Positions 1 to 64,000 of a stretch of 64,000 nt of DNA are shown piece by piece. The stretch comes from Streptomyces sp. SCSIO 30461. GTDB taxonomy: Bacteria; Actinomycetota; Actinomycetes; Streptomycetales; Streptomycetaceae. Where the stretch lies: assembly GCF_037023745.1 (NCBI RefSeq), contig NZ_CP146101.1, forward strand, positions 1,364,001-1,428,000, given 5' to 3'. Below the pieces are notes generated by a model that worked only from the letters and a program-made list of their open reading frames with translations, was not told the DNA's origin and searched no databases. Position 1 is the first letter of the stretch, and each line of letters begins with the position of its first letter. The translations under genes and the position numbers were made by a program.

Positions 1-462
1 TGCTTCCAGCCACTGCTGGACACCCTCGCCGACCTGGCCGGGGCCGTGGTCACCAGCGACGCAATGCACAGCCAGCGCGAGCACGCCGAGTACCTCCTGG
101 GGCGAGACGCGCACTACATCGTGATCGCAAAGGGCAACCAGAAGAAGCTGCACAGGCAGCTCAAGTCCCTTCCCTGGAAGGACATCCCGCTTCAGGGCCG
201 CACCAAGGGTGTCGGCCACGGCCGCTCGGAGATCCGCCGGATCAAGGTCGCCACCGTGACCAACCTGCTCTTCCCCGGAGCTCGTCAGGCCGTCCAGATC
301 AAGCGCCGCCGCACCGACCGCAAGACCGGCAAGACCACTATCAAGACCGTCTACGCGGTCACCAGCCTCACGGCCGAACAGGCCACGCCTGAGGAGGTCG
401 CCAGAGAGCGCCAATACAAGAACACCGAGGTCAACGACGGCCTCACCATCAGGGTTAGATGA
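1..462 (+). pseudogene. ISAs1-family transposase fragment
   Basis: The open frame runs from the window edge, so its 5' part lies outside. The protein resembles the second half of the intact ISAs1 transposase at 53642-54934: both share the [22 protein letters not shown] block with the second catalytic Asp, the LPWKDIP block and the IKRRR block. Similarity stops after the [12 protein letters not shown] region. The HWTVEN-type block carrying the catalytic Glu is missing and is replaced by an unrelated 17-residue tail. The enzyme is therefore dead at this end. It is probably the remnant of an element cut by a later rearrangement. Confidence 0.85.
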
Positions 463-466
463 GCTA

Positions 467-724
467 ATGGATGGTTGGCTGAGTGGCACTCGACGGATTA
501 GTGGCAGGGAGGACCTTGTGGCGTTCCTCAAGGAGGCGCGACTAGACCTAAACCGAAACCCTGAAGAATGGGAAAACTCATCACTCGATGCATTCCTTGA
601 GGCGTGGGCGGCGTGGCTAGAGGCCATGCCGAACTGGTGCGCCAACAGGGGGGTGGAAACCCCAGTCGAGCCCAGTTGGGAACTGGTGGGGCAGATGGTT
701 ATGGCGGCGCGCATCTACGAGTAG
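467..724 (+). CDS. DUF7660-like small protein
   Basis: An 85-aa acidic protein with the pattern GREDLVAFL, then WENSSLDAFLEAWAAWLEA, then PSWELVGQMVMAARIYE. This matches my memory of the DUF7660 family, small proteins often found singly near toxin-immunity or mobile DNA. No catalytic residue is evident. The ATG lies 5 bases after the stop of the truncated transposase, so the native promoter and perhaps a few N-terminal residues may have been lost when the transposon fragment arrived. The function is unknown; an immunity-like role is only inferred from context. Confidence 0.6.
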   Translation: MDGWLSGTRRISGREDLVAFLKEARLDLNRNPEEWENSSLDAFLEAWAAWLEAMPNWCANRGVETPVEPSWELVGQMVMAARIYE

Positions 725-792
725 CTGCTTTCGGCCCAATGAGCTCTTTCCAACCTGACGTTCGAGCCGGGCCGTTGGGCTGACAGACAGGT

Positions 793-847
793 GAAGCCCC
801 TGGTGAATGGGTTTTCGACCAAGAAATCCGTCTCCGCCAGGGGCTTC
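793..847. repeat. Inverted repeat before IS5-type transposase
   Basis: GAAGCCCCTGG (793-803) is perfectly complementary to CCAGGGGCTTC (837-847) with a 33-base loop. The hairpin ends three bases before the GTG at 850. Similar hairpins sit at the starts of two other transposases in this window, where they could block translation from read-through transcripts. Confidence 0.6.
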
Positions 848-849
848 GT

Positions 850-1206
850 GTGCTTGTCTTGCCGTCCGGCGTCGACGTGTCCAGCTCTGCCCGCTTCCTC
901 TCCGCCAAGCTGCGCAGGCATCGCCGGGAGCTCGGCACCCGGTGGCGGCACCTGAGCGCGGGCCGACAGGCCTGCTCACGTTGTCCCACCTGCGCAAAGG
1001 CCACCCGGACGCCCAACTCGGCGCCGGGTTCGGCATCAGAATCTCCACCGCCTACCGCTACATCATCGAGGCCGTCGGGGTCTTGGCCGCCCTCGCCCCC
1101 ACTCTCGCCGAGGCGGTCCGCACGGCATCCGTGAAGGTGTTCGTGCTGCTGGACGGGACCCTGCTGCCGATCGACCGGATTGCCGCCGATCGGCCGTTCT
1201 ACTCCG
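850..1206 (+). pseudogene. IS5-type transposase fragment, frameshifted
   Basis: The start (LPSGVDVSS, RRELGTRWRHL, AGRQA) is typical of Streptomyces IS5-like transposases with an N-terminal helix-turn-helix domain. A lost base near position 970 moves the frame; the next frame continues LLTLSHLRKG, TAYRYIIEAVGVLAALAP and LLDGTLLPIDRIAADRPFYSG. Homology ends about 1206, where the IS21 remnant begins on the other strand. The DDE domain after the first Asp (LLDGT) is gone, so this is a dead 5' fragment. Confidence 0.8.
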
Positions 1207-1237
1207 GCTGTGATGATGGTCGTGCCGCTCCGGTAGT

Positions 1238-2110
1238 GGCGTGAAGCAGGCCCCGGACCTGGCGCCCGATCAGCCGGACCGGCATCGAGTAGTGGTCCTG
1301 CCGCACGGTGATCTGCGCGTAGCAGTCCACCCGCGGGGTCAGCAGCCGCCCCGTCTCGAAGTGGTCCTCGGGCAGCGGTTGCAGCAGGGGTTTTACGATG
1401 GCGAAGTGCTCGCTGACGGTGCGCGGGCGCTCGCCGATCCGGCGCTGGTCGTCCTGCGGTCCTACTCGTCGATCCGGGCGTTGAGCTCGGCGAGGGTGGT
1501 GACGTCGGGGACGGGGACCAGGTGGTTGCGGCGGAACCGGCCGACTTCGCCCTCGACGCCGCCCTTCTCGTGGGCGCCGTCGATGCCCGGTTGGCAGTAG
1601 AAGGCGTCCAGTCTCGCCCGGGAGCGGAACGCGGTCCAGCGGTCTGTCGCCACCCGGTGTCGGCGTACACCCGAACGCGGCCAGTGAGGTACAGACATAC
1701 GTCCCCAGCCCGAAGAGGTTCAGCTGCAGGCTGGAAGGCCGGGGCCGCCCGATCTCTCAGGGTGCGGGACAGGCCGGCCAGTCAAGGGCGCCCTTCGGGC
1801 GTCGCTACGCGATGGGGCAACGCCCCACCCTGGACAGCCCGTCCAGTCCCGAGGCAGGCTGGCTATCGGGCGGCCCCAGCCCTGTGACGACCGCGCAGCT
1901 GGCCACGTTCGCGTGTACCTGGCTGGGGAGAAAACCTCGTCCCCCGACACCCGGGCCCGGGTGAATCCGAGCACCCGGGCCACCGCGGAGGTGAGGTTGT
2001 CATAGCGGACCTGGCCCCTGGGTATGCCCAGCACCTGGAAAGCGTGGACATGGCCCTCGGAGAAGGCTTCCTGCCCCTGCTAGGCCGACAGTCGAGGGGT
2101 CCTGCTCCGA
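1238..2110 (-). pseudogene. IS21-family IstA transposase remnant
   Basis: Three pieces of an IstA-like integrase lie in order on the minus strand. About 2100-1948 gives EGHVHAFQVLG, QVRYDNLTSAVARVLGF and TRARV. About 1653-1465 gives TDRWTAFRS, LDAFYC and GAHEKGGVEGEVGRFRRN. About 1460-1238 gives RRIGERPRTVSEHF, LLTPRVDCYAQITVRQDHYS and MPVRLIGRQVRGLLHA. The first and second pieces are separated by about 290 unrelated bases and the second and third by a frameshift. No IstB gene is seen. These are remains of an old IS21 copy. Confidence 0.75.
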
Positions 2111-2285
2111 GGGCTGCGCCAGTGCGCGTGGTGGTGAAGCTGTGACGCTGACAAGTCACTTGTGGCTGGATTTGCATTGCGGCTGCAATGCCTGATTGAT
2201 ACAAATGATCGAACCCTCGCCTGTGGCATGACCATGACGGTTAGGGGGTGGGTGTGGTTCACGACTGACGCACGGGGGTGTGTGG

Positions 2286-2618
2286 ATGAAGTTCGACATG
2301 GGGTCGACGACCCTGTCCCAGCTCGGCAGGAGCACGGTCGCGTCCAGTGACGACCTGGGCGCCTTGATCCAGCAGTTGGTGGCGGCGGCGCAGCCGTTGG
2401 AGGGGAAGTTCAACGGGGCCGGCCGGGCCGCGTTCGATGCGTTCAAGGACCGTTCGGATGAGATCACGGCGGCGTTGAACGGGTCGCTGCAGGCGATCCT
2501 GGGTGGTCAGGCGGGGATGGACGAGTCCTTCACCACCGGTATGCAGGAGCAGACCGACAACGTCAACCAGCACATGAGCGCCGCCAACTTCGACGCCGCC
2601 CGGTTCGGCGCGCGCTAG
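2286..2618 (+). CDS. WXG100-type type VII secretion substrate 1
   Basis: A 110-aa helical protein and first gene of the type VII operon. It has the size and helix-turn-helix layout of WXG100 (ESAT-6-like) proteins, with FNGAGRAAFDAF at the place of the WXG turn and the Trp replaced. The ATG at 2286 is preferred over the GTG at 2280 because a GGGGG run lies 7 bases upstream of it. The next gene begins 19 bases after the stop. WXG100 proteins are exported as dimers by EccC-type ATPases, and the following gene is the likely partner. Confidence 0.75.
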   Translation: MKFDMGSTTLSQLGRSTVASSDDLGALIQQLVAAAQPLEGKFNGAGRAAFDAFKDRSDEITAALNGSLQAILGGQAGMDESFTTGMQEQTDNVNQHMSAANFDAARFGAR

Positions 2619-2637
2619 GCCCGGGGGGACCACAGAC

Positions 2638-2946
2638 ATGCCTAACCTGGATCGCAACTCGTACGACATCGCCGCTTCGACCGAAGTGCAGGGCAGCCTG
2701 CTGGCGATCGTGGGCCGCCTGGAGCTGGTGCTCGGCGACCGTGATGCCGCGGTGAAGGCCGCGATGGCCGAGTTCCAGGCCGACGGGGTCTCCGAGGAGT
2801 ACCACGGCAAGGAAGTCCGCTGGAACAAGGCGGCCAACGAGGTGCGCGAGATCATCAAGCTGGTGCGTTCCACGCTGGAGCAGAACGACGAGACCGCCCG
2901 CTCGACGCTGGCGAGGGCGAAGGCCGCGGTCGACGGCATCGGCTGA
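2638..2946 (+). CDS. WXG100-type protein 2, pore-forming ESAT-6 family
   Basis: A 102-aa all-helical protein with EYHGKEVRWNKAANEVREI near the middle, typical of the Streptomyces group often annotated as pore-forming ESAT-6 family. The RWNKAANEV stretch takes the place of the W-x-G turn. It lies directly after the first WXG100-type gene, and the two probably form a heterodimer secreted through EccC/EccD. A GGGGG run about 8 bases before the ATG is a plausible ribosome site. Confidence 0.8.
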   Translation: MPNLDRNSYDIAASTEVQGSLLAIVGRLELVLGDRDAAVKAAMAEFQADGVSEEYHGKEVRWNKAANEVREIIKLVRSTLEQNDETARSTLARAKAAVDGIG

Positions 2947-3061
2947 CACAGCGGATCCGGCTGACAGGGCTGATCCGGCGGGGCGGTTGGAAAACAACGG
3001 GGAAGCAGGCGGCGCCGGTCGGGCTTGACGGGTGCCGTCGCGGGTGCTGCGGGGGCGTTTT

Positions 3062-3559
3062 GTGACGAAGTGGGATATTGATCCGGTCGGTGTGCTGGCC
3101 ACCCTGTCGACGACGGGAGAGGCGGCCGGCCGCCTGGAGAGCGCGTTCGACTCGATGATGAAGGACCTCGCGAGTGCCGCGGCCTCTGCGGGCACCGTCC
3201 TTGCGGGTGGCGACTACAACCCGGCGGCGGGTCCGGTCGTGCCGGGAGCGGTGCGGCCCAACGTGACGAAGCAGCCCATGATCGGCCCCGTGGTGCCGGG
3301 CACCGAACGTCCCGAGGTGGCGGTGTCCGCCCCGGCGATCGGCCCGGTCGGTGCGGCGTTGAACGCCTACCTTGAGGCCCGGATCGCGACGATGTCGTCG
3401 ATGGCCGCACGCACCGGCAATGCCGTCAAGGGTGCCGCCGAGGCCACCAACCACTACCAGCACGGCAACCTCACGATGGCGAACAACGCCCAGGAAGAGG
3501 TGGTGCGGGCACCCGAGACGCTCGACATGCCAGGCGCGGACCGTCGGGGGGTGCGGTGA
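3062..3559 (+). CDS. DUF6507 family protein
   Basis: A 165-aa protein beginning TKWDIDPVGVLATL. Its two helical parts are joined by a Pro/Gly/Val-rich linker (GPVVPGAVRPNV, GPVVPGTERPEV), an internal near-repeat not usual in such small proteins. The C-terminal half (GPVGAALNAYLEARI, MAARTGNAVKGAAEAT) matches DUF6507, a family found next to WXG100 genes in Streptomyces. GTG 3062 is chosen because a G-rich site (3050-3055) lies 7 bases upstream and TKWDID is the conserved start. It overlaps the toxin gene by 4 bp. A chaperone or co-secreted partner role is inferred. Confidence 0.75.
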   Translation: MTKWDIDPVGVLATLSTTGEAAGRLESAFDSMMKDLASAAASAGTVLAGGDYNPAAGPVVPGAVRPNVTKQPMIGPVVPGTERPEVAVSAPAIGPVGAALNAYLEARIATMSSMAARTGNAVKGAAEATNHYQHGNLTMANNAQEEVVRAPETLDMPGADRRGVR

Positions 3560-6219
3560 GCAAGCAGCCGGTCTCCGCGGCCCAGGTCCCTGAGTTCACC
3601 GGCAGCCTGGAGCAGTTGGAGAGAGACGTCTCGGCGATCAGCGGTGACGCCTCGTCCATCTGGTCGGCCGGCACCGACGTCGATACGGCCTTTCGGGGGC
3701 TGTCCTCGTACTACCAGGCCCCGGAAGCCGAGCAGTTGTTCGCCGTCACCACACCCGTGGCCACAGGCGCCAACGAGTTCAGCGACGAGTTGGAATCAAT
3801 AGCCCGCGCTCTTGGCGCCTACGCCGGCGAAGTACGCCCCCTCGTGCAGAAGCTGGAACGCCTCAAGAGCGAGGCGGCCGAATTCGAGACCCGCATCGCC
3901 GGGGACGACGAGTGGTCCTACGACGACGCGCTGATCGATGAGAACAATGCGCGCCGCGACGAGATCAACGCGGCCTACTTCGCCTTCCAGGCGGCGGAAA
4001 TCGCCTGCGCCAACAAGATCCACGCACTGGTGAGCTGCTTCCGCTACGTCCCCGACAACGGCGACGAGACGCGCGCGGACAACGAGTACGGCTACAGCCT
4101 CGACATGCTCAACAACGCCGAGGGTCTGCCCTGGGGCGACAGGCTGGATGAGTCCATCCACTGGTACGAGCTCCACCGCCAGGTCAAGCACTTCGTCTGG
4201 GACGGCCTGATCATCGACTTCGGCGTGGGCACCGTCCGCGGAATCGGCACCCTCTTCGGAGCCGACGGCTCCGACGCCGCCCTGCAAGCCTGGGACAACC
4301 TGGGCAAGATCGCCGTCGGCCTGATCCACCTCACCACCCCCATGGCCCTTCCCTATCTGGCCACGCCGGACGCGTACATGCCCCAGTACCTGCGCGAGAG
4401 CCGCACCGCCCTGAAAGAGGCCGGGAAGGCCATGGTCGCCTGGGACCAGTGGGGCAAGGACAACGCCCGCGCCGCCGGCGCCACCTTCGGCAACGTCATC
4501 ACCACCGTCTTCACCGGCGGAGCCGGCACCACCCTCAAAGGCGGCGCCATCGCCCGCGGCATCTCCACGGCAGGCAAAGCCGCACGCTTCATCGACCCCA
4601 TCCAGATCGCCGGAACCGGCATGCGCTTCGGCACGGTCAAACTCGGCGACGCCCTAGCCAACTTGCGCATGCTCCACAACGGTGACTACCTGAGGGTCGG
4701 CGAGGGCGCATACCGACTCGACAACACCCCCACCCCGCGGGCCGAGACCGCTGCCTTCCCACCCGAGAAGTTCGAGAAACTCGTGGACTTCGACGGCAAC
4801 ACCATCTACGCCCCCAAAGCCGGCGGACACTGGCTCAACCCCGACGGCACCCTCTACAAGAACACACCCGCAGCAGTCGAGGGATCGCACACCCAGCGAG
4901 CCGCCGCCGGGCAGGAGCCGGTTCCTCCAAGAGAGCCCGCACTGATAGGCGCGGGTACCCGCGTCGGAGAAGTCACCGCCCACACCGGAGGCGGCCTCGG
5001 GCAGGGAGCCGCCCGAGGAGCTGCCGGCGAGAGTGTGGGCGCTACCCGCGACCTCACGTCAGGGCGAACCGGTGATACGTCCGCCGGACAACAGACTGGG
5101 CATGGCAGCGGTAGCAACGGAGTACCACCCCGCTCGGGCGGTTCGGGCGGTGGCCTCCATGGTCCGGGGTATGGCGGCGATGACGCGCTAGGCACTTCTG
5201 GGCGCCCCGCCGATGACGTAGTCGCAGGGAACGACGCAGGCGGAGACGGTAAAACAACTGATCGTGGACCTGACGGAAGTACCTCGCCACAGCAGCCTGC
5301 GTTTGTGCGCCCCAGCCACATGCACGATGGCGCCAATCCGTATGGTCCTCGCGGGTCAATGACGCTTGAACAAATTGAGGAAATTCAGGTCTACCGAGCC
5401 AACACCGACCCCGACTATTTTGACCGATATTACCGGGTGGACGGGACGCGCAAGGATGTAGAACTGCGCGACGAGAGCGGGTATACGCCGCCTCAGCTCA
5501 CACGGGAGTTGGATGACGGGACACGGATCCGAGCCCAGGATGCCCCAGCTCCTCCGAAGCCTCATTACCTTGACGATGACTACGTCCGCGTTTCCGGGGA
5601 TGCAGTCACGAGTGACGCTCGTCGAAAGATCCTGGCCGGCGCGGCACAAGACAGGCACTTCGCCGTTCAGTGGAACAACCTGGCAGAGCATTGGAAGGCG
5701 GAAGCGGGAGAGGCGCACAAGGCCCAAGGCTCCTTCGAATCGGGAGGGTTGTGGGGGGAGGCCAAGGGCACGTACAAGGAAGCCCACACTCATATGGGCG
5801 ACAAGGCAGAAGCCTTCGGTGAAGCGGCGGCCAGGCACCACTACATGGCTGAACACTACCCAGGATTCGAGGAGCAGGCGCTGCTCGGCCCGAAGAACGG
5901 AAATGACCAGTTCGATCAGGTGTGGCTACACGAGGACGGTCGAGCCGTTGTTATCGAGGCCAAGAGCAGTCCAGGTACCGAACTCGGCAGTCGTACCCTT
6001 CCAAAAGGAAGGCAGGTATCCCAGGGGAGCAGGGAATACTTCCTCGACATCATTCGCGTCATGGAAAAACGAGGCGAACTCGAAACGGTGAAGGCTCTGG
6101 AGGCTGCTCTGGCGCAGGGTAAGCTTGAGTATGTCGTTGTCAAGGGCGGGAAGAACAGCGGCACGTACAATGGCTTGCTCTACCGACGCTTCGACATCAG
6201 CAAGGGGACCCTTCCGTGA
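3556..6219 (+). CDS. Type VII-exported polymorphic toxin, C-terminal PD-(D/E)XK nuclease-like domain
   Basis: An 887-aa modular protein. Residues 1-130 are helical and WXG-like, the probable export domain. About 300-345 holds hydrophobic Gly/Ala-rich segments. About 440-620 is a low-complexity Gly/Ser/Pro linker. The C-terminal 200 residues form the effector. There Asp787 (QFDQVWLHEDG) is followed by Glu801-x-Lys803 (VVIEAKSS) and a later conserved QGSREYF, the D...ExK core of restriction-like nucleases. The gene begins at a GTG inside a GTGA overlap with DUF6507 and ends in a GTGA overlap with the Imm49 gene, so toxin and antidote are translationally coupled. The exact toxin subfamily is not assigned. 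Confidence 0.75.
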   Translation: MSKQPVSAAQVPEFTGSLEQLERDVSAISGDASSIWSAGTDVDTAFRGLSSYYQAPEAEQLFAVTTPVATGANEFSDELESIARALGAYAGEVRPLVQKLERLKSEAAEFETRIAGDDEWSYDDALIDENNARRDEINAAYFAFQAAEIACANKIHALVSCFRYVPDNGDETRADNEYGYSLDMLNNAEGLPWGDRLDESIHWYELHRQVKHFVWDGLIIDFGVGTVRGIGTLFGADGSDAALQAWDNLGKIAVGLIHLTTPMALPYLATPDAYMPQYLRESRTALKEAGKAMVAWDQWGKDNARAAGATFGNVITTVFTGGAGTTLKGGAIARGISTAGKAARFIDPIQIAGTGMRFGTVKLGDALANLRMLHNGDYLRVGEGAYRLDNTPTPRAETAAFPPEKFEKLVDFDGNTIYAPKAGGHWLNPDGTLYKNTPAAVEGSHTQRAAAGQEPVPPREPALIGAGTRVGEVTAHTGGGLGQGAARGAAGESVGATRDLTSGRTGDTSAGQQTGHGSGSNGVPPRSGGSGGGLHGPGYGGDDALGTSGRPADDVVAGNDAGGDGKTTDRGPDGSTSPQQPAFVRPSHMHDGANPYGPRGSMTLEQIEEIQVYRANTDPDYFDRYYRVDGTRKDVELRDESGYTPPQLTRELDDGTRIRAQDAPAPPKPHYLDDDYVRVSGDAVTSDARRKILAGAAQDRHFAVQWNNLAEHWKAEAGEAHKAQGSFESGGLWGEAKGTYKEAHTHMGDKAEAFGEAAARHHYMAEHYPGFEEQALLGPKNGNDQFDQVWLHEDGRAVVIEAKSSPGTELGSRTLPKGRQVSQGSREYFLDIIRVMEKRGELETVKALEAALAQGKLEYVVVKGGKNSGTYNGLLYRRFDISKGTLP

Positions 6220-7079
6220 CCGTAGTTATCGCCAGGCACGGCTTGCCGGCAGGAGCCGACGCCGAGAGGTACACGGAACGGCTAGGCGAGCACCTGGCCC
6301 AGAAGATCGACACTCTCGAGGTGTCGGCCGGCCTGATCGACTCCACGTTCAACACTGGCGTTCTCGCATTGCAGGCTCGCTGCGTCATCGATCCCAGGTC
6401 GGCGAAGATCGAGACGTGGGAGGCCGCGGTCACCGCGATGCAGCTGGGATCGGCACTGTTCGCCGTAACGGGTTCGAGTGAAGGGCCGGTTCAGTGCCGT
6501 ATCGACCGAAAAGAGCGGACTCTTCAAGCCATCGGCCGGAGCGCGTCCGCCAGTGCGGGTGAGTGGCTGACAGCATTCTGGTTGGCAGTCATCTGCCGTG
6601 AGCAGGAGCGGATGACGCAGTTGTGCGAGATCCCTCTGGAGCGACTGCGTGTGCCTGAGGGGCAATACGATGAGTACATCTACCACTGGGTCGACGCCCT
6701 GCAGACTTACTGGCTGCGGCGTCCCGGGCTGGTGGAGAAGCTCACCGCTGCCCTTCAGGCGTCTGACCCCGCAGTGGCGCGGATTGCGCCGCGGGATCTC
6801 CTGGATGGCGTGCTCTATCCGCCGATCAATCTCTTCTATCACTTCGTGACCAGGGATGTGCAGGGGTTCAGCCCGGCTCTGGAAGAGGCCCTGAAACTAC
6901 ACAAGGCGTATTGGACTCTCAACCAAGAGCGCACCGAGGACATTGAGGGCAGCATCGCTTTGGAGCCACTGGCCATCGCGTGTCTCGCCTATGACGGCGA
7001 ACTTCCCATCGAGGTCGAGTCCGAGTATCTGCCGATTCACTTGCTCCACCGCAGTTGGCTGGGCGAGTTCCCCACGTGA
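6216..7079 (+). CDS. Imm49 family immunity protein
   Basis: A 287-aa mostly helical protein with blocks I recall from Imm49: SKIETWEAAVTAMQLG-like, GEWLTAFWLAVICREQ, ERMTQLCEIPLERLR, EGQYDEYIYHWVDALQTYW, LYPPINLFYHF and a C-terminal LHRSWLGEFPT. Imm49 proteins are antidotes in polymorphic toxin systems. The GTG start overlaps the toxin stop by 4 bp, the classic arrangement that makes antidote from the same transcript. It should act in the cytoplasm on the nuclease-like domain of the preceding protein; that pairing is inferred from position. Confidence 0.85.
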   Translation: MTVVIARHGLPAGADAERYTERLGEHLAQKIDTLEVSAGLIDSTFNTGVLALQARCVIDPRSAKIETWEAAVTAMQLGSALFAVTGSSEGPVQCRIDRKERTLQAIGRSASASAGEWLTAFWLAVICREQERMTQLCEIPLERLRVPEGQYDEYIYHWVDALQTYWLRRPGLVEKLTAALQASDPAVARIAPRDLLDGVLYPPINLFYHFVTRDVQGFSPALEEALKLHKAYWTLNQERTEDIEGSIALEPLAIACLAYDGELPIEVESEYLPIHLLHRSWLGEFPT

Positions 7080-7130
7080 AGCGTAGAGTCGCTGACCCTA
7101 CGACCGAATGCAGCGGGGTGAAGACCAGCG

Positions 7131-7394
7131 GTGGGCGCGCAGGAGTATGACAGCCAGTTGTTGGAGTCGGTGTCGGTTCGGCGTCGGCGGATGCGGGACG
7201 CGTTTCTGTTCGGGGGTGAGCGGGCACGGCGGTCGGTGGATGAGCGGGTCGGCAAGGTGTTTGCCGGGATTGTGATTGCGGCCGTTTTGTGTGCGGGATG
7301 TGTGGGTTGGTCGTTCATTTCTGAGCGGTTGATCGGGAAGCCGTCCTATGGGCCGGGTGTGCAGCAGCCCGCTTCTTCGCGTTCGGCTCGGTGA
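7131..7394 (+). CDS. Small single-pass membrane protein in type VII operon
   Basis: An 87-aa protein. An Arg-rich cytoplasmic N-terminus (SVRRRRMRDAFLFGGERARR) is followed by one membrane helix (about residues 43-62, VFAGIVIAAVLCAGCVGW) and a short tail. Its layout is that of the membrane anchor of EccB without the large extracytoplasmic domain. It could be a minimal EccB substitute or simply an uncharacterised accessory subunit. The GTG start is weakly supported. It lies between the immunity gene and eccD in the same orientation. Confidence 0.6.
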   Translation: MGAQEYDSQLLESVSVRRRRMRDAFLFGGERARRSVDERVGKVFAGIVIAAVLCAGCVGWSFISERLIGKPSYGPGVQQPASSRSAR

Positions 7395-7410
7395 TAAGTT
7401 CGAACGCGTG

Positions 7411-8781
7411 GTGACTATGGGGGTTGTGAGTGTCGCGGGCCGGGCGGGGTTGAGCCGGGTCACGCTTGTCGGTGAGCGTCGGCGCATTGATCTGGTGCTG
7501 CCCTCGACGGAGCCGATCGGGCGGCTTTTGCCGGAAATTCTGCGGTTGTTGGATGACCGGGTGGGCGGGCGGCCGTCGGGTCGGCACCTGGTGACGGCGG
7601 AGGGTTCCGCGCTCGCGTATGACAGCACGCTTGCTTCGGCAGGCGTGGCCGATGGCGCGGTGTTGCGGCTGGTGCGGGCGGAGGATGCGCCGTCGGCTCC
7701 GGTGGTCCATGACGTCACTGATGAGGTGGCTGAGGACTTGAGTCTGCGGACCTGGCGTTGGCGGCCCGCGGCACGGCGGGTGACTGCCGGGGCCGTCGTG
7801 GTGTTGTGGGCGCTGGGCGCCGGCGTGCTGGCGCGCGGTGAGTTCGCGTTGTCGACCGTCGCGACGGTGCTGCTGGTAGGGGCCGCTGTGACCGCGGTCG
7901 GCGGTGTCCTGTGCGGGCGGGCCGGGCGGCGCGGGTTGGCCACCACTTTGGTCGTCGCCGGTGGGGCGCTGGCCGTGCTCGCGTCCTGGACGCTGGCTGA
8001 TGCGCAGATGTGGTCGGGTGTTGCCCGGCTGACGGTGGTTGCCGCGGCTGTGGTGGTGGCGCTGTTGCTGTTGGGCTGGGTTTCGCCGCTGGGGCGGGGC
8101 GGGCTGATCGGTGCCGGTGCGGTGGCCGCCTTCGCGGTGTGCTGGGGCGGTGTGGCGGCTTTGCAGGGTGGGGCTTCGACTGCGGGTGAGCAGGCCAGGG
8201 TGGGGGCCGTGCTGGCCGCTGTTTCGGTGGTGGCTCTGGGGGTGCTGCCGCGCGTGGCGTTGATGGCTTCCGGACTGTCGGGGCTCGATGACCGTCGGTT
8301 GGGCGGGGTTTCGGTGAGCCGCCACGAGGTGGGCAGTGCCCTGACGGCCACTCATCGGGGGCTGGTTGTTGCCACGATCGTCGCTGCCGGGTCCTCGGCT
8401 GCCGCCGGGGTGTTCCTCTTGCGGACGCCCACCGCGTGGACCGTGCCATTGGCTGTGATCACCGCGGTGGTGCTCACTTTGCGGGCACGGGCATTCCCGC
8501 TGATCGCCGAGGTGGTGGTGCTCCTGCTGGCAGGGAGCGCGGCGGCTTTCGAGCTCGTCAGCGTGTGGCTGCGGCATGGCGCGGCAGCGATCGGTCCGCT
8601 CGCGGTGCTCACGGCCTTTGCGGTGGTGCCGTTGGTGGTGTTGGCGGTGGAGCCTGCCGAGCATGTCCGGGTACGGTTGCGCCGGTTGGGCGATCTGCTG
8701 GAGACGGTGGGCGTGATTGCTCTGTTCCCGCTGGTCATCGGGGTGTTCGGTGTGTACGGGCGTTTGCTCGACAGTTTCTGA
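7411..8781 (+). CDS. eccD: EccD type VII secretion channel subunit
   Basis: About 456 aa. Residues 1-90 form a ubiquitin/YukD-like domain (SRVTLVGERRRIDLVLPS, DSTLASAGVADGAVLRLV). This is followed by a linker and about eleven hydrophobic helices to the C-terminus, the standard EccD plan. EccD forms the membrane vestibule of ESX systems. The frame is open from 7348, but homologues begin just before the SRVTLVGERRR block; GTG 7411 and ATG 7417 are both possible. It sits between the small membrane protein and the MinD-like ATPase. Confidence 0.85.
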   Translation: MTMGVVSVAGRAGLSRVTLVGERRRIDLVLPSTEPIGRLLPEILRLLDDRVGGRPSGRHLVTAEGSALAYDSTLASAGVADGAVLRLVRAEDAPSAPVVHDVTDEVAEDLSLRTWRWRPAARRVTAGAVVVLWALGAGVLARGEFALSTVATVLLVGAAVTAVGGVLCGRAGRRGLATTLVVAGGALAVLASWTLADAQMWSGVARLTVVAAAVVVALLLLGWVSPLGRGGLIGAGAVAAFAVCWGGVAALQGGASTAGEQARVGAVLAAVSVVALGVLPRVALMASGLSGLDDRRLGGVSVSRHEVGSALTATHRGLVVATIVAAGSSAAAGVFLLRTPTAWTVPLAVITAVVLTLRARAFPLIAEVVVLLLAGSAAAFELVSVWLRHGAAAIGPLAVLTAFAVVPLVVLAVEPAEHVRVRLRRLGDLLETVGVIALFPLVIGVFGVYGRLLDSF

Positions 8782-8826
8782 TCGGGTGAGCGTGCGGCCC
8801 TGCTGGGCTTGGAGGGGAATACGGCG

Positions 8827-10116
8827 ATGGCTGGAGGCGACTGGCAGCAGGATGTGCTGCGGGAGTTGAAGCATGACGGGCAGCAGAGCGGCGAGCTTGT
8901 CGAGCCGACGCAGACCGTGCGACTGGTGCGCGGAGTTGCGGGGGCCCCCGCAGTGATGCCCGTTGCGCCGCAGCCTGCTACTCCCGTGCCTTCCGCGTCG
9001 ACCCCTGATCCTCCTGCCGGCCAGCCTGTCCCTGTTCTGGCAGAGTTTGTCCAGCCGGGACCGAACGAGCCGGGCCAGAGCGTTGCCTCCACAACACCGG
9101 CACTCGATCCACGCACTTCGCCCGCCGCGCAGCCCCAGCCGCGTACGGCAACGCCTGCCCCCAGACCGGCTGCGCGCGACCCCCGGGTCCCGATGCCCAC
9201 TCCGGAGTCGTTGCCCACGGTCGATCCCCGCCTGGCCGGTGCTCTGTCGCGCCCGGTGCAGGGTGAGTCGGCGGCCCGCCGCACGGGCCGTTCCTTGCGC
9301 AAGCTGGTCTCCTCCGCGTCCCAGGAGGTTGTCGAGCAGACGCAGTTGGCCCGCGATGTGCAGCAGCCGGTCACGACCGGCCGGGTTATCGCGGTGACGT
9401 CGATCCGCGGTGGTGTGGGCAAGACGACCATTTCGGCGTTGCTGGCCCGGACATACAACCATTATCGGCATGACCCGGTGCTCGCTCTGGAGGCGGACGC
9501 CGCGCTCGGGACTCTGCCGGTGCGTCTTGGCGCGGAGACGGTGCGTTGGTCGTGCACGGATCTTGCAGGGATCCTTGAGCCGTCGATGCTGCTCACGGAC
9601 GTGACTGGCTATCTGGTGCCGGTGAGGGACGGGGGCTGGTTGTTGCCGGCCGGACAGGGGCGGATCGGTCCGCCGCTGGAGGTTGCGACGTATCTCAGCG
9701 TGAGCCTCGCCCTGCGCCGCTACTTCGGGGTGACGGTGGTGGACTGCGAGTCGCTGCCCGGAGAGGTGGCGCGCACCGCGATAGGCACCGCGCACTCCCG
9801 GGTGCTCGTGGTGCCGGCGACCGCGGAGGGCGTCGACGGAACCCGGCAGGTCCTCGACTGGCTGGCCCACCTGCCCGCGCCGACGCTCGCCCACACGGCG
9901 GTCGCCCTGTGTGAGAGCTCCCCGCACATCCGTCTCGATGTGAAGGCCGCTATGGGATATCTGCGCGAGACCGGGGTGTCCGTGGTGCACGTGCCCTATG
10001 ACAGGCATCTGGGCGCGGGCGGCCCGATTGTCAACTCGATGCTTTCGCAGGCCACGTCGCAGGCGGCCGTCCAACTGGCTGCCGAGGCTTTGCGGTTCGC
10101 GGTGAGGACGCCATGA
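8827..10116 (+). CDS. MinD/ParA-like ATPase of the type VII operon
   Basis: A 429-aa protein. The first 150 residues are Pro/Ala-rich and disordered. The rest is a MinD/ParA-type P-loop domain with the deviant Walker A SIRGGVGKTT (Lys199) and the sequence VVDCESLPG at Walker B. Such proteins resemble EspI of mycobacterial ESX loci, which is thought to modulate secretion with ATP level. ATG 8827 is chosen over TTG 8809 because GGAGGGG ends about 9 bases before it. It overlaps eccC by 4 bp. Confidence 0.8.
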   Translation: MAGGDWQQDVLRELKHDGQQSGELVEPTQTVRLVRGVAGAPAVMPVAPQPATPVPSASTPDPPAGQPVPVLAEFVQPGPNEPGQSVASTTPALDPRTSPAAQPQPRTATPAPRPAARDPRVPMPTPESLPTVDPRLAGALSRPVQGESAARRTGRSLRKLVSSASQEVVEQTQLARDVQQPVTTGRVIAVTSIRGGVGKTTISALLARTYNHYRHDPVLALEADAALGTLPVRLGAETVRWSCTDLAGILEPSMLLTDVTGYLVPVRDGGWLLPAGQGRIGPPLEVATYLSVSLALRRYFGVTVVDCESLPGEVARTAIGTAHSRVLVVPATAEGVDGTRQVLDWLAHLPAPTLAHTAVALCESSPHIRLDVKAAMGYLRETGVSVVHVPYDRHLGAGGPIVNSMLSQATSQAAVQLAAEALRFAVRTP

Positions 10117-13100
10117 CCCAGCAGCTCATGCACCGTCCGGCCCGCTCCACACGGCCGTCCCTTGCCGTGGTGGCGCGCACGATCGAGCCGCCGCCTAACC
10201 TGCCCGAGGGGAAGATCGGCACTCCGGCGACGGCGCTGCTGCCGATGGCCGGGGTGGTGGGTTCGGTCGTGATGATGACCGTGATCCGTAACAGTCAGTT
10301 CGCCGCGATCGGGGCGATCGTGCTGGTCTTTGCCCTGCTGGGTGCGGTGGCGCTGTTTGTTTCGCAGCGGGGTAAGGCGCAGCGGACCCGGCGTGCTCAG
10401 CGGGAGCGGTATCTGGAGTATCTCGAGGAGATGCGCGAGGAGCTGAGCGGCACCGAACGCGAACGGCGTGAGGAAGCCCGGTTGCTCAATCCCGCTCCGG
10501 CTGCTCTGTACGACATCGTGCGCGATGCGGCGCGGGTGTGGGAGCGGCGCCGTCTGGACGCGGACTTCCTCCAGGTGCGACTCGGCACGGGGCGGGTGCC
10601 GGTGCAGAGGTTGGAGATCGGGCAGAGTGGCGGGAGTGTTTTGACGCCGCCGGATCCGTTCATGCTGAACGAGGCTCGCGCGTTGCTCGCCCGCTACAGC
10701 GTGACCAGTGATTTCCCGTTGGCGGTGCCGTTGGACCGGGCGGGGAACGTCAGCATTATCGGCGAGGACCGGGAGGCCGTGCTGCGGGTCGCCCGCGCGC
10801 TGGTGGTCCAGACTGCCGCGCTGCACGCCCCTGGCGATGTCGCCCTGGCCCTCGGCGTCGCGGGCGACAGGATTCAGGACTGGCAGTGGGCGAAGTGGCT
10901 CCCGCACGTGCTGGATCCGGATCAGTTGGACGGGCCGTCCCCTGCGCGGCGGATCGCGCCGAGCATGGATCAGTTGGCCGACCTGCTCGGCGCGGATTTG
11001 AAGCGTCGTGCCTCCTACGCCGCCGAGGTGCGTCGCGGGCTGTCGGACCAGCGGGCCCTGAAACTGACCGACCGGCTCCTCGTCATCAGCGACGAGCACG
11101 GCCACACGGCGATGGAACTGCCGCGCCCGGATGCGGCCGTGGGGCTGGCCGACATGGGGGTCACCGTGCTGCACCTGCTTCAGCAGCAGGTGCACGAGCC
11201 GGATGAGGTCTCGGTACGCATCACCGTCGACGGTGACCGCGTACGAGTGGAGGACTTGCGTTCCCCGGCCGGTGTGGAGGCTTACGGCACCGTGGACGAG
11301 GTGAGCATCCCCGGCGCGGAAGGTCTGGCCCGCATGCTCGCCCCGCTCAGGTTGTCGGCCGAGTCGGTTGAGGACGGCACCCCTGTCTCCGGGCCGGTGG
11401 ACTTCCCAGGTCTGCTGCATATCGACGATCCGGCTGCTCTGGACCTGGAGAGGCTGTGGGCGCAGCGGGCTGAGCGTGACTTCCTGCGTGTCCCGATCGG
11501 TGTGGATGACCATCACAAGCCCGTGCTGCTGGACTTGAAGGAGTCCTCCGAGCTGGGCATGGGCCCGCACGGGCTGTGCGTGGGGGCGACCGGCTCGGGC
11601 AAGAGCGAGTTGCTGCGCACCCTGGTCCTGGCCCTGACCGCCACGCACGCTCCGCACGATCTGGCGCTGGTGCTGGTCGACTACAAGGGCGGCGCCACCT
11701 TCGCGCCCTTCACCCGTCTCCCGCACGTCGCCGGAATGATCACCAACCTGGAGAACCAGGCCGGTCTGGTCGAGCGCGTGCACACCAGCCTGGCCGGGGA
11801 GGTCAAGCGCCGCCAGCAGGTCCTCAAGGACGCGGGCGACGTCGCGGACATCGGCCACTACGTCGCCTTGCGCGAGCAGAAGCCCGAGCTGGGCCTGGAA
11901 CCTTTGCCGCATCTGTTCGTGGTGATTGACGAGTTCGGTGAACTGCTCACCGCCAAGCCGGACTTCATCGACCTGTTCCTGTCCATCGGCCGTATCGGGC
12001 GGTCGATCGGGGTGCATCTGCTGCTGTCCAGCCAGCGTATCGAGGCCGGCAAGCTCAAGGGCCTGGAGACCTACCTGTCCTACCGTCTCGGGCTGCGCAC
12101 CTTCTCCGCGGACGAGTCGCGCACGGTTCTGGACACCACCGACGCGTTCAGCCTGCCGCCGCTGCCCGGCTTCGGCTATCTCAAGGTCGACACCTCCACA
12201 TACGAACGCTTCAAGGCCGGCTATGTCTCCGGCGCCTACCGTGGCCCCGCCCTGCGCGAGAAGCCCAAGGACGAACCCTTGGCCTGGCCCTATCCGACCT
12301 TCAACACCCTCGGCGGCGCCCCCGAGACGACCGTCTCCGACGCACCGGTGATGCGGGAGCGGGAGACAGGCCCCAGCGTGATGTCCGTCATGGTCGACCA
12401 ACTGTGCGCGGCTGCATGCCCGGTGCGGAGGATTTGGCTGCCGCCGCTCTCCACGGTGATCAGTCTCGACCAGGTGGCGGGCCCCCTCGATGTGTCTGCG
12501 CGCGGACTGCACCTGGCTCAGCGGCCCGGGCCGCTCAAGGTCCCACTTGGCATCCTGGATGATCCGGCCGTACAGCGGCAGAGTGTGTGGAGTCTGGATC
12601 TGACGGTCTCCGGCGGCCATGTAGCGCTCATCGGTGGGCCGCAGTCCGGCAAGACCACCAGCCTGCGTACCCTGGCCCTCTCGCTAGCCCTGACGCATAC
12701 GCCGCGCGATGTCGCCCTGTACGGGCTCGACCTGGCCGGCGGCGGCCTCGCCACGCTCGCCAAACTGCCGCACGTGGGCGGCATCGCCGGCCGCGCCGAC
12801 CACGAGCGCGCCGCCCGCACCGTCGCCGAGGTCCGCGCCATGCTGGGCGAGCGCGAGGAGCTCTTCCGCACCCACGGCATCGACTCACCTGAGCAACTGC
12901 GCCACCTGCGCTCACAGGGCAGGCTTGCGGAACTGGCCGCCACCGACGTCGTGCTGCTCATTGACGGTTTCGGTGCCCTGCGCGACGAATTCGCCGATCT
13001 CGAGGACGACATCAACGACCTCCTCAAGCGCGGCGGAGGCTATGGCGTCCACGTGGTCGCCGGCATGCTCCGCTGGAACGACGTCCGCATCGCCACCCAG

Positions 13101-14120
13101 GCGATGTTCGGCACCCGCGTCGAACTACGCCTGAACGACCCAGGCGACTCGGCCATCGACCGTAAACTCTCCGAAACTCTCCACCCGGACGAGCCCGGCC
13201 GCATCCTCACCGACAAGAAGCTCTTCGCCCACGTGGCCCTGCCCCGCATCGACGGCCGTACCACCACCGGCGACCTGGCCGCGGCCGTGGAAGAGGCGAC
13301 GGCGTCCGTGCGCGCATCCTGGCACGGCGACCTCGCCGCCCCGGTACGTGTCCTGCCCACCCGACTGCCCGCCGACAAACTCCCCGGCCCGGCAGCCGAA
13401 CCACGGCTCATCCCGATCGGCGTCGACCAGGACGCCATAGCCCCCGTCAACCTCGACCTGTTCGGCGCCGACCAGCACCTGCTGATCCTCGGCGACAGCG
13501 AATGCGGCAAGACCAACCTGCTCAAGCTGATCGTCGACCAGCTCACCGCCCGATACACCGACGAGGAACTGGTCTTCGGCGTCTTCGACCCACGCCGAGG
13601 CTTGCGCGGCCTGGTCCCAGAGCCCTACCGCGGCGGCTACGCCTACAACACCAACCTCGCAAACGCCCTGGCCACCGGCATCGCCACCGAACTGGGCAAG
13701 CGCATGCCGGACGAGAGCGTCAACCACGACACCCTCACCGACCTCTCGATCGCCTTCACCGGGCCGCGCATCGTCATCCTCATCGACGACTACGACATCC
13801 TCACCACCACCGGCCAACAACCCCTTGGGCCCTTCCTGCCCTACATCTCCTCCGCCCCGGACATCGGCCTGCACTTCGTCATCGCCCGCCGCGTCGCCGG
13901 CCTGTCACGTGCCCTGCACGAACCCATGCTCACCACGCTGCGGGAATCCGGTACCACCGCCCTGGTCATGACCGGCGAGCGCACCGAGGGACAGCTCTTC
14001 CCCGGCCTGTACGCCTCCCCACAGCCGCCCGGCCGCGGCACCCTGGTCCGCCGCGGACGACGCCACCAGCTCATCCAGACCGCCCTCGCCCCACAGACGC
14101 AGGAAGTGCCGGGACCATGA
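10113..14120 (+). CDS. eccC: EccC type VII secretion ATPase (FtsK/SpoIIIE triple domain)
   Basis: A 1335-aa motor with two membrane helices near residues 45-90 and three FtsK/SpoIIIE ATPase domains. Walker A motifs are GATGSGKSEL (Lys497), GGPQSGKTTS (Lys847) and GDSECGKTNL (Lys1133). Walker B-like segments are LFVVIDEFGELL in the first domain, VVLLIDGF in the second and IVILIDDYD in the third. EccC recognises WXG100 export signals and powers translocation. This is the single-chain form, not split into EccCa/EccCb. ATG 10113 overlaps the preceding stop, and its own stop overlaps the DUF6177 start. Confidence 0.93.
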   Translation: MTQQLMHRPARSTRPSLAVVARTIEPPPNLPEGKIGTPATALLPMAGVVGSVVMMTVIRNSQFAAIGAIVLVFALLGAVALFVSQRGKAQRTRRAQRERYLEYLEEMREELSGTERERREEARLLNPAPAALYDIVRDAARVWERRRLDADFLQVRLGTGRVPVQRLEIGQSGGSVLTPPDPFMLNEARALLARYSVTSDFPLAVPLDRAGNVSIIGEDREAVLRVARALVVQTAALHAPGDVALALGVAGDRIQDWQWAKWLPHVLDPDQLDGPSPARRIAPSMDQLADLLGADLKRRASYAAEVRRGLSDQRALKLTDRLLVISDEHGHTAMELPRPDAAVGLADMGVTVLHLLQQQVHEPDEVSVRITVDGDRVRVEDLRSPAGVEAYGTVDEVSIPGAEGLARMLAPLRLSAESVEDGTPVSGPVDFPGLLHIDDPAALDLERLWAQRAERDFLRVPIGVDDHHKPVLLDLKESSELGMGPHGLCVGATGSGKSELLRTLVLALTATHAPHDLALVLVDYKGGATFAPFTRLPHVAGMITNLENQAGLVERVHTSLAGEVKRRQQVLKDAGDVADIGHYVALREQKPELGLEPLPHLFVVIDEFGELLTAKPDFIDLFLSIGRIGRSIGVHLLLSSQRIEAGKLKGLETYLSYRLGLRTFSADESRTVLDTTDAFSLPPLPGFGYLKVDTSTYERFKAGYVSGAYRGPALREKPKDEPLAWPYPTFNTLGGAPETTVSDAPVMRERETGPSVMSVMVDQLCAAACPVRRIWLPPLSTVISLDQVAGPLDVSARGLHLAQRPGPLKVPLGILDDPAVQRQSVWSLDLTVSGGHVALIGGPQSGKTTSLRTLALSLALTHTPRDVALYGLDLAGGGLATLAKLPHVGGIAGRADHERAARTVAEVRAMLGEREELFRTHGIDSPEQLRHLRSQGRLAELAATDVVLLIDGFGALRDEFADLEDDINDLLKRGGGYGVHVVAGMLRWNDVRIATQAMFGTRVELRLNDPGDSAIDRKLSETLHPDEPGRILTDKKLFAHVALPRIDGRTTTGDLAAAVEEATASVRASWHGDLAAPVRVLPTRLPADKLPGPAAEPRLIPIGVDQDAIAPVNLDLFGADQHLLILGDSECGKTNLLKLIVDQLTARYTDEELVFGVFDPRRGLRGLVPEPYRGGYAYNTNLANALATGIATELGKRMPDESVNHDTLTDLSIAFTGPRIVILIDDYDILTTTGQQPLGPFLPYISSAPDIGLHFVIARRVAGLSRALHEPMLTTLRESGTTALVMTGERTEGQLFPGLYASPQPPGRGTLVRRGRRHQLIQTALAPQTQEVPGP

Positions 14121-15535
14121 CCAAGGCCATCGTCGCCCTCACCGAGAAGATGCCCGACCCCATGACGATGCTCATGGGCCTGTACGCGGGCGGCCCCGAC
14201 CTCGAAGCCGAGGCCCTCCACGACGGTGCGCTCGTCCATCTGAGCACCCCCGCCGGGCGCCCCCTGCTCTCGGTGGACGCGCCCATACTGGTCCACGTCC
14301 ACGGCGAAACGGCCCGTCTGCTGGGCGGCGACACCGCCCTGCCGGACGCGCCGGTGTGGTGGACCGAAGTCCGCGCCTCCGCCGCCGTGCCCGAGGCGGC
14401 ACGCCTGGCCGCCTCCATCGCCGGCCGCCTCAACGCCCTTCGCGGGGGTACTACCTGGCCGCCCGGCACGGCAACCGTGGACGCCGTCGAGCTAACCGAG
14501 GAAGCCGCCACCGCCGCCGTCGCGGCCTCCGATGAAGCGCAGTTGTCCGTCGACGTCCTCACCGAGCAGGCAGCGGTCCTCATCGACGACCGCCCCATCA
14601 TCGCCATGACCACCCACCTGACCGACGTACTGCGCCGAGCAGCCGAGACAGAACTCGCCCTGCAGATCGTCACCCAGCCTGGCACCCGCCTCACCCTGCC
14701 CACCCGCACAGCACTCGGCGGACACCCCAACCGCTGGATCATCCGCGACGAGCGGTGCGGCTACTACGACGGCCTGTCCGGTGCCGTCCTGCACTGGCAG
14801 AACGGCTCCTTCACCCCCCTGCGCACACCGGACGGCGAAGCCCAGCTCGCCGACGCCTTCAAGACCGGCGATACGACAACCCACGGCGAGCAACAGCTCT
14901 TGCTCTCCCTGCGCACCCGCCACCCGGCCGACGCCGACCTCACCCTCGGCGGCGCAATCGAAACCTGCTGGCAGACCCTCACCGGACAGCCCCCGGCCGG
15001 CTGGGGCGCCGCCGAACCCATCAACCTCCCCTGGTCACCACGCCAACTGACCGAACTCGCACGCGACCGCGCCCCCAGACCCACCTGGCTCACCACGGTC
15101 GGCCACCCCGCCCGGCCCGCCCTCGCCACCCTCACCATCCGCAGCACCACGGCCGGAATCCAAGAGGAAGCCACCCTCGCCTTCGGCTACAGCCCCGACG
15201 AGAGCGTGCCCCTGGACGCCATCGAACCTCTCGCCGCCACCCTTGCCGCCGAAGGCGGCCTGGTCAGCCTGATGACCACCCTCCGCCCCGGCCGACGCGA
15301 CCTCACCACGCCACCCCACCTGCAAGCCCCACCCATCCCGGTGTCCCTCACCGTCGGCGCGGACGACATCCACGACATCGGCCTCGAATACGCCACCCGA
15401 CCGCCGCTGACCACCAAACCCACCCAACTCGGCCTCCACCCCCGACCGGCCGTGCACTACTCACTGAGCGACGGAACCGACCCCAACACCTGGCAGAACT
15501 TCGAGACACTGCTGCGACACCTCAAAGCAAGATGA
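14117..15535 (+). CDS. DUF6177 family protein, type VII operon
   Basis: A 472-aa protein beginning TKAIVALTEKMPDPMTM, with LMGLYAGGPDL and PVWWTEVRAS. It matches my memory of DUF6177, a family next to eccC in Streptomyces type VII loci. No membrane segment or catalytic motif is obvious. The frame is open upstream to 13502, but that part is a shadow of eccC; ATG 14117 in an ATGA overlap with the eccC stop is the natural start. It is the last gene before the operon terminator. Its function is unknown. Confidence 0.75.
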   Translation: MTKAIVALTEKMPDPMTMLMGLYAGGPDLEAEALHDGALVHLSTPAGRPLLSVDAPILVHVHGETARLLGGDTALPDAPVWWTEVRASAAVPEAARLAASIAGRLNALRGGTTWPPGTATVDAVELTEEAATAAVAASDEAQLSVDVLTEQAAVLIDDRPIIAMTTHLTDVLRRAAETELALQIVTQPGTRLTLPTRTALGGHPNRWIIRDERCGYYDGLSGAVLHWQNGSFTPLRTPDGEAQLADAFKTGDTTTHGEQQLLLSLRTRHPADADLTLGGAIETCWQTLTGQPPAGWGAAEPINLPWSPRQLTELARDRAPRPTWLTTVGHPARPALATLTIRSTTAGIQEEATLAFGYSPDESVPLDAIEPLAATLAAEGGLVSLMTTLRPGRRDLTTPPHLQAPPIPVSLTVGADDIHDIGLEYATRPPLTTKPTQLGLHPRPAVHYSLSDGTDPNTWQNFETLLRHLKAR

Positions 15536-15613
15536 CCGACCGGGCCACCAGGCCCGTCCCCAGCACAGCGCAAGCACGCGAGGCGGCCCCTGCGGTGCGG
15601 AAGACTCGAACAG

Positions 15614-15656
15614 CAGCCGGGCTGGTTCTCAAGTGTCGTGGGAACCAGCCCGGCTG
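15614..15656. terminator. Bidirectional terminator hairpin
   Basis: CAGCCGGGCTGGTTC (15614-15628) and GAACCAGCCCGGCTG (15642-15656) form a perfect 15-bp stem with a 13-base loop. It lies between the convergent type VII operon and the winged-helix gene and can serve both. Confidence 0.85.
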
Positions 15657-15670
15657 CGCTGTCTCGATGG

Positions 15671-16546
15671 CTATGCGTCGGTCTGCGGCGCCGTCAGGCG
15701 GTAGGTGCGAGGCCGGTCGCTCACCTGCTCGGCGATGCCCTGCTTGACCAACTTCTCCAGAGCGTTGGCAATGGCGCCAGAGGACTTCTCGATCACACGG
15801 CTGACGCGCGTGGCAGTGAACTCCTCGCCGGGGTGCGCTGTGAGGTGGGCGATGACCATCTGCCTCAGTGCGCCGGGGGCGAGCCGCTTCTTGCCACCCG
15901 GCACTGCACTCGCCTCCTCCGATGTCGCCGTCAACCGCGCCGGGCCGGTCGGCGAGACGGGGGAGCCATCGGCAGCTGCGGCGTCGTTGTCCTGCGCGTG
16001 ATGTGTGTCGTCGCCCCCGCTCCCGTCTTCGCCGCGCTCGGATTCCCGTGATGCTTCGGTCTGCGGGACGGCTGCATCCGCGTTGCCGTCGTCTGGCGCT
16101 GCGGGGGTAGCTGATGCGGTGTCGGCGCCAGCAGCTCGCTCAGGGTCTGCGCTGCCGCCGTCCGGTTCGGGGCTGTGCAGGTCCGGAACATCTGTGATGT
16201 CGCTATCCGGCTGGCCGCTTACGGCTTCCGGATGGCCTGGAGCCTCGAAGCCGGTCTCAGGTGTGGGCGCGGCGCGCCAGTGGTCGGGGGTGCGGCGGGG
16301 GCCATCGTGGCCGCCGGGGATGCGGACGGCCAAGCCGTGTTCTTCCAGGGTGACCAGGGCCTTGCCAGTGGTGGAGCGGCCCAGGCCGCTGGTGAGCGCG
16401 AGCCCGGCGGCCGTGGCCGTGTCGCCGTCAGCGAGGTTGACCAGTTCGGCGTAGACGGCGGCGGGTGCGCCCGTCAGCCCGCCCAGCGGCTCGGGGCCGG
16501 GGACGGCGCGCAGTGCACGTGTTTCGGCGGTCATGGCTTCGGACAT
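15671..16546 (-). CDS. Two-domain winged-helix protein, probable regulator
   Basis: A 291-aa protein with a winged-helix-like domain at each end. The N-terminal one is near residues 20-90 (GAPAAVYAELVNLADGDT, GLGRSTTGKALVTLEEHGL). The C-terminal one covers the last 75 residues (FTATRVSRVIEKSSGAIANA, LEKLVKQGIAEQV). An acidic Asp/Ala/Glu-rich linker separates them. ATG 16546 is preferred over the longer frame, which reaches 16759 through low-complexity sequence; GAGG lies upstream. It is the last gene of the conjugation block and may regulate transfer or copy number, which is inferred. Confidence 0.7.
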   Translation of the reverse strand: MSEAMTAETRALRAVPGPEPLGGLTGAPAAVYAELVNLADGDTATAAGLALTSGLGRSTTGKALVTLEEHGLAVRIPGGHDGPRRTPDHWRAAPTPETGFEAPGHPEAVSGQPDSDITDVPDLHSPEPDGGSADPERAAGADTASATPAAPDDGNADAAVPQTEASRESERGEDGSGGDDTHHAQDNDAAAADGSPVSPTGPARLTATSEEASAVPGGKKRLAPGALRQMVIAHLTAHPGEEFTATRVSRVIEKSSGAIANALEKLVKQGIAEQVSDRPRTYRLTAPQTDA

Positions 16547-16913
16547 GAGGGAACCTCGATCTCCGTCGGATTCGGGTGGGAGAGGGTCCCCGGCCGGGGG
16601 CGGCCCGCACGGGTGCGGGCCGTAGGCGTACGCCGGGCGCGTGCGCATCACGTGTTTCCCGGGCGGACATGACCGTGGCGCGGTGGGGTTCACGGATTCC
16701 CGTGGCCCATCCGGTATCTCGGCCACGACCATGGACGCTCCACTCCGCCGCGAAGTCAAGCCCGCCGCTCGCGCGCGGATCGAAGCAGATCAGAGCGGTC
16801 GTACGACTCGTCGCGCGTGTGCGATGGGCCGATCGGTGAGCGGCGTACGAAGGTCCCTCCGGCTGCGGGTCCGATCACGTCGCGGGATGGGCATGGATTG
16901 GGTGGTGGGCGGT
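16547..16913. other. Intergenic region with inverted repeat
   Basis: No convincing gene is seen. It contains a 10-bp perfect inverted repeat with a 2-base loop at 16601-16622 (CGGCCCGCAC / GTGCGGGCCG). The repeat could be an operator or an attenuator upstream of the winged-helix gene. A promoter for that gene is expected here but no clear -35/-10 pair stands out. Confidence 0.5.
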
Positions 16914-17783
16914 TCAATCGGCGGCGGGTGGAGCGTCGTTGTCCCGGGCAAGGAGGCGTTCGCGGATCCGGCGGGCACGTCGCGGACCGATGCGCAGATC
17001 GGTGCGGAGCCGCCAGACGCTGACCGGGTTTCCGGTAGCAGCGCGTGCCACTGTGTTCAGGGCTACCGCGCGTGGCCATACGTCGGGGTCTGTGGCCGTC
17101 TCGCCGATCGGGGGAGCGGGCGCCAGTGCGTGGTGACAGGGGGTGTCGTCGCTGACCGTCTCGAGGGGTCGGCTTGAGCCAAGGCCGGTGGCGTGGACGT
17201 TGTTCCAGACGGGTGTGTGGTCGGTTTTGTCTGGGGGGAGCCCGCTCGACGGATCGGGACGGTCGGTGCCGACCTGGGGCGATCGGGGTTCGCTGAGCGT
17301 GGGCAGGGGGTGTTGTCCGAGGGCCTGGGTGGTGGCGATTCGTTCCATGAGTTCGGTGACGGTCCGTCGGTAGGCGGCGATCGTTTCCGTCAGGGCGATC
17401 AGGAGCAGGGCGGGGGTGAGGTGCAGCAGGACGGCTGCCGGATCGGCCCTTCGGGGCCAGCCGATCTGTCCGTCGGGCCACAGGCTTGTCCAGGAGTTCA
17501 TGAGCGCTGCGGTGCATCCGGCGCCCCATCGCAGAGCGGTCGACCAGGCCGGTGGGCGGATCCCCCAGGAGGCCAGGCGTGCGTCCACGTACAGGACGCC
17601 GGCGAGCGCGGTGCCGATCATGGGGTCGAGGAGGACGGCGATGGGCAGGGGGACGTCCCGGCTGGTGGCGAAGCGGGTGACGTTGACCGTGGTGAAGACC
17701 AGGGCGAGGACGGCGACCGCGCACAGCACCCGGGTCATGGTGCGCAGCAGGGCGATTGCCTCTTGGCCTGGGATCTGCTTCAT
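16914..17783 (-). CDS. DUF2637 membrane protein
   Basis: A 289-aa protein. The N-terminal 150 residues contain four hydrophobic helices (CAVAVLALVFTTVNVT; PIAVLLDPMIGTALAGVLYV; around WSTALRWGAGCTAAL; LLHLTPALLLIALTETIAAY), the DUF2637 pattern. The rest is a soluble tail ending in an HTH-like VSVWRLRTDLRIGPRRARRI stretch. DUF2637 proteins are frequent on actinomycete plasmids and conjugative elements, where a role in spreading or transfer has been suspected. It overlaps the hydrolase gene by 4 bp and so belongs to the tra operon. Confidence 0.75.
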   Translation of the reverse strand: MKQIPGQEAIALLRTMTRVLCAVAVLALVFTTVNVTRFATSRDVPLPIAVLLDPMIGTALAGVLYVDARLASWGIRPPAWSTALRWGAGCTAALMNSWTSLWPDGQIGWPRRADPAAVLLHLTPALLLIALTETIAAYRRTVTELMERIATTQALGQHPLPTLSEPRSPQVGTDRPDPSSGLPPDKTDHTPVWNNVHATGLGSSRPLETVSDDTPCHHALAPAPPIGETATDPDVWPRAVALNTVARAATGNPVSVWRLRTDLRIGPRRARRIRERLLARDNDAPPAAD

Positions 17784-18718
17784 CGGGCGCCCCCTGCTCG
17801 CATGGAAGGTCGTGTCGCGCCTTGAAAGGAAGGGGAGTCGGCGCGGGCGGGACTTTCGCGTACGACAGTTCCTGGACGCGGGGCGTCGATGGCCTGGCCG
17901 CCTCCGGTGTAGATCGAGACATGGGTGATGCTGCGGGGCCCGGTACCGAAGAACAGCAGGTCACCGGGAGCCAGTTGCGTGCCCCTGGAGACGTGGGGGC
18001 CAGCGTCGTACTGGGCCTGGGCGACGCGGGGAATCCGGATGCCTGCCGCACGGTAGGCGGCCTGGGTCAGGCCGGAGCAGTCGAAGCCGCCGTCAGCGGG
18101 ACCGTTGCCACCCCACACGTAGGCGGTGCCGAGTTGGGCGCGGGCGAAGGAAACGGCCTCGGCCGCGGCGCCGGCCGGGGCATGAGTGGCCGCCGCGTAC
18201 CCGTCGGAGATCCGGAGCACCTGGTTCACGTAGGCGTCATCGTGGTTGTAGTGCCAGATCGCGCGCCGCAGGTTCCTGCCGTTCTTCGCACCGTTGGCGC
18301 ACAGCAGCCGGGCGGCGGCGTAGACGGCGTCGACCGGGTCCCACGGAGTGGGTGGCTTCTTGCCGCCAGGCGGTACGGGATAGGCGTACGCCTTGAAGGT
18401 GGATGGGAGGAACTGCATCGGCCCCACCGCTCCCGCCGAGGACACCATGGTGGGGTGGCGTGCGTGGTTGGTCTCGACCTTGCCGATCGCGGCGAGGACT
18501 GTCCAGGACAGGCCAGGGCACTGAGGGGCGGCGCGCTGATAGAGGGCGAGCATGCGCGCGGGGATGTCCGTGCGTGCATACCTACTCGGCGGGGCCGCCG
18601 TGCCGCCGGCCGAGGACAGTCCGCCCAGCAGCGCGGCGACGATGAAGACGGCCAGCAGGGGCAGGGCGAGGATCGTGCAGCCGATGCCTCCGACGGCCTT
18701 GGCGAACAGGGAGCTCAC
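17780..18718 (-). CDS. Conjugation cell-wall hydrolase, SLT plus NlpC/P60 domains
   Basis: A 312-aa exported enzyme. A membrane anchor (about residues 11-35) is followed by a soluble lytic transglycosylase domain with catalytic Glu in AAIGKVETNH and the GAVGPMQFLPSTF block. An NlpC/P60 endopeptidase domain follows, with Cys in GGFDCSGLTQ and His in SITHVSIYTG. Together they cut glycan strands and peptide stems, opening the peptidoglycan for the transfer channel, the job of VirB1-like proteins. The GTG start overlaps the replication-relaxation stop. Confidence 0.88.
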   Translation of the reverse strand: MSSLFAKAVGGIGCTILALPLLAVFIVAALLGGLSSAGGTAAPPSRYARTDIPARMLALYQRAAPQCPGLSWTVLAAIGKVETNHARHPTMVSSAGAVGPMQFLPSTFKAYAYPVPPGGKKPPTPWDPVDAVYAAARLLCANGAKNGRNLRRAIWHYNHDDAYVNQVLRISDGYAAATHAPAGAAAEAVSFARAQLGTAYVWGGNGPADGGFDCSGLTQAAYRAAGIRIPRVAQAQYDAGPHVSRGTQLAPGDLLFFGTGPRSITHVSIYTGGGQAIDAPRPGTVVRESPARADSPSFQGATRPSMRAGGAR

Positions 18719-19704
18719 GCTTCCGCCTCAGATACGGGTGGGAGCGGGGGCACCGGGAGGGTGAGGGCGGTGTCGGCGTCGCTCGGTTCCAGTTCGGATG
18801 CCGGACCGAGCCGGGACCAGCGCGTGGCGAGTCCTGTAAGGGTGGTGCGGCGGGTGTCCCCGGGCTCAAGGGGGCCCCACCAGGGACCCCATGGGCTGGA
18901 GGCGGTGAAGTCCGCGGACGCGGTCGCGAGGAAGAGGCCCAGCGTCCGCGCGGGGGGAGCGAGACGGCGGCGGAGGGCCTGGTCGCGCGAGGCGGTGCGG
19001 GTGTGGATCAGCAGGGCCGGCCGGTGGCCGGCTTGTGTGGCGAAGGCGGCGTACCCGGTGAGTTTCGCCTCGACATGCCCGAGGGGCTGGCTGCCGGTGT
19101 CGTATTCGAGGAAGAACGGCAGCAGTTTCTCGCCTTCGTACCAGTGTGCGTAGGCGTCGGGGCGGATGATGTCGCCCCAGCGGCGGGCGCAGGACCGCTC
19201 GGACAGCCAGAACGACAGCCCGGCTTCCGGGGTGGTGCGGCCGTGGGCGGTGAGGCGGATGAGGAGTTCGTTCACGCCGAGGTCGTGGCCCAGCGACGGC
19301 GAGTAGGCGATGCGGCCGGTGTGGCTGGGGCGCCAGCCGAGATCGCCGAGGTCGCATCCGGAGTGGGAGGCGAGGACGGCGACACCGGAGGCTCCGAGGG
19401 TGTAGTGCTCGGGGGCGGATCCGGTCTGGACCAGAGGACGGAATGAGTCGAGGACGCCGCGCTGGTGCAAGGTGCGCAGGCGCCGCTGGGCCGAGCGGAT
19501 GGAGGTGTACGCGAGGCTGGCGATCTGGTGGGTGGTGAGGACCCGGTGCTCGTGGAGCATTCGCAGCAGCCACAGGTCGCGGGCTGTGAGGACGCGGGAG
19601 AGCGCGGCGACATCGGTGTGCCGGGCGGGGCGCCGACGAGTGGTGGAGGCGCGGGCGGTATAGCGGGAGCCGGGGCCGATGGCGGGGCGGGGAAGTGCGG
19701 GCAT
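18715..19704 (-). CDS. Replication-relaxation family protein
   Basis: A 329-aa protein of the replication-relaxation family (PF13814 type). An N-terminal winged helix (ARDLWLLRMLHEHRVLTTHQ, RSAQRRLRTLHQRGVLD) is followed by an alpha/beta domain with HDLGVNELLIRL, IIRPDAYAHW and FFLEYDTGSQPL, an ExD-like acidic core reminiscent of nuclease folds. The family is common on actinomycete plasmids and integrative elements. Since no classical relaxase is visible in this block, it is a candidate for the initiator of transfer; that is inference. Confidence 0.8.
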   Translation of the reverse strand: MPALPRPAIGPGSRYTARASTTRRRPARHTDVAALSRVLTARDLWLLRMLHEHRVLTTHQIASLAYTSIRSAQRRLRTLHQRGVLDSFRPLVQTGSAPEHYTLGASGVAVLASHSGCDLGDLGWRPSHTGRIAYSPSLGHDLGVNELLIRLTAHGRTTPEAGLSFWLSERSCARRWGDIIRPDAYAHWYEGEKLLPFFLEYDTGSQPLGHVEAKLTGYAAFATQAGHRPALLIHTRTASRDQALRRRLAPPARTLGLFLATASADFTASSPWGPWWGPLEPGDTRRTTLTGLATRWSRLGPASELEPSDADTALTLPVPPLPPVSEAEA

Positions 19705-19746
19705 GACAGGTCACCACCAGGAGTGCCGGGGAAGGGAGGGCGTGCT

Positions 19747-22149
19747 TCAGCGGGTGGGCGTGCGGGGACTTGCACGGCCGCTGGCTGCCGCGCGCAGGTC
19801 CTTGGCCCGGCCAGGCACCGGAGGCGGCAGCGGGCTGGTGGTGAGGGTGAAGGCGGCGGACTCCGCGCCGCCGGTCAGCAGGTGGGCTGCGGCCTGGTAG
19901 GGGCCGAGGTGGGCGACATCGTGCGCGGCCAGGGTCGGGAGGGTGTGGCGCTCCAGCGCGCCCGCGTCTTCGGGGGAGGCGCTGAAGAAGACTTTGTTGC
20001 GGGCGTTGGCGGAGATGCCTTCGCGTAGGTCGCGCGGGAGCTGCGCGAGGTGCTGGTGGGCCAACAGCATGGACAGGCGGTAGCCGCGAGCCTCGGCGAG
20101 CATGTCCTCCAGCGGGTAGGGCAGGGTCAGGAAGTTGTGGGCTTCGTCGATGCTCAGGGTGGCGTCGATCCGGGTGTGCTCGGGCGTACGGGCGCGGGCG
20201 GCGGCGGCCTGCCAGGTGCTGGCGACGATGAACGAGCCGAGCAGCCGGGCGGTTTCCTCGCCGAGTGCCCCCTTGGGCAGGCGGGCGAGCAGGATGCCGC
20301 CGTCGAGCACGCTGCTGAGGTTGAAGGTGGAGGGTCCGGCGGCGATGGCACGGCGGGCGAAGTCGCGTAGGAGGAAGGCCCGCAGCTTGTTCATCACGGG
20401 ACCGACGACGGCCGCGCGGGAGGGTTCGGACATCGACTCGTACCAGGCCCAGAAGCCGCGCAGCACGGGGTCCTGGAGCGCGGGGATGATCCGCAGCCGG
20501 AAGGCGGACTCGCCGAGCAGGCGGGGGACGTCGGCGAGGGTGACCAACTGACGGGTGCGTTCTCGGTGTTTGAGCAGGGTCAGGCAGGCGGCGCGCATCA
20601 CGTCGTCGGTCCGTGGTCCCCAGAACGCGGTGAAGATCCGGCGGAAGATGCCGGTGATGTTGTCGACGACGACATCGATGTCCGGGCCGTCCAGGACGTT
20701 CAGGCAGGGCGGGATGTGCGGATCGTCCGGGTCGATCAGCACGAGACGGTCGGCGCACGTGTCCGGGAGCCGATCCAGCAGGTCCGTGACCAGGTCGCCC
20801 TTGGGGTCGATGACGATGACGCCGCGGTGATGCCGTACGTCGTCCAGGGCGAGGTTCGCGATAAGGGTGGACTTTCCGGAGCCGGTCGCACCCATGACAT
20901 GCAGATGATGGCGGGCATCGGCGACGGCGAGGCCGACGCCGCGGCGAGCGCCGGTGTCCGAGTGGCCCAGCGGTTTGACCCCCATGCCGGGAGCCGGTTC
21001 GGGGATGGATGGGGGAGGCAGGACCGAACGGGCTCCGGCTCGCTGGACGCCGGGAGCGTCCGCATCGAGGGGCAGGTGGGCGAGGGCGGCGAGTTCGGGA
21101 ACCGACAGCAGCGCCGGGCGCGCGAACGGGAAGCCCCGGGAGCTCAGCCGCGGCTGGGGGTGACGCAGGCGGGTGCGCGCCAGGTAGTTGCGGTCGGCGT
21201 ACAGGCCGAAGGCGGACGCGAGTGCATGAGCCCGGCCGCGTGCCACATCTTCGGCACGCTCCGCTGTGGCGGAGCAGGTGGCGGCGTAGGTGAGGACGCA
21301 CTGCCACTGAGCGCCTGAGAGTTTCGCGGCTGACTGCCTTACGGCAGCGGCGTGTTCGGGATCCAGTTTGCCGGTGGAGGTGGGTTGGGCGCGGTGGAGG
21401 AGGAACGCGGCCAGGGCGGCCGGACGGGCGGGGGAGTGTCCGGCCTTCAGCCTGCGGGCCTGGCGGCGGGCCCGGCGCAGCGCGGTCCCGGTGGCGGGCC
21501 GGGCGAGGATCTGCACACAGGCGGACTCCTCTTCGCCCATCCCCGTGGCCGCTTGGAGCAGCGCTCGGAGCGGGTCAGCGGCGTGGTCGGTGCGCAGTGG
21601 CAGGACGTCGGGACGAGCCGAACGCAGCCGTCCGGCGGTCACCGCGTGGCCGGACGGGAGGAGGGCCGCAGGCTCGGTGACGCGGGTGTGGGCACCGGGC
21701 CAAGCGGCTTCCACTGCACGGCGTACCAGGCCCAGCGGTACGGCGCCGGGCAACCACAGACGGATGGACAGCCCCGTGTGCGACCAGGCGTACTCGAAGG
21801 CGAGATGCGGCTGGCCGGTCGTGATCCGGCGCCACCAGGGGCGAAGGAGACCGGCGAGCTGCGCCCACAGGACCTCACCGCCCCGGGGCGCGACCGTCGG
21901 CGGCGCGAGGATCTCCACACAGCGGGCGCCTTGTGCGAGGCGCTGCTGGTGCCGCTGGCGCAGGCGGCGCCGGGCGGAGTGTCCACAGACTGTGCACACG
22001 AGGACGGCCGGGATCAGGATGGGCGCGGACGCAGCGCACCAGTCGACCACGGCGCGGAGGACGGCGGGCCCCAGCGTCTCGGGGTGGGTGAGGAAGTCCA
22101 CGAGCGGCCCGCCAGGCTCACCCAGGGCGTGGACCAGGTATGCCTTCAC
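19747..22149 (-). CDS. Type IV coupling-type ATPase (VirD4/TraG-like)
   Basis: An 800-aa ATPase with an N-terminal membrane segment, a long variable region and a C-terminal P-loop domain. Walker A is MGATGSGKST (Lys426), followed by GVIVIDPKGDL and TLSIDEAHNFL at Walker B, then LSMLLAHQHLAQL. This matches the actinobacterial conjugative DNA transfer ATPases that bring the DNA strand to the T4SS channel. GTG 22149, inside a GTGA overlap with the VirB4 stop, is chosen over GTG 22158; GGAG lies about 9 bases upstream. Confidence 0.85.
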   Translation of the reverse strand: MKAYLVHALGEPGGPLVDFLTHPETLGPAVLRAVVDWCAASAPILIPAVLVCTVCGHSARRRLRQRHQQRLAQGARCVEILAPPTVAPRGGEVLWAQLAGLLRPWWRRITTGQPHLAFEYAWSHTGLSIRLWLPGAVPLGLVRRAVEAAWPGAHTRVTEPAALLPSGHAVTAGRLRSARPDVLPLRTDHAADPLRALLQAATGMGEEESACVQILARPATGTALRRARRQARRLKAGHSPARPAALAAFLLHRAQPTSTGKLDPEHAAAVRQSAAKLSGAQWQCVLTYAATCSATAERAEDVARGRAHALASAFGLYADRNYLARTRLRHPQPRLSSRGFPFARPALLSVPELAALAHLPLDADAPGVQRAGARSVLPPPSIPEPAPGMGVKPLGHSDTGARRGVGLAVADARHHLHVMGATGSGKSTLIANLALDDVRHHRGVIVIDPKGDLVTDLLDRLPDTCADRLVLIDPDDPHIPPCLNVLDGPDIDVVVDNITGIFRRIFTAFWGPRTDDVMRAACLTLLKHRERTRQLVTLADVPRLLGESAFRLRIIPALQDPVLRGFWAWYESMSEPSRAAVVGPVMNKLRAFLLRDFARRAIAAGPSTFNLSSVLDGGILLARLPKGALGEETARLLGSFIVASTWQAAAARARTPEHTRIDATLSIDEAHNFLTLPYPLEDMLAEARGYRLSMLLAHQHLAQLPRDLREGISANARNKVFFSASPEDAGALERHTLPTLAAHDVAHLGPYQAAAHLLTGGAESAAFTLTTSPLPPPVPGRAKDLRAAASGRASPRTPTR

Positions 22150-24011
22150 AGGTCCCACTCCTCGTCATCGGCGCCGAGGGGGTCCTCCCCGGCTGGGCCG
22201 TCGGCGCCGGAAGCCGCCTCCGCATGCTGGTGGGCCGCGAGTTCACCAGGGTCGGTGGTGATCACTTCGTGTTCGCCGGGCGACGCGACGCTGATGAGGG
22301 CGACCTTGTGGCGCCGGTCGCCGGTCAGCAGCAGGGCCTCGCCGCGGGTCGCGGAAAGCAGGAACTCCCGCTCGCCATGGCAGAGGTGGAAGTTGTCGCT
22401 GATCACGTCGATGGCCTGCGGGGCCTGGCGGAGCAGGAGCTGGGTGGCGGCGTTGGAGACGATGGCCCTCCCGAGCGGGGAGGCGAGCACGTCGTCTGCG
22501 TCCTGGGTGATCACTGCGAGGCCGGTCCAGTACTTGCGGGCGGCTTTGGCCATGCGGAAGAGGAAGCTGGCTCCCGCCCCATCGCGCATCAGCAGCCATG
22601 CTTCATCGACCACGACAAGGTGTCGTCCGGGTGGTGTGCGATGGGTGACCTGTCGCCAGATCGTGTCCAGCGCGAGCAGCATGGCCGGCGCCTTCACCTC
22701 TTCCGGGAGCTGACGCAGGGCGAACACTACGAGGTGCCCGGTGGTGGAGGTGGTGCTGTGACCGTTGAAGAGCCGCGCGTGTGAGCCGGTCGTGAAGGGA
22801 GCGAGCCGGGCTGCGAGATGGTTCGCCGTCTCGCTGCCGTCCTCGGCCAGGACAGTGGCCAGGTCGGCGAGGGTCGGCGGGGTGCGCTGCCAGGTGCGGG
22901 AGTCCGTGGTGATCCCGGTACGTTCGTACGCGGCGAGGAACGCCCGGTCCAGCACTGCCTTCTCGGCCGCGGTCAGGTCGGCGCCCAGCAGGACGGCAAG
23001 GAAGGTGTGCAGGAACAGAACGCGCCGCGTCAGGACATCCTCTGTGCTGTCCCCTGCCGCCGGAAGGTCGAAGGGGTTGAGGCGTACGCCGTCGGCGCCG
23101 AGCGCGATGACGTGGCCGCCGACGGTTTCGGCGAGCCGGACGTACTCGTCCTCCGGGTCGATGACCGAGGCGGTGACGCCGGTGAACAGCAGTCGAAGCA
23201 GCTCCAGTTTGGCCAGGTACGACTTGCCGGAGCCGGAGCGGGCCAGCGTGATGGAGTTGTAGTTGTCCTGCGCGAAGCGGTCCCACAGCACCGGCGCGCC
23301 GGAGGCCGTGTTCAGCCCGTACAGCACCCCGGATGCCGTGCCGTCCTCGCCGGTGGTGATCGGCAGGTCGGGGCTGGTGAAGGGGAAGCAGGCGGCGAGT
23401 GCGGCGGTGTCGAAGGTGCGGCGGATCTTGAGCGTGTCGATGCCGAGGGGGAGGGTGGCCAGCCAGCCCGGCAGGGCCCGGTACGTGGTCGGGGCGAGTG
23501 TCATGAGCAGGGACTCGGCGATCGCTTGTACGGCGGCGGCCTGCTCGGCGAGGGTGTCCTCGTCGGGCGCGTGGACGGTCAGGTAGAGGGAGACCTGGAA
23601 GAGTCTGCCCTCGCCTCGGGCGATGCGGTAGGCGAGTTCGGTGGCGTCCGCGGCGGCGGCTTCGATCTCCGGGTCGTCCAGGTGGCCTTTGTCGAAGCCG
23701 GTGCGGCGGCCGGATTCCAGGCGGGCGCGCTGCTTCTTCAGGCCGGCGGCTGCGACCGGGTTGGGTACGGGTTCGATGTGCAGTGCGATATCGAGGTGGC
23801 CGGGGAAGTTCAGCAGCGGCGCGAGCCAGCCGGGAGTGACCTCGGCGGGGTAGCCGGTGACGACGAGCGTGGTGGCCAGGTGCGCGCCGATGGCGAGGGC
23901 GCGGGCGTGTACCTCGATGGCCTCGGGGCCTACGGAGTCGAGCAGTTCGGCGGCGTCGAGGCTCGGGGTCGTGGACATCGGGCGGTGGCGGACGGAGCGG
24001 AGTCGGGTCAT
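22146..24011 (-). CDS. VirB4-like conjugation ATPase
   Basis: A 621-aa ATPase with Walker A ARSGSGKSYLAK (Lys263), SVIDPEDEYVRLAE after it, Walker B HLVVVDEAWLLM and the sensor-like VITQDADDV. The N-terminal 250 residues follow the CagE/VirB4 plan (GHLDIALHIEPV). VirB4 drives pilus biogenesis and substrate transfer at the inner face of the membrane. Its 4-bp overlaps with both neighbours place it at the core of the tra operon. Confidence 0.88.
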   Translation of the reverse strand: MTRLRSVRHRPMSTTPSLDAAELLDSVGPEAIEVHARALAIGAHLATTLVVTGYPAEVTPGWLAPLLNFPGHLDIALHIEPVPNPVAAAGLKKQRARLESGRRTGFDKGHLDDPEIEAAAADATELAYRIARGEGRLFQVSLYLTVHAPDEDTLAEQAAAVQAIAESLLMTLAPTTYRALPGWLATLPLGIDTLKIRRTFDTAALAACFPFTSPDLPITTGEDGTASGVLYGLNTASGAPVLWDRFAQDNYNSITLARSGSGKSYLAKLELLRLLFTGVTASVIDPEDEYVRLAETVGGHVIALGADGVRLNPFDLPAAGDSTEDVLTRRVLFLHTFLAVLLGADLTAAEKAVLDRAFLAAYERTGITTDSRTWQRTPPTLADLATVLAEDGSETANHLAARLAPFTTGSHARLFNGHSTTSTTGHLVVFALRQLPEEVKAPAMLLALDTIWRQVTHRTPPGRHLVVVDEAWLLMRDGAGASFLFRMAKAARKYWTGLAVITQDADDVLASPLGRAIVSNAATQLLLRQAPQAIDVISDNFHLCHGEREFLLSATRGEALLLTGDRRHKVALISVASPGEHEVITTDPGELAAHQHAEAASGADGPAGEDPLGADDEEWDL

Positions 24012-24955
24012 GTCAGGTCACTTTCCGGAGCGGCGGGCGAGAGCGGGGTGTCGGGGTTGCAGGCCGCGCCGACCAGAGCGGCACTCTGCTCGGCGTCCAG
24101 GGCCGTGACGGTGATCTCGGCGCTGCCCAGGGCACGTGCGGCCTCGTCGAGACGTTGGAGCGCCCGGCCTGCACCGGTGTCCCGGCGGATGCCGTGTGAT
24201 GCGTTCTGCTCGCGGGCCACCAGTACGATCTGCCGGCCGAGAAGGTTGCCGTCGATGGCGAGGCCGGCGAGAAACTCGGCGTGTGCACGGGCTGCCTGCT
24301 CCAGCGCCGGGTGCGGTAGCGCAGCGGCGTCCCGCTGAAGGGTGTCGGCGAGCGGGGCCAGGTCGATGCGGTGGCAGCGCACCAGCAACTGGATGGGCCC
24401 GGTCAGGGAGTTGAGCCAGCGCGCGAATGCCGCAGTCAAACAATGCTGCTCGGCTGCCGAGCGCAGCTCGAAGTTGACCGTGGAGCATGTCGCCAAGGCG
24501 GCTTTGCCTTCGGTTCCCAGGTCGAGCACTCCGTCGGCGGTGATGCCGCCGTAAGGCATGTTCATCGCTGTCGGGGGAGCCCCGGCGGCCCTTGCCCAGC
24601 GGCAGGGAACGGCACGGGGCAGTGATGGGACGCCTTCCGGAGCATGCACACGGCGTTTGGGTGTGCGGGAGTGAGCGAGTGCGGCGAGCAGGAAGCGGTC
24701 CATGCCGATGCCCTCCCGCCGACCGAGAGCGAGTGCGGCTGCCGCTGCGGCGATCGGGATCACCAGGGCCGTGTATGCGAGCGGTGCGATGAAGGGGCGG
24801 GTGGCCCACCAGCCGCCGTACAGCACGAGCCCCGCGATGGCGAGGATGGCTGTCTGACGGGCGGTGAAGGGGCCCAGGAGCCGGTCAGGGCGTGAGATAT
24901 CGGCGGGGATGCGTGTGGCGTACGGCGTGTCCGCCGTCTCATCGGGCTGGTGCAT
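24008..24955 (-). CDS. PrgI/SCO6880-like conjugation membrane protein
   Basis: A 315-aa protein with two adjacent membrane helices near residues 35-80 (AILAIAGLVLYGGWW and a following Ala-rich helix), then a soluble domain (ALATCSTVNFELRSAAEQ, RWLNSLTGPIQLLVRCHRID). This plan and the position before virB4 match PrgI-family/SCO6880-like proteins of actinobacterial T4SS loci. The start is ATG 24955, with GGAGGT 9 bases upstream; the longer frame to 25021 lacks a ribosome site. Confidence 0.75.
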   Translation of the reverse strand: MHQPDETADTPYATRIPADISRPDRLLGPFTARQTAILAIAGLVLYGGWWATRPFIAPLAYTALVIPIAAAAAALALGRREGIGMDRFLLAALAHSRTPKRRVHAPEGVPSLPRAVPCRWARAAGAPPTAMNMPYGGITADGVLDLGTEGKAALATCSTVNFELRSAAEQHCLTAAFARWLNSLTGPIQLLVRCHRIDLAPLADTLQRDAAALPHPALEQAARAHAEFLAGLAIDGNLLGRQIVLVAREQNASHGIRRDTGAGRALQRLDEAARALGSAEITVTALDAEQSAALVGAACNPDTPLSPAAPESDLT

Positions 24956-24962
24956 ACGGCAT

Positions 24963-26918
24963 CTACCTCCGGGGTGGTTCGAGGGGCAGCCGCAGCTGCA
25001 TGGGGCGCGGTGGGCGGACACGGACTCGGCGGGCGGGAATCGGCAGCGTCAACTGGCGTGCACGCGGCAGCGCGGTTGGGGATTCCGGCAGCGGTGCTGC
25101 GGGCAGGCCGCGGGAGGCCTGGGGTGGGGAGGGGACGCGGGTGGCGCGGATCGGTAGCCACATCTGGGTGGGCCGCGGCGTTTGAGCGGGGCGGCGTTCA
25201 GCGGAGACGGGCAGGGTCAACTGCTGCCTGCGGCGGGCATGGGCGGGATGGATCACAGCGCGAGGACCTCCCGGGAGACGGGCGAGTGGAGCTGAGCCGG
25301 GGCCGCCCGGGAGGGGAACGCGGCCCGGCCTGGGGGCGGCACCAGAAGCACCGGCCGTAGCGGACTGCGGATGCGTGCCGCCGACTCCCGAGCTGCCTCG
25401 GCCTGATCCGGGCCGGCCCGCTGCCGGGCTGACGGCACGGCCCAGGGCGGTACGACCGAGGGCGAGCAGGCCCCCACCGCTCCGGGGCCCGGCGGAGGGC
25501 GGTCGGCCGCCGCCAGACCCGCCTCTGCCCTGTCCCGGACGGCCTCCACCACCGGGCCCGCCGCGGCCTGGCCCGGTGCCCCCGCCGCCCGGCCCTCCGC
25601 GTCGGCGGACCCCAGCACCTCCGCCGCTTGGTCCTCCGCGCGGGCGGAGCCGCTGCATACCCGGCAGGTAGTGCCCCAAGAGTCGGTACATCGCCAGGTG
25701 CTTGAGCATCCGCACCCCGGTGGGGGCGTGCGGGTTGTGGATCGGGGTACCGCGCAGGGTGACCTGCAAGGTCCAGCCGGGAATCTTGAACAGCACCCAG
25801 AACAGGGCCACACCGGCGAGCATCGTGCCCAGTTGGTCGGACCGCGGAATGCCCAGAGTGGTGGCGCCCGGGGCGAAGAACAGTTTCAGAGCGAGAACGA
25901 ACGTCACCGACTGGCCGACCTGGATGACCAGACACCCGGCCAGAGCCCGCCACCACAGCCTGGCGACGGGGTCGGTGAGCGGATGTGCGTGACACGCCAG
26001 CATCAGGGGCGCGGCAACGGCGAGCAGCGCCATCACCGCGACACGCACGAGGAAGCCGATCAGTACCGCGAGGGTCAACGCGATCATCACGATCGCGAGG
26101 ATCAGCAGGTACAGCTTCAGACCCGCCACACCGAACAGCGCGAAAGGCAAGACGCGTTCGACCATGCCCTGCCCGGCGTCCGACATGTCGGTAGCCAAGA
26201 TCGTGTGAGCGAGGGCGTTGGACAGGCTGATCGCCTTGCCCATCACGGTCAGCGAAGTGGCCGCGGCGACCATCCCCAGCAGCAGACGCGGGGCGATCTG
26301 TTTCAGGGCGTAGCGGGTCTGGAGGGTCTCGTAACCCATGACCGTGATGCCGCCCGCAGTCACGAACAGCACATAGATCCCGGCGGTGATCCCCAGCGTC
26401 GCAGTCCACAACTTCTTGATGTCGGGGTGTTCGGTGACATCAGGAGTGGCCAGCAACGTGTCGGCGAGGAACTCCCGGACCGGCTTCATGATCTGCTCGA
26501 TCAGCATGCCGAGGAACGAGGTGATCGCGTTCACGATCATGCCGGGGATGTCGAGGAAACCGACGCCGCCCGTCTCGGCGTCGCAGTCCCGAGGGTCGCC
26601 GTCCGCCTCGCACGCCTGGGGCGTCGGCCCCGGTGTCGGCTCGGGGGACGGATGCCGCTCCTGTTCGGGTACGGGGCGGCCTGGAGCCGGTATCGGTCCG
26701 GGGCCGGGGTCCGGTCGCGGACCGGGCTGCGGACGCGGTGCGGAAGGGGCGGGCTCGGGTGCCGGTCGCGGTCCGGGCTCCGGCGCTGGAACCGCCGGGG
26801 CCAAAACAGCCGTGCCTACCGGGTAGGCGGAGGCGGACGGGGCAGAGAGCGGAACCAGCGTCAGAGCCGTCGGGAGCACGAGGAGCAGCATGCGGACCAG
26901 GCGCATGGCGCGAGTCAC
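24963..26918 (-). CDS. VirB6/TrbL-like conjugation channel protein
   Basis: A 651-aa protein. A signal peptide (LLLVLPTALTLV) leads into a Pro-rich stretch (about 40-100). Six or seven membrane helices follow between about 170 and 400 (TLGITAGIYVLFVTAGGITV; LLILAIVMIALTLAVLIGFL; ALFWVLFKIPGWTLQV), then a very Gly/Arg-rich C-terminal third. The central part is VirB6/TrbL-like, the polytopic channel component. The repetitive tail is presumably cytoplasmic and disordered. It overlaps the pilin gene by 4 bp (GTGA). Confidence 0.78.
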   Translation of the reverse strand: MTRAMRLVRMLLLVLPTALTLVPLSAPSASAYPVGTAVLAPAVPAPEPGPRPAPEPAPSAPRPQPGPRPDPGPGPIPAPGRPVPEQERHPSPEPTPGPTPQACEADGDPRDCDAETGGVGFLDIPGMIVNAITSFLGMLIEQIMKPVREFLADTLLATPDVTEHPDIKKLWTATLGITAGIYVLFVTAGGITVMGYETLQTRYALKQIAPRLLLGMVAAATSLTVMGKAISLSNALAHTILATDMSDAGQGMVERVLPFALFGVAGLKLYLLILAIVMIALTLAVLIGFLVRVAVMALLAVAAPLMLACHAHPLTDPVARLWWRALAGCLVIQVGQSVTFVLALKLFFAPGATTLGIPRSDQLGTMLAGVALFWVLFKIPGWTLQVTLRGTPIHNPHAPTGVRMLKHLAMYRLLGHYLPGMQRLRPRGGPSGGGAGVRRRGGPGGGGTGPGRGGPGGGGRPGQGRGGSGGGRPPSAGPRSGGGLLALGRTALGRAVSPAAGRPGSGRGSSGVGGTHPQSATAGASGAAPRPGRVPLPGGPGSAPLARLPGGPRAVIHPAHARRRQQLTLPVSAERRPAQTPRPTQMWLPIRATRVPSPPQASRGLPAAPLPESPTALPRARQLTLPIPARRVRVRPPRPMQLRLPLEPPRR

Positions 26919-27289
26919 TGTTCACCCCCGGCGCCGACGATGCCCTGCAACACGGTCACGATCACCGGGGCGAGGATCGCCAGGCCGTAGCCGATGCCCG
27001 CCGCCTTCAAGGCCCGCTTGGCGGCTTCGACTTCGCCGGGGTCACCTCCGGCCATCAGGTAGCGCAGTCCACCGAAGGTGAGGGACAAGGTGGCGAGTCC
27101 CGCGAGCATGCCGACGATCCAGTTCCGCAGATTCGTGATGACGGTCGGGATGTCCGCAACCGCCCACCCGTACGACGGGTCCGCCAGCAGCACCGCCGCG
27201 GTACAGACCGCGACGCACCCAAGCCGCAAGAGCCAGCGGCCGAGCGACCGGACCACAGGCCGCGACAGCGAAAGGATTCTCGCGAGCAT
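26915..27289 (-). CDS. TrbC/VirB2-like pilin
   Basis: A 124-aa protein with a hydrophobic leader (LLRLGCVAVCTAAVLLADPS) and two membrane helices (NWIVGMLAGLATLSLTFGGL; AAGIGYGLAILAPVIVTVL) joined by a small polar loop (MAGGDPGEVEAAKRA). This is the two-helix plan of VirB2/TrbC pilins. It heads the minus-strand tra operon, directly before the VirB6-like gene. Confidence 0.8.
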   Translation of the reverse strand: MLARILSLSRPVVRSLGRWLLRLGCVAVCTAAVLLADPSYGWAVADIPTVITNLRNWIVGMLAGLATLSLTFGGLRYLMAGGDPGEVEAAKRALKAAGIGYGLAILAPVIVTVLQGIVGAGGEQ

Positions 27290-27634
27290 GACAGCACACC
27301 TCCATCCGGCACACCGCCGGACAGGACGGAAGAGAGAAGAGAGCAGATGACGGGGTCGCCCGAAGGCGTCGGGACAGCAGGCGCGGGATGAGCAGAACCC
27401 TGGGCCCAGGCGCCGACCTCCCTATGGAGAACGGCGGAACGGGCTTCTCTGGCGTCAGCACGAGACGGCCGTGCTCACCCCGCACCATGCGGCAGCCGGT
27501 CCGGGTCATCGACCGCTGCCCCGGACCAGTTCGGGCGGCCCGGTTCGAAGCCGGACTGGACCGCCGTCACGGTGAATAGAGACCCCGGCGACGGGAATTG
27601 ACACCCCGCCACCGAACATCCCCCGATCAGGTGC
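27290..27634. other. Intergenic region upstream of tra operon
   Basis: 345 bases without a convincing gene. The main promoter of the minus-strand conjugation operon is expected here, but I see no clear -35/-10 pair, hairpin or repeat that decides it. A 63-codon plus-strand frame at 27388 lacks a ribosome site and family resemblance. Confidence 0.5.
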
Positions 27635-28420
27635 CTACTGCTCCTTCATCTGACGCCGCAGGTGTGCGGCCAGGTGCTGCTCGGCGGCGCTGCGGTGACG
27701 GTAGAGCTGACGCACGCTCACTCCCCGCTCCTCGGCCAAGCGGTGCATGGGCTCGCCATCGAGACGGGTACGGGCGATCAGCCTGGCCTCGGTCACGTTC
27801 ACCACATTGGCTTGCACGGCGCGCGCGAGCACCGTCAGCTCGTCCACCGGCTCGCCACGATCCCCATGCGACACCGCGGGCAGGTGCTCCAGCCCCGCCT
27901 CGTGAACGGTTTCGCGGGCGGCCGTGCGGCGTGACGCGTACACCAGTCGGTGCACGGCCCGATCGGCCGCGCTGAACAGCTCCCTGTCCAGACGCTCCGC
28001 CCTCGGGTCCACCGTGCGCAGGGCCGTGGCGACGGCGGCCAGGGCCTCCTGCTCGACCTCGGCACGCTCCAGGTGCGTGGGGCGCCCCAGCCGGGCGAGC
28101 ATCCGCCGGAGCACCGGAACAGTCATGGCCACGGCGACCACACCCCACGGCTCGCCCAGCTCACGGGCCCGCCGCACCACCTCACCCCACGTCTGCTCCC
28201 GCAGCTCGGAGCGAGTCGCTGGATGGGCCAGCTGGGTGCGCACCCGATCCACCGGCCAGGCCGCACGATCAGGTTCGTCACAGACCAGGTACGCGGGAAA
28301 GGTGAGCGGCTCCACGCCGCGGGCGAGAACGAGGAACGCCCGATCCAGTTCCCCGAGCGGAGAACGAAGGGTGCTCTGCGGACGGGCGGCGGGGCGGTGG
28401 TCGAGGTGGCGGTGGTGCAT
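27635..28420 (-). CDS. Sigma-factor-like HTH protein
   Basis: A 262-aa protein (about 261 residues plus stop). Its C-terminal 60 residues form a sigma region 4-like helix-turn-helix (EARLIARTRLDG, RLAEERGVSVRQLYRHRSAA). The region before it (TALRTVDPRAERLDRELF, RAVHRLVYASRRT) is sigma region 2/3-like but diverged. The start is ATG 28420, with GGGAG 7 bases upstream; the longer open frame to 28828 is a shadow. It lies upstream of the tra operon in the same direction and is a candidate activator of it. Confidence 0.6.
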   Translation of the reverse strand: MHHRHLDHRPAARPQSTLRSPLGELDRAFLVLARGVEPLTFPAYLVCDEPDRAAWPVDRVRTQLAHPATRSELREQTWGEVVRRARELGEPWGVVAVAMTVPVLRRMLARLGRPTHLERAEVEQEALAAVATALRTVDPRAERLDRELFSAADRAVHRLVYASRRTAARETVHEAGLEHLPAVSHGDRGEPVDELTVLARAVQANVVNVTEARLIARTRLDGEPMHRLAEERGVSVRQLYRHRSAAEQHLAAHLRRQMKEQ

Positions 28421-28877
28421 GGCGCATCTCCCGTGACGGCGTGGACAACTTCTGCCGCCACACCTCCCAGGCCCCCGTGTCACCATCGGCCCATCCGCAC
28501 GCCACTGCCGCGTCACCGCCGGTCGAGTAGCCCGGCATGTGCGATGGCCCAGCCCTGGACCACCCCTGATGGCCTGGCACGACCCCTTCGGCCGGGCACA
28601 GCGAATCGAACACAAAATTCCTCGAATACGGACCGAGTCCGTGATGCGCGCTGTCCGTACCGGCTCGGTGGTGGCTCGCAGATGGCACGCGACCGGCTCG
28701 CGGCCATGACGACCTGCGTAAACGCGACACACAGCAAGGGAAGGCCAATCGCGCGCGGGTGACCGGCCAGGAGATCGAACACGCACCGGGCGATGGCAAA
28801 GATCAAGGACCGAGTCCCTATCACTCACGTCAGCACGATCACGGTCGGACCCCTACTCCCGGGCGCCGCTCAGCCTC
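28421..28877. other. Divergent intergenic region
   Basis: 457 bases between the sigma-like gene and the methyltransferase-type genes, which point away from each other. Promoters for both directions should lie here. I see no strong hairpin and no convincing small gene. The region is locally less GC-rich near 28600-28640, as expected for a promoter or transfer origin, but nothing decides between these. Confidence 0.4.
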
Positions 28878-29528
28878 ATGCCAAACTCCACGACCTCTCG
28901 CTCTCGCACCGCCCACCCTCTCCCGACGACCATCTGGTGCCCCGACTCGGACGAGCCCAACGCCGCTCCCATCCCCGGCGCGGTGCTGCCCGCCTGGGCC
29001 ATCGACAAGATCCGCACGGAGTTCGTCGGGCGCCCCGACCATCGGCCCGTCCCGCTCCTCAAGATCGCTATCCGGGACACGGCACCGGGCATGGACGCTC
29101 GCATCCCGGCAACCCCCTTCAGCACCCCGGACGACGGAGACGACGCACCGGCCAAGCCGTCCGTCCTCCTGGCCGAACTCCACCCCGACGCCCTCCCCGC
29201 CCCCAGCGACGACCTGCCCACCGGCGGCAGGCCCGGCATGCCGGAGGACGGCTGGCCCGGCTTCTTCCACCGCGCCCACCGGCTCCTCCCCGACCACGGG
29301 CTGCTGCTCATGGCCACCCGCCAGCGCCGGGAGTCCGGACGCCTCACCCACCCCCTCGGCACGCTGATCGCAGGAGCCCGCACCGCCGGCTTCCGCTACC
29401 TGCAGCACATCGTGATCGTCTACGGCCGCCCGGTCGGCGACCGCCTGGCACCCGCCCTCCCCGCAGACGGCTCCCGCGGTGTGGCGCACTGCGACCTCAT
29501 CGCCCTGTCCGCGATCCGCCACACGTAG
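28878..29528 (+). CDS. Methyltransferase-like protein lacking the catalytic motif
   Basis: A 216-aa protein. The second half (GWPGFFHRAHRLLPDHGLLL, MATRQRR, RLTHPLGTLIAGARTAGF, YLQHIVIVYGRP) reads like the back half of an amino-DNA-methyltransferase fold. No SAM-binding Gly loop and no (S/D/N)PP(Y/W) catalytic motif is present. It lies 17 bases before a methyltransferase gene that has both. It may be a non-catalytic partner or a separate target-recognition subunit; both are guesses. The ATG has no clear ribosome site and the start may lie elsewhere. Confidence 0.5.
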   Translation: MPNSTTSRSRTAHPLPTTIWCPDSDEPNAAPIPGAVLPAWAIDKIRTEFVGRPDHRPVPLLKIAIRDTAPGMDARIPATPFSTPDDGDDAPAKPSVLLAELHPDALPAPSDDLPTGGRPGMPEDGWPGFFHRAHRLLPDHGLLLMATRQRRESGRLTHPLGTLIAGARTAGFRYLQHIVIVYGRPVGDRLAPALPADGSRGVAHCDLIALSAIRHT

Positions 29529-29545
29529 GTCAAGGAGACATCGCT

Positions 29546-30523
29546 GTGCCCTCCCCTCTCTCGGTGTGGAACACCGCCCCCACCTGCGCGCACGTACAGC
29601 GCAAGGACCGCTACGCGCCCGGCTCGACCGCCCACCCCGCCAAGATGCTCCCGCAGATCGCCAGCCACGCCGTCTCCACCTACACCCGTCCCGGCGACCT
29701 GGTCCTCGACCCGATGTGCGGCATCGGCACCACCCTCGTCGAAGCCATCCATCTCGGCCGCCACGCCCTCGGCATCGAGTACGAACCCAGGTGGGCCCGC
29801 CTCGCCCGCCTCAACACCTCCTCCGCCACCCACGAAGGCAGCACCGGTACCGGCGCCGTCCACTGCGGTGACGCCCGCCGACTCACCCAACTCGTCCCCG
29901 CCACGCTCCACGGCACGGTGGACCTCGTCGTCACCTCACCGCCGTACGGCAACTCCGTGCACGGCCAAGTGCGCTCCACACGCGACACCGGCGAACGCGG
30001 CGTGGCCAAGAAGAACTACCGCTACGGCCACGACCCCTCCAACCTCGCCCACGTCTCCACCGACCGGCTCCTGGAAGCCTTCACCGAGATCCTCACCCAG
30101 TGCCGACTCGTCCTGCGCCCCAGCGGCACCGTGGTCGTCACCACCCGCCCCTGGCGCGAACGCGGGGAACTCATCGACCTGCCCTCCGCCGCCCTCGCCG
30201 CCGGTCAAGCCGCCGGCCTCACCCCCACCGAACGCTGCGTCGCTCTCCTCGCAGGCATCCGCGACAGCCGCCTGATCGCCCGCCCGTCGTTCTTCCAGAT
30301 GCAGAACGTCCGCGAGGCCCGCCGCCAGGGCATCCCCCTCGCCGTGATCCAGCACGAGGACATCCTCGTCTTCACCCGGCCCGGACACCATCGGTCGGGG
30401 ACCGCAACGACGCGACGCTGCCCGAACGCGGACACCTGCACTGTCAGAACCACCCGCGCACAGGAATCCACGGCTACGGCCGGCTCCCGCACCTGCGCCC
30501 GGAGCCGATGTGACAGCCGCTGA
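29546..30523 (+). CDS. DNA amino-methyltransferase (N4-cytosine/N6-adenine type)
   Basis: A 325-aa enzyme. The SAM-binding block DLVLDPMCGIGTTLVEA sits near residue 55, and the catalytic motif VVTSPPYGNSV near residue 130. The order 'SAM loop then SPPY' and the HPAKMLP block match beta-class amino-methyltransferases; TSPPY is often seen in N4-cytosine enzymes. The GTG start follows AAGGAGA by 8 bases. No restriction nuclease gene lies nearby, so it probably protects the element from host restriction or acts as an orphan regulator. Confidence 0.8.
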   Translation: MPSPLSVWNTAPTCAHVQRKDRYAPGSTAHPAKMLPQIASHAVSTYTRPGDLVLDPMCGIGTTLVEAIHLGRHALGIEYEPRWARLARLNTSSATHEGSTGTGAVHCGDARRLTQLVPATLHGTVDLVVTSPPYGNSVHGQVRSTRDTGERGVAKKNYRYGHDPSNLAHVSTDRLLEAFTEILTQCRLVLRPSGTVVVTTRPWRERGELIDLPSAALAAGQAAGLTPTERCVALLAGIRDSRLIARPSFFQMQNVREARRQGIPLAVIQHEDILVFTRPGHHRSGTATTRRCPNADTCTVRTTRAQESTATAGSRTCARSRCDSR

Positions 30524-30815
30524 CCTCCCGATCGGCAGCCTCTTCTCCGAGGTCGGCGGCCTGGACTCCGAAGTCCAGGCCGCCCTCGGGGGCCACGTGT
30601 CCTGGCACGCGGAGACCGACCCGCACGCGGCCCGCGTCCTGACCCGCTACTGGCCCCGGACCCTCAACCTCGGCGACGTCTGCGCCATCGACTGGTCCCA
30701 AGCCCCCGGTGTGTGTCCTGACCGCTGGATTCCTTTGCCAGGACCTCTCGACCGCAGGCCCCCGCACCGGACTCGCCACCGGCCCCCGCGGTACGGCACT
30801 TGGCTCGGGGACGGA
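30510..30815 (+). pseudogene. Relic of a cytosine-C5 DNA methyltransferase
   Basis: The start (PIGSLFSEVGGLDSEVQAAL, SWHAETDPHAARVL, YWPRTLNLGD) is the SAM-binding region of a C5 methyltransferase. After about 30708 the homology shifts into another frame, which reads LTAGFLCQDLSTAGPRTGLA. That block is the catalytic loop, but with Leu where the family has Pro of the PCQ motif. It then ends at the excisionase gene. A frameshift, a mutated catalytic loop and loss of about two thirds of the enzyme make it non-functional. Confidence 0.8.
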
Positions 30816-30817
30816 CG

Positions 30818-31198
30818 ATGACACCTTCCCCCACACCCACCGGCCCGATCACAACCCCCGGCGACCCGCTTGACGTAGTGCCCGAGGCGGAGCGTCCATG
30901 GTCCACGCCCGGTCCGGCAACCGACACCCAGCCGAGCCCCACCCCGCCCACCACCGTCGCCCGGAAAGGAAAAGGAAGAGGCGGGCGCCCACGCTCCACC
31001 CCGGACCGTGGACGTTCCACCCCGGACAGAAGTGATCGGCTGCTGACCGTGGAAGAGGCCGCGGCGTGGCTCAGGGTCAGTAAGGCCACCGTCAGGAACA
31101 AGTACCGCCTGTGGGGCATCAAACCCCAGAAGGTCGGACGCCTCCTGCGGTTCCGCGAGCGCGACATCACCCGCTATCTCGACGAGCACTACGGCTGA
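30818..31198 (+). CDS. xis: Excisionase-like HTH protein
   Basis: A 126-aa protein. A Pro/Thr-rich N-terminus is followed by a MerR/Xis-type helix-turn-helix (LLTVEEAAAWLRVSKATVRN, LWGIKPQKVGRLLRF) and ends YLDEHYG. Such proteins direct the integrase towards excision by bending the attachment DNA. It lies 39 bases before the integrase gene in the same direction, the usual xis-int pair of actinomycete integrative elements. Confidence 0.8.
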   Translation: MTPSPTPTGPITTPGDPLDVVPEAERPWSTPGPATDTQPSPTPPTTVARKGKGRGGRPRSTPDRGRSTPDRSDRLLTVEEAAAWLRVSKATVRNKYRLWGIKPQKVGRLLRFRERDITRYLDEHYG

Positions 31199-31237
31199 CG
31201 CGAGTCCACGTCGGCCCGCGAGGAGGACCAGAGACCG

Positions 31238-32473
31238 GTGGCCACCGTCTACCAGCGCTGCAAGAGCGACAAACGCAACAGCAACTACCCCTGTACGAAG
31301 GACCGCTGCGGTCATCCATGGACCGTCCGCTACCGCGAACCCGGCACCGCACGGACCGAACGCCAGCCGAGCTTCGAGAAGAAGACGCAGGCCGAGGCTT
31401 TCGCCGCACGCCTGGACCGCGACAAGTACGAGGGCTTCTACCTCGACCCCAAACGCGGCGACATCCCCCTGCACGAGTACGCCACCGACTGGCTGGCCCG
31501 CCAGGTCATCGCCGACGGCACCTACCGCAACTACGAGAGCTTTCTCCGCATCCACCTCGTCCCCGCCCTGGGAGAAAAGACGGTCATCGGCGTCCAGGCC
31601 AAGGACGTCGAGACCTTCGTGGCCACCGTCAGCCGGAAACTCGCACCCAGCACGGTCCGCGACCGTATGAAGATGGTGACCAGCATCTTCAAGGCGGCGA
31701 TCAAGGAGAAGCGACGCCCCGACGACCCCACCGACGGAATCAAGCTGCCTCGCGCCGGAGCCCACAGGGTCGACGAGGACGAGATCCCCACCCTTCATGA
31801 GGTGGACCTCATCGCCAAACAGGTCTCCCCCCAGTACCGGCTCACGATCTACCTCCAGGCCGGTGCCGGCCTGCGCATCAGCGAGACCCTCGCCTTCTCC
31901 GCCGAATGCCACCGGGACGGCTTCGTCCGGGTCCGCCGACAGGTCAGCTCCAAGGCCCACCGCGATGACTGTGCCACCCGGTTCATCCCGCTCAAGCACC
32001 GCACCGAGGGCGAGTACCGCGATATCCCCACCCCCGCCTTCCTCGCCGACGAGATCAACGTCCATCTGCGCGAGTGGGGCACCGTGACCGCAGGTGACGT
32101 CGAGACCTTCTTTGCCCCTCGTGAGCGAGGTAAAGGCACCATGCCCACCGCGACCACATACGCCTACCACTTCCGCAAAGCCCTCAAGGAAGCGGGCATC
32201 GTCAAGCCCGACGGCAGCCCGAAGTACACGCCCCACGGTCTGCGGCACTTCTTCGCCTCCACAGCCCTGGCCCACGGCATCCCGATCCACGAGGTATCCC
32301 GCTGGCTAGGGCACCGCTCGATCAAGACCACCGTCGACGTGTACGGCCACCTCATCCCCGCTTCATGGGACCGCTGCCGAATGATCATGCAGAACGCCCT
32401 GCGGCCGGACGCCCCTCCGGTCACGAGCCCCGGCGCTGTGCGGGCCCCCGGCAACCCCGCGGATCCAGTGTGA
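31238..32473 (+). CDS. int: Tyrosine integrase 1
   Basis: A 411-aa site-specific recombinase with all catalytic residues: Arg213 (GLRISET), His333 and Arg336 (HGLRHFF), His359 (LGHRSIKTT) and Tyr369 (VDVYGHL). The N-terminal part has the SAM-like core-binding domain. Residues 1-60 contain CTKDRCGHPWTVRYREPG, the arm-binding region with two Cys and a His that could bind zinc. It is read towards a probable attachment site about 30-120 bases after its stop. It would integrate and excise the conjugative element to its left. Confidence 0.9.
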   Translation: MATVYQRCKSDKRNSNYPCTKDRCGHPWTVRYREPGTARTERQPSFEKKTQAEAFAARLDRDKYEGFYLDPKRGDIPLHEYATDWLARQVIADGTYRNYESFLRIHLVPALGEKTVIGVQAKDVETFVATVSRKLAPSTVRDRMKMVTSIFKAAIKEKRRPDDPTDGIKLPRAGAHRVDEDEIPTLHEVDLIAKQVSPQYRLTIYLQAGAGLRISETLAFSAECHRDGFVRVRRQVSSKAHRDDCATRFIPLKHRTEGEYRDIPTPAFLADEINVHLREWGTVTAGDVETFFAPRERGKGTMPTATTYAYHFRKALKEAGIVKPDGSPKYTPHGLRHFFASTALAHGIPIHEVSRWLGHRSIKTTVDVYGHLIPASWDRCRMIMQNALRPDAPPVTSPGAVRAPGNPADPV

Positions 32474-32500
32474 GGCGGGGTCTCGGGCCCACCGTTTCCC

Positions 32501-32522
32501 GCGGCTGGATCCTGGCTGGATG
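32501..32522 (+). repeat. Candidate integrase arm-type repeat
   Basis: Two direct copies of GGCTGGAT spaced by 3 bases, directly after integrase 1. The 21-base block is repeated with changes only in the 3-base spacer at 50766-50786, and the unit occurs twice more at 50831-50856. Arm-binding sites of tyrosine integrases often look like this. Confidence 0.5.
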
Positions 32523-32543
32523 CGCTCCGATTTCCCGGCGTTT

Positions 32544-32591
32544 CCGCAGGTCAAAACCCTGCGCCCGGCGTTCCGCTTCAACGTCTAATAC
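32544..32591 (+). repeat. Candidate attachment site, left copy
   Basis: CCGCAGGTCA, then 17 variable bases, then TTCCGCTTCAACGTCTA. The same two blocks with the same spacing recur at 48707-48754 in direct orientation (TTCCGCTTCAATGTATA there). The site lies between the converging integrases 1 and 2, where a shared attachment core is expected. Confidence 0.55.
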
Positions 32592-32696
32592 GTTCGGCGA
32601 AAAGCCGTCTGACCTGCGGCGGAGCGGGTTGGGCGGCCTTTGCTGTCCGCACCGAGTCCGCAGCGTGCTGACTTCGGTCAGCGCGCGGGGGAGTGG

Positions 32697-32798
32697 CTAC
32701 GCCGCTTCGTCGACCTGTGCCTTGGCGTTGGCGGGCTGGTCCGTGTACGCCTTGTCGACGGCGGCCCGGGTCCGCTCCTCGGAGTCGGGCCACAGGTG
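32697..32798 (-). pseudogene. Detached C-terminus of integrase 2
   Basis: On the minus strand this gives 33 residues beginning HLWPDSEERTRAAVDKAY and ending with TAG. This is the usual end of Streptomyces phage-type integrases after the catalytic Tyr (YTHLWPDSEERTR). Integrase 2 (from 38477) lacks exactly this part. Joining 37461 to 32798 gives TAC ACC CAC CTG TGG, an in-frame Tyr-Thr-His-Leu-Trp. The fragment is therefore the cut-off end of integrase 2, displaced by the 4662-bp insertion. Confidence 0.88.
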
Positions 32799-32868
32799 TA
32801 ATGGTGACGTCGGGTATTGGAACTGTCCGAATGCTTCTGTGGTAGCGCAGGGTCTGGGCCAGGGCAGG

Positions 32869-33393
32869 TCAGCGATGCTCGGGCGGCAGCCCTGTGTCAG
32901 CGAAGTCGGCGACGGCCTGCTGAAGCTGTTTGAGGAAGTCGATCAGGTTGGCGGCGATCAATTCGAAGTCGTCGAACCAAGACGCGCTGGTGGACCGATG
33001 GACCGCCCCACTCGGGTCGACGGCAAGGAGGTTGCCTCCGCCATCGCTTCCGAACACGATGCCAGCAACGTGATCTGCAACGTGCACGGAGCCGTACTCG
33101 GCGAGATCGTTGAGCACGTGGTCGGGTGAGTGGATGAAGTGCCCGTTGTCGATGTCGGGCAGGGCTGCCTCGGAGATCGTGTCGTAGAAGGAGATCAAGG
33201 TGGGTGCGGCTGCGGGGTGCTCCTTGAGCTGTGCGGCTGCTGATCGGCTGTCGGCATTTGCCAGGATGATCTCGTTGTCACCAGGCGGGTAGCCGTAGGT
33301 GTCCTCGAAAGCGCCGAGCACACGCTGAAGGGACTTGGTGATCTGGTGCTGCCAGACAACGAGCCAGTCCGCGTCGAGCGAGGAAGCCTGCAT
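32869..33393 (-). CDS. SMI1/KNR4 (SUKH)-like protein
   Basis: A 174-aa protein. The block HVAGIVFGSDGGGNLLAVDP, followed by AVHRSTSASWFDDFELIA, is the signature of the SUKH superfamily, most of whose bacterial members are immunity proteins against nuclease toxins. It is the last gene of the recombinase operon and the only passenger of the transposon; it starts 9 bases after the large recombinase-like gene ends. No toxin is encoded with it, so it may act as an orphan antidote. Confidence 0.65.
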   Translation of the reverse strand: MQASSLDADWLVVWQHQITKSLQRVLGAFEDTYGYPPGDNEIILANADSRSAAAQLKEHPAAAPTLISFYDTISEAALPDIDNGHFIHSPDHVLNDLAEYGSVHVADHVAGIVFGSDGGGNLLAVDPSGAVHRSTSASWFDDFELIAANLIDFLKQLQQAVADFADTGLPPEHR

Positions 33394-33402
33394 GTGGATC
33401 TC

Positions 33403-35838
33403 CTATTCGGTGGCTTCTGCCAGCCGCGAGGTTCGGTTGCTGGGGCGTCGGATGACTTCGGCGGCGTAGGTGGTCCAGTCGCCCGCGGAGAGCCGTTGCC
33501 AGGCGACGGCGACGTCGGTGTGGATGCCGAGGGTGCGGGCGAGGATCGCGGCGGGGATCTCGGTGGCGAGCTGGAAGAGAGCGGTGCTGCGGGCCTGGTT
33601 GGGGCGGATGCCGAGGTTGTTCAGTCGCTGCGTCAGCTGTGTGGTGCTGATCGGCCGTCCGGGCTGGCCGCCGGGGAAGAGCCATGGAGACGGCGCCAGG
33701 GCGCCGATGGTCGCGTGCCCCTTGCGGTTCGCGACGACGGTGCGGGCCAGCTGGGCGACGGGCTCGGGGAGCTGGACGGGTGCGTCGCCGAGGTGGAGCC
33801 GTACTTCCTGAGCGCTGATCGCGACGTCCTCGGTGGTCAACCGGTGGATCGCCGACGGCCCTTGGGCATAGAGGAGGAGAAGCAGTCCTGCGAGGCGGTC
33901 TTCGGGCTTGAGGGTGTGGTCGTGCAGGAGTCGGCGTGCGACGTTCCAGCGCTGTTCGTCGTCGAGTGGCTGGGTGGGGCCGTTCCAGCGGACGGCGGGG
34001 ACGTGGACGGTGGTGAGCTTGTTGGCGCGGGCCCAGCGGATGAAGTGTCCGGCCGTCCGGCGGTAGGTGGCCAAGTCGTCGGTGAGCCACCGGTCGAGGT
34101 CGGCCCGCTGACAGGTCTCCAGGGTGAGGTCGTGAGCCGTCAGCCAGTTCTGGAAGGCGACGGCCGCGTGGGTGCGTTGACGTGCGGATATGAACTGCTG
34201 TGGGGTAAGTGGGCGGCCGTTGTTGCGTCGGCGAAGCCGCCGGACCAGGTGCCAGATCGTGTACCGGTGCAGGACTTTGCGTTGTTCGGGGTCCTGCTGG
34301 GATGCGAGGAGGCTGGTGAGGAAGCGTTCGAGGCGGACCATGTACTCGTCCCGCTCGGGCAGGGCACCGACTCCGACGAGGACTTGGCGGAGGTGGGCGA
34401 GGGGTGGGCTGTCGGGCAGTTCGTCAAGGGCCCCGTGGGTCAGGGCTCGTCGGCCGGCTGCGAGGTCGGCCAGGACCGGGGCGACGGACGGCTTGTTTAG
34501 CCACCGCCTGGCAGTGGTGGGGTGTTCGGTGGTGGCGATGTTGTGCCGGAGGGCTTCGAGGCCGGTGTGAAGGGCATCGGACGGATGGCCCAGCAACTCG
34601 TTGAGGCGCCGGTTGATGAGGCAACGGGCGCACTGGCCGGGATGCGGGTAGTCGGAGTCGGTGCAGGTGGGGCAGGTGTGCCAGACCTCAGGGGCGGTGC
34701 AGTCCGCGCAAAGGGGCTGGTCGAGGGTGCCGGAGACGATCGACGCGATGCCTCCGCAGACCGAGCACGAGGCTGAACGGCGCTGACAGTCCGGGCACCA
34801 CGGTCGGCCCGTGGTCCGGGAGGTGCCGCAGGGCTTCTCCTCGTCGCAGATGCTGCAAGTCACGATGGGCAGGGAAGGGCAGCTTGAGCAGAGCGGACCG
34901 TCTGGCGTGCGGGTGTTCACGACCTTTCGTCGGCCGCAGTTGATGCAGGTCTCCAGATTCGCCGGGTCGTTGACCAGGCAGTTCGGACACAGCGGTCGGC
35001 CATGGTCGTCTCGGGTGGCCGGCTCCCGGCGGGCCCCGCACCCCGAGCACTCCTCGACGCGGGAGTGGGAGATGCAGGTGCGGCAGACCCGCTGTCCATC
35101 CAGGGGCTTGTCGATGCGTACGACTCTGTGGCAGCCGGGGCAGGACGGCCGGACGATCCCGGCGACGCCGGCCTTGTGCAGCAGGTCGAGCAACCGGAGG
35201 ATCGCGCGGTGGGGTGCGAGGTGGCCGTCCCCGGTCAGCAGGGCGGGGTTGGATTCCAGGGCCCAGGCGAGTTTCTGCTGGTAGGAAGGGCGGGGTGCCG
35301 ATCGGCGGACCGCGTCAGCGATCACTTCCTGCCCGGCCTGCGGGTCCAGTCCGGCGACCAGGGCGCCGATCACCGCGATGGGGTCGCGTCCGTCGGTGTC
35401 CGGGCACTTGCCGCATCGTGGCCGCCCGGCCCGGTCGCGTGACGCGACTCGGCGGGTGTTTCCACAGGCAGCGCAGGGCTCGGGCTGTGGTCCGCAGTTC
35501 CAGCAGTACCAGTCCTGGCCGCGGCGCTGGAGGGTTCGCATTTCTCTGCTGCATTCGGCGCAACACGGCGGCGAGACCGCTTGGGCTCCGGCCTCACGCA
35601 GGGCGATGAGCAGGTCGCCGACGGCCCTGGGAGCAGGCGAGCGGCCGTCGCTCAGCACGCTGGGATGCTCGGCCAGATGCGCCGCGAGGCGGCGTGACTT
35701 CGCGCGGCCGCCCGCGACGCCGGTGACCACGGCGCGGATCCGGTCAGGCTCCAGTCGATGTTCGACGGCCGTGACCAGGTCCACGATCAGCCCGATCGGA
35801 TCGGAGAGAGCCCGCTCGGGGTGCCCGGGTGCGGTCAC
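33403..35838 (-). CDS. Zinc-ribbon-rich tyrosine-recombinase-like protein
   Basis: An 811-aa protein. From about residue 90 to 400 it carries roughly ten CxxC pairs (CCAEC, CWNC, CAAC, CGKC, CPGC, CRTC, CSGC, CPNC, CINC, CSICDEE, CADC, CPTC), enough for about five zinc ribbons. The last 330 residues follow the tyrosine recombinase fold. However, the first catalytic Arg is missing (YAQGPSAIHRL instead of GLR-type), the HxxR box reads NQARSTAL, and only Arg and a late Tyr (GDWTTYAAEV) remain. It is probably an accessory DNA-binding partner like TnpB of Tn554. The GTG start overlaps the HTH gene by 4 bp. Confidence 0.7.
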   Translation of the reverse strand: MTAPGHPERALSDPIGLIVDLVTAVEHRLEPDRIRAVVTGVAGGRAKSRRLAAHLAEHPSVLSDGRSPAPRAVGDLLIALREAGAQAVSPPCCAECSREMRTLQRRGQDWYCWNCGPQPEPCAACGNTRRVASRDRAGRPRCGKCPDTDGRDPIAVIGALVAGLDPQAGQEVIADAVRRSAPRPSYQQKLAWALESNPALLTGDGHLAPHRAILRLLDLLHKAGVAGIVRPSCPGCHRVVRIDKPLDGQRVCRTCISHSRVEECSGCGARREPATRDDHGRPLCPNCLVNDPANLETCINCGRRKVVNTRTPDGPLCSSCPSLPIVTCSICDEEKPCGTSRTTGRPWCPDCQRRSASCSVCGGIASIVSGTLDQPLCADCTAPEVWHTCPTCTDSDYPHPGQCARCLINRRLNELLGHPSDALHTGLEALRHNIATTEHPTTARRWLNKPSVAPVLADLAAGRRALTHGALDELPDSPPLAHLRQVLVGVGALPERDEYMVRLERFLTSLLASQQDPEQRKVLHRYTIWHLVRRLRRRNNGRPLTPQQFISARQRTHAAVAFQNWLTAHDLTLETCQRADLDRWLTDDLATYRRTAGHFIRWARANKLTTVHVPAVRWNGPTQPLDDEQRWNVARRLLHDHTLKPEDRLAGLLLLLYAQGPSAIHRLTTEDVAISAQEVRLHLGDAPVQLPEPVAQLARTVVANRKGHATIGALAPSPWLFPGGQPGRPISTTQLTQRLNNLGIRPNQARSTALFQLATEIPAAILARTLGIHTDVAVAWQRLSAGDWTTYAAEVIRRPSNRTSRLAEATE

Positions 35839-36176
35839 GACCGTTCGACACCGCGGATGCGGGCCCGCTTGGGCCGCAGGTCACCGACACCGGTCTCGGC
35901 GCCAACAGCCTTCTTTGTCTGGGCGGTTGATCCGGCTCCTGCTGCGGCCACGGGCTCGATGAGGTCGTCCATGGTGCAGTCGAGGATGTCGAGCAGGGCC
36001 ATGAGGATCTTCAGGCTGAGCCGCTCGGGGCGCTCGACGACGAGCCGGTAGACCTGGCTGGATGACAGGGTAATGCCGCGTTCGTCCAGCAGCGGGATCA
36101 GGTCGGTGGTGGAGAAGAGCCCGCGGTCGGCCATGACCTTGCGCAGGTGCCATTGGTAGTCGAGCTTCGCGGCCAT
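35835..36176 (-). CDS. Small XRE-type HTH protein of recombinase operon
   Basis: A 113-aa protein. Residues 5-75 are a Cro/XRE helix-turn-helix with the YozG-like layout (HLRKVMADRGLFSTTDLIPL, SSSQVYRLVVERPERLSL, LMALLDILDCTMDDLIEP). The basic tail ends PKRARIRGVERS. It overlaps both recombinase genes (1 bp and 4 bp), so the three are made together. In Tn554 the third small protein (TnpC) sets orientation; here an HTH protein sits in the middle and may repress the operon or dress the ends. Confidence 0.75.
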   Translation of the reverse strand: MAAKLDYQWHLRKVMADRGLFSTTDLIPLLDERGITLSSSQVYRLVVERPERLSLKILMALLDILDCTMDDLIEPVAAAGAGSTAQTKKAVGAETGVGDLRPKRARIRGVERS

Positions 36177-37297
36177 CAGCGGTCCTTGTCTGCGGAGATC
36201 GAGGCGAGTGCGGGAGCAAGTGCCTTGTGGAGCATGGTGTTCATGAAGTCGTCGCTGACGTGGGTGTAGATAGCGGTGGAGCTGTCATTCTCGTGACCGA
36301 CTTGCTGCTGCAGAAACCGCCGGTCAACCCCGTCCTCCGTGAGGTGGGTGACGTAGGCGTGGCGAGCGGAGTGGACGGTCAGCTCCCTCGGGAGCTTCAG
36401 GCCGTCGCGGTAGGCGACGAACCGGGCGTTGATCTCCGCCGGCTTGACCCGGCCGCCCCGCTCGGTCACCCACAACGCGGGGTGGTCCTCGCAGCCGAAC
36501 CGGGGACGTACGTTCTCCACGTAGTCGGCGACCGCCTCCACCGCCCAGTCCATGACCGACAGCACGTTCCGGCGCCGCGGCGGCTGGCCCTTCTTCGCCT
36601 TGCCGTAGCGGACGTTGAGCGTGCCGTACCGGCCGAACTGCGGAGCCTTCGCATTCCTCCCGAAGTCGACCACATCCAGCTTCGACGTCTCGGTCCGGCG
36701 CAGCCCCCACCCGTAGATGACCTTGAAGAGGGTGGCGTCGCGGTAGGCGGCGAGGGCGCCCTTGCGCTTGGCCCGTACCGCCCGTTCGACCTGGTCATCG
36801 GCGTAATCGAGGAAGCGCTGGATCTCCTCGCGAGTGAACGGCCTCGCCTCGGGGCGGCCCTCGTAGTCGTTGAGGTGGGCGATGGTGTTCCACTCGTGGC
36901 AGATGGCCACCGGGTGAGTGCCGAAGGCGTCCTCGCAGGCCGCCGCCCAGCCGTAACGGCCGTCGATCAAGAACTCGCTGAACAGGCGCAGGCTGCCCTG
37001 GTAGCTGCGGATCGTGGACGGCGCGAGGTGCTTCTCGCTGGTCAGCCACAGCGACCACTCATCCACGTGGCCGGGCGTCCAGGCCCACGGGTATTCGTTG
37101 GTGTACTCCAGAAACCGGCGTATGAGCCGTTCCCGAGGGGTGACTGTGTCCTCGCGGAGCCCGCGGGCGGCCTGCTGGGCCCGCCAGCCCCGCAGCATCG
37201 CCTCGACCATCGCGTCCTGCGGACGCAACTGGGCCACACCGGAGACCAGCTCCAGATGAGCCGCCCCAGCCAGGTCGGCACGTCGCTGAAGACCCAC
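36176..37297 (-). CDS. Tyrosine recombinase of the Tn554-like element
   Basis: A 373-aa recombinase with a full catalytic set: Arg in YGWGLRRTETSKL, HxxR in VHSARHAYVTHL, His in QQQVGHENDSST and Tyr in AIYTHVSDDF. An N-terminal SAM-like domain (RERLIRRFLEYTNEYPW, LAPSTIRSYQGSLRLF) binds the core site. It is first in the operon and begins at GTG 37297, 33 bases after a perfect dyad that may be an operator. It is the likely catalytic subunit for moving the 4.66-kb element. Confidence 0.88.
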   Translation of the reverse strand: MGLQRRADLAGAAHLELVSGVAQLRPQDAMVEAMLRGWRAQQAARGLREDTVTPRERLIRRFLEYTNEYPWAWTPGHVDEWSLWLTSEKHLAPSTIRSYQGSLRLFSEFLIDGRYGWAAACEDAFGTHPVAICHEWNTIAHLNDYEGRPEARPFTREEIQRFLDYADDQVERAVRAKRKGALAAYRDATLFKVIYGWGLRRTETSKLDVVDFGRNAKAPQFGRYGTLNVRYGKAKKGQPPRRRNVLSVMDWAVEAVADYVENVRPRFGCEDHPALWVTERGGRVKPAEINARFVAYRDGLKLPRELTVHSARHAYVTHLTEDGVDRRFLQQQVGHENDSSTAIYTHVSDDFMNTMLHKALAPALASISADKDR

Positions 37298-37329
37298 TTC
37301 CGCCCTCCCTTCCGGAGGGCAAATCTTGC

Positions 37330-37346
37330 ATCAGATGGGATCTGAT
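37330..37346. promoter_or_regulatory. Dyad upstream of recombinase operon
   Basis: ATCAGAT-GGG-ATCTGAT, a perfect 7-bp dyad 33 bases before the GTG of the recombinase gene. In addition TTGCATCAGA (37326-37335) recurs inverted at 37439-37448 near the transposon end. It may be an operator for the HTH protein or a recombinase accessory site. Confidence 0.5.
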
Positions 37347-37361
37347 CTCCAAACTCCCAGC

Positions 37362-38477
37362 TCAGGCGGCCAAGTTGTAGGAGGATGGAGTTCTCGCCGG
37401 ACGCTGTCCTGACCTCGTGACCTGCAGCTTCCCGCCCGTCTGATGCAATTCCCGAGGGTCGGTGTAGATGTTCAGCGTCATGGCCGCGTTGGTGTGGCCG
37501 AGGCGCTCGGAGACTGTCTTCACGGACTCGCCGTGCTTGATCAGCAGGCTGGCGTAGTGGTGCCGGAGGGCATGGGGTCCGGTGCCCTTCGGTATGCCGG
37601 TCTTCGCGCAGGAGGGCCGCCAGGACCCGTCCATGAAGTGCGTGTAGACCACGGGTCCGCCTTGCGGCGCTGTGAAGATCCAGCCCTCGGGCCCATCGGC
37701 GGGGAAGTCCCGCAGATGGGCCTTCATCGCATCCACCGCCATGCGGGGGAGCGGGACCGTGCGGTGCGAGCGAGCGGTCTTGGGCGGGCAGACGTACACG
37801 CCGTGTTTGGCTGTCTGCTGGATTTGCTGCTCGACCGAGACGGTCGCGTGCAGCAGGTCCACGTGCCGGAGCTGGAGGCCGAAGAGCTCGCCTGGGCGGA
37901 GCCCGGTGGCCGCGCCGAGCAGCACGAGGCCCTTGTATCGGGCGGGGATCTCCTCGGACAGCGTCCGCACCTGCTCGACGGCCAGGGGCACGATCTTCTT
38001 CCGTGGCACTGAGGGCAGCTTCGCCTCGGCGCACGGGTTGTGGGGGATCATCCGGTCACGGACGGCCGCCCGGAAGACGGCGTTGACCGTGTTGAAGACC
38101 GTCCGTGAGGTGCTGGCGGCCAGCCCGTGCGTGGTGGTCAGGCTGGTGATCCAGCTCTGTACGTCGCCGGGCTTGATGGCGCCGAGCGCCCGCTTCTCCC
38201 AGGCCGGGTAGACGTAGCAGCGCAGGTGCTGGGCCACGGCCTTGGCCGTGGAAGGCCGGTGCGGCTGGATGGCCCGCCATTCCTCCGCGTACTCCCTGAA
38301 GGGCTTCTTCGCAGACCGCGGGTCGACGTACTGGCCGGTGACCAGGCTGGCCGTGACCTCGTCGATCCATCGCTGGGCGTCGATCTTGCGGTCGAAGTGG
38401 CGCGCGTGCTCCTTGCCGTCGAGGTCACGGTAGCGGGCACGCCATTTGCCGTTGGGGCGCTTCTGGATGTTGGCCAA
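37362..38477 (-). pseudogene. Integrase 2, split after the catalytic tyrosine
   Basis: The open frame encodes 371 aa, of which the first 339 (down to 37461) are genuine integrase: NIQKRPNGKWRARYRDLDG at the start, then GLRPGELFGL, HALRHHYASLL, RLGHTNAAMTLNIYT with the catalytic Tyr. The last 32 residues (PRELHQTGGKL...) come from the inserted transposon. The native 33-residue end is at 32697-32798. The chimera keeps all catalytic residues but has lost the C-terminal segment that normally tunes the active site, so activity is doubtful. Confidence 0.85.
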
Positions 38478-38501
38478 GTGGCTTCTCCTTCTTGTCGGTT
38501 G

Positions 38502-39002
38502 TCAGTAGTGGCCGCCGTCCTCGATGTCGCCGCTGAGGGTGCGAGCGTCCCGCTCGTCGCCCATGAGGCGGAGGCACTGCTCGTGGATGGCCCGCGAGCT
38601 GTCGGGATGGGCCTTGAGGTGGTCGGCGATGGCGACCACGGCGTGGTGCAGGCGGTCGCGTGCGTCTCGGGCCTCGTAGAACGCCTCGACGGCTTCTTGG
38701 ACGAGCCGTCTGCTGTCGATGTCGAGCCCCTCCAGGGGTGGGGACATCAGCTCTTCGAGAGGGAGCTCGAAGACGCGAGAGAAGGCGAGGGCCTCGTCGA
38801 GGTTGATGCGCCGGCGGGGGGTGCCGTTCTCGATGCGCCAGACCGCCGTCTGGTTCATCCTGATGCCGGCTCTTGTCACCCGCTCGGCCAGCTCGGTCGT
38901 GCTCCACCCTCTGACCTCGCGTTCCAGCGCCACGCGCGCGGCCACGTTTCCCTCGCTGTAGAGCAGCGGCACCTCGCCGGACTCAGACCTGTCGCCTGCC
39001 AT
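38502..39002 (-). CDS. XRE-family regulator next to integrase 2
   Basis: A 166-aa protein. A helix-turn-helix domain is at about 15-75 (RGWSTTELAERVTRAG, MNQTAVWRIENGTPRRR) and a helical C-terminal domain (VQEAVEAFYEARDARDRLHH) probably mediates dimers. The start is ATG 39002, with GGAGG 4 bases upstream. Its stop is 24 bases before the integrase 2 start. It faces a truncated excisionase gene across a region with an inverted repeat, the layout of an integrase-control switch. Confidence 0.75.
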   Translation of the reverse strand: MAGDRSESGEVPLLYSEGNVAARVALEREVRGWSTTELAERVTRAGIRMNQTAVWRIENGTPRRRINLDEALAFSRVFELPLEELMSPPLEGLDIDSRRLVQEAVEAFYEARDARDRLHHAVVAIADHLKAHPDSSRAIHEQCLRLMGDERDARTLSGDIEDGGHY

Positions 39003-39052
39003 CGCACCTCCGTCATCCCCGTTGCTATCCAAATTGAAACATGGGCTTCCCG

Positions 39053-39115
39053 ATTTGGCTAACCGGCGATCGTCGGGTACAACTTTATGCAGATCGAATC
39101 GCAACTTAGCCGAAT
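39053..39115. promoter_or_regulatory. Inverted repeat in xis/regulator divergent promoter
   Basis: ATTTGGCTAA (39053-39062) and its near complement CTTAGCCGAAT (39105-39115) flank an AT-richer segment between the XRE gene and the excisionase start. A pair of half-sites here would let the XRE protein control both directions. Confidence 0.45.
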
Positions 39116-39123
39116 GGGAATGA

Positions 39124-39204
39124 ATGCGATACCTGACCACCGCCGAGGTCGCCGAGCGCTACCGCACAGCTGAGAGCACCGTCCGCTATTGGCGCCACAT
39201 CTAG
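39124..39204 (+). pseudogene. Truncated excisionase-like gene
   Basis: A 26-residue frame whose [18 protein letters not shown] and following TVRYWRHI are the first two helices of a typical Streptomyces excisionase/BldC-like helix-turn-helix. It stops abruptly at the point where the duplicated HAD module begins (39203). The rest of the gene is gone. It was probably the xis of integrase 2, cut by arrival of the duplicated segment. Confidence 0.75.
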
Positions 39205-39219
39205 CGAGGGCATCAGTCG

Positions 39220-39765
39220 TCAGGCGGCACGGGCTGTGGGTAACTGCGCTACCCACCTCGTGACCTGTGTCAGGTGCTCGGGCTGTAGACCGAGGCGCGG
39301 GTCGGGCTGAATGAGGAGGGTCGCCGTTCCCTTCGCAGTGCGCTCCACCGCCCATTCATGGTCGAGGTCGGTGAAGTCGTCGTCGATCCAGACGGCGGGG
39401 GCGCCGCCCAGCCAGGTGCCGACGTGGTCACGCTTCCACAGGTAGCCGTTGGGGTGGCTGGTGGTGATCTGCGGACGCGGGAGATCGACGTACGGCAGGG
39501 TCGGAAGGTCGAGGAGCGGGCCGATGAGGGTGGTGGCGTCCTGGCGCCAGCTGGTGCACCAGATGGGAGTAACCAGGCCGGTGCGGATCACGTCCATGAG
39601 AAGGCGGCCGTGGTCGGGGTTGAGCCAGACGGTGACCGGGTTGCCGGCGCTGCGGCCGGCAGGGACGACGTCATGGCGGGCGTGGGTGGCCGGGGTCGAG
39701 CCGTGTTCGTCGGGGAAGGGCATGAGGACGCCGTCGATGTCGAGGAGCAGGTAGGGCGGGCGCAT
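39220..39765 (-). CDS. HAD-superfamily protein, copy A
   Basis: A 181-aa protein with HAD motif I at its start ([17 protein letters not shown]-x-D), motif II-like [12 protein letters not shown] and acidic motif IV in [18 protein letters not shown] enzymes are mostly phosphatases acting on small molecules or proteins. It is last in a minus-strand operon with a methyltransferase and a kinase-like gene. The start is ATG 39765, with GGAGGACC just upstream. The partner copy at 61126-61671 has an ACG at this place. Confidence 0.8.
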
Positions 39766-39796
39766 CGGTCCTCCATAGTCCGGATGAACGCGGATG

Positions 39797-40489
39797 TCAG
39801 AGCTTGCGGGCGCGGATCAGCAGGGTGGTGGGCCAGTGACCCATGCGGGGGTCGTGGAACTCCTGGGCAGCGGTGAGCCAGAAGCCAGCCCGGCTGAGGT
39901 GCCTCTCCCAGCGGTCGGTGGCGAAATCCCAGCGGGCGATGGGGAGCCGTGTGCGGTCGGGCAGGGTGACGAAGTCGCGGCGGGGCCGGTCGTCGCCGGA
40001 GGGGCTTCGGCCTCCGCGCTGGGGGTGGGGGACGGAGAAGGCGAGCACTCGCCCGGGCATGAGGCGCTGGGCGATTGCCGGGAGCAGGAGCTCGGGGGCG
40101 ACGAGGCCGACGGCGCCGAAGACGGAGTAGATAGCGTCGAACTGCTCGTCGGAGGCGTGCAGGTAGTGCAGGGCGTGACCGGCGACGAAGGTGAGGTTGT
40201 TCAGCCGTCCGTAGTGGGAGCGGGCGCGGCGGACCTGGGGGCCGACCAGGTCGACGCCGGTGATATGGGCGCCGTGGCGGGTGGCGAGGTGGGCGGCGTT
40301 GTGGCCGGGGCCGCAGCCGAGTTCCAGGAGTCGTTTGCCGCGCAGGTCGGGGCCGAGGGCGTCGGCTCCAGGGCCTTGGCCGGGTCTCGTGGTCCATTCC
40401 ATCCGGGCGGGTACGGAAAGGGGTTCGGCGAGTCCGGCGGCGGTGCGCTGGAGGGCGTGGGCGTGCCAGGGGGATGCCTGGGCGAGCAC
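39797..40489 (-). CDS. SAM-dependent methyltransferase, copy A
   Basis: A 230-aa class I methyltransferase with motif I KRLLELGCGPGHNAAHLA, motif II HITGVDLV, and FDAIYSVFGAVG further on. The Trp- and Arg-rich region near the C-terminus may hold the substrate. The target is unknown; small-molecule or tRNA methylation are both possible. GTG 40489 lies 1 base from the phosphotransferase stop (40491), so translation is coupled; the longer frame upstream is a shadow. Confidence 0.8.
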   Translation of the reverse strand: MLAQASPWHAHALQRTAAGLAEPLSVPARMEWTTRPGQGPGADALGPDLRGKRLLELGCGPGHNAAHLATRHGAHITGVDLVGPQVRRARSHYGRLNNLTFVAGHALHYLHASDEQFDAIYSVFGAVGLVAPELLLPAIAQRLMPGRVLAFSVPHPQRGGRSPSGDDRPRRDFVTLPDRTRLPIARWDFATDRWERHLSRAGFWLTAAQEFHDPRMGHWPTTLLIRARKL

Positions 40490-40490
40490 G

Positions 40491-41402
40491 TCAGATCTCC
40501 AGGAGGTGGAGGACGTCGGTGAGGTGGCGGCGGACGGCCTTGATGTAGGCGGGGCCGGCGGCCGGGTCGTTGATCCAGCGGATGGACTGCTCCATGAACC
40601 ACTCGACGGCCCACATGCGGTGCCAGCCCAGGGCCCAGTCCTCGGCGGTGAGCCCGCCGCGCGGGGCGAGGGCGTCGGGGGTGCCGCCGGCGGCGACGTA
40701 CTGCTCCAGGAAGACACGCAGGCGGACGGGGTGCGGGGGATCGATGGTTCCGTGCCAGCTGGCGAGGTCGAGCAGTCCGGGGCCGGTGAAGGCGCGGGCG
40801 AAGTCGAGCAGCCGCCAGCCACGCTCGCCGATGTGGAGGCTGGTGGGGTGGAACTCGGAGTGCACCCAGCCGAACGGTTCCAGCGTCGCTCCGGCCGAGC
40901 GGGCCTCGGCGGCCTGGGCGATCCGGTCGAGCGCGTCCTCGACGTCGTCGGCGTCCTGCCACCGGTCGGCCTTGCGCAGCCGTTCGAGGTGCTCAAGCGC
41001 CCGGGACGGGAGCGTGCGCAGCCGCTGCTGGTCGAGAACGGGCAAGGGTGGAGCCGTACGGGCGCCGTGCAGGATCACGGCTGCGGCGACGCCGTCCAGG
41101 TCGTCGGCCTCGCGGACGGACGGTCCGAGGTCCTCCATGAGCATGCCGAGCCAGCCGTTCAGGACGGCGGAGGCGTGGACCTGGGGGACGGGCACGCCGA
41201 GAGTGTGGGCCAAGCGGAGGGCCTGGTCCTCGCTGTCGAAGGGCTTCTTGGCGTACTTGAAGATGGCCGTGGAGCCGTCGGGGAAGGTCACGCGCTCGAC
41301 GCCGGACATGGACCACACGCGCACCTCCTCCTGTACGGCGGTGGTCTGACCGGTCGCGGTGAGCAGGTTGTCGAGGAGTTCGGCGCTGGGATTCGTGGAC
41401 AT
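40491..41402 (-). CDS. APH-like phosphotransferase
   Basis: A 303-aa protein with the aminoglycoside phosphotransferase-like kinase fold: Lys in TAIFKYAKK, Glu/Asp in MLMEDLGPSV, the catalytic loop WVHSEFHPTS and the metal site WRLLDFARAF. The usual HGDxxxxN loop reads HSEFHPTS here, so the catalytic Asp is a Glu, which could lower activity or mark a new substrate. Antibiotic resistance cannot be inferred. It is the second gene of the operon with the unknown 249-aa protein, the methyltransferase and the HAD protein. Confidence 0.7.
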   Translation of the reverse strand: MSTNPSAELLDNLLTATGQTTAVQEEVRVWSMSGVERVTFPDGSTAIFKYAKKPFDSEDQALRLAHTLGVPVPQVHASAVLNGWLGMLMEDLGPSVREADDLDGVAAAVILHGARTAPPLPVLDQQRLRTLPSRALEHLERLRKADRWQDADDVEDALDRIAQAAEARSAGATLEPFGWVHSEFHPTSLHIGERGWRLLDFARAFTGPGLLDLASWHGTIDPPHPVRLRVFLEQYVAAGGTPDALAPRGGLTAEDWALGWHRMWAVEWFMEQSIRWINDPAAGPAYIKAVRRHLTDVLHLLEI

Positions 41403-41478
41403 AGGAGGGCTCCGGGGAGATGGTGGCGTCCGGGGCGGGCGAGGGCTGCCGACCCGCCCCGGAGCCTGATCGGGTGGG

Positions 41479-42228
41479 TTATGCGGCGGGGTTCACGCGG
41501 TGGGCGTAGACCTGCTCGATCCAGCCCGCCTTGAACGCGGCGAGGTCGTCGCGGAAGTTCGCCATCGAGGCACCGTAGGGCGCGACCACGCCACCGGACT
41601 GGTCCGGAACGGACTGGCAGCCGTGCACGAGCCGCCCACCCAGCGCCGCGTGGGCCTTGATGGACTCGGTCCGGCGGTGCTCGTTGAACCAGCCGCCGTG
41701 GTAGACCTCGTCGAGCATCCCGCCCATCTCGTCGTCCAAGTCGAAGACGACGGAGGTGGCGGCGGGGAAGAACCAGCACGGGCCGACGTTGGAGATGTGC
41801 CCATCCAGCTCCACCTTGTTGAGCGCCATGAGCGTGGCGGCCTCGCGCAGCATCCGCAGGTGGCCGGCGGTGATCTGCGGCAGGCCGAGGCCGGCCAGGT
41901 GCTCCTCGCGGAAGAGGTACGCGTACACCTCGTACGCGGTGGCCACGACGCGGGCCGCGTCGGACGTGGACTCACTGTGCTGCTTGATGAAGTCGAGCGC
42001 GAGCTGCTCGACCGCGCTCTCGGTCGTCTCGTCCACCTCCAGGAGCTGGGACTTGACCAGCTCCCAGTCGGCGACGAGCCACGTGCTCGACTCGAAGCGG
42101 AAGAAGTACTCGACCGGGTCGATCGTGATGCGCCGGCCGTCGACCTGGATGCCGGGCAGGCGGCTCCAGCGCGGGTCGAACGCCTCGGGCAGCTCGACCG
42201 TGATGGCCGTGGTGTCGATGGTGGTCAC
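41479..42228 (-). CDS. Unknown 249-aa protein heading the HAD/methyltransferase operon
   Basis: I do not recognise the family. It starts at GTG 42228, with GGAGA 4 bases before it. It has an N-terminal beta-rich part (IQVDGRRITIDPVEYFFRFE), a helical middle (ATAYEVYAYLFREEHLAGLG) and a C-terminal part with conserved-looking aromatic and acidic residues (GPCWFFPAATSVVFDLDDEM, EVYHGGWFNEH). No signal or membrane segment is seen. It is absent from copy B of the module through a clean deletion, so the downstream genes may not strictly need it. Confidence 0.6.
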   Translation of the reverse strand: MTTIDTTAITVELPEAFDPRWSRLPGIQVDGRRITIDPVEYFFRFESSTWLVADWELVKSQLLEVDETTESAVEQLALDFIKQHSESTSDAARVVATAYEVYAYLFREEHLAGLGLPQITAGHLRMLREAATLMALNKVELDGHISNVGPCWFFPAATSVVFDLDDEMGGMLDEVYHGGWFNEHRRTESIKAHAALGGRLVHGCQSVPDQSGGVVAPYGASMANFRDDLAAFKAGWIEQVYAHRVNPAA

Positions 42229-42451
42229 CGTGTCTCCGTCTCTGATCGGCCGGGTCCGGGCACAGAAATGCCCGAGCCCGGTGTGGGCGTACGGAACTTC
42301 GGGGTGCCGCCCGGACCAAGGGGGAGCCTGGATCACGGTCACGCCGTTCCGGGCGGCTGCTGATAAGTGAACCGGTGGTCACGCTCAGTGGGTACGGTGG
42401 AAGGCAGTTGAAGCGGTATACGTGGTTTACAGCTCCGGAGTGGAGGCGATC
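42229..42451. promoter_or_regulatory. Divergent promoter region with conserved block
   Basis: 223 bases between the unknown gene and the XRE-TPR gene. The stretch 42395-42440 (containing GGTATACGTGGTTTACAG) is almost identical in copy B (62680-62720) although coding sequence around it has decayed. This suggests it is the operator/promoter of the XRE regulator. Confidence 0.5.
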
Positions 42452-43807
42452 GTGGCAGCGCCGAGAAAACCCAACTCCCGTCTGCGTGACGTCATCGCGG
42501 CGGTCGACTGCACCTACGAGGCACTCGCCAGAGACGTGCGGCGCATCGCGGCCGAGAACGGCGAGATCCTCCAGACCAACAAGTCGGCCATCTCGCACTG
42601 GGTGAACGGCACCCGCGCCGCGTCGGGCCGGGTGGGTCAGTACCTGGCCGAGGCGCTGTCCCGCCGAGCGGGGCGCACGATCACCCAGACCGAGATCGGC
42701 CTCCAGTCCAGCGATGACGAAGCGCCGGCGGAATCCGACCCTGTCCTCGCCGCCACCGACCTGGGCCGCGCCGACGTCGAGCGCCGCCGCTTCCTCGCCA
42801 TCGCGGCCTTCACCACCGCTGGCGTCGCCATGCCGCTCGGTTACGACCACGAAGTCACCGCCCGCATGCTCCGCGCCCGCACCGGCAGGTCCCTGGTCGG
42901 CGCGGAGGACGTGGACGTCGTACGGCAGATCACCGCGGCTTTCAGCGCCGCCGACGAGCGCCTCGGCGGCGGGCACGGCCTGACCACCGTCACCGCGTAC
43001 CTCGCCGACACAGCCGCCCCCATGCTGCGCGGACGCTTCCCCAGCGAAGCCTTACGCCGGTCCGCCTTCGGCGCCGTCGCCGAACTCGCCTACCTCGCAG
43101 GATGGAAGCACCACGACCTTGGCCAGGAAGGCGCCGCCCAGCGCTACTACCAGGTCGGCTACCAGCTCGCTTGCGAAGCCGACCCCCACGGCCACGCCGC
43201 CTGGATGATGCGCGCCCTCGCCCACCAGGCCCTCAGCCTCAAGCAGCCCCACCACTGCGTCGACCTCGTCGAAGGCGCCCTCCGCGCAGGTCTTGGCCAT
43301 GTTGACGGCCAGACCGAGGCGCTCCTCCACATCACCCACGCCCGCGCCTACGCCGCCACCGACGAGAACCCGTCGGCCGCACGCGCCCTGCTCGCCGCCG
43401 AGGATGCCCTCCTACGAGACGACGGCCCCCAGCCCAGCTACTCCCGTGTCAGTGGCCCCGCCGCGGGCACCGTGGCCAGCCACACCGCCCGCACCTTGAC
43501 CGACCTCGCAGACCACATCGGCACCGAGCAGCAGCACCGGGACGCCCTCACCCGTTGGGATCCGGAGATGTACAAGCGTGTCCACGCCCTCACCCACGCC
43601 GACCTCGGCGACAGCCTCGCCGCCCAGGCCCGCGCCGACGAGGCCGTAGTTGCCTGGACCCAGGCCCTGGTCCTCATGGAGGGCATGACCTCCGACCGGA
43701 CCCGGAAGGCGATCACCTCGATCCGCTCCACGCTCGCGGTCTACCAGCGCCGCCGTGTCCCCGGCGCCGCCGATCTCGCCCGCCGCGCCCGCGAAGCCCT
43801 CGCCTAA
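42452..43807 (+). CDS. XRE-TPR transcriptional regulator
   Basis: A 451-aa protein. Residues 10-80 form an XRE-like helix-turn-helix (SRLRDVIAAVDCTYEALARD, NKSAISHWVNGTR, YLAEALSRRAGRTI). A hydrophobic block (FLAIAAFTTAGVAMPLG) follows, then a long helical-repeat domain (LAYLAGWKHHDLGQEGAAQR, RALAHQALSLKQPHHC) of TPR type. Such proteins in Streptomyces are often peptide- or ligand-responsive regulators. GTG 42452 is supported by GGAGG 6 bases upstream. It points away from the HAD/methyltransferase operon and into the NUDIX gene, and probably controls both. Confidence 0.75.
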   Translation: MAAPRKPNSRLRDVIAAVDCTYEALARDVRRIAAENGEILQTNKSAISHWVNGTRAASGRVGQYLAEALSRRAGRTITQTEIGLQSSDDEAPAESDPVLAATDLGRADVERRRFLAIAAFTTAGVAMPLGYDHEVTARMLRARTGRSLVGAEDVDVVRQITAAFSAADERLGGGHGLTTVTAYLADTAAPMLRGRFPSEALRRSAFGAVAELAYLAGWKHHDLGQEGAAQRYYQVGYQLACEADPHGHAAWMMRALAHQALSLKQPHHCVDLVEGALRAGLGHVDGQTEALLHITHARAYAATDENPSAARALLAAEDALLRDDGPQPSYSRVSGPAAGTVASHTARTLTDLADHIGTEQQHRDALTRWDPEMYKRVHALTHADLGDSLAAQARADEAVVAWTQALVLMEGMTSDRTRKAITSIRSTLAVYQRRRVPGAADLARRAREALA

Positions 43808-43841
43808 CATGCCCAACAACCCGGCCGACGAAGGGAACACC

Positions 43842-44345
43842 GTGACCCAGCAGACCGACGACCAGCCGAAGGCCCTCAAGCCAGCGCTCGAATCGATGAC
43901 CCTGCTGGTCGCCGCTGTCATCGTCCACGACAAGGCCACCAACCGCGTCGTCCTTCTTCAGCGCAGCGAGAACGCGAAGTTCGCCCAGGGCATGTGGGAC
44001 CTCCCCGTCGGCAAGAGCGAGCCTGGCGAGCCCATCACCGAAACCGCAGTCCGCGAGCTGTACGAGGAGACCGGCCTCAAGGTGAAGCCCGAATCCCTCA
44101 AAGTCGCCCACATCATCCACGGCGCCTGGGGCGTCGAAGCCCCCAACGGCTTCCTCACGGTTGTCTTCGCCGCCCACGACTGGACCGGCGAACCCGAAAA
44201 CCGCGAACCTCGCAAACACTCCCAGGTCCGCTGGGTCAACGCCGACGACATCCCGGAAGCCTTCGTCGACACCACGGCCAGCGCCCTCCACCACTACCTC
44301 AACAATGGCTCGGAGGTCTCTCTTGACGGCTGGTCTGCTGCATGA
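43842..44345 (+). CDS. NUDIX hydrolase
   Basis: A 167-aa protein with the NUDIX box GKSEPGEPITETAVRELY followed by EETGLKV, which fits GX5EX7REUXEEXGU. The preceding RVVLLQRSENAKFAQGMWDL and following WGVEAPNGFLTVVF are typical of MutT-like enzymes that hydrolyse nucleoside diphosphates linked to another group. GTG 43842, with AAGGGA 5 bases upstream, is chosen over ATG 43809. It starts 34 bases after the XRE-TPR gene and is probably co-transcribed. A broken second copy lies at 46613-46756. Confidence 0.85.
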   Translation: MTQQTDDQPKALKPALESMTLLVAAVIVHDKATNRVVLLQRSENAKFAQGMWDLPVGKSEPGEPITETAVRELYEETGLKVKPESLKVAHIIHGAWGVEAPNGFLTVVFAAHDWTGEPENREPRKHSQVRWVNADDIPEAFVDTTASALHHYLNNGSEVSLDGWSAA

Positions 44346-44404
44346 GCCGCGGGCTTGCTCCAGTCCAGGGGCAGGTGCGTGAGCCTATGGCCTAGTTGAG
44401 TGGG

Positions 44405-45037
44405 TCATTGGCTGAGAGACTCGAACGCCTCGTCGAGGTCCTTGACGAAATGCTGCCACGACGGAAGTGCAGCCACCGGCCCCTCGGGATCCAGGAGTTC
44501 GAGCATGCGCAGCCGGTGCTGCGAGAAACGCTTCTGGAACTGGGCTAGGCGGCGCCCTTTGTACTCGCTTGCCCGCGCCAGCGAGTCCTTGAGGAGCTGT
44601 TTAGGGTCGGCGACTTTTTCCGCCACAGTGCCCTTGGGGAGATCAAGGCTGACGCGGCCGCGCGGGTTTTCGGCGACCTGGCGCAGACATGCCTCATCGA
44701 GAAGCAACCACGCTTCCAGCATGCGGACGGGCACCACAGCGACGTGCTGGAGGCCGGGCCACTCGGCGCGCACTGCCTCCGCGATTTCGTCCCTGCGGTC
44801 CTGGGCGGGACCCCGGTCGGCATCCCGTTGCACCACTACCAAGTCGTAGGACCCGTCGAGCTTACGGGCTGCCCGCAGCTTGTCCCGGACGGAATGGCCA
44901 GTCGGCAGCGGAAGCAGACCGAAGTCGGGGACGGTTATCGAGGCGTCGAGCCCCTTGCGCGCGGCAATGGATTCGACGTGCCGTACGAGGCCGTTGTCGC
45001 TGCTGCCTTCGCCGATGAAGAGAATACGAGTGGTCAC
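44405..45037 (-). CDS. DUF4276 TOPRIM-like protein, candidate defence effector
   Basis: A 210-aa protein. It starts RILFIGEGSSDNGLVRHVE, with an acidic residue after the first strand, followed by YDLVVVQRDADRGPA (a DxD-type motif) and PVRMLEAWLLLDE. This pattern fits DUF4276, whose members I recall being placed in the TOPRIM group and paired with ATPases. It overlaps the AAA gene by 4 bp and follows it. A nuclease or ligand-sensing role together with the ATPase is inferred from OLD and PARIS systems. Confidence 0.7.
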   Translation of the reverse strand: MTTRILFIGEGSSDNGLVRHVESIAARKGLDASITVPDFGLLPLPTGHSVRDKLRAARKLDGSYDLVVVQRDADRGPAQDRRDEIAEAVRAEWPGLQHVAVVPVRMLEAWLLLDEACLRQVAENPRGRVSLDLPKGTVAEKVADPKQLLKDSLARASEYKGRRLAQFQKRFSQHRLRMLELLDPEGPVAALPSWQHFVKDLDEAFESLSQ

Positions 45038-46449
45038 GCGGCCCCCCAGTCCAGCGTGAGCTGCGCTCCGGCAGGTGTGGTGAGGTACGGCAGGACGTCG
45101 GCCTTAGTCACGAAGTCGGCGCCTGTCTTTGTGGCGCGCCATGTCTCGGCGAGCGGACGCAAACGCAGTACTCGATTCAGGGAGCCGTCTTCCGCCTTGT
45201 GGATCGCGGTATCGGCGAACAAGAGGTCGTCACGATTGACGAGTTGCACGACCCCTGGTGAGTGTGTGTTGATCAGCACCTGTCGGAACGGATTGTCCGC
45301 GCCAGGTGCCTCCGACGGGTCGACGGCAAGGTCTTGGACAAGGGCGACCATCGCGTTGAGGTTGGCAGGATGGATGCCGTTCTCGGGCTCCTCCATGCAG
45401 ATCAGGCCGCGCACGGACGCGTCCTCGAGTAGGACGCACAGGGCCAGGAAGCGCAGGGTCCCTTCAGAGAGACTGCGAGCAGGCAGCGTAATGCCGGCAA
45501 CCTCACGCACGTTGACCGTGAGGAGTTGCCGGACCTCGTCCTGATCGACATCCAGATCACGGATATGGATTCCCGTCAGGTCCGAGAGACGCCCCGCCAC
45601 CCTGGCGTAGACCTGGCTGGCATCCGCACCCGGAGTGTCGTGGGCGACACGGAAGAGCGTCGCGGGCAGGTGGGAGCCGTCGGCGCCCATCACCTGCGGG
45701 TCGACGTACCGATCGGACCTGCGCAGAGCCGACGGCTCAAGAGCGAGTCGTCGCCAGGACTGCATCTCACGGCGAGCGGCGAGGATGGTCGGGTCGTCGC
45801 TGCTGGTGATGGTGGAGACGACGGTTGCGGGAGCCCGGGACGCTGCGGCTGGCTTGGGCTGACCCCGGCTGCCACCGTCCTGGTGGATTTTGACGACCGA
45901 TTCGCCCGATTCAATCGTCGTCGAGATGAAAGGGGCGCCGCTGCGGTGGCCCTGAATGACGCTGTTGCGGAACTCCTTCGCACTATGGGGGAAGAGGAGG
46001 TGCCGGGCGGCCTTGCCCTTGGTGATGTGGCTTAGCGTCTCGTGGAGGAGGGTGAGGCGGCCGAAACGGTCCAGGCCGGACGGCTCCTGGTAGCCGACTT
46101 CAAGCTCATATCGCAGAAACGTGGTTGTGGCCTTGGCGGCTCGGCCGAAGTCGTCCTGAGTGTGGGTCGGGACGATCATTTCGGCGGCGAACCGCATCCG
46201 GTGACGGCCAGGCGCGAAGCCCTTCCAGAACAGGTCACGAGGGTCACCATGACGCTCGCCGTGTACGCCCCGAACCTCCTGGGCCGCCTCCATCATCGAT
46301 TGGTCGGCGAGTAGGGAGAGGAACTGGATGGCATCGAAAACATTCGACTTGCCGGTGCCATTCTCCCCTGCGATGCAGGTGAAGGGGCCGAAATCGATGG
46401 ATAGGTCCAGAAGGTTCTTGAACCCGTGGACTTCGATGCGGGTCAGCAT
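45034..46449 (-). CDS. AAA/ABC-type ATPase, candidate defence sensor
   Basis: A 471-aa SMC/OLD-like ATPase. It starts TRIEVHGFKNLLDLSIDFG, with Walker A CIAGENGTGKSNVFDAI, the ABC signature ARSLSEGTLRFLALC, Walker B GLICMEEPENGIHP and the H-loop QVLINTHSPGVV. The N-terminal ATPase half and C-terminal half are split by a long insert, as in AAA_21 proteins. ATG 46449 with GGAGACAGC just upstream is preferred to the longer frame. With the overlapping DUF4276 gene it makes a two-gene module of the type found in phage-defence islands. Confidence 0.8.
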   Translation of the reverse strand: MLTRIEVHGFKNLLDLSIDFGPFTCIAGENGTGKSNVFDAIQFLSLLADQSMMEAAQEVRGVHGERHGDPRDLFWKGFAPGRHRMRFAAEMIVPTHTQDDFGRAAKATTTFLRYELEVGYQEPSGLDRFGRLTLLHETLSHITKGKAARHLLFPHSAKEFRNSVIQGHRSGAPFISTTIESGESVVKIHQDGGSRGQPKPAAASRAPATVVSTITSSDDPTILAARREMQSWRRLALEPSALRRSDRYVDPQVMGADGSHLPATLFRVAHDTPGADASQVYARVAGRLSDLTGIHIRDLDVDQDEVRQLLTVNVREVAGITLPARSLSEGTLRFLALCVLLEDASVRGLICMEEPENGIHPANLNAMVALVQDLAVDPSEAPGADNPFRQVLINTHSPGVVQLVNRDDLLFADTAIHKAEDGSLNRVLRLRPLAETWRATKTGADFVTKADVLPYLTTPAGAQLTLDWGAA

Positions 46450-46612
46450 GCTGTCTCCGGAGGCTCGCCGAGCGGATCCATCAAGACTACTGGCGAGGAA
46501 GCCGTCATCCTGTGTGTGCGTAGGTGGTCCCTCCCAGTGCTTGGCCACGGCTCGCCACCCCGTCTTCCTCGGCGCGACTGGTCTGCGGCTGCAGTCCTGG
46601 GCGTGCCGGGAC

Positions 46613-46756
46613 CACAGTCCGTGAGCTCTCCGAGGAGACGGGCCTCAGAGTGAAGGCCGAGTCCCTGAAAGTCGGTCGCATCATCCGCGGAGCCTGGGGC
46701 GTCGAAGCCCCCCAAAGACTTCCTCACACTCGTCTTCGCCGCCCACAGGGCTGAGA
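46613..46756 (+). pseudogene. NUDIX gene fragment
   Basis: TVRELSEETGLRVKAESLKV and then IIRGAWGVEAP match the NUDIX box region of the intact gene at 43842-44345 (VRELYEETGLKV, ESLKVAHIIHGAWGVEAP). An extra base after the GVEAP codons shifts the frame; in the new frame DFLTLVFAAHR continues. Both ends of the gene are missing. The DUF4276/AAA pair lies between the two NUDIX copies. Confidence 0.85.
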
Positions 46757-46792
46757 GGTGGGCGGCCCCCCAGCGAGCGGGTTACACCCCGA

Positions 46793-47425
46793 CTACGTGC
46801 GCGACCAGCTGTTGGCGAAGTCGCATTGGAGGTCCATCCAGCGGCGACGCTCGACGGGGGTGTAGGCGGGGTGGCCATGGAGGTGGGCCAGGGCGTTGAC
46901 CCACTGATCCCAGAGACCGTCAGGCTGGGTGAAGCGGTCTGCATGGTGGGTGCCAAGGTGGGCATCGAGCCGGAGGAGGGCGCCGAGGGCTGCGGGTTGG
47001 TCGTAGCGGAGGTCGGTGCGGGGGAGGTAGCGGTCCAGGTAGGAGGCGAGGATCTCGGCGTCCGCGCGGGTGCCGAAGCGGGCCAGAGCGAAGCAGTAGG
47101 CGCTGCCGGAGAAGCAGAACTCGCTGGCCAGGAGCAGGTCTCCGATGCGTTCGCGGAACGCGGCGCGTCGGCCTATGCCGATCAACCAACCGGCGGTGAG
47201 GCGTGAGCGCCACTCGTAGCCAAGGAGGGCCTCCAGCTCGGCATCGGTGATCGTGGCCGCGTCGTCGATGAGGTGATGGGTGAAACGTTCGCTGTGAGGC
47301 CACTCGGGCTGCAGGCATCGACCGCTTTTCAGGACGAGGTAGCGTGCGTGGCCCGAGTCCTTCCTTGCCGCGTAGCGCTCGATCACGTGGCCGTAGCCGA
47401 CCTCCTCGGGGTGTTGGAACGGCAT
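46793..47425 (-). CDS. DUF6000 family protein
   Basis: A 210-aa protein with blocks I associate with DUF6000: ITDAELEALLGYEWRSRLTA, WLIGIGRRAAFRERIGDLLL, ASEFCFSGSAYCFALARFGT and ILASYLDRYLPR. It looks like a helical-repeat protein. Members often occur beside immunity-like genes. It starts 3 bases after the HEAT-like gene ends, in one operon with it and the CPCC gene. Function is unknown. Confidence 0.65.
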   Translation of the reverse strand: MPFQHPEEVGYGHVIERYAARKDSGHARYLVLKSGRCLQPEWPHSERFTHHLIDDAATITDAELEALLGYEWRSRLTAGWLIGIGRRAAFRERIGDLLLASEFCFSGSAYCFALARFGTRADAEILASYLDRYLPRTDLRYDQPAALGALLRLDAHLGTHHADRFTQPDGLWDQWVNALAHLHGHPAYTPVERRRWMDLQCDFANSWSRT

Positions 47426-47428
47426 CGG

Positions 47429-48160
47429 TCACCTTTCCGAGTACAGGTCGGTACGGTCGATCCAGGTGGGGGCGACGAAGATGTTGTCGCCGGCGGGGGC
47501 TTCGGAGGCTTCCAGCAGGGACCAGGTGCGGGATTCTTCGACCAGGTGCTCCCAGGGCGCGGTCCAGTCGAGTGCCCAGTCCAGGCCAGTGCCGGAGATG
47601 CCGTACGTGCCGCTGGCGTCCACGCGCCAGAACTGGGAGTAGAGGATCACCTGGGCATGGTCGGCGAGGTCGTTGATGATCTCGGTGAAGTGGGTCGAAG
47701 GCCAGCCAGGGGCGTCGTCCGCGGTGGCGGCTCGTAGGCGTGCGGTGAGCGGTGGGACGACGGGGGTGCGTGCGCCGAGTTCGGTCAGCGCCCAGCGGAT
47801 GCCGACGGACTCGGTCCAGTCCGGTGGGGTCGCCTGTTCCAGGCAGGCGCGGTAGGCGCGGCGCAGGGGCTCGATGGCGCCGTCGATCTCCAGGCTCGCC
47901 AGGGCCATGGCCGCCCATTCGCGGACGGTCGGGTTGTCGCTGCCCAGCAGACCGATGAGAGCGGGGCCGCAACAGGGATCGCCCACCTCCTCGAAGACCT
48001 CGATGGCGGTCAGCTGACCGAAGCCGCCGAGGGAAGGCAGGCCGTTGATGATGGCGGGTATGGCGTCGGTGCCGATCCAGATCAGCTCCGCGCGGGCGTC
48101 GTAGGACTCGTCGGCCTTGCCGTCGAGCTGCTGGACGAGTGTCTTGATGTGGGCGGTCAT
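47429..48160 (-). CDS. HEAT-repeat-like protein
   Basis: A 243-aa protein with short helical repeats (AIPAIINGLPSLGGFGQLTA, EVGDPCCGPALIGLLGSDNP, VREWAAMALASLEIDGAIEP) like HEAT/PBS-lyase repeats, used for protein binding. ATG 48160 overlaps the CPCC stop by 4 bp (ATGA). It lies in a tight three-gene operon of small proteins with immunity-like features. The specific role is unknown. Confidence 0.7.
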   Translation of the reverse strand: MTAHIKTLVQQLDGKADESYDARAELIWIGTDAIPAIINGLPSLGGFGQLTAIEVFEEVGDPCCGPALIGLLGSDNPTVREWAAMALASLEIDGAIEPLRRAYRACLEQATPPDWTESVGIRWALTELGARTPVVPPLTARLRAATADDAPGWPSTHFTEIINDLADHAQVILYSQFWRVDASGTYGISGTGLDWALDWTAPWEHLVEESRTWSLLEASEAPAGDNIFVAPTWIDRTDLYSER

Positions 48161-48543
48161 GACGCGGAGTGCTCCCGGCGCCAGAAGGTGGGCAGCCACC
48201 AGCAGAGCACCGAACGGTCGTCAGGCCACGGGGCGCGGTCCTGGGCCGCCCAGTCCTCGAAGGAGTCCCGTGTCAGGTCGATGGGGCGCCAGGCGGGGTC
48301 GAGCGGCTCGTCCGTCGCCGGCGGGCGGACGTACCGCCGGCCTTGCTGGTCGCAGGCTCCGAAGTCCTGGTAGTTCCGCTGGGCCTCGATCAGGGAGACC
48401 TTGTTCGCCCCTCCGGACATGGTCGGCCAGCGGAACTGGACCCCGTCGTCCTCCCAGAAGCAGACGGGGCAGATCTCGTACGAGCCGGGCATCGCGCCCA
48501 GCACGCGGTGCCCGCAGCACGGGCAGGGGTAGGAGTCGCTCAC
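48157..48543 (-). CDS. Cysteine-rich CPCC family protein
   Basis: A 128-aa protein starting SDSYPCPCCGHRVL, followed by YEICPVCFWEDDGVQFRWP and VSLIEAQRNYQDFGAC. The CPCC...CPVC pair makes a zinc site typical of the CPCC family, which recurs in toxin-immunity neighbourhoods. It is first in the operon with the HEAT-like and DUF6000 genes. The GTG start is at 48543. Confidence 0.8.
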   Translation of the reverse strand: MSDSYPCPCCGHRVLGAMPGSYEICPVCFWEDDGVQFRWPTMSGGANKVSLIEAQRNYQDFGACDQQGRRYVRPPATDEPLDPAWRPIDLTRDSFEDWAAQDRAPWPDDRSVLCWWLPTFWRREHSAS

Positions 48544-48609
48544 CCGTGCAGTCTCGTTGCAGGTCCCGCCGGGGTGCTATTGGTTTCTCTGCCTCCGGGG
48601 TACCCGGGC

Positions 48610-48754
48610 AGTCCGCAGCCAGTCCGCAGGACACCCGTAAACGGCCGTCGGGAGCCAACGCATGCCAACGAGGAAACCCCAGGTCAGAGCCCTGGAGGGG
48701 GCTCCGCCGCAGGTCAGGATCAGACCGCAGATATTCCGCTTCAATGTATAGGCC
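48610..48754 (+). repeat. Candidate attachment site, right copy, with arm repeats
   Basis: AGTCCGCAG occurs twice (48610-48618, 48621-48629). Further on, CCGCAGGTCA (48707-48716), 17 variable bases and TTCCGCTTCAATGTATA (48734-48750) repeat the layout at 32544-32591. GTCCGCA and AGTCCGCAG also lie inside the left end (32646-32664). These are the expected arm and core sites of an element integrated by integrase 2. Confidence 0.5.
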
Positions 48755-48798
48755 ACGCATTACCGTGGATCTGGCGAATTAGCAAACCACCAGGTCAA

Positions 48799-48830
48799 AC
48801 GGGGTCGACCCGGATTCGGGTCGACCCCGT
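48799..48830. terminator. Terminator hairpin at intron insertion site
   Basis: ACGGGGTCGACCCG (48799-48812) and CGGGTCGACCCCGT (48817-48830) form a perfect 14-bp stem with loop GATT. Seven bases after it the group II intron begins. Class C group II introns are known to insert just 3' of such hairpins. Confidence 0.85.
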
Positions 48831-48837
48831 TCGCGTA

Positions 48838-50762
48838 GTGCGCCCAGCATGGGCGATCGATTGGGGGTGGAAGTCCCCTGGGGGAAGAGGTGGTGCTAAC
48901 CCCGAGCCGGAGGCAAGGGCGTCATCGTGAGGTGGGGTCTGGAGGAAGCCCGAGGCGAGACCTGGGTACCGAGGAACACGAACCGCGTATGAGGCGTGTT
49001 GGTCTGGGTGAGTCGGCTACGGACGACGATGCCCGTCACTGCCAAGAGGGCCAGTGCGTAGACGCGGCGGGGATCTGGGGACATTGATCGTTCTTACCTG
49101 GGGAGATCTGTCCGGGTGTCGGTTGTGCTGAAGATGTCGCCGCGCCGACGGGTTGTGCCGGGAGGTGCTGCCTGACCGGGCAGAAGTCAGCAGAGGCCGT
49201 AGTACCAGCCGGGATGAGCCGCGTGGACGGCGGGCTGGGAAGGGCCGAACATCGAGTGGAACGGGTGATGTGGTGGTTGCTCGTGCCGGTCACGTGGACC
49301 GCAGTAATACCGCTTCGGCGGTGCCGACCGGGGAGGGACCGGTGCATTCCGGAAGTGCCCCGGCGGAGCGCAGTGGCCGGTCGGCGCACTCCACGGAGGA
49401 CGTTCACCGCGATCAGGAGTCCTTGCTTTGGGAGTGGATGCTCTCGAAGGAGAACCTGCTCGCGGCGCTCAACCGTGTCGAGATGAACCGGGGTGCTCCC
49501 GGGGTGGACGGGATGACCACGGCGGAACTTCGCCCGTGGCTGCTCGTCAACTGGCCCGTTGTGCGGGGTGAACTCGACGCGGGCACCTACCGGCCGGCGC
49601 CGGTCCGTCAGGTGATCATCGGCAAGCCTGGCGGCGGCGAGCGGATGCTGGGGGTGCCGCGGGTGCTGGACCGCTTGATCCAGCAGGCCATCGCGCAAGT
49701 GCTCGTGCCCATTTTCGACCCGGAGTTCTCGGGGTCGTCCTTCGGGTTCCGTCCCGGCCGGTCCGCCCATCAGGCGGTGCGGGTCGCGCGGCGGGCCATC
49801 GAGGACGGTCACCGGTGGGTCGTGGACCTCGATCTGGACCGGTTCTTCGACCGGGTTCAGCACGATGTCCTGATGGCACGGGTCGCGCGCAGGGTCGGTG
49901 ACCGCCAGGTCTTGAGGCTGATTCGCCGGTATCTGGACGCCGGGATCATGGTGGACGGCGTGAGACAGCCGAGCGAGGAAGGGACCCCGCAGGGCTCCCC
50001 GCTCTCGCCTGTCTTGTCGAACATCATGCTCGACGACCTCGACCGGGAGTTGTTCAAGCGCGGTCATCGGTTCGTGCGTTACGCCGACGACGTGCGCGTC
50101 TTCGTGCGGAGCAGACGAGCCGCCCACAGAGTGCTCGACTCGGTCACGACCGTGGTCGAGCAGCGGCTGAAATTGAAGGTCAACCGGGACAAGTCGAAGG
50201 TGGTCCCAGCTTCCGTCATGACGATGCTGGGGTTCGGCTTCTACTTCGTCCGGGGCGGGAAGGTCAGAGTCCGGGCCGATCCGAAGGCGCTCGCGCGCTG
50301 GAAGGTGCGGATCAAGGAGCTGAGCTCGCGCCGGTGGAGTATCGCGATGGATGAACGCATCGCGAAGATCAACCGCTTCACCACTGGCTGGATGGGCTAC
50401 TTCCAGCTCGCGGACACCCCCAAGGTGTTCCAGGAGCTGGACAAGTGGTTGCACCGCAGGATGCGGCAGATCCGCTGGAAGGAATGGAAGCGCTACGCGG
50501 CCAGACGCCGGAACCTGCGCGCGCTCGGGATCCCTGAGCGGTCCGCCCGTGAATGGGCGGTCAGCAGCAAGGGGTACTGGCGGATCGCGGGCTCGGTCGT
50601 TCTCCAGCGGGCCCTGCCCACCTCCTACTGGGACGACCTGGGTCTGCACATGCTCAAGCCGACCTGGCAACGGCTGAGATCAGCTCGATGAACCGCCGGA
50701 TGCGGGCCCGCATGTCCGGTGGTGTGAGAGGAGGGACGGGCGACCCGTCCCTCCTACTCGAT
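48838..50762 (+). mobile_element. Group II intron 1 (probably class C)
   Basis: The 5' end is GTGCGCCCAGC (GUGYG consensus) at 48838. The reverse transcriptase lies within. Domain V is at about 50692-50724 (CCGGATGCGG, GCCC loop, GCATGTCCGG). Domain VI is the hairpin AGGAGGGACGGG/CCCGTCCCTCCT, and the 3' end is CTACTCGAT at 50762. It stands 7 bases after a terminator hairpin, the insertion habit of class C introns. No inactivating change is seen in ORF or domains, so it may be active. Confidence 0.85.
49342..50691 (+). CDS. ltrA: Group II intron reverse transcriptase/maturase 1
   Basis: A 449-aa enzyme with RT blocks NRGAPGVDGMT, RMLGVPRVLDRLIQQAI, SFGFRPGRSAHQAV, WVVDLDLDRFFDRV, GTPQGSPLSPVLSNIMLDDL and the active site RYADDV (about 247-250). 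The maturase X domain follows (RFTTGWMGYFQLAD). There is no HNH endonuclease domain, as in class C introns, which use single-stranded target DNA. GTG 49342 with GGAGGG 4 bases upstream is chosen; the frame is open from 49153. It reverse-splices the intron into new hairpin sites. Confidence 0.85.
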   Translation: MHSGSAPAERSGRSAHSTEDVHRDQESLLWEWMLSKENLLAALNRVEMNRGAPGVDGMTTAELRPWLLVNWPVVRGELDAGTYRPAPVRQVIIGKPGGGERMLGVPRVLDRLIQQAIAQVLVPIFDPEFSGSSFGFRPGRSAHQAVRVARRAIEDGHRWVVDLDLDRFFDRVQHDVLMARVARRVGDRQVLRLIRRYLDAGIMVDGVRQPSEEGTPQGSPLSPVLSNIMLDDLDRELFKRGHRFVRYADDVRVFVRSRRAAHRVLDSVTTVVEQRLKLKVNRDKSKVVPASVMTMLGFGFYFVRGGKVRVRADPKALARWKVRIKELSSRRWSIAMDERIAKINRFTTGWMGYFQLADTPKVFQELDKWLHRRMRQIRWKEWKRYAARRRNLRALGIPERSAREWAVSSKGYWRIAGSVVLQRALPTSYWDDLGLHMLKPTWQRLRSAR

Positions 50763-51353
50763 CCCGCGGCTGGATTTTGGCTGGATTACCTGACGCTTCG
50801 TCACCTGCCGTCATCCGTCGTTCTCCGCACGCTGGCTGGATCGCGGCTGGATGCGGCTGAACGGCGAGTCAGTTCGGAGGGGCGGCGTGTATGCCCGTGT
50901 GGGCCGAGCGTTTCGGGCCGTTGCGCCCTGGGGGCTGGATGGGGCGAACGGCCCTGTCGTCGTCCGCACAGGCGTCGGCCGGACGCCATGACGGTCCCGC
51001 GGACGCGCTTGGCCGCAGGTTCGAGTCCTGGGCGGGGCACTCGGAACATGGGGACAGGGAGATTCGGCCGTGGGTGGGAGTGAGTTGGTGATCCAAACCG
51101 TCGTTCGGCTGAACCGTTGGACCGGGCAGCCGATGCCTGCGCGGGCGATGGACGGCGGTCTGCGATGGCGTGGGCTTCGAGTCCCCGCGCTTCTCGGCCG
51201 ACGGGGGCGCGGGGGCCGGCTCGATCATTCGAGTTGGGTGATGGTTGCTCTGCCACCGGGTGCTGCCGCGTCGGCGCGGGGCGGCGTGGTGCGGCAGAGG
51301 TAGGCATCGCTGAGGCGGCCTGTGGGGTATTCGCCTTAGCTTGCGATTTAAGC
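50763..51353. other. Non-coding stretch with CTGGAT repeats and tRNA-like remnant
   Basis: 591 bases between intron 1 and the IS4 element with no convincing gene. It holds GCGGCTGGAT-TTTGGCTGGAT (50766-50786), nearly identical to the block after integrase 1, and two further GGCTGGAT units at 50831-50856. At 51011-51036, GCCGCAGGTTCGAGTCCTGG resembles the T-arm end of a tRNA. No matching 5' half or acceptor strand lies upstream, so it is at most a 3' remnant such as an old attachment site. Confidence 0.5.
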
Positions 51354-52825
51354 CCAATGTCGTTGACATAGGTTGCTGATGGTGGTTCAACGGATACAGG
51401 GGGTGGTGTCCGTGGCTGTTCGGCTGGTGGACCGTGTGGTGTTGGGAGACCTGACGGCGGTTTATCCGCCGGAGTTGGTGGATGTGGTCCTGTCCAAGAC
51501 GGAGTCGCGGGAGGCCCGGGTCCGGCTGTTACCTGCGCGGCTGATGGTGTACTTCATGCTCGGCAAGGCGTTGTTCTCCCCGGATCCGTACCGGGAGGTG
51601 CTGCGCAAGCTGGCGGAGCCGGCCCGGCGGGATGGCGGGTGGGGTGGGTGGCGCATCCCGGACAAGGCAGCGGTTTTCCGGGCGCGGAAGAACCTCGGTG
51701 TCGCCCCGTTGCGTGAGCTGTTGGCACAGGTGGGGCCGGGAGTGGCGGACGAGTCGACGCCGGGGGCGTTCTGGCGGGGACTGCGGTTGATGGCGATCGA
51801 CGGCACCACGCTCGAGGTGGCCGACACTGCGGCCAACGAGGAGGCGTTGGGTCGGCCGGCGGCCCGGACGGGGGGACCGTCGGGGTACCCACTGGCCCGG
51901 GTGGTGGCGCTGATCGAGTCCGGGACGCATGTGGTCACCGATGCCGAGGTCGGGCATTACCGGTCCGGTGAACGGGGCCTGGCGGCCGAGCTCGCCCGCA
52001 GCCTGCGGCCGGGGATGCTGGTACTGGCAGACCGGGGCCTGCCCGGGGTGCATCTGTGGAAGCAGCTCGCGGCAACCGGCGCCGACCTGCTGTGGCGGGT
52101 GCCCAAGCTGTGGAAACTGACACCCGAACAGGTCCTCGCGGACGGTTCGTGGATCGCCACCGTGCACGGCGGCCGGGGCCGCAGCAGGCAACCGGTCCAG
52201 GACGTGCGCGTCCGGGTGGTCGAGTACGTCCTGGACGATGCCGGCCGCGCCCCGGACGAGCACTACCGACTCGCCACCACGCTCATGGACCCAACCGCGG
52301 CCCCAGGCCGGGAACTGGCCGCGCTGTACGCGGAGCGGTGGGAAGCGGAGACCACCCTGGCCGAATGGAAGACCACCCAGATCGGCTCCGGCAACGTGCT
52401 GACCAGCAAGAGCCCCGACCTGGTAGAGCAAGAGATCTACGCGCACCTGGCCGTTCACACCGCACTGCGGTCCCTGATGCACACCGCAGCCCTCCACCAC
52501 GCCACCCCGATCGATCCCGACCGGCTGTCCTTCGCCGCCGCCCTGCGCGCCGCCCGCCGCAGCGTCACTTCGCTGACCGGCGCTTTTCCCCCCTGAGCAC
52601 CTGACCGCCGAGATCACCCACTTCTGCACCGAGCTGTGGCAGGAAATCAACCCACCCCGACGGCTGCGGACCGTCCTACGCCAGGTCAAACGCAAGATGT
52701 CCAAGTTCCCAGCCTGGAACCCCGGCCGTCCCAAACCTGTACAGCCGACCAGGACGTCACACCAAGCAGTCAAGATCATCCCAGCCGTGAAACCGCCACC
52801 GGATCCCTAAAGTCAACGGCATTGG
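51354..52825 (+). mobile_element. IS4-family insertion sequence
   Basis: The ends are imperfect inverted repeats: CCAATGTCGTTGACATAGG (51354-51372) and the complement of CCAATGCCGTTGACTTTAGG (52806-52825). The element is about 1.47 kb with one transposase. Its right end abuts the stop codon of the lipoprotein gene at 52828. I do not see a certain target duplication. Confidence 0.75.
51379..52596 (+). CDS. IS4-family transposase, C-terminus frameshifted
   Basis: A 405-aa DDE transposase with LMAIDGTTLEVADTA (first Asp), GMLVLADRGLPGVHLW (second Asp) and LYAERWEAETTLAEWK (catalytic Glu in the Y-(2)-R-(3)-E-(6)-K signature). At a run of six C (52588-52593) the frame meets TGA. One base over, the frame continues EHLTAEITHFCTELWQE to TAA at 52808, the normal end of such enzymes. 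The core is complete, so the short form may still work, or a slip on the C run may make the full length. Confidence 0.8.
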   Translation: MVVQRIQGVVSVAVRLVDRVVLGDLTAVYPPELVDVVLSKTESREARVRLLPARLMVYFMLGKALFSPDPYREVLRKLAEPARRDGGWGGWRIPDKAAVFRARKNLGVAPLRELLAQVGPGVADESTPGAFWRGLRLMAIDGTTLEVADTAANEEALGRPAARTGGPSGYPLARVVALIESGTHVVTDAEVGHYRSGERGLAAELARSLRPGMLVLADRGLPGVHLWKQLAATGADLLWRVPKLWKLTPEQVLADGSWIATVHGGRGRSRQPVQDVRVRVVEYVLDDAGRAPDEHYRLATTLMDPTAAPGRELAALYAERWEAETTLAEWKTTQIGSGNVLTSKSPDLVEQEIYAHLAVHTALRSLMHTAALHHATPIDPDRLSFAAALRAARRSVTSLTGAFPP

Positions 52826-52827
52826 TA

Positions 52828-53193
52828 CTAACTGCAGATGTGCTTGAAGGCACTTGCACCGGGCCGGGCACGGAACCTCACCTCATGCCCGGCATCGTCG
52901 GTAAAGACGGCCTCCGTCTCGGACTTCAAGGTCATCGTGCCGCGCTGGCTGGGGTTGTCCCACCCCTCGGGCGGGTTTCCCGAGCCATCGGAGAGCGGGG
53001 TCTCCGCTTCGAAGTACGTCGAGCCGATACGGGCCTCGTCGATTCCGCAATGCGTATAGAGGTCGAAGGGAATCGTCCGGCCGGACGGTGTCGCCCGGAC
53101 GGCGTCTGCGCCCTCGTCGGCCTGGGCACAGCCCGTGAGTACTCCAGCCGCGAGCGTGAGGGCGAAGATGATTTGTCCAGCTCTTTCAGTCAT
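52828..53193 (-). CDS. Small lipoprotein
   Basis: A 121-aa protein. The signal peptide (IIFALTLAAGVLTGC) has a lipobox LTGC, giving a Cys lipid anchor at residue 22. The mature part is small and beta-rich (TMTLKSETEAVFTDDAGHEV, RFRARPGASAFKHIC) with two further Cys, one near the centre (YTHCG) and one at the end, that may pair. The function is unknown. The IS4 element ends two bases from its stop codon, so any downstream gene of its operon has been separated. Confidence 0.75.
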   Translation of the reverse strand: MTERAGQIIFALTLAAGVLTGCAQADEGADAVRATPSGRTIPFDLYTHCGIDEARIGSTYFEAETPLSDGSGNPPEGWDNPSQRGTMTLKSETEAVFTDDAGHEVRFRARPGASAFKHICS

Positions 53194-53510
53194 GGCCTTT
53201 CGACGCTCAGCCCAAGTCGGCGGTTCCGCACCTTACGGTTGTGAGCCACGCGGAAGGTGTCGTGCAGCGACTCCCATCGGCTCGGCTGGTCTGACTGGCG
53301 ACGCCGCCATCAAGCCCGGTCCCGGGCCGGCCACTATCAGTGGTAGGCCGCTCAACAACAATCAAGATCACGATCTACAGCTGGAGGTGTGCCACGAACA
53401 CAGAGAGTGAGGTTGATGTAGGTAGAGACCCTGCTTGATGTGGTGCTGCACGGAAGATGAAGGCTTTGTGGCCCTTCGGCGTCGCCCCGCGGTGGGAGGT
53501 GTCAAACCAC
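53194..53510. other. Intergenic, with relic of a group II intron 5' end
   Basis: No gene is seen. From about 53445 the sequence AGATGAAGGCTTTGTGGCCC and then GCCCCGCGGTGGGAGG parallels the start of group II intron 2 (55056 onward: AGATGAAGGATTTGTGGCCC, GCCCTGCGGAGGGAGG). After taking out the ISAs1 element, similarity continues at 54981 (GAGCTGCGTTGGC against CATGCTGCGTTAGC). This is probably a truncated intron copy about 100 bases long. Confidence 0.6.
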
Positions 53511-53583
53511 CAGGGCCCCGGCGTGTGCCTGGCTCATCCCGGTTTGAGTTTGTTGATCGCGGTGGCGGGCCCCGGAAGCGGGT

Positions 53584-53647
53584 GAACACGGCACCTGTGG
53601 ATCATGGAAGTTCTCTAGGCTTCAAGATCCACGAAGGTGCCGTGTTC
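53584..53647 (+). repeat. Hairpin covering the ISAs1 transposase start
   Basis: GAACACGGCACC (53584-53595) pairs with GGTGCCGTGTTC (53636-53647), and GTGGATC (53597-53603) with GATCCAC (53626-53632). The GTG start at 53642 lies in the stem, so translation from read-through RNA would be masked. Confidence 0.75.
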
Positions 53648-54934
53648 GTTCCTCCATCATCCCCTGTCACTGCTCCCCTCTCTTCTCCGCCCCGCCTGGA
53701 GGCCCTCGTCTCAGGTGCCGTGCGGGACCAAGTCCGCAGCCTGGTCGCCGGGTTCGAGTCGGTCACCGACCCCCGAGGAGCCTGCGGGGTGCGCTACCGA
53801 CTCTCCTCCCTGCTGGCCCTGGTGGTCTGCGCGATGACACCGGCGGGCCACGACTCCATCACCGCGGCAGCGGAGTGGTGCCGACGTGCCACCCCCGAGG
53901 AACTGGCCGCCTTCGGCCTGCCCTACCACCCGCTCCTCGGCTGCTACCGGGTCCCAAGCGAGAAAACCCTGCGCACCGTCCTGGGGCGTCTGGATCCCGG
54001 CGAGATCAGCGCGGCCGGCTACGGCCACCTCCGGCCTGTGCTGTCCGCCCAGCCCCACCCGACACCGCTCATGCCCAACGGCGGCATCGAACGCGAACAG
54101 CGCCGCGCGCACCGGTCCGCCGTCCTCGCCGAACCGGTGCGCTCCCGACGCCGGGCCCTCGCAGTAGACGGCAAGTGCCTGCGCGGCGCACGCCGCCCAG
54201 ACGGCAGCCGGGTCTTCGTCCTCTCCGCCGTCCGGCACGGCGACGGCACCACCCTCGCCTCCCGCGAGATCAGCGCGAAGACCAACGAAATACCGGAGTT
54301 CCAACCCTTGCTCGACCAGATCGACGACGCCGACCTCGCCGGGGCCGTCGTCACCGCCGACGCCCTCCACGCCCAACGTGACCACGCCACCTACCTGCAC
54401 AAACGCGGCGCCCACTACCTGCTGACCATCAAGAACAACCAGCGGGGCCAGGCCCGTCAACTCCATGCCCTGCCCTGGAAGGACATCCCCGTGATCCACC
54501 GCGACGACGCGCGAGGGCACGGCCGCCACGAGCAGCGGATCGTCCAGGTCGTCACCGTCGCGGGCCTGCTCTTTCCGTACGCGGCCCAGGCCCTGCGTAT
54601 CAAGCGCCGTCGCCGTCTGTACAGCGCGAAGAAGTGGTCCAGCGAGACCGTCTACGCCATCACCGACCTGCCCGCCGAGGAAGCGAACGCAGCCGAGATC
54701 GCGTCCTGGGCTCGCGGGCACTGGACGGTGGAAAATACCGTCCACTGGTGTCGAGATGTCACCTTCAACGAGGACAAGTCCCAGGTCAGGACCCACAACG
54801 CGCCCGCCGTACTCGCTGCCCTCCGCGACCTGATCCGCAGCGCGCTCAAGCTCGCCGGCTACGTCAACATCGCCGCCGGACGACGAGCCCACACCGAGCG
54901 CCCCCGCGTCCTAGCCCTCTACGGCATCACATGA
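53642..54934 (+). CDS. ISAs1-family transposase
   Basis: A 430-aa DDE transposase with an N-terminal H-repeat domain (VTDPRGACGVRYRLSSLLAL). Catalytic positions are ALAVDGKCLRGARR (Asp), AVVTADALHAQRDHATYL (Asp) and WARGHWTVENTVHW (Glu). Its middle resembles the broken copy at the window start. GTG 53642 is chosen since similarity to the family begins near VTAPLSSPPRLEAL; the frame is open from 53435. The element around it is intact, so this copy may be active. Confidence 0.88.
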   Translation: MFVPPSSPVTAPLSSPPRLEALVSGAVRDQVRSLVAGFESVTDPRGACGVRYRLSSLLALVVCAMTPAGHDSITAAAEWCRRATPEELAAFGLPYHPLLGCYRVPSEKTLRTVLGRLDPGEISAAGYGHLRPVLSAQPHPTPLMPNGGIEREQRRAHRSAVLAEPVRSRRRALAVDGKCLRGARRPDGSRVFVLSAVRHGDGTTLASREISAKTNEIPEFQPLLDQIDDADLAGAVVTADALHAQRDHATYLHKRGAHYLLTIKNNQRGQARQLHALPWKDIPVIHRDDARGHGRHEQRIVQVVTVAGLLFPYAAQALRIKRRRRLYSAKKWSSETVYAITDLPAEEANAAEIASWARGHWTVENTVHWCRDVTFNEDKSQVRTHNAPAVLAALRDLIRSALKLAGYVNIAAGRRAHTERPRVLALYGIT

Positions 54935-56540
54935 TCAAACCGGACGATCCAGGCACTCGCCGGGGCCCTGGTCAAACCACCCCGAGCTGCGTTGGCTGAT
55001 TGTGTCCTGAACGTGAAAGGGAGCTGGTTGTAGGACGGTTTCTGGGATCGATGCTGTGCGAGAGATGAAGGATTTGTGGCCCTTCAGAGCCGCCCTGCGG
55101 AGGGAGGCTCTAAACTGCCTCATGCTGCGTTAGCCAAAGACTGTCGTGGTGAGCGATGAGGAAAAGGCGCCCAGGAGGCGTCAGGTAGGGATCGGGAAGA
55201 CGAGCGCAAGCGAATCGTTGCTGAAGCGTCGTTAAGCAGACAGATGACATCGAAACTGGGGTCTTCAGCTTACCCCGGGATGAGTCTGGCGGTTATCCGC
55301 TTACTGGCCAGGTGGTGTCCGGCGTGTAGACGACATGAGCCCGATCTGCCGCTCTCGCATGGAACAGGAGAAGGCGTGCCTCGATACGCCCCGCTCTCGG
55401 GTGGGGGAGAGGGAGTGTTCCAAGTGGCGGACACCGCAAGGGATCGAGTACCGATGCGGGGCGCGCTGACGGACCGGTTCGTAGTAGTGATGAAGCTCCT
55501 GTAATGGGAGTGGAGCGAAGGGGCCGGGTCATTCGTGACGTCGTTTATCTAGACAACCGGGAATCCCGGGAGGAACTATATGGACGCGTTGAAGTCATCA
55601 GGCAAGCCGTTTGAGATTTCGAAGCGGGAAGTCTGGGAGGCATATGAAGGAGTGAAAGCAAACAGAGGCGCACCCGGCGTGGACAGTCGGTCCATTGAGG
55701 ACTTCGAGAAGGATCTGAAGGGCAACCTTTACAAGATCTGGAACAGAATGTCGTCAGGAACGTACTTCCCTCCGCCGGTGCGTGCGGTGGAGATCCCCAA
55801 GTCGTCCCCCGGAGGCGGCGTGAGGATCTTGGGCGTGCCCACGGTGGCCGACAGAATCGCCCAGACCGTTGTGGCCAGGCATCTGATGGAACGGGTCGAA
55901 CCCGTTTTCCACGAAGATTCCTACGGCTATCGGCCTGGACGGTCGGCACTCGATGCGGTGGAACGCTGCCGTCAGCGTTGTTGGAAGAGGGACTGGGTGA
56001 TCGATCTCGATGTCCAGAAGTTCTTCGACAGCGTCCGGTGGGACCTCATCGTCAAAGCCGTGGAAGCGCACACCGATGCCCGTTGGGTAGTGCTGTAAGT
56101 GAAGCGGTGGCTCCAAGCTCCGCTTCAACTGCCTGATGGCACCTTGCAAGAGCGGAATCGTGGGACTCCCCAGGGATCAGCGGTTTCGCCCGTGCTGGCG
56201 AACCTGTTTCTCCACTATGCGTTCGACATGTGGCTCGCCCGTAAGTGGCCGGGTATCACGTTCGAGCGTTACGCCGACGATGCGGTCGTGCACTGCGTGT
56301 CGGAGCGTCAGGCCCGCGAAGTGCTGGCCTCGCTGATGGACAGGATGGAGGAGGTCGGGCTGCGCCTGCATCCCGACAAGAACAAGATCGTGTATTGCCG
56401 GGACGGAAAGCGCCGACGGCCCTTCGGGCTGGCGGAGTTCACCTTCCTTGGGTACACGTTTCGTGCACGTGAGAGCCGGAACAAGCACGGGCGGCGGTCC
56501 ACGGGCCTTGACCCCGCGGAGTGGACACCTGTTCGTGTTG

Positions 56541-57431
56541 TTATGCAGCGAGTGTCAGGGTAGCTGACTGCTGTTCGTAGACGTTCGGTGCCTTTTGTTC
56601 GTTCGCCGAGTGCCGTCGCCGGGTGTTGTAGCGGGTGGTCCAGCGGAAGACCGTCAGGCGGCAGTCGTGGGCTCCGTCGAAGCGGCGGGCGCCACGGAGC
56701 GTCTCGCGTTTGAGGGCGGCGTTGAACGACTCGGCGAGTGCGTTGTCCGCGCTCGTACCGATCGCGCCCATGGACTGCCGCACTCCCAACTCTGTGCAGA
56801 AATGGGCGAATTCGCGGGACGTGTACTGGGCTCCGTGATCGCTGTGGAAGACGGCGCCGGCCAGGCTGCCGCGGGTCGCTTCGGCGGCCCGGAGTGCGTC
56901 GGTGACGAGCGAGGTGCGCATGTGGTCGGCGAGCGACCAGCCCACCAGGCGGCGTGAGAAGCAGTCGATCACCGTCGCCAGATACAGGAACTCGCCGTCG
57001 CCCACCGGCAGGTAGGTGATGTCCCCGACGTACTTGGTGTTCGGCGCACTCGCGGTGAAGTCACGCCCCAGCAGGTCCGGCACTCGGGTGGCGGACGGCT
57101 CGGGCACCGTGGTGACCTGCCGCTTGCGCAGCCGCAGCCCGGCGATGCCGAACTTCCGCATGACCCGTCCGACGCGCTTGTGGTTCACCGGCTCGCCTTC
57201 GTCTCGGAGCTCGGCGGTGATGCGGGGGCGGCCGTAGGTGCCGTCCCATTCGGTGTGCACGGCCCTGATCCGCATCGCGAGCGCGGTATCGGCCCGCTCA
57301 CGCGCGGCACGGGCCTGGCGGCCCGCCCGCCACTTGTAGAAGCTGGAGCGGGCGACCTCCAGCACGTGACACAACCGCTTCACGCTCCAGGCGCGGTGGT
57401 GGTCCTCGATGAACTGGAAGCGGCTGGTCAC
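56541..57431 (-). CDS. IS3-family transposase OrfB
   Basis: A 296-aa rve-type DDE integrase domain protein: NTKYVGDITYLPVGDGE (Asp), GAVFHSDHGAQYTSREFAHF (Asp) and SADNALAESFNAALKRE (Glu). An N-terminal HTH_21 region (TYGRPRITAELRDEGEPVNH) precedes it. It overlaps OrfA by 4 bp. In many IS3 elements OrfA and OrfB are fused by -1 frameshift; here an ATGA-type overlap may allow coupled translation. The sequence appears complete. Confidence 0.88.
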   Translation of the reverse strand: MTSRFQFIEDHHRAWSVKRLCHVLEVARSSFYKWRAGRQARAARERADTALAMRIRAVHTEWDGTYGRPRITAELRDEGEPVNHKRVGRVMRKFGIAGLRLRKRQVTTVPEPSATRVPDLLGRDFTASAPNTKYVGDITYLPVGDGEFLYLATVIDCFSRRLVGWSLADHMRTSLVTDALRAAEATRGSLAGAVFHSDHGAQYTSREFAHFCTELGVRQSMGAIGTSADNALAESFNAALKRETLRGARRFDGAHDCRLTVFRWTTRYNTRRRHSANEQKAPNVYEQQSATLTLAA

Positions 57432-57772
57432 CAGGTCATCTCTTGTGCGAAAAACTTCGTCGCCTTGCGGAGAATGTCCCGTTCGGTGGCGAGTTTCTGC
57501 ATCTCCTTGCGGGCTGCCGCCAGCTCCCGGCGCAGGGCCTCGTTCTCGGCCTGAAGCTCCTCGGCCGTCGGCGGGGAATCCACCGTGCTCTTCTCCGTGC
57601 TCGTCGTGCTGCCCCCGCCGCGGCGGGCCCGTTCGGCCCGCACCCAGTTACGCAGCGTCTCGCGGCTGATCCCCAGATCTTTGCCGATGCCCTCGAAGGT
57701 GTGGCTCGGGTCCGACAGGTACAGCGCGACAGCGTCCGCCTTGAACTCGGGCGAGTAGACCTTCATCACCAT
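57428..57772 (-). CDS. IS3-family OrfA
   Basis: A 114-aa protein. A helix-turn-helix (KVYSPEFKADAVALYLSDPS, IGKDLGISRETLRNWVRAER) is followed by a leucine-zipper-like coiled coil (ELQAENEALRRELAAARKEM). It binds the element ends and dimerises with the transposase. It begins at the GTG/ATG pair near 57772 and overlaps OrfB. Confidence 0.88.
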   Translation of the reverse strand: MVMKVYSPEFKADAVALYLSDPSHTFEGIGKDLGISRETLRNWVRAERARRGGGSTTSTEKSTVDSPPTAEELQAENEALRRELAAARKEMQKLATERDILRKATKFFAQEMTW

Positions 57773-58330
57773 AAAAGATGCCTCCTACCCGGCCCCTGGC
57801 GGGGCCGGGCTCAGAGGTGTCCACCACTCGGGGACAGGTCCCCACGTCGTTCGAGCCGGCGATCAGCAAGGAAGCTCTGAAGAGGATCAGTGCGGAAGTC
57901 CGTAGTTGGCGACTTCATACCCGGTCCGATCTCTCCTTTGTCGAGCTTGCACGACGGATCAATCCGGCGGTGCGGGGCTGGATGCAGTATTTCGGTCGGT
58001 TCTACCGGTCGGCACTGAACCCCCTCCTGATGCGCATCAATGCCTACTTGGTGCGGTGGTTCCGTCAGAAATACAAGAAGCTCGCGGCGTTGCGGAAAGC
58101 GCTCCAGAAGATGTGGGAGATCGCCGACAGGTACCCCCGCATGTTCGCGCACTGGAGATGGCCCACAGTGGCGTCCGTGGCCTGGTGATCAGAGTGGCAA
58201 GAGCCGTGTAACGGGAGACTGTTACGCACGGATTCTGTGAGAGCCGAGGGGTGAGATTCCCCCGGGCGACCCGACTACTAACCACTACCCGGCGTCACCA
58301 CCGACTACGGGCCAGAGCCGCTCGTTTGAC

Positions 58331-59848
58331 GGGTCTTCGAATTTAGTGGGGGTGCGCCTGCCGTCGGCTCCGGCGGGTGGTCGCACAGCGTGAGCGTAGG
58401 CGCTGGTTGGCGCGGTTGCGGAAGCCGAAGGCGTTACGCGCTTCGAGCTTGATGAGGCGGTTGTTGCCTTCGGAGGCGGCGTTGGTGATGCCGGTGGTCA
58501 GGTAGGTCTCGATGCCGTCCCACCACTGCTCGATGGTCTCGGCGAGGGTGAGGAGTTCGTGCAGGTGGGCGTGGTCGGCGACGTGGGTGAAGAAGCGGTG
58601 GCGGGCGGCGGAGATCGCGGAGCGGTCGGGGGCGTGGTGGGTGCGGCTGACGGCCAGGCCGAGGAGGTCGCGCAGGAGTTCCTTGGCCTGCCAGGCCGCG
58701 TGGATCTGCCGGCCGTAGGTGCCCATGTACTCCAACTCGGTCTTCAGGAGGAGGCGTTGGTCTTCGGTGAGGTCTTCTTTGTTGCGGCGCAGGAGTTTGC
58801 GGACGGTGTAGATGCCGTCGCCCTTGCGGGCCCGGCGGCCGTGCTGCCGCCAGGTGAGGCGTCGGCGCAGGTCGGCGAGGTGGCGCTGGGCGAGTTGCAC
58901 GATGTGGAAGCAGTCGACGACCACGGTCGCGTGCGGCAGGGCACGGTGGACGGCGGCGCGGAAGGTGGAACACAGGTCGATGGCGACGTAGCGCACCTGT
59001 GCCCGCCAGGATGCGGGCTGGGAGCTGAGCCAGTCGGCGACCGAGGTGGCGTTGCGGCCTTCGACCTGCCCGAACAGTCCTTGCCCGCCGATCACGTCGA
59101 CGAAGCCGATGTGCCAGGCGTCCGCGACCAGTTCCCACTTCTGCGTGGCCGGGTTCTGGGCCCAGACCGGCTTGCCCCGCCGGGTCTCGTCGATCCCGAC
59201 CGCCTCGGTCGCGGGCGGCGTCTCGGGCAGGACCGTCGCGGCGTAGTCCTCGAAGCATCGCTGCACGATGGGCCAGCTCAAGGACAGGTCGCGGCCGGCC
59301 TGCACGACGGTGCGGGATCCGTCGCAGACCGCGGCCCCCGCCGCCCGGCGCAGGGCGGTGGTGGTGCGCATCCCGGCGGGCACCGCGTGGATCGCCTCGG
59401 TGAACGAGCCGCGCTCGCACGCGGGTTCGGCGCAGTACCAGCGTGCCTTGCGCCACCGGATACTCACAGGGCGTCCACCGCAGGGCAGGTGCCGGGGCCG
59501 GGTGGTGCGGTAGTCCTTCAGCCGGGTGGCGAAGACCCCGCACGAGGGGCAGGCCCGGGCGGAGTCCTCGCTCGTGACCACGTACACCGTCGAACCGCCC
59601 GCCCCGTCGTCCTTGACCTGCGTCACACTCACCCCCTCCAGCCCCAGAAGTCGCGTTGCCGCTTCGTTGATGCCGGTATCGTCGCTGTTCAAGCCCGTGG
59701 GGTTTCATGATCGGTTGCCTAGACAACAACCATGATCACGAAGGCCCGCGGGCTCCTTGCGTCCAGGGCGCCCGCACCCCAACCACCTCACACAGCGTGA
59801 CCGGCGAGCGCGCCCGTCACCGCCGCACCCCCCACTAAATTCGAAGAC
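58331..59848 (-). mobile_element. ISL3-family insertion sequence
   Basis: 1518 bp with near-perfect terminal inverted repeats beginning GGGTCTTCGAATTTAGTGGG at 58331 and its complement ending 59848. It is flanked by the 8-bp direct repeat CGTTTGAC (58323-58330 and 59849-59856), the duplication length of ISL3 elements. It lies about 50 bases past the end of intron 2. Confidence 0.92.
58343..59692 (-). CDS. ISL3-family transposase
   Basis: A 449-aa enzyme. It has an N-terminal zinc finger (ACPSCGVFATRLKDYRTTR, WYCAEPACERGSF), a helix-turn-helix, and the DDE domain with TEAVGIDETRRG (Asp), YVAIDLCSTFRAAV (Asp) and TNAASEGNNRLIKLEAR (Glu). Its stop codon lies inside the terminal inverted repeat. 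The start is unsure: TTG 59692 gives the expected NSDDTGINEAATRLL N-terminus. An imperfect hairpin (59692-59711 with 59735-59754) covers this region. Confidence 0.88.
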   Translation of the reverse strand: MNSDDTGINEAATRLLGLEGVSVTQVKDDGAGGSTVYVVTSEDSARACPSCGVFATRLKDYRTTRPRHLPCGGRPVSIRWRKARWYCAEPACERGSFTEAIHAVPAGMRTTTALRRAAGAAVCDGSRTVVQAGRDLSLSWPIVQRCFEDYAATVLPETPPATEAVGIDETRRGKPVWAQNPATQKWELVADAWHIGFVDVIGGQGLFGQVEGRNATSVADWLSSQPASWRAQVRYVAIDLCSTFRAAVHRALPHATVVVDCFHIVQLAQRHLADLRRRLTWRQHGRRARKGDGIYTVRKLLRRNKEDLTEDQRLLLKTELEYMGTYGRQIHAAWQAKELLRDLLGLAVSRTHHAPDRSAISAARHRFFTHVADHAHLHELLTLAETIEQWWDGIETYLTTGITNAASEGNNRLIKLEARNAFGFRNRANQRLRSRCATTRRSRRQAHPH

Positions 59849-59889
59849 CCCGTTTGACAGACCCCAGTCGGCACCGCTGACGCCGCTCG

Positions 59890-59922
59890 GATGCCCTCGC
59901 CACACGTCGTGGCGGGGGCATC
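59890..59922. terminator. Terminator hairpin
   Basis: GATGCCCTCGCCAC (59890-59903) pairs with GTGGCGGGGGCATC (59909-59922), 14 bp with one G-T pair and a 5-base loop. It lies just after the stop of the minus-strand SUKH-like gene. Confidence 0.8.
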
Positions 59923-59931
59923 GGGTCGGGT

Positions 59932-60465
59932 TCAACGGCAGAGCTTCATGATGGTGTCGTCGAAGTCGGGAAACTCTCGTGTGGCCTGGGTGATGATCGC
60001 CGCTGCCGACTCTCGGCGGTCCGGAGCGAATTGCTCCGCGATAGCCGCCAGGTCGCGATTGGCCTGGGGAGCCCAATCGGGCTCGGGCTCGTACGAGGTG
60101 GCTGCTTCCCACGGGCCGAAGCCGTCGGCCAGCAGCCACAGGAAGGCACCGAGGTCGCGAGCGACGATACCGGTCTCTCCTTCGGAGCCCAGAAAGACAA
60201 CGGGCTGCTCCACCAGTTCCCGACCGGGACGAACCAGCCAGAACGCTGCGTTCCCGCCGGTGCCGTCCTGGCCAAAAACGCGGAAGTCGTCGCCGTTCAG
60301 CTCGCCGTTGCCGGTCCACGCGCGGAACCACTCAGTGGTCTCATCGGCGGTCAGGAAGGACTCGTAGGGTTCGAAGTCGACACCATCCTCGCCAATGCAC
60401 TCGAGCCTGACTGCCATGGCAGCGGCGAGCGCGGCGGGGAACTGGCGATCTCCGTTCACGGTCAT
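59932..60465 (-). CDS. SMI1/KNR4 (SUKH)-like protein
   Basis: A 177-aa protein. The block FRVFGQDGTGGNAAFWLVRP, followed by QPVVFLGSEGETGIVARDLG and AFLWLLADGFGPWEA, follows the SUKH pattern with the G-x-D-G-x-G turn. Such proteins are mostly cytoplasmic antidotes to nuclease toxins. ATG 60465 is chosen because the frame upstream is unrelated. It is transcribed away from the next gene and ends at a terminator. No toxin is adjacent. Confidence 0.65.
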   Translation of the reverse strand: MTVNGDRQFPAALAAAMAVRLECIGEDGVDFEPYESFLTADETTEWFRAWTGNGELNGDDFRVFGQDGTGGNAAFWLVRPGRELVEQPVVFLGSEGETGIVARDLGAFLWLLADGFGPWEAATSYEPEPDWAPQANRDLAAIAEQFAPDRRESAAAIITQATREFPDFDDTIMKLCR

Positions 60466-60555
60466 GCGAACAGAGTAGCGATCGGCTTGGGTTGCCAAGC
60501 TGTTGATAGTGCTGGCGGATCTCCAGCCGAGGTACGCGTGGGGCATGCTGTCACG

Positions 60556-61059
60556 GTGAGTGAATCCTCAAACGAGTGGCAGGCTTGGTTGAACAGTCTG
60601 GACGCGCGTGGAAGGGCGGCAGCGGAGTCGCTGCGTGCCCGATTCGAAGCACTCGGCGCGGCCGATGGTGGCGACTGGGCCAAGTCGGAGATCTGTGAGG
60701 ACCTTCCACACCTCGCGCGGTTCATGCTGCTGCGAAGTCTGTGGCGCGGTCCGATCGGCGGTTGGGCCGATCCGGATGCCATCGATCAGCTTCCTGTTGC
60801 CCAGCGGCTCCTTGCTGCTGGGGCGAACAAGGAGGATCTCGTTCGCCTGGCGCGAGCGGTCGCCTATGAGGCAGTGTTCGCAACGCTCGACGAGCTCGAC
60901 ACCGGGAGTGAAGTGAACGTATCGGGCATCGATGTCGGCTGGCTCGTCATGGAGTCAGCCGAAGACGGCGCCCCGACTGGTCGAGCCCTCTCGGGCCTGC
61001 ACGAAGATCTCTTGGCCATGGACCCGAGTGGGCGCGATGGAGCGGACTTGTGGCAGTAG
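60556..61059 (+). CDS. Unknown 167-aa protein
   Basis: I do not recognise the family. It is helical and acidic ([60 protein letters not shown]) with no membrane segment or catalytic motif. It starts at GTG 60556; the long frame upstream to 60031 is antisense to the SUKH-like gene. Divergent from that gene across 90 bases and ended by a strong terminator, it has the size and setting of an immunity-type gene, but this is a guess. Confidence 0.55.
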
Positions 61060-61085
61060 CCCTGGTGCAGGGCCCGCAGCGCACC

Positions 61086-61122
61086 CTGATGCCCTCGCTG
61101 CTCGTGGCAGCGAGGGCATCAG
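61086..61122. terminator. Bidirectional terminator hairpin
   Basis: CTGATGCCCTCGCTGC (61086-61101) and GCAGCGAGGGCATCAG (61107-61122) form a perfect 16-bp stem with a 5-base loop between convergent genes. Only its right arm is present at the left edge of copy A (39203-39216). Confidence 0.88.
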
Positions 61123-61125
61123 TCG

Positions 61126-61671
61126 TCAGGCGGCGCGGGCTGCGCGTAACTGCGCGACCCACCTCGTGACCTCGGTCAGGTGCTCGGGCTGTAGACCGAG
61201 GTGCGGGTCGGGCTGAATGAGGAGGGTCGACGTTCCCTTCGCAGTGCGTTCCACCGCCCATTCATGGTCGAGGCCGGTGAAGTCGTCGTCGATCCAGACG
61301 GCGGGGGCGTCGCCCAGCCATGCGTCGACGTGGTCGCGTTTCCAGAGGTAGCCGTTGGGGTGGCTGGTGGTGATCTGGGGACGCGGGAGATCGACGTACG
61401 GCAGGGTCGGAAGGCCGAGGAGCGGGCCGACAAGGGCGGTGGCGTCCTGCCGCCAACTGGTACACCAGGCCGGGGTGACCAGGCCGGTGCGGATCACGTC
61501 CATGAGCATGGGGCCGTGGGCAGGGTCGAGCCAGACGGTGACCGGGTTGTCGGCGCTCCGGCCGGTGGGGACGACGTCGTGGCGGGTGTGGGTGGCCGGG
61601 GTCGAGCCGTCCGCGTTGGGGAAAGGTATGAGGACGCCGTCGATGTCGAGGAGCAGGTAAGGCGGGCGCGT
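61126..61671 (-). CDS. HAD-superfamily protein, copy B, with ACG in place of ATG
   Basis: 181 residues nearly identical to the copy at 39220-39765 ([31 protein letters not shown]). The base sequence GGAGGAACCG keeps the ribosome site, but the start codon is ACG (61669-61671) instead of ATG. No other start in frame keeps motif I. It could be translated weakly from ACG or be silent. The open frame upstream (to 62307) is a shadow of the methyltransferase gene. Confidence 0.65.
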
Positions 61672-61706
61672 CGGTTCCTCCGGGGGAAGCCGGGGCGAAT
61701 GGCTGG

Positions 61707-62399
61707 TCAGAGCTTGCGGGCGCGGATCAGCAGGGTGGTGGGCCAGTGGCCCATGCGGGGGTCGTTGAACTCCTGGGCCGAGGTGAGCCAGAAGCCCGCC
61801 CGGCTGAGGTGCCTCTCCCAACGGTCGGTATCGAACTCCCATCGGGCGATGGGGAGCCGAGTGCGGTCGGGCAGGGCGACGAAGTCGCGGCGGGGCCGGT
61901 CGTCGCCGGAGGGGCTTCGACCGCCGCGCTGCGGGTGGGGGACAGAGAAGGCCAGCACTCGCCCGGGCGTGAGGCGTTGGGCGATGGCCGGGAGCAGGAG
62001 CTCGGGGGCGACGAGGCCGACGGCGCCGAAGACGGAGTAGATCGCGTCGAACTGCTCGTCTGAGGCGTGCAGGTAGTGCAGGGCGTGGCCGGCGACGAAG
62101 GTGAGGTTGTTCAGCCGTCCGTAGTGGGAGCGTGCGCGGCGGACCTGGAGGCCGACCAGGTCGACGCCGGTGATATGGGCTCCGTGGCGGGTGGCGAGGT
62201 GGGCGGCGTTGTGGCCGGGGCCGCAGCCGAGTTCCAGGAGTCGCTTGCCGCGCAGGTCGGGGCCGAGGACGTCGGCTCCAGGGCCTTGGCCGGGTCTCGT
62301 GGTCCACTCCATCCGGGCGGGTACGGAAAGGGGTTCGGCGAGTCCGGCGGCGGTGCGCTGGAGGGCGTGGACGTGCCAGGGGGATGCCTGGGCGAGCAC
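61707..62399 (-). CDS. SAM-dependent methyltransferase, copy B
   Basis: 230 aa, close to the copy at 39797-40489 with motif I KRLLELGCGPGHNAAHLA, HITGVDLV and FDAIYSVFGAVG. GTG 62399 is in the same place as in copy A. All motifs are intact, but the operon upstream is deleted and its promoter is now whatever lies before the truncated phosphotransferase remnant. Expression is therefore uncertain. Confidence 0.78.
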   Translation of the reverse strand: MLAQASPWHVHALQRTAAGLAEPLSVPARMEWTTRPGQGPGADVLGPDLRGKRLLELGCGPGHNAAHLATRHGAHITGVDLVGLQVRRARSHYGRLNNLTFVAGHALHYLHASDEQFDAIYSVFGAVGLVAPELLLPAIAQRLTPGRVLAFSVPHPQRGGRSPSGDDRPRRDFVALPDRTRLPIARWEFDTDRWERHLSRAGFWLTSAQEFNDPRMGHWPTTLLIRARKL

Positions 62400-62400
62400 G

Positions 62401-62482
62401 TCAGATCTCCAGGAGGTGGAGGACGTCGGTGAGGTGGCGGCGGACGGCCTTGATGTAGGCGGGGTCGGTGGCCGGGTCGTTA
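62401..62482 (-). pseudogene. Phosphotransferase C-terminal remnant
   Basis: The last 27 codons of the APH-like gene (ending AVRRHLTDVLHLLEI as in copy A) remain, followed by the deletion junction at about 62482. Sequence upstream belongs to the start of the unknown 249-aa gene, of which only the first codons (TTIDTT) remain. Confidence 0.85.
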
Positions 62483-62730
62483 GGCCGTGGTGTCGATGGT
62501 GGTCACCGTGTCTCCGTCTCTGATCGGGCCGGGTCCGGGCACAGGAATGCCCGAGCCCGGTGTGGGCGTACGGAACTTCGGGGTGCCGCCCGGACCAAGG
62601 GGGAGCCTGGATCACGGTCACGCCGTTCCGGGCGGCTGCTGATAAGTGAACCGGTGGTCACGCTCAGTGGGTACGGTGGAAGGCAGTCGAAGCGGTATAC
62701 GCGGTTTACAGCTCCGAAGCGGAGGCGGTC

Positions 62731-62959
62731 GTGGCGGCGCAGAGAGTCCCCAACTCCCGTCTGCGCGACGTCATCGACGCGGTCGGCTGCACCTACGAGG
62801 CCCTCGCCCGAGACGTGCGGCGCATCGCCGCCGAGAACGGCGAGATCCTCCAGACCAACAAGTCGGCCATCTCGCACTGGGTGAACGGCACCCGTGCCCC
62901 GTCGGGCCGAGTAGGCCAGTACCTCGCCGAAGCGCTGTCCCGCCGAGCGGGGCGCACGG
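62731..62959 (+). pseudogene. XRE-TPR regulator fragment, copy B
   Basis: GTG 62731 and the DNA-binding domain (NSRLRDVIDAVGCTYEALAR, NKSAISHWVNGTR, YLAEALSRRAGRTVT) match copy A. After about 62960 the frame runs into unrelated sequence. The TPR domain is lost. If translated it would give the DNA-binding domain alone with a short foreign tail, which could still compete for the operator at 42395-42440. Confidence 0.8.
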
Positions 62960-63304
62960 TCACACGATTGGGACATCCCCGGCACAGCCTTCATCGACCC
63001 CGGGGAGAACTGGTGCGGTGTTCGGTGCCCCGTATGCAGCTCCGACATCGAAGACTGGTGGGGCAACGCGATGGACACGGCAGCCCTTCCAGACGGCTAC
63101 TTCGACTCACTTGCTGTGACTATGCCCTGTTGCTCTGCCCCGATGGACTTGAACGCCCTCGACTACGTCGAGGCTGCGGGTTTCGCCAGGTACAGCCTCG
63201 TAGCCACAGACCCAGAATGCGAGCTACCGCTACCGGCAGTTAGCGTCCAGGCGCTGGAGGATCTCCTGGGCACGGACCTGCGGCAGGTCGTCGCCCGGTA
63301 CTGA
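62960..63304 (+). pseudogene. 5'-truncated gene with zinc-ribbon Cys pairs
   Basis: The frame opens at the edge of the duplicated segment and reads DWDIPGTAFIDPGENWCGVR, CPVCSSDIEDWWG, then AVTMPCCSAPMDLNALDYVE and ends LLGTDLRQVVARY at 63304. ENWCGVRCPVC and MPCC may bind zinc. No start lies before the conserved part; ATG 63071 would lose half. It is probably the 3' part of a gene of an unrecognised Streptomyces family that was cut by the duplication. Confidence 0.65.
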
Positions 63305-63322
63305 CGTCAAGTGCTGGCTTCG

Positions 63323-63869
63323 CTATGCGGGGCCGCTCGGAAACAGAAGCTCGTACGGCAGGTAATCGTCGTCCGGTACGCGCGGCACGTAGTCCGGGGC
63401 CGTGCGCGCGGCCACAGCCAGCAGGCGAGCGGCAGCCTCCTCCTCGGAGAGAGGCAAGCCCGAGGGCGCGCAGAAGGCGGTCGCGCTCGGCGTCGAAGTC
63501 CGGGTGGTCGGCCCGAAGGTCCGAGCCGAACTCGCTGATCGCGAAGCCCTTCGCCAGGTCGCGCCAGAAGGGCAGTACGGCGATGAGTGTGATGGCCTCG
63601 ACGAGGTCGGCGCCGATCAACGTGGCCTGGCCCTCGGAATCGGCATACAGGACATGCCGCTCCTCGGCCCCGGCTTCCCCGCAGAGGAAGTACGTGCCGC
63701 CGGCGCCGCATCCGGCTACCGGGTGCAGCGGCCTGCCAGAGGGAAGTACAAGATCCTCGATAGGATCCCGGCGATCTATGTCGAAGTCACCTGGCCAGGC
63801 CAGCGCGGCAGCCAGCGACGAGTCTTGCTCAAGGCCCTTGAAATTCGCACACGGGCGGGGGCTGCGCAC
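63323..63869 (-). pseudogene. Frameshifted gene of unknown family
   Basis: From about GTG 63869 the frame reads LAAALAWPGDFDIDRRDPIE, DLVLPSGRPLHPVAGCGAGG, TYFLCGEAGAEE, FGSDLRADHPDFDAERDRLL. Near 63465 the coding potential moves one base over. The new frame reads LPLSEEEAAARLLAVAARTA, PDYVPRVPDDDYLPYELLFP to a stop at 63323. A single indel explains both. The N-terminal part with GAGGTYFLCGE and DSEGQATLIGADL recalls immunity-like Streptomyces proteins, but I cannot name the family. Confidence 0.6.
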
Positions 63870-63878
63870 GCACGCACG

Positions 63879-64000
63879 TCAGAGGAGGTTGTTGTAGCCC
63901 TTCCCGCTGGTGGCGATCTTCGTGCGCGTGGCGAGTGGGGCTGAGGACCGGCCGGTGCCTTTGTAGAGCCAGAGGGCGCCCGAGCCGTCGCGGGCGATGA
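63879..64000 (-). CDS. C-terminal end of an FG-GAP/VCBS-repeat protein (partial)
   Basis: The last 39 codons of a gene extending beyond the window: IARDGSGALWLYKGTGRSSA, then ending GKGYNNLL. The ARDGSGALWLYKGTG unit is the classic repeat of Streptomyces secreted beta-propeller (VCBS/FG-GAP) proteins. Nothing can be said about the rest of the protein. Confidence 0.8.
   Translation of the reverse strand, partial: IARDGSGALWLYKGTGRSSAPLATRTKIATSGKGYNNLL

Follow-up and report, generated by a model that had tools for sequence, protein, structure and literature searches.

The closest described system is the transposon Tsy. As reported for ZooTsy by Faure et al. (2023) (PMC10293859), it carries the genes YRec, HTH and TnsF, where TnsF combines zinc fingers with a tyrosine recombinase (YR) domain; Tsy inserts at the Walker B codons of comM, and its circular intermediate joins both ends. 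According to the same report, ZooTsy needs no more than 12 bp of flank, 135 bp of end1 and 20 bp of end2; the catalysis of TnsF is essential and the GIY-YIG gene is not. For Tn7, TnsD is described to bind the DNA that encodes the active site of GlmS, where variation is mainly found at third codon positions (PMC2918618). Tn554 encodes two catalytic YRs (TnpA, TnpB) plus TnpC and shows a 6-bp footprint, which is also known from SEs and derives from the donor's flank (PMC10214605). Finally, Van Houdt (2012) reports that in actinobacteria a short YR is paired with a long one (Famint36/41 etc.) and calls these pairs Tn554-related (PMC3414803).

Within the window, i.e., the whole stretch of 64,000 nt that was analysed, an insert of 4,662 bp (37460-32799, minus strand) splits the gene of a YR integrase one codon past its catalytic Tyr. 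The left flank ends with AAC ATC TAC ACC at 37461 (minus strand; flank terminus AACATCTACACC), and the right flank picks up at 32798 with CACCTGTGGCCC (CAC CTG TGG). We compared the 5' part of the integrase with 199 genomes of the genus, 10 of which match at E<=1e-80. One of these (L124) is the window's own copy, while the others (L125-L133) are nine relatives with 61-98% identity that are uninterrupted at the junction. With the slash marking the junction, TACACC/CACCTGTGG is found in eight of the nine, and the most distant relative (L131) reads TACAGC/CACCTGTTC. Since all nine are continuous at this site, the junctions of the window copy are exact, i.e., no base was gained or lost and no target is duplicated. 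This agrees with the preliminary description, which had proposed a precise split after the catalytic tyrosine without target duplication, had located the missing end of the integrase at 32798-32697 and had suggested the comparison with empty sites: the nine relatives fit its junction, and rejoining both parts gives TACACC/CACCTG. It had further pointed out that the removed length is a multiple of three. This holds for the window copy (4,662 bp) but not as a general rule, as element lengths modulo 3 are 0, 1 and 2 in 23, 24 and 13 of 60 elements, respectively.

Table 1. Features of the element and of the interrupted integrase gene (positions refer to the window).
Feature	Positions	Strand	Basis
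Target gene, 5' part (tyrosine integrase, ends ..NIYT)	37461..38477	-	PF00589 E 5.5e-22; nine uninterrupted relatives
Whole element, 4,662 bp	32799..37460	-	junctions read; empty site in nine relatives; relatives' contigs starting at left terminus
Left end (end1), 135 bp	37326..37460	-	TGCATCAGACGGG-type motif at +14, inverted copy at +122; conserved terminus
Terminal block TCGGGAATTG	37446..37455	-	terminus conserved across relatives
Canonical tyrosine recombinase (YRec/TnpA), 373 aa	36176..37297	-	PF00589 E 2.7e-19
Small HTH protein, 113 aa	35835..36176	-	HTH_26, PF13443 E 1.3e-14
Large TnsF-like protein, 811 aa; proposed target selector	33403..35838	-	zinc-ribbon cysteines, model, fold matches, Mantel tests
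Cargo gene, weakly SUKH-like, 174 aa	32869..33393	-	SMI1_KNR4 E 0.016, sub-threshold
Right end (end2), conserved 36 bp GCATTCGGACAGTTCCAATACCCGACGTCACCATTA	32799..32834	-	terminus alignment of relatives
Inverted partner TCGGGTATTG of left block	32810..32819	+	sequence; terminus alignment
Target gene, 3' part (HLWPDSEERTR..., stop at 32697)	32697..32798	-	sequence read; relatives' empty site

The profile search recovers the three overlapping genes that had been listed before, i.e., a YR, an HTH protein and a large protein. Each of the catalytic residues of the recombinase (R200, H309, R312, H335, Y344) is retained by 91-97 of the 97 relatives in the alignment, which includes partial sequences, and the gene order YRec - HTH - TnsF-like is annotated likewise in three related loci (L134, L135, L140). 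The 811-aa protein (model pLDDT 82) shows eight conserved zinc ribbons at residues 93-406, followed at residues 515-799 by a degenerate YR fold that matches the folds of XerA, XerH and Cre. Its box-I Arg is not conserved (R in 12/76 at the column aligned by eye), Trp780 is placed near the Tyr position and Tyr791 is invariant (75/75). Compared to sequences of solved structures, the protein yields weak matches only, namely 17 at E<=1 with GATA-3 being the best (E 0.039). Compared to the former label of a large recombinase-like protein, a TnsF-like target selector with zinc ribbons and a degenerate YR fold describes the protein better. With regard to the fourth gene, formerly called SUKH-like, the gene itself stands, while its match to SMI1_KNR4 is weak and sub-threshold (E 0.016; 16.2 bits compared to a cut-off of 25.4), such that SUKH membership is not supported. 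No GIY-YIG gene is seen in the window's element. Downstream of the large gene, the region up to the right end (32835-33402) constitutes a variable cargo slot, which spans 11-43 bp in a number of relatives and holds one or more differing genes in others.

The element resembles Tsy in the order YRec - HTH - TnsF, in a large protein that has zinc fingers at its N-terminus and is YR-like at its C-terminus, and in its insertion within the codons of a conserved catalytic motif. The left end, as delimited by its inverted motif pair, is also about as long as the 135-bp end1 of ZooTsy. On the other hand, the target of Tsy is the Walker B motif of comM and here mostly the Tyr codon of YR genes plus a few other genes; furthermore, TnsF catalysis is reported as essential there, while it is probably lost here, judging from the protein's sequence. 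Based on gene order and domain plan, we consider it very likely that the element is Tsy-like. Zinc fingers combined with an inactivated YR domain that is used as target selector are also described for the TnsF of Tn6022, which in contrast works for a Tn7-type transposase and targets comM (PMC10293859). As a close parallel, TnsD of Tn7 is likewise a zinc-finger selector acting on DNA that codes for a conserved enzyme active site; Tn7, however, uses a Tn7-type transposase and inserts downstream of an intact glmS, i.e., it addresses one gene and not a diverse superfamily (PMC2918618). GInt islands share several YR-type genes with the element and 6/11 analysed GInts reside in ssb homologs, but they are described with four gin genes and imperfect direct repeats of 10-17 nt (PMC5385486). 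The Famint36/41 pairs place a short YR beside a YR-like protein of 611-828 aa on actinobacterial plasmids, whereas the report (PMC3414803), as far as it treats these pairs, gives no insertion targets, zinc ribbons or selector role for them. Such pairs possibly include relatives of the family studied here; their plasmids are absent among the matches listed, which cover the best 60 of 193 and 60 of 182 plasmid records.

A scan of genome contigs yielded 115 places that encode a relative of the recombinase, of which we retained the best 80. At E<=1e-170, the recombinase is found in 24/392 genomes of the genus and in 5/394 of the class, the own genome being counted in both. At E<=1e-30, it is present in 193 plasmid records, 24 of which show at least 60% identity, and it also occurs in one viral contig; at E<=1e-20, none of 50,697 phage records gave a match. 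The single copy found in a viral contig (L168:5827) splits an integrase after TLDVYA.

The left terminus RACCCTCGGGAATTGCATCAGACGGGCGA is conserved among the aligned upstream regions. The other side shows a conserved 36-bp terminus ending with CACCATTA, or with CGCCAGAG and similar sequences in some lineages. Several short contigs of relatives have the left terminus as their exact starting point, which would be expected if the elements are repeated. Imperfect inverted blocks near both ends (TCGGGAATTG and TCGGGTATTG), which had been noticed before, do exist and are located inside the termini that are conserved across relatives. The left-end TGCATCAGACGGG pair is found at +14 and, inverted, at +121/+122 in 6/6 elements (the window's and five relatives, <=2 mismatches). 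The spacing of this pair (37327-37447) is nearly constant although the intervening DNA varies, and the pair ends at +134.

One genome (G090) contains three copies without a single difference over 4,959 bp, which reside in three different YR genes with the same terminal bases. The same is observed for two copies in another genome (G158), which differ by 1 mismatch in 4,891 bp and again occupy different YR genes with the same terminal bases. Because near-identical copies in different targets keep constant ends, no 6-bp core of the donor travels along, and we rejected such a core. The GGTGTA that had been reported at both junctions is present in this copy but elsewhere does not hold, i.e., it is a coincidence of the element's TTA beside a target CACC; by eye, no GGTGTA/TACACC junction repeat was seen in the other copies with both flanks. 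In one locus (L049), the left end directly abuts the right end of another copy, i.e., both are arranged in tandem, and a second locus (L040) looks similar by eye. Constant termini together with abutting tandem copies would fit a circle that joins both ends without extra bases. A subgroup of four elements (L052, L059, L061, L086) carries AAGGCTCGG left ends; by eye, its junction appears displaced by about one codon further downstream, i.e., about two codons after the Tyr.

The in-frame tail that follows the left junction (DPRELHQTG..., stop ending at 37362) was considered as a substitute C-terminus of the integrase and rejected as unsupported. There is little codon periodicity within its codons 11-32, where the three codon positions account for 686/530/729 differences; of the codon differences, 422 are synonymous and 1,162 non-synonymous (156 pairs, which are not independent). 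Over 15 codons, the left end is open in 73/77, 73/77 and 68/77 cases for the frames 0, 1 and 2, respectively, such that frame 0 does not exceed frame 1.

For the target analysis, 78 dereplicated insertion sites with left flank were available (the window's included), 68 of which have a left frame of at least 40 codons. Among these readable left flanks, 55/68 are in-frame YR genes (iterated YR HMM, E<1e-3) and 13/68 are not by the HMM; PF00589 matches 47/68 at E<=0.01. All 55 YR sites show TAY (TAC or TAT) at positions -6..-4. This codon is the next-to-last one of the flank and aligns with a near-invariant Tyr (Y239 of the first alignment row); in two sites counted as YR (L012, L018), the TAY used is by eye the Tyr adjoining the catalytic one. 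On the right side, all 43 YR sites with at least 48 bases of right flank stay in frame 0 without a stop. That is, the aligned junctions show that the window copy and its relatives sit after the codon following TAY, which mostly encodes the catalytic Tyr of a YR, and do so in one orientation. The targeting of integrase genes at their Tyr codon, proposed earlier for this copy along with an extraction of the relatives' flanks, is thus general and the flank comparison largely bears it out (55/68 YR, TAY in 55/55). For the own genome (8.05 Mb), we find 25 PF00589 matches at E<=0.001; since there are only 25, we estimate by our own arithmetic a chance of about 1e-6 per insertion to hit a YR Tyr codon in the same sense by accident.

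The targets are diverse, i.e., the 68 flanks share 12-37% identity with the window's target, and the YR genes among them comprise small integrases, long recombinases and kin of the element's own recombinase (L122, L123, L140 and, by eye, L051). In one case (L140:5781-13897), the element is found within the first gene, a recombinase, of a related recombinase-HTH-large module; the family therefore attacks its own kin. Among 15 further loci, 6 repeat known sites (one masked N) and 9 are new, namely 5 YR sites (HMM), one ISL3-like and one RNA-ligase-like site by eye and 2 without clear type. TAY at -6 is present in 8/9 of the new sites.

The 23/78 sites not counted as YR were assigned by Pfam/HMM and partly by eye. 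Genes of the 2H (2'-5') RNA-ligase type are hit in L053, L099 and L100 (Pfam) and similarly, by eye, in L098; DNA-ligase genes in L070 and L075 (two Pfam matches, L070 individually); and an ISL3-type transposase gene in L038 (Pfam), with L050 being alike by eye. L040 and L049 sit at the right end of another element copy, and the target of L074 is relaxase-like by eye. A further set is YR by eye yet not counted (L051, L009, L069 with E 0.086, and the displaced L052, L059, L061 and L086), such that L041 (N) as well as L033, L055, L063 and L064 without clear gene type remain. Beyond these sites, a 56%-identical sister group (L136:6803, L106:1306; two Streptomyces loci) is inserted after ..LLW in a gene that is membrane-protein-like by eye. 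Distant relatives with about 52% recombinase identity (L138, L139) are located at umuC on Arthrobacter and Brevibacterium plasmids in opposite sense; both parts of the split umuC are present in L139, and the 3' part only is seen in L138.

Next to the targets, we related the divergence of each gene to that of the flanks using Mantel tests on 49/78 sites, for which both flanks as well as the complete set of three genes were available; L040, L049, L061, L052, L059 and L033 are left out in addition to the incomplete sites. Given protein flanks, the large protein shows r 0.418 (p 0.0005; partial 0.404 with the other two genes removed), where it has to be considered that lineages differ in host and available targets and that shared ancestry is not fully removed. 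The respective values are r 0.08 (p 0.13; partial -0.15) for the recombinase and, weakly, r 0.158 (p 0.04; partial 0.149) for the HTH protein. When using DNA flanks, the contrast between the genes is smaller, i.e., r 0.292 (p 0.0005; partial 0.256) for the large protein, r 0.141 (p 0.012; partial -0.05) for the recombinase and r 0.18 (p 0.01) for the HTH protein. For the large protein, we also obtain r 0.335 (p 0.001) for YR targets alone (n=42) and r 0.387 (p 0.0025) for one element per recombinase group (n=25). Along its sequence, windows of 60 residues give r 0.29-0.46 for 211-510 and 0.37-0.47 for 661-810, compared to 0.23-0.24 for 511-600 and 0.15-0.23 for 1-240, i.e., the numerically lowest stretch, which covers the first two zinc ribbons.

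Different target types are found for clusters whose recombinases are 82-88% identical and whose large proteins differ. For instance, a Gly codon precedes TAY in 11/12 readable sites of large-protein cluster 13 vs 2/12 YR sites of cluster 2 (by eye), and the recombinases of both are 88% identical; the two sites of large-protein cluster 12 are ISL3-type genes. Because its divergence, and not that of the recombinase, tracks the target type, the 811-aa protein is likely the target selector.

At the level of single bases, we compared the 55 targeted with 56 unoccupied YR sites; among the latter, the element's own recombinase family was reduced from 20 sites to 6. After correction for 54 tests, no position differs significantly, the lowest p being 0.001 at -3; a matrix separating both sets reaches an AUC of 0.55. 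Outside of YR genes, the pooled matrix yields about 19 matches per Mb if the median score of the targets is taken as threshold, while the lower quartile gives about 408 and the upper quartile 1. The respective counts are 17, 363 and 1 within a background of 1.78 million positions (80 loci, L007-L086, YR regions masked). Among the 17, at least two are unmasked YR codons and four are repeats of one HTH motif of the element. Without masking, the count is about 31 per Mb, which is no valid background since the window contributes only two hits and both are YR Tyr codons, i.e., 32347 in the second integrase and 36263 in the element's own recombinase. Given these background match rates, the pooled matrix is informative but limited, and it does not suffice for the lower-scoring half of the targets. 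This leaves two options, i.e., longer motifs that are specific to each lineage, or a recognition that does not proceed base by base.

Taken together, the element is very likely a small Tsy-like YR transposon of soil bacteria that has the catalytic Tyr codon of YR genes as its main target, with sequence comparisons suggesting both its mobility and a targeting via the large protein. In the proposed mechanism, the 811-aa protein would bind the DNA encoding the conserved active site by means of its zinc ribbons and YR-like C-terminus, and would bring the circular element and the 373-aa recombinase to this site. The recombinase would exchange strands at one fixed point. The circle would join ..CCATTA directly to RACCC.. 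such that no donor bases travel along; an end-to-end circle of this kind would thus result from strand exchange at one fixed point. The HTH protein could act as a partner or regulator. The outcome would be a spreading element that finds its main niche in recombinase genes, namely those of plasmids, integrative elements and related transposons.

The preliminary description had instead placed the element in the Tn554 family with a 6-bp core. Tn554 and SEs are indeed YR transposons with target specificity, and the element likewise encodes a YR, shows no target duplication (as for Tn554; PMC10214605) and has imperfect inverted ends; in addition, short and long YR pairs of actinobacteria have been described as 'Tn554-related' (PMC3414803). 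Nevertheless, one canonical YR and an HTH_26 protein are present here compared to two YRs with catalytic motifs and TnpC/Srap there, the zinc-ribbon array speaks against this family, the 6-bp donor footprint known from Tn554 and SEs is absent among near-identical copies, and the TACACC repeat is seen by eye in no other copy with both flanks. We thus drop the assignment to Tn554 as very improbable. It is less improbable, though still unlikely, that the 373-aa recombinase itself reads the target and that the large protein is a structural partner drifting with the lineage. YRs normally bind their own core sites, TAY at -6 and the fixed junction would suggest a direct reading, and the recombinase does show a weak correlation with the DNA flanks (r 0.141, p 0.012). 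The protein flanks, however, are in favour of the large protein, which predicts the target type while the recombinase does not (r 0.08, partial -0.15), and 82-88% identical recombinases are found in clusters with different target types.

Insertion could also be nearly random among TAY codons, such that copies survive only within expendable recombinase genes. This would be in accordance with a shared base-level motif of moderate specificity and with mobile-element genes being expendable. Still, 55/68 readable insertions are located in YR genes, of which an 8-Mb genome provides only 25 PF00589 matches, while other expendable genes are far more common and each side clade uses one other enzyme; we regard this scenario as highly implausible. 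Even less credit, i.e., next to none, is given to a spread by homologous recombination between flanking recombinase genes. L116/L118 and some others do reside in a common target gene family, but identical copies are found in unrelated YR genes (L119-L121 of G090) and the aligned targets show 12-37% identity to the first.

We thus read the element as a new Tsy-like variant that would parasitise the recombinases of other mobile elements. In the literature searched at abstract level, no description of a Tyr-codon target was found, and a later report may exist. Homing on the active-site codon of competitors' recombinases would amount to hyperparasitism, i.e., with each insertion, a competing plasmid, integrative element or transposon would have its recombinase gene split and would carry the inserted copy along as a hitchhiker. 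More tentatively, and with the odds rather against it, the large proteins may form an evolvable family of zinc-ribbon selectors that read the DNA of enzyme active sites, with the main lineages on the YR Tyr codon and sisters being retargeted. If so, the YR superfamily would provide the element's competitors and its own kin as targets; sisters would have moved to motifs of RNA ligase, DNA ligase, ISL3 transposase and perhaps UmuC; and the array of eight ribbons would hold a readable, perhaps reprogrammable, code of DNA recognition. Natural selector/target pairs are numerous within the family, and among these the recombinase is nearly constant while selector and target vary. It is thus suited to ask how proteins recognise DNA that is conserved only via the encoded protein, and represents a possible source of site-specific insertion tools.

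Next to the element, a second integrase gene (31238-32473, plus strand) and an HTH_17 excisionase-like gene (30800-32473 region, plus strand) are arranged tail-to-tail with the split integrase (32697-38477, minus strand). The region 30800-38477 may hold two adjacent integrative elements.
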